A stretch of DNA of 27,023 nt. Source: a virus. The translations under genes were made by a program, and so were the position numbers. The DNA lies in the IMG/VR virus record IMGVR_UViG_3300040807_003453, positions 1-27,023 of that record; one strand, given 5' to 3'. Under the pieces are notes generated by a model, which was not told the origin of the DNA, did no database searches, and worked only from the letters and a program-made list of their open reading frames with translations. This document shows, in pieces, positions 1 to 27,023 of this stretch; the stretch's first letter is position 1, and every line of letters starts with the position of its first letter.

Positions 1-1250
1 ACTAGATCCACCCTTCCCGCGGCTTGATGTATTTGATTTCCTTGTACTGATTGTGTCAATAAACTATGTTTGGCTCTCAAAGTTAAAATACCTTCGTCTG
101 AATCCAGTTGCACTGCACTTCTTCCTATCCCCCTTAACACATCAGCGTCCAGCGATAACCTACCTGTTTTTTCGTTGGCTTTTATCTTGATGTTGTTGTT
201 GGCATACATATTGATATCGCCCTCTGCGTGAAAATTTATGTTTCCGCCTGACCTTATGTTATATCCTAATTGAGCATAAATGTCGACCATGCCAGATTTA
301 GAAAATTCCATCCATACACTTCCGTCGGCATTGGCCAGGTATACCACGCCTGCCGTATCGTTCATTAACAATTGATGACCTGATGCTGATCTCAATCGTA
401 CTAATTGATTGTTTCCGTCTGTGTCTCCGTCATCTAAGACAAAAGTGTGGCCCGGTCCTCTTGCCAATTGCTTTATTTGTTTTTCGTCCGAAGGACCTAC
501 TGGAGTTTTTTTACCTTTAGATCGCTGATTGACTCTACCCGGAGTACTGATACCAAACACACTGCTAGGCGATTCTCTTCTGACAGTTGATGTTGTTGTT
601 CCCCTGACGGTGTCCTGTGTCAGTCCTTGTTTCCTTAAAACATCTGCAAAAGGATGCATTGGTTTTTTTAATTTATCTATACCCAACGCCGATGCAGATG
701 CAAAGTCTCCTCTGTTGGCTTCTCCTGTGGGAAGCACATCTGTTCCGTAGTCTCGTATACGATTAAATCCTCCAGTCTGGCTAGGAGTTCCTGATAACTC
801 ATTTGCTTGTACTTCGTCATAAGTTTTGTCCGCGGCAATACCCGGAATCATGTTGTTCATATAAGGTTCCGGAACACATCCTATCCAATATCCTTCAGAA
901 ACATTTCCTTCAACAAATATGACCATTACCCTTGTGTCGATGTCTGGTGGATTCATCCACATTCCATAAGAATGTTGAGAAGAATCATATTTTGTTATAT
1001 CGGTAGCATCAACACCATTTGTACTTTTTATACCATAGAAATGAGGTAGATATTTTACAATGTATAATTGATCAGTTGAAGGGTTGTTTGTGTTCGACAA
1101 TGAAGGGATAGCCACTTTTAAAGTTCCCATTCGCGAAGGATCATCGTTTGATTTTATTATACCTATGTAAGGTCCTGGATTTATTTGTGTATAAGATGTA
1201 CTATTGATATGTAAATTAGGAGTAGAAGTATCACCTTGATTGAATGCCAT
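1..1250 (-). CDS. gp5: Baseplate central hub / spike protein, gp5-like (partial, C-terminus beyond window)
   Basis: The reading frame is open from an ATG at 1250 to the window edge, giving about 416 residues with the C-terminus missing. Residues about 26-135 look like the OB-fold of gp5/VgrG spike proteins (GRMGTLKVAIPSL-like strand; PDIDTRVMVIFVEGN and GYWIGCVPEPY). Residues from about 266 on (GHTFVLDDGD, RLRSASGHQLLMND, GSVWMEFSKSGMVDIYAQ) have the short repeating strands of the trimeric beta-helix spike. T4 gp5 has a lysozyme domain between these parts; here that stretch (about 135-265) is a polar linker with no lysozyme motif. It is the last visible gene of the baseplate operon and starts 4 bases after the stop of the 739-aa gene, which fits translational coupling. 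Family call is fairly secure; enzymatic activity is not expected from what is visible. Confidence 0.85.
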   Translation of the reverse strand, partial: MAFNQGDTSTPNLHINSTSYTQINPGPYIGIIKSNDDPSRMGTLKVAIPSLSNTNNPSTDQLYIVKYLPHFYGIKSTNGVDATDITKYDSSQHSYGMWMNPPDIDTRVMVIFVEGNVSEGYWIGCVPEPYMNNMIPGIAADKTYDEVQANELSGTPSQTGGFNRIRDYGTDVLPTGEANRGDFASASALGIDKLKKPMHPFADVLRKQGLTQDTVRGTTTSTVRRESPSSVFGISTPGRVNQRSKGKKTPVGPSDEKQIKQLARGPGHTFVLDDGDTDGNNQLVRLRSASGHQLLMNDTAGVVYLANADGSVWMEFSKSGMVDIYAQLGYNIRSGGNINFHAEGDINMYANNNIKIKANEKTGRLSLDADVLRGIGRSAVQLDSDEGILTLRAKHSLLTQSVQGNQIHQAAGRVDL

Positions 1251-1254
1251 AATT

Positions 1255-3474
1255 TTATGCGCCTCCCTCTCCGTAGTTGCCACCGTCTTTTGGTAAGTCT
1301 ATCGGGGCGTAATCAATTGTATTTTTATTAGTTTTTTTATCTTCCGTTAATTCTGCTTTTGTTGGCACTTTGATCTCCGTTCCTTGATTATTTAAACGAA
1401 CGCAAGTGAGCTCTTGAGTAAACTGGCCTTTTTCAAAAGTACTGACAACACGAGGCACTTTATATAATCCGGTAAACTGTATATTTTCTAAATTGGCAAA
1501 ATCCATTACTCCTTTTATTTCATTGATATCTGTTGGAAATCTAAAATTAAGATTCATTAATGCCTCTGCCTGATCAAAATTAAAACATTGTCTTTTTTCG
1601 TCCCATGCATAATTGCCTAGACTACCTACCATTTCGTAAGAATCAAGACCGAATCTTTTAACTGGTAAAAAATGATCTTGTCCACACCATGCTGGATCTC
1701 CCATTATCTTTAAATTTACGTTTACCATATCTCCTCTAGGATTTGTTAGATATTCAAAGTATTCATCCAATACCGGTGAACCATCGAGGTCACGCTGATA
1801 ACCTTTCGCCGAAGATTGTATTGACGGATAACTTCTCAAGGGTAAAAGACCATCCGGATACGGTGTGTTAGACTGAGCCACCAGTCTTGCAAATTTATCA
1901 CCTATGCTGAGATTCATTTTATCTTGTGCCACACCCGGCAAATTATTTGATAGTCTTGCTTGAAAATATCCGTATTTGTAATCTATCGATAAATCTAAAA
2001 CTTCTGTGTTGTTGCCTGTGAATACATAGTCGTAAACTTTTTTTACTCTCGCAAATTTTGCCAGTGGTAAACTCATTCCAGGTATAACAAAATTCATAAC
2101 GTGAACTTTGAAAGGTACCACGTGGAACTCTATAATTTTTGGATGCATCTTGGTTATTGAATCTAATTGATTGTTTAATGTTCTCACATTTGTAATGACT
2201 TTGAACCAAGGAACCATGAAATCTGTATCTGCGGTATCTCCTGTGTCGACATTTGTTGTGGTTTTCCATTTTCTCAAAACAAGATCTGTTATGTTTTTAT
2301 AGTAGTCGGCCTGTTTTACTAAATCGGTAATAATTTTTGCTATACTCATGCCAGGCCTTACTGTTGCTTTGAATCCACCTGTTTGATTTATATTATAATT
2401 AGAACTTCCTTGGTTCTTTAAAGGTGTACCATCTTCCGGATTGGCCACACGTGGATCGATTTTAATAACATATGCATCTCTTGTTGCTCTAAGTTGTTTT
2501 TCTATTTCGTCATCCTGTGCCACTGTTAATTGATTTGCAAGGTGATCCAGTGCTGATTGTAACGTCGGATGTGCGGCTGAAAAAAAGTTTTTAATTTTGT
2601 CCACTATTGTGTATGTGCTTCTAGTATATAAAAACCTATCGGTCATGGCGAACTCTGTCCACGGTACAGCCGTTAAATTGTAACTAGTGACTCCGTTGTT
2701 AAAAGTCATGGGTGCATTTGTGATCTTTATCGGCATTACTCTTTTGCTATCAGGTATAGATATTTCTCTACCCAACTCATCTGTGCCTTTAAACTCCAAT
2801 GTCAACAGGTACGGAGCATCTATATGATCCTGAAACCCGTTATTCCAAGAAGCCGCTTTTAATTTTTCAAAAAGTGTTATGCCGTGGGGTTCAACTAACT
2901 CTATTTCAATTTTATTATAGTTCATTAATTTTCTTTGCTCGTTTGGCCTATTTGTACTGTCTATAACTACCCTTTCAAAAAATATATCATGTCCCCTTCT
3001 TAATACATTATCCGACTGTCTGAGTCTATCTAGTAACCCTTCTGTTTCACTTTCGCTAAATTTTCTTGTTGTAATTTTTCCATCTATGTTTCTAATCGAA
3101 TCGGGTGTGCTCGTTTTAAATGCCGTGAAAGACTCTTTGTCCCCTATTCCACCAGATCTGGCAATAACATCATGTGGAGAATTTGTTAAAATATCTTCGG
3201 GATTTTCTAAATCACTTGAAGATAAAGCAGACAAAGTGAAAAGGTAATTGTATGTTGCAAATTTGTTTAACGTGTTAGGAGAAGGCAATTCGTATTCTGT
3301 GCCTTGCCCTGATTGTTTGTTGTAGTTTAGTGATGTAATTTTTTGTGTTACCCCGTCCATTGCGGAATTTTTTAAAAAACTTTCCACGTCTAAATATTCT
3401 CCATCGTTCCCTCTGGCATTGTAATTCCTAGACGCCCTTATAGTGATAGGTTTTCCTTTGGTTATCTTAGCCAT
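1255..3474 (-). CDS. Large baseplate structural protein, probable hub component (739 aa)
   Basis: A 739-residue protein starting MAKITKGKPITIRASRN, with no signal peptide or clear membrane segment. It has many short beta-type stretches, a segment around residues 195-290 (IEIELVEPHGITLFEKLK, APYLLTLEFKGTD, MPIKITNAPMTF) typical of baseplate beta-domains, and a later motif (VYDYVFTGNNTEVLDLSIDY) that I associate with large structural proteins of marine T4-like phages. It lies between gp53 and the gp5-like hub, with one base between it and gp53 and four between it and gp5. From position it could fill the role of T4 gp27, the hub partner of gp5, though it is nearly twice as long. Structural role is likely; exact equivalence is inference. 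Confidence 0.6.
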   Translation of the reverse strand: MAKITKGKPITIRASRNYNARGNDGEYLDVESFLKNSAMDGVTQKITSLNYNKQSGQGTEYELPSPNTLNKFATYNYLFTLSALSSSDLENPEDILTNSPHDVIARSGGIGDKESFTAFKTSTPDSIRNIDGKITTRKFSESETEGLLDRLRQSDNVLRRGHDIFFERVVIDSTNRPNEQRKLMNYNKIEIELVEPHGITLFEKLKAASWNNGFQDHIDAPYLLTLEFKGTDELGREISIPDSKRVMPIKITNAPMTFNNGVTSYNLTAVPWTEFAMTDRFLYTRSTYTIVDKIKNFFSAAHPTLQSALDHLANQLTVAQDDEIEKQLRATRDAYVIKIDPRVANPEDGTPLKNQGSSNYNINQTGGFKATVRPGMSIAKIITDLVKQADYYKNITDLVLRKWKTTTNVDTGDTADTDFMVPWFKVITNVRTLNNQLDSITKMHPKIIEFHVVPFKVHVMNFVIPGMSLPLAKFARVKKVYDYVFTGNNTEVLDLSIDYKYGYFQARLSNNLPGVAQDKMNLSIGDKFARLVAQSNTPYPDGLLPLRSYPSIQSSAKGYQRDLDGSPVLDEYFEYLTNPRGDMVNVNLKIMGDPAWCGQDHFLPVKRFGLDSYEMVGSLGNYAWDEKRQCFNFDQAEALMNLNFRFPTDINEIKGVMDFANLENIQFTGLYKVPRVVSTFEKGQFTQELTCVRLNNQGTEIKVPTKAELTEDKKTNKNTIDYAPIDLPKDGGNYGEGGA

Positions 3475-3475
3475 G

Positions 3476-3775
3476 TTATAACCCTAGGTCAGTTTTAAGA
3501 TTGCTTAACTTTGGCAATCGAATCGTAACTCCTGGAGCAAAATCATAAATCGGGTCTTCGATGTAATCTGGATTTCTTTGAGCAAACACCCACCATAGTC
3601 GAGGAGTACCGTATAAGTCATATGCCAACAAGTCTGGACGATATGCATATATTCTATCAATCGTATATTCTATATCATCTTGTTCGGCTGTGATTGCTCT
3701 CGCAACAAGAAAATCTAAACTTATATTATTTTCAGGTGTTGCGAAATAAGGTGATGTTGTACTATATTTTGCCAT
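3476..3775 (-). CDS. gp53: Baseplate wedge subunit gp53-like
   Basis: A 99-residue protein with the compact gp53-like signature: YAYRPDLLAYDLYGTPRLWW in the middle (residues about 44-63), followed by VFAQRNP and, near the end, FAPGVTIRLPKLSNL. This W-W-F..RNP...G..I.LP pattern is shared by gp53 wedge proteins and related baseplate proteins that carry a LysM-like fold. In T4, gp53 joins the wedges around the hub. T4 gp53 is longer (about 196 aa), so this is a short form as in other marine T4-like phages. The gene sits directly between gp48 and the 739-aa protein with one-base gaps, so it is part of the same late transcript. Confidence 0.8.
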   Translation of the reverse strand: MAKYSTTSPYFATPENNISLDFLVARAITAEQDDIEYTIDRIYAYRPDLLAYDLYGTPRLWWVFAQRNPDYIEDPIYDFAPGVTIRLPKLSNLKTDLGL

Positions 3776-3776
3776 A

Positions 3777-4679
3777 TTAAATATATCCTATTCCTGAACC
3801 ATTGTTTCCGTTTAGGTTACCGTTCACAAAGTCTTTCATATTGAATTTCTTGACAGACTCTCTAGAATAAACAGGTTGTAATTGTAGTGTTACCTGTGAC
3901 AGCGTAGGTGCCCACGATTTATTAGAACTTGGATCTACCACAGTCGATGATGTTGGTAACAGTCCTCTTCTGTCCGTTTGTTGTTCTGTACAAATATAAT
4001 CAACATCGTTCCTTAGATCGACGGTAAAGTTTGTGACTACAACAGGTACTTTGTTGAAGACATAATTTCCATATCCATTCAATTGTAATATTGGCGGAGG
4101 ATTTCCTCTCATTCCGTCTGTTTTTCCTGTGTCATCAACACTGTCTCCAAAAAACATTTTTGTCGCTGACCTGAAGAAATGTAGCATGGCTATCCAATAC
4201 TGAGCGTCTGTTTGGTTCTGTACCGGAAATTCGCCAACCAAGGTAAAACTTGGTAACTCGCTGTTTTGATATGCGTAAAAAGGATAATTGCTATGAGTGG
4301 CTGTCATTGGATTATAATTTGCTGTATGACTGATAATCACAGACGGTGTTAAAGGAAAAATAACTCCTCCTTCATTTGCCAAAGGTGCCAAAATATTATT
4401 TGTCGATGCATTAAAGGATCCGGCCGGGTCACCCGGATCTACCTGTATTGCATTTTGTTGCGGTACTCCGAAAAATTTTTCATATATGATACTGCCGGGA
4501 GGTAAAATTACCTTAATACGCTGATCTGCCGCTTTGTCTCTTACCGACCACGAAGCATTAGATCTCAATTTATTATTGGCTTCTGCTCCTGCAGGTAATC
4601 CTGCACCGGTCAGTCTACCTAGAGTTTTATTGAAAATAGTGGTGCCTATTTTTTTACCTGTTTCTATAATTCCGGCCAT
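3777..4679 (-). CDS. gp48: Baseplate tail-tube cap protein gp48-like
   Basis: A 300-residue protein. Visible family features are a SWSVRDKAADQRIKVILPPG segment near residue 43, APLANEGGVIFPLTPSVIIS near residue 97, HTANYNPMTATHSNYPFYAY after it, a central AMLHFFRSATKMFFGD motif and RGNPPPILQLNGYGNYVFN followed by LRNDVDYICTEQ. This order matches gp48 of T4-like cyanophages, the protein that sits on the baseplate hub and starts tail-tube polymerisation. It is the first gene of the minus-strand baseplate operon. A purine-rich AAGGAAGAG lies about 14-20 bases upstream of the ATG and a late promoter lies at 4724-4731. Confidence 0.85.
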   Translation of the reverse strand: MAGIIETGKKIGTTIFNKTLGRLTGAGLPAGAEANNKLRSNASWSVRDKAADQRIKVILPPGSIIYEKFFGVPQQNAIQVDPGDPAGSFNASTNNILAPLANEGGVIFPLTPSVIISHTANYNPMTATHSNYPFYAYQNSELPSFTLVGEFPVQNQTDAQYWIAMLHFFRSATKMFFGDSVDDTGKTDGMRGNPPPILQLNGYGNYVFNKVPVVVTNFTVDLRNDVDYICTEQQTDRRGLLPTSSTVVDPSSNKSWAPTLSQVTLQLQPVYSRESVKKFNMKDFVNGNLNGNNGSGIGYI

Positions 4680-4723
4680 TTTATTTGGTTGCTCTTCCTT
4701 TAAATTTCTTGTATACTAAACAA

Positions 4724-4731
4724 TATTTATA
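4724..4731 (-). promoter_or_regulatory. T4-type late promoter for the baseplate operon
   Basis: The minus strand reads TATAAATA exactly, the consensus -10 element recognised by gp55-containing RNA polymerase in T4. It is 45 bases upstream of the gp48 start codon and no -35-like element is obvious, as expected for late promoters. The gap 4680-4812 separates divergent transcripts: this late operon to the left and the gp55 operon to the right. Confidence 0.7.
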
Positions 4732-4786
4732 GGCATTTTAATAGGCGCATATTATTCACATACGGCAAGGTTTTACATCAATTTAC

Positions 4787-4799
4787 GTTAATTAATTAG
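4787..4799 (+). promoter_or_regulatory. AT-rich GTTAATTAATTAG element upstream of gp55
   Basis: The 13-base element GTTAATTAATTAG lies just before the TAGGAG ribosome-binding site of gp55. Its first 12 bases recur upstream of the histone-like gene (8805-8816). It may be part of an early or middle promoter or an operator. No clean -10/-35 pair was identified, so the role is open. Confidence 0.3.
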
Positions 4800-4812
4800 T
4801 TAGGAGAATTTA

Positions 4813-5820
4813 GTGGTTAAAAGAGTAAACTACCTGAACAACAAAGATCTGTTGAGTGAGATACACAAGAGCAAAAATAGTTACTGTTCGTATGTGTCCC
4901 CCGATGATAGCAACTACGATATAATCGTGCCTGACATCAAAAAAATCAACGGTGCCAACATCGCAAAGGCCCGTAAGGCCAAAGCAAAAAGACTGACACA
5001 GGAAGCCTGGGAACAGGCCAAGTCTGGTGGAAACAAGAGAATTAAGATGAGTGACTTTGAAGTTTCTCCTAGAAAAATTTCCAAGACAGATATTGTTTTT
5101 CGTGTGATGACCTTTGAACACATACCCGAAGACTTGCAAAGAAAAAAGAACCCAAAGACCGTGGCAGATAGTCATACGAAAATTAATTTTCCACCTTTTC
5201 AACACTACAGGATCGACGAAAAGGGCAAACCAAAATGTGTTGGCAAAAGTCACTGGACTGGCGGAATGATTAACGGACAGTTTTCAATAGATCATGGAAA
5301 AATGACCAACAAGTTGGCTTTGATGTACATGAAACTGTGTGAAAGATATGGTACAAGAAGCAACTGGAGAGGTTACACTTACAATGATGAGATGCAGTCA
5401 CAGGCATTGATGCAACTATCACAGATAGGATTACAATTCGACGAGTCCAAATCAGACAATCCTTTTGCTTATTACACCGCGGCCATAACAAACTCATTCA
5501 CTCGTATATTAAACATCGAGAAAAAAAATCAAAATATTCGAGATGACATAATGGAACTGAATAACTTGATGCCTAGTTATACTAGACAATCAAAAAACGA
5601 AGAAATTGCAAAATCCGAGAGAGAAGACAGAGAAAATGCTTTAAAGAAAAAGAAAATAAAGAAAAGTTATTACATGACCATCAACGGAGATAAGGTAGAA
5701 AGAACAGTTGAATCTTCTCCGGTAACAGTGTATACTAAAAAAGCAATTGCTGAACTAAACAAGAAAATGAAAAAGTCGGGTACACTGACTGCGAAAGATT
5801 TTGAAAAAGTAAGAAAGTAA
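4813..5820 (+). CDS. gp55: Late transcription sigma factor gp55-like, with long N- and C-terminal extensions
   Basis: A 335-residue protein with a GTG start, chosen because TAGGAG lies 7 bases upstream. Residues about 183-245 hold the gp55/sigma-70 region-2-like core: NWRGYTYNDEMQSQALMQL, FDESKSDNPFAYYTAAITNS and FTRILNIEKKNQNIRDDI. T4 gp55 (185 aa) binds core RNA polymerase and recognises TATAAATA late promoters, which are present in this window. This protein is far longer: about 180 residues precede the core, including a basic stretch (AKARKAKAKR) and a conserved-looking KTDIVFRVMTFEHIPEDL block, and a lysine-rich tail follows. T4 gp55 ends in a hydrophobic sliding-clamp-binding motif; the C-terminus here (TAKDFEKVRK) shows no such motif. 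It heads the plus-strand replication/recombination operon, with gp47 starting 3 bases after its stop. Confidence 0.82.
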   Translation: MVKRVNYLNNKDLLSEIHKSKNSYCSYVSPDDSNYDIIVPDIKKINGANIAKARKAKAKRLTQEAWEQAKSGGNKRIKMSDFEVSPRKISKTDIVFRVMTFEHIPEDLQRKKNPKTVADSHTKINFPPFQHYRIDEKGKPKCVGKSHWTGGMINGQFSIDHGKMTNKLALMYMKLCERYGTRSNWRGYTYNDEMQSQALMQLSQIGLQFDESKSDNPFAYYTAAITNSFTRILNIEKKNQNIRDDIMELNNLMPSYTRQSKNEEIAKSEREDRENALKKKKIKKSYYMTINGDKVERTVESSPVTVYTKKAIAELNKKMKKSGTLTAKDFEKVRK

Positions 5821-5823
5821 CAC

Positions 5824-6846
5824 ATGACAACATTTAAAAAAGTGGCCTGTTTTACGGACATACACTTTGGCCTTAAAGGAAATTCCAGAATACACAACGA
5901 CGACTGTGAAGAATTCATCCATTGGTTTATAAAAACAGCAAAAGAAAACAACTGCGAAACTTGTATCTTCTTGGGTGATTGGCATCATCATAGAAGTTCT
6001 ACCAATGTTAGTACCATGAATTATACTGTTTCTAACATCGAGCGATTGGGTAAGGCATTTGAAAAAGTGTATGTGATCATGGGCAACCATGATTTATTCT
6101 ATAGGGAAAAAAGAGAAATCAACTCCATGGAGTTCGCAAGAAATATTCCCAACGTACATCTAGTAAACAGTTGGATCGAAAACGACGATGTAGCAATCAT
6201 TCCATGGTTAGAACCGGAAGAGTATCTAAAAATTCCAAATATGAAACAAAAATATATATTTGGTCATTTTGAAATTCCTTATTTTAAAATGAATGCCATG
6301 GTCGATATGCCCGACGTTGGAGGAATTAAAGCAGAAGACTTTGTTCATCAGCAATTTGTTTTTTCAGGTCATTTTCATAAAAGACAGGTTAGAAACAATA
6401 TACATTATATCGGTAATGCTTTTCCTCACAACTATGCAGATGCCGGCGATGACGAAAGAGGAATGATGATATTGGAACACGGCGGAAAACCACAATACAT
6501 AAACTGGCCAAATATGCCTGTTTATCGTCATTATAAAATTTCACAACTATTAGAGAACGCAGATGCATTATTGAAGGAAAAAATGTATGTGCGTGTTGGT
6601 TTGGATATAAAAATTTCTTACGAAGAAGCAAATTTCATTAGAGAAACATTTTTAGAGAAATATAAATTGAGAGAATTACAATTGATACCGGAACAACTAG
6701 ACACTGTTGATCAACCAACAGTACACATTGAAAAGTTTGATTCGGTTGATCAAATCGTGATCAAACAACTGGAGAGCGTAGATTCAAAAACATACGATAA
6801 ACAAATACTAATGGCCATATACAACAATCTAGATGTCAACAACTAA
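5824..6846 (+). CDS. gp47: Recombination nuclease subunit gp47 (Mre11/SbcD-like)
   Basis: A 340-residue calcineurin-like metallophosphoesterase. All metal-binding motifs of Mre11/SbcD are in order: D12-x-H14 (FTDIHFG), G51-D52 (LGDWHHH), GNHD at 87-90, H148 (FGHFE) and GHFH at 182-185. With gp46 it forms the Mre11-Rad50-type complex that resects DNA ends for recombination-dependent replication and helps degrade host DNA. Length matches T4 gp47 (339 aa). It follows gp55 by 3 bases, and its last 14 bases overlap the 53-aa gene that precedes gp46. Confidence 0.93.
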   Translation: MTTFKKVACFTDIHFGLKGNSRIHNDDCEEFIHWFIKTAKENNCETCIFLGDWHHHRSSTNVSTMNYTVSNIERLGKAFEKVYVIMGNHDLFYREKREINSMEFARNIPNVHLVNSWIENDDVAIIPWLEPEEYLKIPNMKQKYIFGHFEIPYFKMNAMVDMPDVGGIKAEDFVHQQFVFSGHFHKRQVRNNIHYIGNAFPHNYADAGDDERGMMILEHGGKPQYINWPNMPVYRHYKISQLLENADALLKEKMYVRVGLDIKISYEEANFIRETFLEKYKLRELQLIPEQLDTVDQPTVHIEKFDSVDQIVIKQLESVDSKTYDKQILMAIYNNLDVNN

Positions 6847-6994
6847 AAAAATAACAAAGAAAAAACTTATGCAGATTTTAAAATCCGAACCCAAAGAAAT
6901 TAATATAATCAACGATTTCTTGTATCGTAAACCCACGCAAAAGGAATGGATTGCTGGTTATTGGCGTTGGAGGAAACAACAGGAAAAAAAATAG
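6833..6994 (+). CDS. 53-aa basic protein between gp47 and gp46
   Basis: A small frame starting ATG at 6833 inside the gp47 stop region and ending TAG at 6992-6994, immediately followed by the ATG of gp46. The product is lysine-rich at its N-terminus (MSTTKKITKKKLMQIL) and has an aromatic, basic C-terminal part (YRKPTQKEWIAGYWRWRKQQ). The frame exactly fills what would otherwise be a 148-base gap in a very tight operon, and it overlaps or abuts both neighbours, which supports real translation by coupling. There is no recognisable domain. By position it may act with the gp46/gp47 nuclease, but that is a guess. Confidence 0.65.
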   Translation: MSTTKKITKKKLMQILKSEPKEINIINDFLYRKPTQKEWIAGYWRWRKQQEKK

Positions 6995-8764
6995 ATGCTA
7001 ACTATTAAAACATTAACTGTGAAGAATTTTCTTTCTGTTGGTAATCAAGCACAGGCCATTAACTTCCAAGGTAAAAATCTTGTTTTAGTGATTGGTGAAA
7101 ACATGGATCTTGGAGGTGACGATGCTGGTGCAAGAAACGGAACAGGTAAAACAACTATAATCAATGCCATAAGTTACGCATTTTTTGGTGAAGCACTGAC
7201 AAATATAAGAAAAGATAATCTAGTTAATAAGACCAACAACAAAGACATGGTGGTCGGTGTTGAATTTGAAAAGAATGGTATCAAATATAAAATTGAGAGG
7301 GGGAGAAAACCTCAAGTGCTTAGGTTCTACGCCAACGACATAGAACAAGAGTCAAACGAAGCACAAGGTGAAAACAGAGAAACGCAACATGAAATAAACA
7401 AATTGATCGGCATGACTCATGCTATGTTTAAAAATATCATGGCATTAAACACATATTCACAACCCTTCTTGGCAACAAAACAAGCAGAACAAAGAGAAAT
7501 TATTGAACAACTTTTGGGTATAACAATACTTTCAGAGAAAGCAGACTTGCTTAAAGCACAAATGAAGGCAACCAAAGATGACGCAACAACAGAAAAATTT
7601 AAATTAGATTCGATTGTCAGTTCAAATGAAAAAATTAACGAATCAATTAAAAATTTAAAATTAAGAAACTCTGCGTGGGAAACTCAACAAAAAGACGATA
7701 TTAAAAAATTTAAATTTGCCATTAGCGATCTAGAAAAGGTAGATATTGAAAAAGAACTAGATTTACACAAACAAATACAAAAACACGAAGAAAATTCAAA
7801 AGCATTAAGAAGTTTGGAAAAAGAGAAAGCATACCACGAAGACAGTTTGACTAAAACAGTCAGACAAATTGGGTTGAAACAGAAAGATATTGAATATGCC
7901 AAAGAAGCCAAGTGTCCCACTTGTGAACAGACTTTACATGATGAAAAACATCAACAGTTGTTATCAAAACTGGAAAATGATCTTGACGAGTTACAAAAAG
8001 ACGAAACAAAATTAACTAGTGATTTAGATGCAATTAATAAAAACATTTCAGCAATTGGAGATATTGGTATTTTACCCGACACTTATTATGATACCATCGA
8101 TGACGCCTATAATCATAAAGGATCACTGGCAGACCTAAAAAGACAACTAGAACAAACAGAAAACAAAGAAAATCCATATCAAGAACAAATCGAAGAACTG
8201 ACTAAATCCGCATTACAAAAAGTTGATTATACTAAAGTCAACGAACTAGAAGATTTGTTAAAACATCAAGATTTTTTATACAAACTACTTACTGCAAAAG
8301 ATTCGTTCATTCGAACACGAATTATCGAACAAAACTTAACATATCTAAATCAACGTCTGGCATGGTACTTGTCACAAGTTAAATTACCTCACACAGTGAC
8401 TTTCCAATCAGATTTAACTGTGCAAATTGAAGAACTGGGCAGAGAACTGGATTTTGATAATTTGAGTCGAGGTGAACGTAACAGATTGATACTTTCGTTG
8501 AGTTGGGCATTCAGAGATGTGTGGGAAAGTCTTTATCAACAGATCAACTTACTGTTTATTGACGAACTTGTTGATGCAGGAATGGACACATCGGGTGTGG
8601 AATCTGCCATGGCAGTTTTGAAGGACATGGCTCGTAAACAACAAAAAAATATATTCTTGATATCACACAAGGACGAGTTGGTGAGCAGAGTAAACTCTGT
8701 GTTAAAAGTGGTAAAAGAAAACGGTTTTACCAATTATGCCAACGATGTTGAAGTTATTATTTAG
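6995..8764 (+). CDS. gp46: Recombination ATPase subunit gp46 (Rad50/SbcC-like)
   Basis: A 589-residue SMC-like ATPase. The N-terminal half-ATPase has a Walker A motif, ARNGTGKTT, at about residues 46-54. Long coiled coils follow on each side of a zinc-hook CPTC at 307-310 (AKCPTCEQTL), which mediates dimerisation. The C-terminal half carries the ABC signature LSRGE (490-494), Walker B with catalytic acid pair LLFIDE (D523-E524), the LVDAGMD D-loop region and an ISHKDE switch histidine. Length is close to T4 gp46 (560 aa). With gp47 it makes the end-processing complex. The ATG directly follows the TAG of the 53-aa gene; AGGA sits in the end of that gene. Confidence 0.94.
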   Translation: MLTIKTLTVKNFLSVGNQAQAINFQGKNLVLVIGENMDLGGDDAGARNGTGKTTIINAISYAFFGEALTNIRKDNLVNKTNNKDMVVGVEFEKNGIKYKIERGRKPQVLRFYANDIEQESNEAQGENRETQHEINKLIGMTHAMFKNIMALNTYSQPFLATKQAEQREIIEQLLGITILSEKADLLKAQMKATKDDATTEKFKLDSIVSSNEKINESIKNLKLRNSAWETQQKDDIKKFKFAISDLEKVDIEKELDLHKQIQKHEENSKALRSLEKEKAYHEDSLTKTVRQIGLKQKDIEYAKEAKCPTCEQTLHDEKHQQLLSKLENDLDELQKDETKLTSDLDAINKNISAIGDIGILPDTYYDTIDDAYNHKGSLADLKRQLEQTENKENPYQEQIEELTKSALQKVDYTKVNELEDLLKHQDFLYKLLTAKDSFIRTRIIEQNLTYLNQRLAWYLSQVKLPHTVTFQSDLTVQIEELGRELDFDNLSRGERNRLILSLSWAFRDVWESLYQQINLLFIDELVDAGMDTSGVESAMAVLKDMARKQQKNIFLISHKDELVSRVNSVLKVVKENGFTNYANDVEVII

Positions 8765-8804
8765 GTTGACTAAACCACAAATAGCGTCGTACAATACGAA
8801 TATA

Positions 8805-8817
8805 GTTAATTAATTAA
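8805..8817 (+). promoter_or_regulatory. Palindromic GTTAATTAATTAA element upstream of the histone-like gene
   Basis: TTAATTAATTAA (8806-8817) is a perfect 12-base palindrome 21 bases upstream of the ATG of the histone-like gene, just before its AAAGGAGA ribosome-binding site. It shares 12 bases with the element upstream of gp55 (4787-4798). It could be a protein-binding site or the -10 region of a separate promoter for the histone-like gene. Confidence 0.3.
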
Positions 8818-8837
8818 CACAATACAAAGGAGAACAA

Positions 8838-9044
8838 ATGTCAGCAACACACGAGTCAATAATGACAGCAATTCAAACTTATTCCGAAGAGAATTCAAAA
8901 TTCACGGAAAAAGGTGTTAAGGCATCAGCAACAAGAGCCAGAAAAGCACTTGCTGAACTTGGCAAATTAATTAAAGCAAGAAGAAAAGAAATTCAAGAAA
9001 CTAAGAACGCAGAAAAAGCCGCATCGGCTCCTGCCGCTGAATAA
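8838..9044 (+). CDS. Histone H1-like (Hc1-type) DNA-binding protein
   Basis: A 68-residue basic protein preceded by a strong AAAGGAGA ribosome-binding site. Residues about 24-55 (KGVKASATRARKALAELGKL, then IKARRKEIQETK) match the pattern of the bacterial Hc1/histone H1-like family: an amphipathic helix with repeated Lys/Arg and the T-R-A-R-K-A-L core. The C-terminus is short and rich in Ala/Pro (AASAPAAE). Hc1 proteins bind and compact DNA; a phage copy could condense phage DNA, shape host nucleoid DNA or act as a transcription modulator. It is the last gene of the gp55-gp47-gp46 operon, after a 73-base gap that may hold its own promoter, and a strong terminator follows. Confidence 0.72.
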   Translation: MSATHESIMTAIQTYSEENSKFTEKGVKASATRARKALAELGKLIKARRKEIQETKNAEKAASAPAAE

Positions 9045-9077
9045 TATTACTTCTTCTTTTTTGTTATAACAACAAAG

Positions 9078-9112
9078 AGCCCATGTATTTTAAAAGTACA
9101 TGGGCTTTTTTT
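9078..9112 (+). terminator. Rho-independent terminator after the histone-like gene
   Basis: A perfect 10-base-pair stem, AGCCCATGTA (9078-9087) with TACATGGGCT (9097-9106), with a 9-base loop, is followed by a run of seven T (9106-9112). It lies between convergent transcripts (histone-like gene from the left, accessory operon from the right). The opposite strand has only a weak T-rich tail, so it works mainly for the plus strand. Confidence 0.9.
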
Positions 9113-9128
9113 ATTTCTGTATTTTTGA

Positions 9129-9647
9129 TTATTTTTTGATCCACTCGGCGTATAATCTATTACCACTGTCTTCCAAAATTTCTTTCAGTGTAAAGTTATA
9201 CTTGTCGCACCATTCTATATTTTTATCAATCGACCACGGATAAAATCTCACAGATTCAACCCCTTTCCATGGATGATCTCCCGTACCTGGATTCTGTCTC
9301 CAGTATATTCTATCACCGGTATTGGTTATTCTTGATAACTTGGCTATTTGAAATTCCACTTCTTGTTCTGTTCCAAAATTTAAACTTCCGAGAGCAAAAT
9401 ATACGTTAAACTTTTTATGTGGCTCATAATCTTCCCAACTTACAACCTCATCTGCATTGTCGTTGGCAGGATCTATACCATATAATCTATCACCTAATTT
9501 TTCTTTGAATAAATTATAACCACAACCTATATCTAATATCTGATCAGTTTTATTAATTTTATCCAATAACGCCCATCCTGAATATTTAAATTTTGAATAA
9601 TTGGGTTTCCAATTATCACGAAAATAACTTGTTTCCATTTCGTTCAT
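9129..9647 (-). CDS. Class I SAM-dependent methyltransferase
   Basis: A 172-residue protein with a clear SAM-binding motif I, ILDIGCGYN, at residues 37-45 and an acidic residue at the end of the next strand (YGIDP, D60), as in Rossmann-fold methyltransferases. The middle has FNVYFALGSLNF, in the place of motif IV. It lacks the NPPY/DPPY motif of DNA N6-adenine methyltransferases and the PC motif of C5 enzymes, so the substrate is more likely a small molecule, protein or sugar than DNA bases. It is the last gene of the accessory operon and overlaps the oxygenase-like gene by 4 bases. Confidence 0.75.
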   Translation of the reverse strand: MNEMETSYFRDNWKPNYSKFKYSGWALLDKINKTDQILDIGCGYNLFKEKLGDRLYGIDPANDNADEVVSWEDYEPHKKFNVYFALGSLNFGTEQEVEFQIAKLSRITNTGDRIYWRQNPGTGDHPWKGVESVRFYPWSIDKNIEWCDKYNFTLKEILEDSGNRLYAEWIKK

Positions 9648-10294
9648 ATCCTTTTTTTAATTTCCTTCTGTAAAAGATTATTTGTTTTGTCACTTTTTAC
9701 ACCCGTGATGACCAACATGGGTCTTGGCTTGTTGCTGGCGTTTGCTGTGGCGTGTGGTAAGTTTTGCCAATCGAACGTGTGTATATCACCGGATCTCCAT
9801 CTGTCAAACTGCTGGTTACCATACATCAGGAACTGACCGGGTTCCCAATCCTGCAACATCACCATTATACGTATAACATTATTTGGATCAGCATCTAAAT
9901 CATATAATTTGTCTATGTGCATATTCAATACCTCACCAGTAAATTGTATGTGTAACTTAGATTTTACCGGTTCCAAACAAAAGAAATCGGTCATTCTTTG
10001 TAGCGTGGGGCATTTTGAAAAATCTTTTAAACCTCTGTATATGGTCATTTTGGGATCTGCACCTGCTTTTATTAAATCATTTTCTTCTGCTTGTACATCA
10101 CCATCTGGTCTACCTGTGCCTTCCCTACGATTGGCCCAATTCAATGGTTTGGCATCATCGATCACCGATTGTATTTCTGTTTGCCAACCGCCAGTGAATT
10201 TACCTAGATGTTGTACGCAGTCTGTGTCCCGGTGCCACTTGTTGAAGTGATAGTTGCTTCTTGCTTTTGCGTCTTCCCAATTACTTGTAGACAT
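9644..10294 (-). CDS. 2-oxoglutarate/Fe(II) oxygenase-like (or Asp/Asn hydroxylase-like) protein
   Basis: A 216-residue protein with the facial-triad pattern of double-stranded beta-helix oxygenases: H126-x-D128 (LNMHIDKLYD), a distal H181 (NLPHATAN) and R191 about ten residues later (KPRPMLVITG) for the 2-oxoglutarate carboxylate. The strand MVMLQDWEPGQFLMYGNQQF and the turn RWRSGDIHTFDW between the two halves also fit. The N-terminal ~100 residues (WEDAKARSNYHFNKW and on) are less recognisable. The substrate is unknown. It lies between the methyltransferase and the sulfotransferase-like gene, overlapping both (4 and 14 bases), so these three are likely co-translated and may act on a common target. 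The fold call is moderately secure. Confidence 0.65.
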   Translation of the reverse strand: MSTSNWEDAKARSNYHFNKWHRDTDCVQHLGKFTGGWQTEIQSVIDDAKPLNWANRREGTGRPDGDVQAEENDLIKAGADPKMTIYRGLKDFSKCPTLQRMTDFFCLEPVKSKLHIQFTGEVLNMHIDKLYDLDADPNNVIRIMVMLQDWEPGQFLMYGNQQFDRWRSGDIHTFDWQNLPHATANASNKPRPMLVITGVKSDKTNNLLQKEIKKRI

Positions 10295-10865
10295 ATACCT
10301 CGATTCCCTTGTGTTCGTAATTATGTATCCTTCCTTTGTTGTCTGGGAAACTTATTCCTAACAGCCTGCAAAGGTCCACGTTGTCCTTTGGCTTTGTGAT
10401 TCTGTCCTTGTTGTCCTTGATGAACTGCATCGTGTCCCGGTTCTCTGCCTGTATGTGTTCCCACATCTTGTCCAGGTTCTCGAAGTGTTGGTAGTTGGGG
10501 TACGTGATGTTGAACTCTCCACACAGTTTCCACCACTCCAGACACTCGTGGTCGTTCCTGTACACCATCACTATTGGATGTCCTTTGGCCTTGAGCTGGT
10601 CCAATCGGTGTGCGAACGTGTGTGCTTTCACTATCCTCTTGCCTGTGCCAGAGAACGGTCCGTCCCAATCGTCCACGCCAAACTCCATGCCCGGATCCCA
10701 GTAGGCTCCAATGTGCATTAGGTGACTGCGTCCAGGGGTATCGGCATCATGGTGGTAGGTCCTAGCCTCTGAATAATCAGTGTGATCAATGTCATCACTC
10801 CAGTAGATATTCTTGACAACACTACTCCATTTCGATCCCGGTGCCCCTGTGAACAATATGTACAT
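10281..10865 (-). CDS. Sulfotransferase-like P-loop protein
   Basis: A 194-residue protein beginning with a beta strand and a phosphate-binding-type loop, FTGAPGSKWSSVV (residues 5-17), in the place of the 5'-phosphosulfate loop (PKSGTT) of PAPS-dependent sulfotransferases. RIVKAHTFAH (77-86) resembles their K-x-H strand, and IVMVYRND (98-105) matches the 3'-phosphate-binding strand (V-Y-R-N/D). A final lysine-ended strand closes the protein. I recognise similar proteins from marine T4-like phages. Base composition differs from the core genes: a hand count of 10441-10500 gives 30 G+C in 60, against 14 in 60 at 7741-7800 in gp46. It starts 3 bases after the TctC-like stop and overlaps the oxygenase-like gene by 14 bases. 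Acceptor unknown. Confidence 0.6.
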   Translation of the reverse strand: MYILFTGAPGSKWSSVVKNIYWSDDIDHTDYSEARTYHHDADTPGRSHLMHIGAYWDPGMEFGVDDWDGPFSGTGKRIVKAHTFAHRLDQLKAKGHPIVMVYRNDHECLEWWKLCGEFNITYPNYQHFENLDKMWEHIQAENRDTMQFIKDNKDRITKPKDNVDLCRLLGISFPDNKGRIHNYEHKGIEVYVYK

Positions 10866-10867
10866 TG

Positions 10868-11944
10868 TTATTTGGTTAGTTGTTCCTTATAGACTGTGTT
10901 ATATCCCAACTGATTTTTTCCAAAATCGGTCAATGTTTTCAATGCACCTGGTGTGATGAATGACTTCAGTGTCCTAACTGCGGCATCACCCTCTGCACCT
11001 GTTCTCCATTCGTACTTGCCCACTTTCTTTTCGATAGCGGCAACTGACGCTGGGTCTTTGATCATCCGGTCCAAAGCGGCAACAAGTTTCGCTCTGTTTG
11101 GATTGCCCTTGTTCACCCAAAATGCTTTCTGTAATGCATCTCTCCAACTCTTGACCAGTTTGTATGCATCGTAGAAGTCACCACTTGGTGCAACACCGTA
11201 CATAGATTCAAACAGTTCTTCAAACGTTGGCTCTGTGAAGTTGGGATCCTTGTCGTGGTTTCCTGTCTTGACATTCAACAGTCCATGATGGAACCACGTG
11301 TATGCATCACCCTTCTTGATAACTGGCATCACATGTTTCTTGTATGCGGCAGGGTTTTCCCTGGTTGCGTTCAAGTCACCTCTAATGAATGCTAGTCTTC
11401 TCTCCGAACCTTTCATGCCTTTCACCCAAACAATCTTGTCTTCGAATGTTTTGATTGGGTCACCATCTGGTCCTGCGAGCAACATGACAATTGCCATAAT
11501 CTCTGGAGTCATTCCAGATCCTGATGGAAACTGTATAGGTCCGTTCTTGGTATCTGCTTTGTCTCTTGCACCAACGATGATGTTCAAGTTCATCTGTCCA
11601 ATCGATTCCCAATCAAAATAATTGTAATCGACCGGTTCCATTAGATATGATATACCGTTACCTCCATGAGATACCAATATTGTTTTATCATCAAATCTTA
11701 ATGTGTTTTGAAATTCGTTTGGACCCAATTGGTCTCTGGCACCTGGTTTGTAGATGAGATTGATCTTCTCACCCAAGTGTTTCTCCCATTCGGCCACAAC
11801 TATCTGTGCCCACACAGAAGTTCCACCAGATGGTTTTTGTGGCACGATTAAATTGTAATCTGCTTTTGCAATTTTTCCAAACATCACTCCCACCACAAGT
11901 ATGCCAACTAGTATGGCACTTTTTATCATTCTTTTTTTAAGCAT
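10868..11944 (-). CDS. tctC: Tripartite tricarboxylate transporter substrate-binding protein, TctC-like
   Basis: A 358-residue secreted protein. The N-terminus is a classical signal peptide: basic start (MLKKRMIK), hydrophobic core (residues 9-23) and an A-K-A cleavage site at 26-28, so it should be periplasmic. The mature start YNLIVPQKPSGGTSVWAQIV corresponds to the TctC/Bug-family strand and glycine loop that holds the carboxylate ligand, followed by INLIYKPGARDQLG, the usual second ligand-loop region. Later blocks (KIVWVKGMKGSERRLAFIRG; VAALDRMIKDPASVAAIEKK) fit the two-lobe binding fold. It is immediately downstream of the TctA-like gene with an 8-base overlap, which strongly supports a transporter pair. 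The ligand cannot be read from sequence; tricarboxylates and other small organic acids are typical of the family. Confidence 0.78.
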   Translation of the reverse strand: MLKKRMIKSAILVGILVVGVMFGKIAKADYNLIVPQKPSGGTSVWAQIVVAEWEKHLGEKINLIYKPGARDQLGPNEFQNTLRFDDKTILVSHGGNGISYLMEPVDYNYFDWESIGQMNLNIIVGARDKADTKNGPIQFPSGSGMTPEIMAIVMLLAGPDGDPIKTFEDKIVWVKGMKGSERRLAFIRGDLNATRENPAAYKKHVMPVIKKGDAYTWFHHGLLNVKTGNHDKDPNFTEPTFEELFESMYGVAPSGDFYDAYKLVKSWRDALQKAFWVNKGNPNRAKLVAALDRMIKDPASVAAIEKKVGKYEWRTGAEGDAAVRTLKSFITPGALKTLTDFGKNQLGYNTVYKEQLTK

Positions 11945-13373
11945 AATCTATCCTGTTTTTTCTTGTTATTCCCGCCCATGTTATCATTATAACACAGAGT
12001 ATTATAAAAATAAAGACCGGTCTTTGAAAAATTTCATCTACCGAATGTAATGATATCAATTGATAGGACAAGTTATAAATTCTATCACTTAAAAGATAAC
12101 CAATCAATAACGCCGGTCTGCTTATTTTCATATATTTACATCCTATTCCCAAGGCAGAAAAAATTACCAAAGTGGCAAGATCTTCCCAACCGCCGGTGTA
12201 CTGCATGGTTGCCCAGACAATGATTGCTATTATGAAAGGAAAATAATAGATGTATGGTAATTTTGTTATATATCCTGCGAAATAAGCCAATCCATAACAG
12301 ATAAAAGCAGTGATGATCGTTCCTGCCAGGAAGCCAAATGTCATACTATCAAATAGTTGAGTATCATAGAACGTGTCTGGTGATCCCAGATCTATTCCTA
12401 TGTACAGAAATAATCCCATCAGGATGGCGGCAAAAGGTGCTCCCGGTATGCCAAACAACACAGTGGGAATAAAGGACGAGGCCTTCTGTGCATTGTTGGC
12501 TCCCTCGGCTCCTATCACTCCTCTCACATTTCCATTTCCAAATTTTTCGTTTGGATTTGAAGCAACCGTGGCACCATAACTCAACCAATCTGCCATTGCT
12601 CCGCCCAGTCCGGGCAGTAGTCCTATGAACGAACCTATGGCTCCTCCGCGTATGCTATCTTTCCAGCAATGTAAAGTGTCTTTTATCCCTTGTAAAATTC
12701 CTGACCAACTGCCTTTCAATGCCGCGGCATCTACTGTCTGTTTTCTTTTACGCCAGCCTTCCCATAATTCTGGTATGGCAAAAAGTCCTGCCACGAACGG
12801 CAGTATCTGTACTCCATCCTCAAGGTATCTCCAGCCCATTGTGAAACGTGGCACATTGTTGGCATCCACTCCCGCCAGGCCTATCACGACACCTAATATT
12901 ATGGCTAGTATGCTTCTGATGTAATTCTTGGTCGATAAAAAACCCACCGTGACAAAAGCCAAAACCACCAACGCCCATAATTCCGGTATTCCCATGTACA
13001 TCACAATGTTGGTATAGTAAGGCAAAAATAAAAATGTGAGAGAACCAAATATCAATCCGTTTAGGGTGCTGGATGTGATTGCGGCACTTAGGGCTCGTGA
13101 TGCTTCGCCGTTTCTTGCCATGGGGAATCCATCCACCATGGTTGCGGCCGCCGAATTGGCACCGGGTATGCCCAACAGCACACCGCTGAAAGAATCACCT
13201 GTTGTCGAGGATGCCACAACTGCCACACAGAATATCACGCCCAGGTAGGGATCGGATACAAAATAAGGCATCACACCAAACAGTGCTATCAACCCTGTGG
13301 TGGCTCCCGCGGCCGGTATTATGCCAATTATCAATCCAAAAAATATTCCGGCAAATAAAAATATCAGTTCCAT
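11937..13373 (-). CDS. tctA: Tripartite tricarboxylate transporter large permease, TctA-like
   Basis: A 478-residue, very hydrophobic protein with roughly ten or more membrane spans. It shows the two inverted-repeat signature loops of TctA: GLIIGIIPAAGATTG (about residues 13-27) and IGLLPGLGGAMADWLSYGAT (about 250-270), each followed by a GIPGA-type motif (LLGIPGANSAAATMVDGFPM in the first half; VLFGIPGAPFAAILMG in the second). TctA forms the Na+-coupled translocation pore, working with the small membrane protein TctB and the binding protein TctC. It begins close to the first signature loop, so it is slightly shorter at the N-terminus than the usual ~500 residues. No TctB-like gene is present beside it. 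It lies 2 bases after the GIY-YIG gene. Confidence 0.83.
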   Translation of the reverse strand: MELIFLFAGIFFGLIIGIIPAAGATTGLIALFGVMPYFVSDPYLGVIFCVAVVASSTTGDSFSGVLLGIPGANSAAATMVDGFPMARNGEASRALSAAITSSTLNGLIFGSLTFLFLPYYTNIVMYMGIPELWALVVLAFVTVGFLSTKNYIRSILAIILGVVIGLAGVDANNVPRFTMGWRYLEDGVQILPFVAGLFAIPELWEGWRKRKQTVDAAALKGSWSGILQGIKDTLHCWKDSIRGGAIGSFIGLLPGLGGAMADWLSYGATVASNPNEKFGNGNVRGVIGAEGANNAQKASSFIPTVLFGIPGAPFAAILMGLFLYIGIDLGSPDTFYDTQLFDSMTFGFLAGTIITAFICYGLAYFAGYITKLPYIYYFPFIIAIIVWATMQYTGGWEDLATLVIFSALGIGCKYMKISRPALLIGYLLSDRIYNLSYQLISLHSVDEIFQRPVFIFIILCVIMITWAGITRKNRIDYA

Positions 13374-13375
13374 TT

Positions 13376-13801
13376 CTATTTTTTTCTTATCATGCTTCCG
13401 TGTACTCTCACTCTGATGTGTCCGTTATAATAATCATCAGACTCCAGCACCTTTCGAGCAAACTGTTCTCTGGCTTCCACGTAAGATAGTTCACCTTTGT
13501 TCTTGCAATAAAATAATATCTCCCTGGTGAATTTATCGTTTCCTATTTTTTGTATGTCTTCCAGCAATGCATCACTGGAACCGTAATAATCTCTCCAATC
13601 GGAATCTACCTTGAATCTTCTTTTATTTTTTCTGCCTTTTAACGGAGGTCTAGATCTTTTAAATTTTGCTAATTTTTTGCCAATATATTTCTTACCATTG
13701 GTTGTATTTGTTATCTCGTACACAAATCCAACACAATCGTTTGGTAATTCATCGACCGGTTTTCCTTCAAACATCCACTGCATGATGGTATTTAAACTCA
13801 A
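13376..13801 (-). CDS. GIY-YIG family endonuclease (Seg/homing-type)
   Basis: A 141-residue protein with the GIY-YIG signature in variant form: GFVYEI (25-30) and KKYIGKK (37-43), followed by a basic region (KRSRPPLKGRKNKRRFK), DWRDYYGSS (68-76) and a YVEAREQ helix (107-113) whose Glu109 fits the metal-binding acid. Such short proteins are common as putative homing endonucleases in T4-like phages. It is the first gene of the accessory operon. The start chosen is a TTG with GGTGAA upstream; an ATG 18 bases further in (13783) would remove only six residues. It may cut DNA at a specific site and drive spread of the linked cassette, which is inference. Confidence 0.75.
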   Translation of the reverse strand: MSLNTIMQWMFEGKPVDELPNDCVGFVYEITNTTNGKKYIGKKLAKFKRSRPPLKGRKNKRRFKVDSDWRDYYGSSDALLEDIQKIGNDKFTREILFYCKNKGELSYVEAREQFARKVLESDDYYNGHIRVRVHGSMIRKK

Positions 13802-13889
13802 TACTGTTCACCGAATTTTATTTGATTGTTATATAGTAGTGATAGGCAACAGTATCTATCCGACAGGCAAAATCAAAAAAATATTTAGG

Positions 13890-14286
13890 CAAACATAGCA
13901 TCGCAACCAGTGAGCAAGGAAATGCGGCTAACAAGCGACAGGTGAATCCTTTGATGCAAACGGCAAAAAATGATGGGGCTCTTAGAAAAAGTTAAACCCC
14001 AGGTTTACCAAAAACTATTATGCAAGGGTTTGGTAGGCTCGCGTTGTAATGAATGAGCAAATGGGTACAGCACAACCGCCCAACTACGGTAGCGATGTAT
14101 AGTGACTGCGAACTCACCACAGGGTTCAAGTCGGTTCGGCTAGAAATAGCCGAATTGTGACTGCTCATCTACCACAGGGGACGCATAAATGCGTCATTCC
14201 GCAAATGTAACTACTGCGTAAAGCGTAAATTAAAAAAAAGAAACGAGCGTAAGCGAAGTTTCAGATGGCTGTAAGCCATCTTTGTA
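13890..14286 (+). ncRNA. Candidate structured RNA (unassigned family) in a 485-base gene-free gap
   Basis: No credible gene lies in 13802-14286. Instead the plus strand shows a chain of paired elements: GCATC/GATGC (13898-13902/13953-13957) enclosing CAAGGA/TCCTTTG (13915-13920/13947-13953); TGGGG/CCCCA (13974-13978/13997-14001); an 11-pair helix with wobbles (14002-14012/14029-14039); GCGTTGT with ACAACCGC (14041-14047/14072-14079); GACT..GAAC with GTTC..AGTC (14104-14113/14124-14132); a 10-pair hairpin with a GAAA tetraloop (14133-14156); GACGCA-TAAA-TGCGTC (14180-14195); GAAAC/GTTTC (14240-14262); and AGATGGCT/AGCCATCT (14263-14281) ending 5 bases before the next ATG. G+C is 30 of 60 at 14101-14160. 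It may be a free RNA or a cis-acting leader of the following gene. I could not match it to tRNA, tmRNA, RNase P or intron cores. Confidence 0.6.
14102..14179 (+). repeat. Imperfect 23-base direct repeat inside the structured RNA
   Basis: GTGACTGC, six variable bases, then ACCACAGGG occurs at 14102-14124 and again at 14157-14179, exactly 55 bases apart. The two copies flank the GAAA-tetraloop hairpin. The repeat suggests duplicated RNA substructures or alternative pairing partners rather than coding constraint. Confidence 0.7.
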
Positions 14287-15078
14287 ATGAAGTTAAGTAA
14301 CAATATGCAACTATTGTTCGATCACACACTGGGAAAACAAGAACACACTGACCTAGTGCTGTGTCGTCCCATGGCAATCGTTGATGACACCGAAGAAGTT
14401 GAAGCACTGTGCGAGGGTTGGCTGGCATTGGATCACCCGATCAAAAAACAGGAAGTTTTTTATCAATCACGTAGCACACGCATAAACCTGGATGAATACA
14501 AACCTAGGTACAAAAAGCACGAATGGCAAGGACAACCCATAGAGATCAAAATAATCGATGCCAGCGAGATGGTGAAACTGTTGGGTCTGCCACACATCTA
14601 TAAACAATACATGACCAGAAAAAAATTTACGCAGGATTACGATCCTTTCCTCCACTATAACAAACGGGATCAATTCATGTTGTTCTACATCGGTACAGCG
14701 GACAACATCGTGGGATTCACCAAACAGAAAAGATATCGATATCAAGAGGACAACTACATTGCCCAATTGGGTGACGATCTGTTGGATCTCGCTGGGTTGG
14801 AATCCGTGATACACGCCAACACTGTGCCCATATCATTGATCACCCTGGACATGGAAATACTCTGGGCCAGTGAACACCATGTTTCTTATTTTTACATGGG
14901 ATCCGGGTACGAAGCCAGTTCCGTGTATAAATCGAACTATCGTGGATTCGAATGGTGGACGGGTACCGAATGGAGCAAGGACAAAAAACTATACAGGAGT
15001 CTATGCAAGAGAGATTCTAGGATCGAGGCTTTAAAGGATGTCGCCATGCTCCCGTCACTGATTCGAGATGACTCTTAG
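14287..15078 (+). CDS. Acyltransferase-like (GNAT/arginyltransferase-type) protein of unknown role
   Basis: A 263-residue soluble protein. The C-terminal half has ISLITLDMEILWASEHHVSY followed by FYMGSGYEASSVYKSNYRGF and EWWTGTEWS (residues 182-230). The Y-x-Y-x-G-x-G-Y-E...YK strand-turn resembles the end of GNAT-type N-acyltransferases and arginyl-tRNA-protein transferases, where the phrase 'Y-Y-L-G-Y...M-x-Y-K' is typical. The rest is not recognised. There is no Shine-Dalgarno sequence before the ATG; a stable hairpin (14263-14281) ends 5 bases upstream, so translation may be controlled by the structured RNA. A second ATG lies at 14305. Its 3' end overlaps the convergent minus-strand gene by 62 bases. 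Function is tentative. Confidence 0.5.
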   Translation: MKLSNNMQLLFDHTLGKQEHTDLVLCRPMAIVDDTEEVEALCEGWLALDHPIKKQEVFYQSRSTRINLDEYKPRYKKHEWQGQPIEIKIIDASEMVKLLGLPHIYKQYMTRKKFTQDYDPFLHYNKRDQFMLFYIGTADNIVGFTKQKRYRYQEDNYIAQLGDDLLDLAGLESVIHANTVPISLITLDMEILWASEHHVSYFYMGSGYEASSVYKSNYRGFEWWTGTEWSKDKKLYRSLCKRDSRIEALKDVAMLPSLIRDDS

Positions 15079-15604
15079 ACCAATTTTTGTAGTACTCGGT
15101 CTGACGCAACTTGTCCTCAAACTTTTTTAACTTGGTCCTGCTCTGAACCAACAGTAAGATATATTTTCCGTTGTTGAGTTTGATATTTTTTACTTTTTCA
15201 ACAATGTCGGGATGATCTTCCATTATGACCAAATCTCGTTTTTTATAAATGCTGTTCAACTTGACTCCCAGTTGTTTGGTTTGTCTTCCGGTCCAACGTT
15301 TGGGGTCGGCTATGATTATCAGCACATCTTTTTTATCTGTGTCAAACTTGTCGATCAGATCGTGTATGTGTGAATCGGATTGGTCTGACAGCAATTCAAC
15401 AAACTCGACCTTGCCTTTGAGGCGGGCCTGTCTGGCATACGGACAAGGAGGCAGATCTGCGAACACCGGGTGTGGCACCTCCACGAACTCCTTGATCCAA
15501 TGTAGCACGTCTTTGCGTGGATCACTCTTGTTCTTGTTGTTCCTGGTCTTGTTGTTCTTGTTCGACGTCGGGTTGATCTTGGGTGTCGTCCTCGGTTGAT
15601 TCAT
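15017..15604 (-). CDS. Protein of unknown function (195 aa)
   Basis: No family recognised. The N-terminal ~30 residues are low-complexity Asn/Lys (NKNNKTRNNKNK) and are encoded in the 83 bases that also encode the C-terminus of the coiled-coil gene in another frame. The remainder looks like a folded alpha/beta domain: WIKEFVEVPHPVFADLPPCP, YARQARLKGKVEFVELL, VLIIIADPKRWTGRQ and YILLLVQSRTKLKKFE. A single Cys54 sits in a PPCPYA motif that recalls thioredoxin-like active sites but lacks the second Cys. The ATG at 15604 has AAGAGAG about 9 bases upstream. Its last 62 bases are antisense to the acyltransferase-like gene. Confidence 0.6.
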   Translation of the reverse strand: MNQPRTTPKINPTSNKNNKTRNNKNKSDPRKDVLHWIKEFVEVPHPVFADLPPCPYARQARLKGKVEFVELLSDQSDSHIHDLIDKFDTDKKDVLIIIADPKRWTGRQTKQLGVKLNSIYKKRDLVIMEDHPDIVEKVKNIKLNNGKYILLLVQSRTKLKKFEDKLRQTEYYKNWSKSHLESVTGAWRHPLKPRS

Positions 15605-15896
15605 TTTTGAACTCTCTTATTTTTTCCAGTGCTTCGTTTAGTAAACGTTCTTTGGTTTCCAGTTTGATTTGGAGATTGGATATCTCCTTGTTCTGTTGAC
15701 CAATTTTGTGTCCTAGACTTTGCACGTCGCTGGTTGCGTGTTCCAGTTTAATCAACACCTGCTTGATTCGTGATTCTTTTTGTTTGAGAGAAGACTCTGC
15801 GATATCGCGGTCTTTACTTAGATCTTTTATTGTCTCTTTAAGTTCTCGAACTAGTTCGCGTTCCGACATATGTTTAATTATACTGTTCCCTTGCAT
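15522..15896 (-). CDS. Coiled-coil protein with acidic Gln/Glu tail
   Basis: A 124-residue protein made almost entirely of heptad-type helix: LVRELKETIKDLSKDRD, then SLKQKESRIKQVLIKLEHA and LQIKLETKERLLNEALEKI, ending in a low-complexity acidic tail (DVEQEQQDQEQQEQE). No catalytic domain. The first ATG is 15896; a second, at 15869 (MSERELVREL), may be the true start, and neither has a strong ribosome-binding site. It lies 30 bases downstream of the gp26 frameshift extension, so it may be on the same late transcript and could be a tail-assembly or scaffold-type helper. Role not known. Confidence 0.55.
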   Translation of the reverse strand: MQGNSIIKHMSERELVRELKETIKDLSKDRDIAESSLKQKESRIKQVLIKLEHATSDVQSLGHKIGQQNKEISNLQIKLETKERLLNEALEKIREFKNESTEDDTQDQPDVEQEQQDQEQQEQE

Positions 15897-15926
15897 CCAT
15901 TATATTATACTATATTTTTTTCAATT

Positions 15927-16166
15927 TTAAAAGAACGGTTGTCCGGTTTTTTTGGTAGTTTCCAAATTATCTTTGATGATATCACTGATTATTCCTCGCT
16001 CTTCGTTGCTCATGTGCAGTGCTTCTTGGTAAGTTACTCCTCCTCGCATGAACCAACAGATCTTGAATAATTCCTGTTTTACAGTTTTACCTTCATTTTC
16101 CAAATCTTTGAGATATTTTATAATATCAGATTCCTCGAGTGACAGTAACTTTATACGAAAAAATTT
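15927..16166 (-). CDS. -1 frameshift extension of the gp26-like protein (tail assembly chaperone C-terminal part)
   Basis: After the gp26-like frame ends (TAA at 16153-16151) an open frame in the -1 register runs from a stop at 16172-16170 to TAA at 15929-15927, with no ATG before its middle. The junction holds the slippery sequence A-AAU-UUU-UUC (16166-16157), including U-UUU-UUC just before the zero-frame stop. A -1 shift there gives a protein of about 360 residues: 284 from gp26 plus 76 more. The extension reads IIKYLKDLENEGKTVKQELF, then KICWFMRGGVTYQEALHMSN and EERGIISDIIKDN, ending TKKTGQPFF. The W...GG.[ST]Y.EA..MS..ER pattern looks like the C-terminal part of frameshifted tail assembly chaperones (lambda gpGT type). 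Confidence 0.7.
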   Translation of the reverse strand, partial: KFFRIKLLSLEESDIIKYLKDLENEGKTVKQELFKICWFMRGGVTYQEALHMSNEERGIISDIIKDNLETTKKTGQPFF

Positions 16167-17008
16167 GAGTTATCAAATGTCAATGGTACTTCGTAAGATA
16201 TAGGTGCACCTTTTTTGATTTGCTCTTCATCGGATTTCACTGTGAACGGTTTCACCGCACCTTGTGATCTCATCTCAATCAGTGCATTTTCAATTTCCTT
16301 GATTTTTTTCGCACCTGCATTTTCTACAAAACTTTTTATTTGTATGGGATCTGACACCGATTGGCCATCTGGTAACTTTATAGAGTTTATGTTATTGATT
16401 AATAGTGTTGAATTTAGTTCATTTAATTTTTTAAAACTTTCTGTGAACCTTTTTGTTTTTTCTTCTGCAGGCAATTCGCTGGCATTGATCTGCGTGTATA
16501 ATCTTTGTTGTTCGAATGTTTTTAATTGTGCATCGGTCATTTCCTTGTATGTCAAGGGTTTGATTTCAATCACAAGTCCATCCGATGTTGTGAAAGTGTC
16601 GTTGATCTTTTGTTGCTGAATCCTGTCCAACACATCCGGTAATCTGATCTCGTGCTTGATGGAGTCATTTGTTACCGGAGCAACACTCGTGACTTCCATT
16701 GTTTCCCCAAAACTTGCAATCCTGATTCCGACCAACACTGTGTCAATGTCGTAATTCACAAGTCTCCATGGATCAAGTATTGTTGGTATACAACTTTTGA
16801 TAACATCAACCGTTGCTTGTCCGTTCATCATGGCATCAGGTGTTCTAAATGCCAATTCATCCATGGCTGTCATTGGCAATACAGGGTGTTCTCCTGTTGT
16901 GGTTTTAGCAACCACATCGCTTTTGTAGTATTTTTCACCACTGGGTAACTTGATACTGATAGCCGGTTGCCTGTAGTACTTTTGTAATGGGTTCAAATTT
17001 TCTGTCAT
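16151..17008 (-). CDS. gp26: gp26-like baseplate hub / tail assembly protein
   Basis: A 285-residue protein with the hallmarks of the T4_baseplate family: ISIKLPSGEKYYKSDVV (residues 17-33), then HPVLPMTAMDELAFRTPDAM, NGQATVDVIKSCIPTILDPW and VNYDIDTVLVGIRIASFGE. This R-T-P-D-A..N-G-x-A-x-x-x-V-I-x-S-C-[IV]-P order is typical of gp26 in marine T4-like phages. In T4, gp26 takes part in hub formation. The C-terminal ~150 residues are helical and charged. The gene is read divergently from the tape-measure-like gene and appears to produce a longer form by -1 frameshifting at its end. A GATAAATA late-type element lies 43-50 bases upstream. Confidence 0.8.
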   Translation of the reverse strand: MTENLNPLQKYYRQPAISIKLPSGEKYYKSDVVAKTTTGEHPVLPMTAMDELAFRTPDAMMNGQATVDVIKSCIPTILDPWRLVNYDIDTVLVGIRIASFGETMEVTSVAPVTNDSIKHEIRLPDVLDRIQQQKINDTFTTSDGLVIEIKPLTYKEMTDAQLKTFEQQRLYTQINASELPAEEKTKRFTESFKKLNELNSTLLINNINSIKLPDGQSVSDPIQIKSFVENAGAKKIKEIENALIEMRSQGAVKPFTVKSDEEQIKKGAPISYEVPLTFDNSNFFV

Positions 17009-17017
17009 TTTTTATTC

Positions 17018-17025
17018 TATAAATA
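17018..17025 (+). promoter_or_regulatory. T4-type late promoter for the tape-measure/head operon
   Basis: TATAAATA, an exact late-promoter consensus, on the plus strand 61 bases upstream of the 738-aa gene. It lies in the 77-base divergent gap and on the far side of the minus-strand element (17051-17058), so the two promoters point toward each other across about 25 bases. Confidence 0.7.
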
Positions 17026-17050
17026 TACACTATAATAACAAGTGTGTCTA

Positions 17051-17058
17051 TATTTATC
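17051..17058 (-). promoter_or_regulatory. Late-type promoter for the gp26 operon
   Basis: The minus strand reads GATAAATA followed by TAG, one mismatch from TATAAATA, 43 bases upstream of the gp26 start. It should drive gp26, its frameshift extension and the coiled-coil gene. Confidence 0.5.
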
Positions 17059-17085
17059 TGGGCACATTATGGCGGTTTTTAAAGC

Positions 17086-19302
17086 ATGGCTGATGACATT
17101 TTAAACGAGATACAAGACCTTATTAACAAGGTAAAACAGGACAAATCTGGTAAAAATACCGGTGTCACTGCTTCATCTGTTACAGCATTGGCTAAAGCAC
17201 TGGCCAAAGCGTCCTCGAGCACAGAATTAAGAAGATTAAACCAAGAGTATACTAATCTAATTAAATCAGCAAAACTTTCTGCAAAAGCAGAATCGGATTC
17301 AATAAAGATCTTAAATGAATTAACAGATGCACAAGAAAAAACCATCAAGGCATCACAAGACCTTGACGAGAGATTCTTTCAATTGGCAAAATCCACAGGT
17401 GCAAGTACAATACAAGCACAACGATTTGCCGATCGAGCAAAAACTACCAGAGGTGTTTTAGGAAAACTCGGTGATGCCGCTTCAACCGGATCCGGTAAAA
17501 TTTCAGACTTTACAGAAAGTTTTAAAGGATTAGGACCGATTGGCGGATTTATCGCAGACATCGGTGCTCGACTCGAATCAAACATTGACAATTACAGAAC
17601 TCTTGCAAATACTGGAGCAACTTTTAACAAAAGTTTAATCGAGTTAAGAGAAACTGCCGCATCGGCTGGATTACCGATCAGCGACTTTGTTAATTTGATC
17701 AAATCAAATTCGGAAAATTTAGCATCACTCTACGGAAGCACAACTCTGGGAGCCAGAGGATTTGCTAGATTAAGTGAAGCATTCAGACAGACGTCAGTGG
17801 AACAATTGATGCCGTTGGGTCTCACTGTGGACGAGTTAAATGAAAATTTATTAACCTCAATAACTCTACAACGAAGATTAGGAATTTTTGATCAAAATGC
17901 CACAGAAGAAAATGTTAGAGCGGCAACAAATTTAACTTTGGAAATGGACAAACTGGCCAAGTTAACTGGACAACAACGTTCGGCCATGGCGAGACAACTA
18001 GAAGCACAGTTGTCAAATGCAAGATTTAACGCCTTCCTGGGAAGACAAACAGAAGACACTCGACAAAGATTACAAGTATTCGCCGCCGGAATTTCAGAAA
18101 TTAGTCCTTCATTTAAAACAGGATTAGAAGATTTGATCGCGAACGCCGGTGTACCTGTAACAGATGCGGCAAGAGATTTAGCAATGTCTATGCCGGGTAT
18201 TGACAGCATAGTAAAACAATTGATTTCCGGTAGCATTGATATGGGAACTGCAATGACATTGATGCAATCGTCAGCGAAACAATCTCAAGAAATGTTTAGA
18301 GGTGTTGCTGAAACAGGACAAGTTTCATTCATTGATAATTTATTTCCAGGCATTAACGCATTGGCAACAAAGGTTTTTGATTTATCAGCAGTGACCGATG
18401 AACAGAGAGCTCAAGCCGATGCCACAACAAAATCATTATCACAATTTCAAGATGCTTCGAAAAGATTATCATCATCATTCCAATCAATTGAAACCGGTTT
18501 CTTTGCCACAATCGGCGATGTATTAGGACCAGCCGGAACAGGATTGAATATGGGAATGAAATCGCTTGCCACAGGCATAAGTGAGTTGAGTAACGGAACC
18601 AAAGCACTTTTATATGTGTCACATCAATTTGGCTCATGGCTCATGGACAAAGCCTCTCAAATTGTAACGACTTCATTGGGAGTTGCCGCTGGTATTAGAA
18701 TGGCAGGTCCTATGGGAATTGGCATGGGCACTGTAGGCAGAGTGGCCGGACGTGCAGGCGTTGCCGGGTTGGGAGCGGCCACGGCAATAGGTGGTGCCGG
18801 ATTGGCAGGATCATCCGAAACTCCTGGAGGCAAGGCATTGGGCATAGGAACAGCGGCACTGGGTGGTGCTGTAACCGGAGCACAAATTGGTATGCTGTTT
18901 GGTCCGGCGGGTGCGGCAATTGGTGGATTGTTGGGCGGATTGGCAGGTGCTGGATTGGGTGCTGTCGCGGCTTCTGGTAACAAAACCGGTGAAGGAAGAT
19001 TAACTGGAACATTGGGAGAAACTGGTTATAGATTCGAACCAAAAACAACAAAATTAACTGTACACAAGGGAGAAACTGTGTTAAATCCACAGGAAGCAAA
19101 ACAATATGCCACAGAGACCGATGGTAATAATATAATGAGAGCCGAATTGACGAAGTTTAATACCACTGCACAGGCAACTCTAGAAGTACAAAAAAACGTG
19201 GAAAAACAAATAAGTAGACTAGTAAGCATTAATGCAAACACAGAAAAAAATACAGAGAGGTCGAATAAAAAACTTGATCAATTGGGCAGTTCTCTAGTAT
19301 AA
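17086..19302 (+). CDS. Tape-measure-like tail protein (738 aa)
   Basis: A 738-residue protein with a long helical N-terminal two thirds (ELRRLNQEYTNLIKSAKL; LTDAQEKTIKASQDLDERFF; MDKLAKLTGQQRSAMARQLE), a hydrophobic Gly/Ala-rich block (about residues 535-640, e.g. GPAGAAIGGLLGGLAGAGLG) and, near residue 660, KLTVHKGETVLNPQEA, a short motif frequently seen near the end of tail tape-measure proteins (H-x-G-E-x-V-L-N). The C-terminus is again helical. Placement next to the frameshifted gp26 gene matches the usual chaperone/tape-measure pairing, though here they are divergent. T4's own tape measure gp29 is not clearly similar. The ATG lacks a strong ribosome-binding site. Structural role likely; tape-measure function is inference. 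Confidence 0.6.
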   Translation: MADDILNEIQDLINKVKQDKSGKNTGVTASSVTALAKALAKASSSTELRRLNQEYTNLIKSAKLSAKAESDSIKILNELTDAQEKTIKASQDLDERFFQLAKSTGASTIQAQRFADRAKTTRGVLGKLGDAASTGSGKISDFTESFKGLGPIGGFIADIGARLESNIDNYRTLANTGATFNKSLIELRETAASAGLPISDFVNLIKSNSENLASLYGSTTLGARGFARLSEAFRQTSVEQLMPLGLTVDELNENLLTSITLQRRLGIFDQNATEENVRAATNLTLEMDKLAKLTGQQRSAMARQLEAQLSNARFNAFLGRQTEDTRQRLQVFAAGISEISPSFKTGLEDLIANAGVPVTDAARDLAMSMPGIDSIVKQLISGSIDMGTAMTLMQSSAKQSQEMFRGVAETGQVSFIDNLFPGINALATKVFDLSAVTDEQRAQADATTKSLSQFQDASKRLSSSFQSIETGFFATIGDVLGPAGTGLNMGMKSLATGISELSNGTKALLYVSHQFGSWLMDKASQIVTTSLGVAAGIRMAGPMGIGMGTVGRVAGRAGVAGLGAATAIGGAGLAGSSETPGGKALGIGTAALGGAVTGAQIGMLFGPAGAAIGGLLGGLAGAGLGAVAASGNKTGEGRLTGTLGETGYRFEPKTTKLTVHKGETVLNPQEAKQYATETDGNNIMRAELTKFNTTAQATLEVQKNVEKQISRLVSINANTEKNTERSNKKLDQLGSSLV

Positions 19303-19309
19303 TATTGAT

Positions 19310-21019
19310 ATGGCTTGGAAAAAATATTTTAAAGACGCAAACCTTTCACCAATAGCAGGTGATAGAAGTCCACAATTCGCAAAAAGAAATTATTCATCTT
19401 ATCTGCCCGATGTTTACACTGGACACCCTAACAGAATTCAAAGATACTTTCAATACGATCAGATGGATACCGACTCTGAGATCAATGCGGCACTAGACAT
19501 ATTGGCAGAATTTTGTACACAGGACAACACCGAAAACGAAACACCGTTTGATTTAGTTTTCAAAGATGAAATAACACAGTCTGAAATTAAACTTTTAAAA
19601 AAAGCACTACAACAATGGGTCAAAACAAATCAATTCAGAAAAAGAATTTTCAAATTATTTAGGAACGTTTTAAAATACGGAGATTGTTTCTTTATCAGAG
19701 ATCCAGAAACCAATAAATTGTTATATATCGATCCAGCAAAAGTAGACAGGATCATTGTCAACGAGTCAGAAGGCAAACTGCCAGAACAATATATCATCAG
19801 AGACATAAATCCAAATTTACAAAAATTATCTGCCACGCAGATCACACCAAATCAATTGTACGGTGGTACCAACCAAGGAGCATTCAATCAGAATTTTACT
19901 ACTGCCGGACAAGCCGCGGGTAATATGGCATCGGGCACAGGCGGTGCTTCGGGAGGAAGATTCTACAGAACAATGAATCAATATGCCATCAATGCCGAAC
20001 ACGTGGTACACTTGACATTGAGTGATGGAATGGATAATCTATTCCCATTCGGACAATCGGTTCTAGAACAGGTATTCAAAGTTTACAAACAGAAAGAGTT
20101 ATTGGAAGATGCAATTATCATTTACAGAGTGCAAAGAGCACCAGAACGAAGAGTGTTCTATATCGATGTGGGCAATATGCCAACACACTTGGCCATGCAG
20201 TTTGTTGAAAGAGTTAAAAATGAAATCAATCAAAGAAGAATTCCATCAACATCAGGTGGTGCTAACTTTATAGATGCCACTTACAACCCAATGAGTATCA
20301 ACGAAGATTACTTCTTCCCTCAAACAGCGGAAGGTCGAGGATCTAAAGTGGACACATTACCGGGCGGTACTAACCTGGGCGAGATTGACGATTTGAGATT
20401 CTTTACAAATAAATTGTATAGAGGATTAAGAATACCAAGTTCATATTTGCCAACCGGAGCGGATGACGGTGCACAACAGTACAATGACGGCAGAGTGGGC
20501 ACAGCATACATTCAAGAATTGAGATTCAACAAATACTGTGAAAGATTACAAAATTTAATCTCACCGGTATTGGATGAAGAGTTTAAAATTTGGATCAACA
20601 ACAAAGGTTATACATTAGACGGTAGCACATTTGAAATCAAATTCAATCCACCACAAAACTTTGCTCAATACAGACAAACCGAGATGGATCAAAGCAGGGT
20701 AGGAACATTTACTCAGGTAGCAGAATTACCTTATATGTCAAAAAGATTTGCTCTCAAAAGATATCTAGGATTAACCGAAGAAGAAATGGCGCAAAATGCA
20801 ACATTGTGGGCAGAAGAAAATAATGTGGCACAGAAAAAACAATCCAAGACAACACAGATGAGAACAGCAGGAGTTTCACAAGCCGACGTTAGTGCGGATC
20901 TAGATAATCTAGAAGAACCAACAGCAGAACCAGGCACTGAACAACCAGGACAACAAACAACCACACCGGGAGCACCAACACCACCAGGACAAACTCCGGG
21001 TGGAGGAACACAGGTTTAA
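19310..21019 (+). CDS. gp20: Portal vertex protein gp20
   Basis: A 569-residue protein with clear gp20 features in order: N-terminal QRYFQYDQMDTDSEINAALD and LAEFCTQDN (residues about 44-75), FRKRIFKLFRNVLKYGDCFF (about 109-128), YIDPAKVDRIIV, AEHVVHLTLSDGMDN, IIYRVQRAPERRVFYIDVGN, and FTNKLYRGLRIPSSYLPTG in the C-terminal half. gp20 forms the dodecameric portal through which DNA is packaged and to which the neck attaches. It is slightly longer than T4 gp20 (524 aa), largely through a Pro/Thr/Gly-rich C-terminal tail (from about residue 535). It starts 7 bases after the tape-measure-like gene and heads the head-assembly cluster. Confidence 0.95.
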   Translation: MAWKKYFKDANLSPIAGDRSPQFAKRNYSSYLPDVYTGHPNRIQRYFQYDQMDTDSEINAALDILAEFCTQDNTENETPFDLVFKDEITQSEIKLLKKALQQWVKTNQFRKRIFKLFRNVLKYGDCFFIRDPETNKLLYIDPAKVDRIIVNESEGKLPEQYIIRDINPNLQKLSATQITPNQLYGGTNQGAFNQNFTTAGQAAGNMASGTGGASGGRFYRTMNQYAINAEHVVHLTLSDGMDNLFPFGQSVLEQVFKVYKQKELLEDAIIIYRVQRAPERRVFYIDVGNMPTHLAMQFVERVKNEINQRRIPSTSGGANFIDATYNPMSINEDYFFPQTAEGRGSKVDTLPGGTNLGEIDDLRFFTNKLYRGLRIPSSYLPTGADDGAQQYNDGRVGTAYIQELRFNKYCERLQNLISPVLDEEFKIWINNKGYTLDGSTFEIKFNPPQNFAQYRQTEMDQSRVGTFTQVAELPYMSKRFALKRYLGLTEEEMAQNATLWAEENNVAQKKQSKTTQMRTAGVSQADVSADLDNLEEPTAEPGTEQPGQQTTTPGAPTPPGQTPGGGTQV

Positions 21020-21032
21020 AATAAATATCGTT

Positions 21033-21275
21033 ATGAAATTGAATGAATTTTTTCAACATACAGAAAATGGCTTCGAGCAACAAAAAAATTATAATGCTGA
21101 GGACGATATTTCTATTTTAGACACCGACGATACACGAAAGACTAGATTAACTCTAGGACAAATTAACAAAATGCGACTTGCTTCTGAACAACACGATGCA
21201 GAACAGAAGGAAGAAGCAGTTTTCGTTCAAAAAATGTATGGTCAACCACCTGCCGACGATAATATATCTTTGTAA
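21033..21275 (+). CDS. Small acidic protein between portal and head genes (80 aa)
   Basis: An 80-residue protein, MKLNEFFQHTENGFEQQ at the start, then DTDDTRKTRLTLGQINKM and a charged C-terminal helix ending VQKMYGQPP. I associate the DDTRK..LTL..INKMR pattern with short unnamed proteins found after gp20 in marine T4-like phages, but I cannot name a function. By position it could correspond to the small prohead-core proteins (T4 gp67 region). A GTG at 21000 could extend it by 11 residues into the end of the portal gene; I prefer the ATG at 21033 because the extra residues look non-conserved, though no close ribosome-binding site is visible for either. Confidence 0.65.
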   Translation: MKLNEFFQHTENGFEQQKNYNAEDDISILDTDDTRKTRLTLGQINKMRLASEQHDAEQKEEAVFVQKMYGQPPADDNISL

Positions 21276-21297
21276 TAATATATAAAGTGTGTAACAT

Positions 21298-21927
21298 ATG
21301 AGCAATACAACAGCATTTGTATTAGGCAACGGAGAATCCCGTAAAGGTATAAAAATTGCTGATTTACAAAAACACGGAAAGGTTTATGCCTGTAATGCCG
21401 TTTATAGGACCGAAACTCCGGATTATCTCGTTGCTGTAGATCCCAAAATGATTTTAGAGATTTGCGAAACCGATTATCCCAAAAACAATTCGGTTTGGAG
21501 CAACTACAATCATCAGTATGACAAGGTTCCAACAGCAATCAATCATGTGCAATGGTTCAAACCCAGCCTAGGATGGTCATCAGGCCCCACAGCATTGAAA
21601 TTAGCCTGCGATCATGGACACAAACAAATATACATATTGGGGTTTGACTATCAAGGTCACTCGAGGGATCAACGAAAAACCAGTTTTAAGTTCAACAATG
21701 TTTTCAAAGACACCCGTAATTACAAACAAAGCAAGGACGAAGCAACATTTTATGGCAACTGGATGAATCAAACTAAAAAAATTTTCATAGATTATCCAGA
21801 CGTCAAGTTCAACCGTGTGGTGCCGACAAACTGGTTTCGTCCAAACGACTTAGAATTCAATGCTAATTTCAGCACAGTTGATGTGTTGGACTTCCTGAAA
21901 ATGTATGATCTACAGATAAAATTATAA
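21298..21927 (+). CDS. DUF115/MptE-like Rossmann-type protein
   Basis: A 209-residue protein with the pattern of DUF115-type (MptE/motility-associated glycosyltransferase-like) Rossmann folds: TAFVLGNGESRKGI (residues 5-18) as nucleotide-binding loop, YACNAVYRTETPDYLVAVD (29-47) and SSGPTALKLACDHGHKQIYI (about 99-118) followed by LGFDYQ. Enzymes with this arrangement bind nucleotides or nucleotide sugars; the reaction here is unknown. It lies inside the head cluster, between the portal and the core protein, so it is probably expressed late. It could modify virion proteins or the host surface. ATG chosen because the first strand follows at once; no Shine-Dalgarno is evident. Confidence 0.6.
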   Translation: MSNTTAFVLGNGESRKGIKIADLQKHGKVYACNAVYRTETPDYLVAVDPKMILEICETDYPKNNSVWSNYNHQYDKVPTAINHVQWFKPSLGWSSGPTALKLACDHGHKQIYILGFDYQGHSRDQRKTSFKFNNVFKDTRNYKQSKDEATFYGNWMNQTKKIFIDYPDVKFNRVVPTNWFRPNDLEFNANFSTVDVLDFLKMYDLQIKL

Positions 21928-22060
21928 AAATCACGAAAAAGTCTTATTTTGAGACAAATATGGGCCTTTTTGAGCCTATTCTATAGCCGTTTTAGGTTCT
22001 TTTATGTAAATACAACACTTATAAGTTAAACGAACGTATACATTTAAAGGAGCACGTGTA

Positions 22061-22945
22061 ATGTCAAATAAATTTGAACAATTATTAGAATTGCTAATTA
22101 ACGAAGAAAATGAAAAAGCGGAAACATTATTTCATGAAATCGTTGTAGAAAAATCTAGAGATATCTACGAAGGATTAGCAGAAACTACTGAAGAAGCAGT
22201 AGAAGAAGCAACTGAAGAGTCTAAAGAAGAAGCAGTAGAAGAAGCAACTGAAGAGTCTAAAGAAGAAGCAGTAGAAGAAGCAACTGAAGAGTCTAAAGAA
22301 GAAGCAGTAGAAGAAGGCGAAGAAGTTGAACTTGCTGACGAATCTGAAGAAACTGAAGAAGAATCAATCGAAGAAGTAGGCGGAGATGCAACTGACGAGT
22401 TAATCAAAGATGTATCTGCTCCGGAAGCCGAAGAAGAAATGCCAGGTGATGAAGAAATGCCAGGTGATGACGCTGAAGCAGAAGGTGACACTGAAGAAAG
22501 AGTTGCAGACTTAGAAGATGCTTTAGACGAATTAAAAGCAGAATTTGAAAAAATGATGTCAGGCGATAAAGGTGAAGAGTCAGAAGAAACTGAAGAAGAG
22601 TCAATAGACGCTCCAGTAGAGGCTGAAAAAACTCCTTTTGAATCAAAAGAAGCGGACAAGGAAACTGTAAAAGAATACAAAATTCCAAAATCTGCTGATA
22701 ACACTGACAAAGCAGATGGCAAAAAATCACCAGTAAATGATGCAGGAACAAAAATGGGACACGGTGCTAAAAATATAGCACAGGGTTCTGCTGAAGAAAA
22801 AGGCGGAGCGGCTCCAACTGCAGAAAAAATCATCGGTGATGTTGCAAACACGCCAGGTAAAGAAAAAGCGGCAATGAAAGCGGCACCTAAGGCGGAAACT
22901 GCTGACAAGGCTGATAACAAGAAATCACCAGTTGCTTCTAAGTAA
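22061..22945 (+). CDS. Acidic prohead core (internal scaffold) protein with tandem repeats
   Basis: A 294-residue, strongly acidic protein with a good AAAGGAG ribosome-binding site. The N-terminus NKFEQLLELLINEENEKAET, then LFHEIVVEKSRDIYEGL, resembles small prohead-core proteins of T4-like phages (gp67/gp68 type). From residue 44, three and a half copies of the 12-mer EEAVEEATEESK follow, then more Glu-rich sequence, a short helix (VADLEDALDELKAEFEKMMS) and an Ala/Lys-rich C-terminal tail ending ADNKKSPVASK. Such acidic core proteins fill the prohead and are cut to peptides by gp21, which is encoded next. Assignment rests on the N-terminal pattern, charge and position. Confidence 0.65.
   Translation: MSNKFEQLLELLINEENEKAETLFHEIVVEKSRDIYEGLAETTEEAVEEATEESKEEAVEEATEESKEEAVEEATEESKEEAVEEGEEVELADESEETEEESIEEVGGDATDELIKDVSAPEAEEEMPGDEEMPGDDAEAEGDTEERVADLEDALDELKAEFEKMMSGDKGEESEETEEESIDAPVEAEKTPFESKEADKETVKEYKIPKSADNTDKADGKKSPVNDAGTKMGHGAKNIAQGSAEEKGGAAPTAEKIIGDVANTPGKEKAAMKAAPKAETADKADNKKSPVASK
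22190..22315 (+). repeat. Tandem 36-base in-frame repeat (3.5 copies)
   Basis: Three identical 36-base units (22190-22225, 22226-22261, 22262-22297) plus an 18-base partial unit (22298-22315) encode EEAVEEATEESK. The copies are identical at the DNA level, including synonymous positions, which implies recent expansion by slippage or recombination and a likely length polymorphism. Confidence 0.95.
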
Positions 22946-22971
22946 TTGTTGATTAATTTGGAGAAGATCTG

Positions 22972-23604
22972 ATGTCATCATTATACCTTAGAGAAAATCT
23001 AACGTTTGATCAAGCCAGAGTTCAGGTACTTCATGAAGGTAAGGACGGAAAAGACCTTTTCATGAAAGGAATCTGCATACAAGGCGGTATTAAAAATGCC
23101 AATCAAAGAGTTTATCCTGTGAATGAAATACAAAAAGCAGTGAAAACACTCAATGATCAAATCACGTCTGGATACTCTGTATTAGGTGAAGTGGATCATC
23201 CAGATGATTTAAAAATTAATTTGGACCGTGTGTCTCACATGATCACTGAGATGTGGATGGACGGACCAAATGGATACGGTAAAATGAAAATTTTACCAAC
23301 ACCAATGGGCCAACTTGTCCGAACAATGTTAGAATCGGGTGTGAAATTAGGAGTATCGTCGAGAGGAAGTGGTAACATTTCTGAGTACGGCGGTGGAGAA
23401 GTTTCAGACTTTGAGATCATCACTGTGGATGTTGTGGCTCAACCTTCGGCACCAGGTGCTTATCCAACTGCCATATACGAACACCTAATGAACACAAAGG
23501 GTGGAAACATGGCAATGGGTTTGGCGGCTGAAGTTAGAAACGACAAAAAAGCACAAAAAGCCCTTACAGAGGCATTAACCAACATAATAAGAGGACTAAA
23601 ATAA
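22972..23604 (+). CDS. gp21: Prohead core protease gp21
   Basis: A 210-residue protease of the T4 gp21 family. Catalytic-site sequences are visible: GEVDHPDDL with H76 and GVSSRGSGN with serine at 129/130, followed by the conserved DFEIITVDVVAQPSAPGA segment (about 145-162). The N-terminal strands (DLFMKGICIQGGIKNANQRV, then YPVNEI) are also typical. It cleaves the core proteins and the N-terminus of the capsid protein during head maturation. Length equals T4 gp21 (212 aa). Its stop overlaps the start of gp22 by one base (TAATG), indicating translational coupling. GGAGA lies 7 bases before the ATG. Confidence 0.93.
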   Translation: MSSLYLRENLTFDQARVQVLHEGKDGKDLFMKGICIQGGIKNANQRVYPVNEIQKAVKTLNDQITSGYSVLGEVDHPDDLKINLDRVSHMITEMWMDGPNGYGKMKILPTPMGQLVRTMLESGVKLGVSSRGSGNISEYGGGEVSDFEIITVDVVAQPSAPGAYPTAIYEHLMNTKGGNMAMGLAAEVRNDKKAQKALTEALTNIIRGLK

Positions 23605-24698
23605 TGTTCGACGCAATATCAAAACTAGTTGAATCAGGCGTTATTGGAGAAGATACAAAAAAATCTATCGAAGAAGCGTGGGATTCAAAAATAAAAGAAA
23701 ACAGAGAACTAGTAACTGCTGAACTGAGAGAAGAATTTGCTAAAAGATACGAGCACGACAAAAGTAACATGGTCGAGGCTATTGATACGATGATGACTGA
23801 AAAGTTATCTGAAGAGATCAGCAAATTTGTTGAAGACAGAAAAGCACTAGCTCAAGAAAAGATCACTTACAAAGAATCAGTAGGTGCTCATTCTAAAAAA
23901 TTAGAAGAGTTTGTATTAAGCAAACTTACTAATGAAGTTAAAGAACTACACGACGACAGAAAATCTGTTGGCGAAAACTTTGCAAAATTAGAGGAGTTCG
24001 TTGTAAACGCACTTGCTAAGGAGATCAAAGAATTTGCAGAAGACAAGAAATCTGTGGTTGAAACTAAAGTGAAATTAGTGAAAGAAGCAAAGGCTCAACT
24101 GGCCAAGTTAAAAGAATCTTTCATTAAAAAATCTGCTAAGGTTGTAGAAGATGCTGTAACTAAAAAGTTAGGTGAAGAAATTAGCCAACTTAAAGAAGAC
24201 ATCTCATCTGCAAGACAGGTTAACTTTGGTAAACAAATTTTCGAAGCATTTGCTTCAGAGTATCAGGCATCTTACTTAAATGAGAAGTCTGAAACATCAA
24301 AACTGTTAAAAGTTGTAGATGAAACTACTTTGAAACTGAAAGATGCTGAGAAATCCATCGAAGAGGCAAAAACGGTGATTGAATCCAAAGAGAGAGAAAT
24401 TTCTCAAGTTAAGGATTTGATGGAACGTAAGGCAACGATGGCTGAGTTGCTCAAACCTTTGAGCAAAGACAAAGCGGAAGTAATGGGTCAGTTATTGGAA
24501 TCAACTGAAACTGGCAAATTAAAAGCCGCTTACGACAAGTATCTTCAAGCAGTGATGGAAGACGCTCCTGTGTCAAAAGCAAAGAAAATGCTTTCTGAGG
24601 CTTCTGGCGATAAAGCAGGTGCTCCAAGATCAGAGCGAGAAGATGCAGAACTAGGCAGTATCCGTGTATTAGCGGGTCTGCAGAAAACTAACAACTAA
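23604..24698 (+). CDS. gp22: Prohead scaffolding core protein gp22
   Basis: A 364-residue, highly charged, almost wholly helical protein between the protease and the capsid gene, the fixed position of gp22 in T4-like phages. Long coiled-coil segments are rich in Glu/Lys/Ala (EFVLSKLTNEVKELHDDRKS; LEEFVVNALAKEIKEFAEDK, two similar blocks). The C-terminal part includes LLKPLSKDKAEVMGQLLEST and a final LGSIRVLAGLQK. It forms the main internal scaffold on which gp23 assembles and is degraded by gp21. It is longer than T4 gp22 (269 aa), apparently through repeated KLEEFV..L..E[VI]KE units. Confidence 0.88.
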   Translation: MFDAISKLVESGVIGEDTKKSIEEAWDSKIKENRELVTAELREEFAKRYEHDKSNMVEAIDTMMTEKLSEEISKFVEDRKALAQEKITYKESVGAHSKKLEEFVLSKLTNEVKELHDDRKSVGENFAKLEEFVVNALAKEIKEFAEDKKSVVETKVKLVKEAKAQLAKLKESFIKKSAKVVEDAVTKKLGEEISQLKEDISSARQVNFGKQIFEAFASEYQASYLNEKSETSKLLKVVDETTLKLKDAEKSIEEAKTVIESKEREISQVKDLMERKATMAELLKPLSKDKAEVMGQLLESTETGKLKAAYDKYLQAVMEDAPVSKAKKMLSEASGDKAGAPRSEREDAELGSIRVLAGLQKTNN

Positions 24699-24718
24699 AC
24701 TAAAAAGGAACGAGACAA

Positions 24719-25891
24719 ATGAGTGAATTATTTGAATCAAAATGGGGCGAAACTAAATCAGCTCTAACTGAAGGTTTAGAAGGCAACAAGAAAAAGACTA
24801 TGGACATCGTGTTGGAAAACACAAAAAGATATTTGTCTGAGTCTGCAACAGCGGGTGCTACATCGGCTGGTAACGTTGCTACTCTAAACAGAGTGATCCT
24901 TCCAGTAATCAGACGGGTTATGCCGACTGTTATCGCTAACGAAATCGTTGGTGTACAGCCGATGACTGGTCCGGTTGGACAGATCCACACACTAAGAATC
25001 AGATATGCTGACAGTTCTTCTGGAACAACTACAACTACTCCAGGTGAAGAGGCATTATCTCCATTCAAGATTGCGGAAGCATATTCTGGAGACAACAGTT
25101 CAACTAAAGCGGCTTCAACAGCGGCGTTAGAAGGAAATGCTGGTAAAAGATTATCTATCCAAATCTTAAAACAAGCGGTTGAGGCTAAATCAAGAAAACT
25201 ATCTGCAAGATGGACTTTTGAAGCGGCTCAAGACGCTCAGGCACAGCAAGGTATCGATGTAGAAGCAGAAATCATGGCGGCGTTAGCTCAAGAGATCACT
25301 GCTGAGATCGACCAAGAAATCATTGGATCATTAAACACTTTGGCAGGTACTGCTTTAGCAACTTATGACCAAGCGGCTGTTTCTGGAACTGCAACTTTCG
25401 TTGGTGATGAACACGCGGCTTTGGCTGTTCAAATCAACAGAGTAGCAAACATCATTGCACAAAGAACAAGAAGAGGTGCAGGTAACTGGGCGGTGGTATC
25501 ACCAACTGCGTTAACTGTTCTTCAATCTGCAACAACTTCAGCGTTCGCAAGATCAACTGAAGGTACGTTCGAAGCACCAACAAACACTAAATTTGTTGGA
25601 ACTTTAAACGGTGCGATGAGAGTATATGCAAATGCATACGCTGGCGACAGTGCTGATGTATTAGTAGGTTACAAAGGTGCATCTGAGGCAGATGCGGCGG
25701 CGTTCTACTGTCCATACATTCCATTAATGTCATCAGGCGTTGTACTTGATCCAGCAACTTTTGAACCAGTAGTAGGTTTCTTAACAAGATATGGCTATGT
25801 TGAATTAAACAACACTGCATCATCTCTTGGTAATGCGGCTGACTACCTAGGTAAAATTGCTGTTACTTCAGGCAACTTAAAATTTGCATAA
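24719..25891 (+). CDS. gp23: Major capsid protein gp23
   Basis: A 390-residue HK97-fold capsid protein. Diagnostic gp23 sequence includes LNRVILPVIRRVMPTVIANE and IVGVQPMTGPVGQIHTLRIR (residues about 59-98), KSRKLSARWTFEAAQDAQAQ and AEIMAALAQEITAEIDQEII in the middle, and GYKGASEADAAAFYCPYIPL near the C-terminus. It is shorter than T4 gp23 (521 aa), with a reduced N-terminal and middle region. Two sites fit the gp21 cleavage rule L-x-E: LTE18 and LSE41; the second lies where the propeptide would be expected to end. A strong AAAAAGGAAC ribosome-binding region precedes the ATG. A rho-independent terminator follows the gene. Confidence 0.96.
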   Translation: MSELFESKWGETKSALTEGLEGNKKKTMDIVLENTKRYLSESATAGATSAGNVATLNRVILPVIRRVMPTVIANEIVGVQPMTGPVGQIHTLRIRYADSSSGTTTTTPGEEALSPFKIAEAYSGDNSSTKAASTAALEGNAGKRLSIQILKQAVEAKSRKLSARWTFEAAQDAQAQQGIDVEAEIMAALAQEITAEIDQEIIGSLNTLAGTALATYDQAAVSGTATFVGDEHAALAVQINRVANIIAQRTRRGAGNWAVVSPTALTVLQSATTSAFARSTEGTFEAPTNTKFVGTLNGAMRVYANAYAGDSADVLVGYKGASEADAAAFYCPYIPLMSSGVVLDPATFEPVVGFLTRYGYVELNNTASSLGNAADYLGKIAVTSGNLKFA

Positions 25892-25912
25892 TCTTTAAGA
25901 TTATCTATTTTG

Positions 25913-25941
25913 AAAAGGGCGGCTTCGGTCGCCCTTTTTTT
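25913..25941 (+). terminator. Rho-independent terminator after gp23
   Basis: AAAAGGGCGGC, a TTCG tetraloop and GTCGCCCTTTT form an 11-pair stem (one G-T wobble) followed by further T. This strong hairpin lies 22 bases after the gp23 stop and probably ends or attenuates the head transcript. Confidence 0.92.
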
Positions 25942-26092
25942 ATGACTTAATTTTCATTTTCTGTGTGTTTAACGGAAAAAAAATACACTCCATACAAACA
26001 CAAAACCAAATCTGGTAGTTTTATTCATAATTTTGTGTTCTAAATAATTGCAAGGTTCACCTAGGTGAATCTATAATCAAAGGAGGTCCAAT
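25942..26092 (+). promoter_or_regulatory. Gap after gp23 with a 14-base palindrome
   Basis: No gene seen. The stretch is AT-rich, with a weak late-promoter-like CTAAATAA near 26039 and the perfect 14-base palindrome TTCACCTAGGTGAA at 26056-26069, 24 bases upstream of the next ATG. The palindrome may be an operator or a hairpin in the leader; it is followed by AAAGGAGG, the ribosome-binding site. Confidence 0.4.
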
Positions 26093-26326
26093 ATGGATTA
26101 TCTAAAGACTATAAAGGATTGGGCAAAAGGAATTGCCGACGTGGGAGTGAGTTTGATCGCGTTGGGAATTGTTTTAGAAATCCTTTTCAACGGTCAAGGT
26201 ATTCCGTTCTGGCCGAATGTTTCTGTAATAGGAAACGTCCAGGGCGTACTGCAAGGCTTCTCTGATCAAGGATTGATTGGATTGGTGGCAGTTTGGATTT
26301 TATATCACATCTATAATAGAAAGTAA
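26093..26326 (+). CDS. Small membrane protein (77 aa), unknown function
   Basis: A 77-residue protein with an excellent AAAGGAGG ribosome-binding site 8 bases before the ATG. Two hydrophobic segments are visible: GVSLIALGIVLEILF (about residues 18-32) and LIGLVAVWILYHIY (about 61-74), with a short basic C-terminus (NRK). Two spans, small size and late expression next to capsid genes would suit a holin-like or virion-membrane role, but no specific family is recognised. Confidence 0.7.
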   Translation: MDYLKTIKDWAKGIADVGVSLIALGIVLEILFNGQGIPFWPNVSVIGNVQGVLQGFSDQGLIGLVAVWILYHIYNRK

Positions 26327-26367
26327 ACTATAGAAATCATATAACAATCTAGTAATACGAAACCTCA

Positions 26368-26401
26368 TTGTGTGGTGTGACTATACAACTACACCACACA
26401 A
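26368..26401 (+). promoter_or_regulatory. 11-pair hairpin in the leader of the 35-aa gene
   Basis: TTGTGTGGTGT (26368-26378) and ACACCACACAA (26391-26401) are perfect inverted repeats with a 12-base loop. There is no T run after the stem, so it is not a typical terminator. It ends 8 bases before the AGGAG of the next small gene and could control its translation or protect the 5' end of its mRNA. Confidence 0.55.
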
Positions 26402-26420
26402 CAAATACAGGAGTGGAAAA

Positions 26421-26528
26421 ATGAAAGAACTGTTAAAAGACAAAAAAACATGGATAGCAATAGCGATCATTGTTGTCATCGCATGGTCGGTTTGGTCTGG
26501 ACAACCAACACCGGAAGTTACACAATAA
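26421..26528 (+). CDS. Tiny single-span membrane protein (35 aa)
   Basis: A 35-residue product with CAGGAGTGG upstream of the ATG. It has a basic start (MKELLKDKK), one hydrophobic segment (WIAIAIIVVIAWSVW, residues 11-25) and a short polar tail (SGQPTPEVTQ). This is a plausible bitopic inner-membrane peptide. Its own ribosome-binding site, a leader hairpin and a dedicated terminator all argue for a real gene. Function unknown. Confidence 0.65.
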   Translation: MKELLKDKKTWIAIAIIVVIAWSVWSGQPTPEVTQ

Positions 26529-26537
26529 TCAAAAAAC

Positions 26538-26566
26538 AAGGGCGGTGGAGACATCGCCCTTTTTTA
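26538..26566 (+). terminator. Rho-independent terminator after the 35-aa gene
   Basis: AAGGGCG (26538-26544) pairs with CGCCCTT (26555-26561), extended inward by G-T and T-A, and is followed by a T run to 26565. It uses the same GGGCG/CGCCC stem as the terminator after gp23. Confidence 0.85.
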
Positions 26567-26593
26567 TAAGCATATTTTTAAATTTATAAATTC

Positions 26594-26601
26594 CATAAAT
26601 A
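26594..26601 (+). promoter_or_regulatory. Late-type promoter upstream of the last gene
   Basis: CATAAATA (one mismatch from TATAAATA), followed by CAG, about 100 bases upstream of the last gene and directly after a terminator, so a new promoter is expected here. Confidence 0.5.
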
Positions 26602-26640
26602 CAGTTAGTTCAAATGTGCTTTTACTCAAGTAGAAGACTT

Positions 26641-26694
26641 ATGCGGATGACAACCGCGTAGCCAGGAGAACTGGCATTGGACTCCTATAAGGAG
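26641..26694 (+). promoter_or_regulatory. Structured leader: mini-ORF and three hairpins, the last covering the ribosome-binding site
   Basis: Three short hairpins follow one another: TGCGG/CCGCG (26642-26646/26654-26658), GCCAG/CTGGC (26661-26665/26671-26675) and CTCCT/AGGAG (26682-26686/26690-26694). The last pairs the AGGAG Shine-Dalgarno of the downstream gene. A six-codon frame, ATG CGG ATG ACA ACC GCG TAG (26641-26661), runs through the first hairpin. The arrangement suggests translational control of the last gene. Confidence 0.45.
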
Positions 26695-26701
26695 AAAAAA
26701 A

Positions 26702-27023
26702 ATGGGAAGACCTATAAGAAAAGACAAGTTTGTAGCAAGTTTTGGTGGAGACACATCTGCTAAAATCGCCGTGACGGCCTACAGAACTTTTGGTGGAGCA
26801 AAAGTTGACTCCACAACAGCATACATCGTGAACCAAAGAGGATCTAAAAAATTCAAGATCCACATGGAAGACTCTTCAGAAGCAATCATGCTTTTGAAAG
26901 CAGTTGCTCCAGGTACATTGGCCAACGACAATGCTACAGGATACGGTGAATTCTGTGTTCAGATCACATTAGATGACTCAACAGTTGCTTACGTAGAAAA
27001 ATTCTACAACAACACTGTTCACT
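26702..27023 (+). CDS. Unknown phage protein, probably structural (partial, 3' end beyond window)
   Basis: The frame is open from ATG 26702 to the window end (107 codons). The product starts MGRPIRKDKFVASFGGDTSA and continues with KIAVTAYRTFGG, TTAYIVNQRGSKKFKIHMED and GYGEFCVQITLDDSTVAYVE, a beta-rich pattern. I associate MGRPI-starting proteins of this kind with late genes of marine T4-like phages but cannot assign a function. TAAGGAGA lies 7 bases before the ATG; the leader is structured and preceded by a late-type promoter. Decoration, fibre or neck roles are all possible. Confidence 0.7.
   Translation, partial: MGRPIRKDKFVASFGGDTSAKIAVTAYRTFGGAKVDSTTAYIVNQRGSKKFKIHMEDSSEAIMLLKAVAPGTLANDNATGYGEFCVQITLDDSTVAYVEKFYNNTVH

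Follow-up and report, generated by a model that had tools for sequence, protein, structure and literature searches.

Structured transcripts lying near replication and recombination genes are familiar from T4-type origins and from ColE1 RNA II. We know of no function for the large phage RNAs ROOL and GOLLD. ROOL is a large, pseudoknotted RNA of phages and prophages with no known protein partner (PMC12286853). The Polynucleobacter-1 motif (Rfam RF01718) was listed in 2010 for Burkholderiales and for fresh water and estuary, and was marked as probably cis-regulatory (PMC2864571). The window analysed here (27,023 nucleotides) comes from a T4-like phage with a capsid protein closest to its jumbo-phage counterparts. 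It encodes an RNA of about 440 bases which, like ROOL, is large, pseudoknotted and borne by phages, but which is shorter and has no Rfam match. GOLLD, to which the window RNA also shows no Rfam match, is often longer than 800 nt as against ~440 nt, and in this comparison the window carries no tRNA. The RNA resembles T4-type origin transcripts and ColE1 RNA II in being structured and in lying near such genes; it differs from them in that no skew signal accompanies its apparent jumbo-phage copies and in that its structure is conserved at the RNA level.

The RNA lies in a 485-base gap (13802-14286) between a SegE-like ORF (13376-13801, -) and the next ORF (14287-15078, +). The original prediction had placed a candidate structured RNA at 13890-14286 within this gap. 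The ORF list and the sequence bear out the gap itself, comparison of homologues yields nearly the same limits (conserved core 13887-14284), and strong covariation together with the absence of a conserved protein frame confirms that a real structured RNA is encoded here. Core identity is 76-99% in more than 50 loci (blastn, with loci fetched through the neighbouring protein), and a profile search matches the core in 228 of 243 loci, the same contig sometimes being repeated. Forty-six loci contain both the RNA and the neighbouring gene; conservation is higher for the RNA in every one, with median nucleotide identities of 86.7% and 70.6% respectively. Protein coding was rejected: no open reading frame passes through the RNA in any of 102 homologous sequences, and 85% of indels among RNA homologues are not multiples of three. 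Thermodynamic folding alone is only moderately above chance and does not choose a strand (z-scores of -2.9 on the + strand and -3.5 on the - strand). The strand follows instead from the alignment, since G-U cells far outnumber A-C cells (659 versus 81 over 85 pairs and 102 sequences), and the RNA is therefore read from the + strand.

Across these 102 homologues the proposed structure, with 85 named pairs in 17 helices including two pseudoknots, is 95.9% paired, and compensatory changes occur at 47 of the 85 pairs. Because the structure was derived in part from the same 102 sequences, the paired fraction does not by itself count as independent evidence; the weight is placed on the compensatory changes and on controls in which pairings were slid. 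Covariation was assessed with a self-written null after the R-scape idea, in which substitutions were re-dealt on the tree in 30 simulations, using an alignment with gappy columns trimmed. Fifteen column pairs covary above this phylogeny-aware null, and 14 of them are of the Watson-Crick/G-U type. Coordinates of the individual elements are collected in Table 1.

Table 1. Elements of the RNA and its surroundings in window coordinates, with supporting evidence from the homologue alignment.
Feature	Coordinates	Strand	Evidence
Candidate promoter: TTCACC, 17-base spacer, TATATA	13807-13835	+	possible, from sequence and alignment
Whole RNA	13843-14284	+	5' end inferred; conserved core 13887-14284; homologue conservation; G-U versus A-C for strand
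P1, 5' domain: GCATC/GATGC, AAGGA/TCCTT, inner hairpin	13898-13957	+	P1 and P1b 96-97% paired, compensatory changes; 13917/13950 and 13918/13949 covary
P2, hairpin TGGGG/CCCCA, inner CTT/AAG	13974-14001	+	98.4% paired; 13976/13999 covaries
P3, hairpin of 11 pairs	14002-14039	+	97.7% paired; 9 of 11 pairs compensated; three covarying pairs
PK2, pseudoknot of 8 pairs	14017-14103	+	14017-14024 (P3 loop) with 14096-14103
PK1, pseudoknot	14042-14082	+	stem 14062-14065/14079-14082; loop 14072-14078 with 14042-14047
P4, two-pair tetraloop hairpin	14083-14090	+	100% paired; both pairs compensated
R1, repeat GTGACTG..CTC plus X (14116-14122, ACCACAG)	14102-14127	+	X same as that of R2 in homologues; internal hairpin P5 (GAAC/GTTC) 83% paired
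P6, 10-pair GAAA-loop hairpin between R1 and R2	14133-14156	+	99.3% paired; 14138/14151 covaries
R2, repeat GTGACTG..TCT plus X (14171-14177, ACCACAG)	14157-14179	+	twin of R1
P7, hairpin GAAAC[GAGCGTAAGCGAA]GTTTC	14240-14262	+	94.4% paired
P8, last hairpin	14263-14281	+	94.2% paired, compensatory changes

Several of these elements had been picked out beforehand from the single sequence. The 10-pair GAAA-tetraloop hairpin corresponds to P6, the nested GCATC/CAAGGA domain to P1 (as GCATC/GATGC and AAGGA/TCCTT), and the hairpin directly before the next start codon to P8, which precedes an ATG; the G+C count of 30/60 at 14101-14160 was also reproduced. Both pseudoknots are supported. In PK1 an upstream GCGUUGU pairs with the loop of GGG[UACAGCACAACCG]CCC; its parts are 100% and 94.3% paired, 14062/14082 covaries, and compensated variants occur in two loci (L192 and L220). 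PK2 is 98.7% paired, as against 13-49% when slid, with six of its eight pairs compensated and covariation at 14019/14101. In distant relatives the PK2 strands change wholesale and complementarity is kept (UUUAAUCU/AGAUUAAA in L164, AUUCAAUC/GAUUGGAU in L108). P8 is probably the 3' end of the RNA, with a putative role as terminator; a scan for a T-run terminator found none. The candidate promoter scored nothing in a consensus scan and is weak by consensus; its TTCACC reads TTGACC in many homologues.

The most distinctive feature of the RNA is the short sequence X (5-9 nt), which is the same in R1 and R2 within one RNA and differs between phages (ACCACAG, AGTACA, GGATGAA, GAATAAT, AACAGAA and GTCGGAA, for example). 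The identity holds throughout the 102 marine sequences (in three, an alignment gap displaces it), in 128 of 133 members of a wider set (12.5% of shuffles), and in 86 of 90 RNAs from later, mostly freshwater scans (23% of shuffles), a small number of these 86 being doubtful matches. The only top covarying pair without any standard pairing, in both the marine and the jumbo-phage alignments, is the R1/R2 identity pair, occurring as A/A and G/G in the former and as U/U and C/C in the latter. The complement of X is not enriched within the RNA. Most simply, each loop would meet a partner of the same kind, though the two X loops might also touch one another through a non-standard contact. That partner might be a nucleic acid in trans, with X of a guide or sponge RNA base-pairing to a target that both loops need. 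A short, phage-variable sequence, the same in both loops and with no complement in cis, is what such an RNA would display. We nevertheless consider it unlikely, as the flanks hold only scattered complements of X, none of them recurrent at loci with long X, and as the RRATRAN-like pattern that X often keeps would equally suit recognition of a protein or of a shape.

The window RNA matches no Rfam family, and even up to an E-value of 10 only two sub-threshold chance matches appeared. Rfam and ARAGORN searches gave no match for the RNA to group I/II introns, tRNA, tmRNA, RNase P or HEARO/omega RNA, in agreement with the earlier failure to recognise tRNA, tmRNA, RNase P or intron motifs by eye. 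The presence of a SegE-like gene near many marine and freshwater loci would fit a ribozyme, or a mobile RNA of intron-like type, that the adjoining SegE GIY-YIG gene spreads. This reading is scarcely credible given the lack of any Rfam match up to E 10, the location of the RNA between genes, and the fact that the RNA stays in place where SegE flips orientation or is absent.

RF01718 itself is not matched in the window, either at its gathering score or up to E 10. Among freshwater relatives, by contrast, the 5' half is RF01718 in 14 of 20 scanned RNAs, and likewise in L440 and L379. A profile built on the freshwater 3' half picks up 27 of 30 marine sequences, with a best E of 6.9e-17, and this 3' half, visible in L440, is common to the window RNA and the RF01718-bearing RNAs; it comprises PK1, the R1-hairpin-R2 arrangement, P7 and P8. 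The RF01718 model has 141 positions and ends upstream of PK1, leaving the shared pseudoknots, repeats and 3' hairpins outside it. Since RF01718 forms the 5' half of freshwater RNAs that share the window 3' half, Polynucleobacter-1 belongs to a larger RNA as one of its 5' domains; the window RNA seems to have a different one. The description of the RNA as new thus stands for the window, where Rfam finds nothing, and needs qualifying for the freshwater relatives with RF01718 as their 5' half. One branch is partly known. The RNA as a whole, like its pair of matching loops, appears not to have been described: the open literature searched, which leaves out preprints and most subscription papers, yielded no account of the complete RNA.

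The core recurs in more than 200 phage loci, and the fold is common to hundreds of uncultured large bacterial viruses. A motif search collected 213 distinct RNAs, and searches with an exact 19-base core and with other patterns add many further viral contigs among the matches listed; the hits of one broad pattern scan were mostly due to chance and were sifted for stem complementarity. On marine contigs, some as long as 196 kb, the RNA is single-copy. Four matches fell in bacterial genome bins, on MAG contigs; we read these as phage contigs and not as host RNAs. The genomic place is steady, close to gp46 and the T4-type hub gene and in many cases to a SegE-like gene, but the genes directly beside the RNA vary among loci, as do their strands.

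This arrangement bears on the second function offered in the original prediction, that of a cis-regulatory leader which senses something and controls the gene at 14287-15078. In most marine loci a gene of the same family does follow on the same strand, ~20 bases downstream, and RF01718 was listed in 2010 as probably cis-regulatory (PMC2864571). A leader should always lie upstream of, and on the same strand as, the gene it regulates, whereas the next gene is convergent in 33 of 122 marine and 45 of 93 freshwater loci. Several unrelated genes can come next, the jumbo-phage copies have four to five different neighbours per genome, and a conserved TTAAGTA before the gene start may be that gene's own late promoter. 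A leader is thus distinctly unlikely, and of the two functions offered it is the large phage ncRNA that stands. Because the next gene is so often convergent, and because neighbours and strands vary, the RNA most likely acts in trans, as far as its genomic contexts indicate.

A blastn search for the window RNA found no homologues among cultured phages. The corresponding genomic position is occupied, in several cultured jumbo phages whose hub gene is related, by an unannotated gap of 0.7-0.9 kb. The 121Q gap sequence matches 41 cultured records, most of them at four to five places; copies within one genome all lie on one strand, and those inspected are intergenic, in clean gaps. RaK2 has three copies, none at the hub-gene place. 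The jumbo consensus includes a TATAAT box, preceded in many copies by a TGAAACG-like element that resembles the second promoter type described for phage CBB (PMC5259590). These RNAs contain a pseudoknot of PK1 design (CCGUUG with GAGAG[AAACAGAGCAACCCG]CUUUC, and compensated variants such as CCGUCA/UGACCCG) and two repeats around a G/C hairpin, with twin identity looser at one position in 121Q and Munch; 19 of the 25 best covarying pairs in their alignment are more than 90% Watson-Crick/G-U. In 121Q, BF, GAP32 and others, the PK1 design, the R1-hairpin-R2 layout and the genomic place agree with the aquatic RNAs. Profile searches between jumbo and aquatic RNAs found nothing significant in either direction, and common descent within one class is therefore inferred from motif, layout and synteny. 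With that proviso, the RNA is probably present in several copies per genome in giant phages of E. coli, Salmonella and plant pathogens. In PA5oct, MIJ3 and Phosso the corresponding gaps are 1-1.5 kb long, and the core motif was not found in them. The stretches in Phosso (L248 14760-15773) and PA5oct (L249 15837-17180) have no or doubtful genes and may hold further diverged or unrelated RNAs; at another site (L249 43066-43669) the PA5oct record also lists a putative lncRNA, based on RNA-seq.

Multiple jumbo copies with a middle-type promoter, spread over the genome on one strand, together with the location next to the recombination genes gp46/gp47, would suit a DNA element, namely a replication origin whose structured transcript primes synthesis. 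Such an origin is highly improbable: no GC-skew switch occurs at seven jumbo copies, the skew change in the window follows gene direction, and the G-U cells indicate that structure is selected as RNA.

The explanation that we favour, at about an even balance of probability, is a stand-alone RNA of large T4-like phages, compacted by pseudoknots, with the jumbo RNAs in the same class. The RNA would be transcribed on its own from the + strand and end near P8, and PK1 and PK2 would lock it into a compact shape. R1 and R2, flanking one hairpin, would present the same X and thereby hold the same kind of partner twice, be it a protein dimer, a pair of identical RNA molecules, or the RNA's own sister copies; the RNA, acting in trans, would therefore work as a scaffold or assembly during infection. 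More tentatively, it may represent a largely unrecognised and very widespread class, present once per genome in aquatic phages and several times in jumbo phages, with a pseudoknot core and two loops that change in step. If so, identity covariation with no complement in cis would be a new way to bind one partner twice or to self-assemble. The RNA is common in aquatic viral contigs and includes the orphan motif Polynucleobacter-1 among its 5' domains, and its twin loops offer a precise handle on its partner. Its apparent relatives among cultured phages of E. coli (121Q, PBECO4), Salmonella, Serratia, Erwinia and Xanthomonas would make a laboratory test of a large phage RNA possible.

The surroundings of the RNA have features of their own. 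A TctA transporter gene lies within 10868-13373 (-), adjoining the RNA region, and the ORF beside it, which has no Pfam match, looks on our reading like a TctC-type binding protein; the two are possibly metabolic cargo. Different genes occupy this spot in other loci, which gives it the look of a cargo site. In one phage contig (L095) the gene after the RNA reads as a glutamate synthase small subunit-like gene. In homologues a TTAAGTA is conserved directly 5' of the start codon of the gene after the RNA (region 14293-14311 in the window) and may be a late promoter. The window counterpart of that start codon is ATG 14305 and not 14287, and the annotated start may be six codons too early. Elsewhere in the window, the Rfam freshwater-2 RNA (RF02980), a cis-regulatory family, is matched at 26620-26704 (+, 73.4 bits), before an ORF at 26702.
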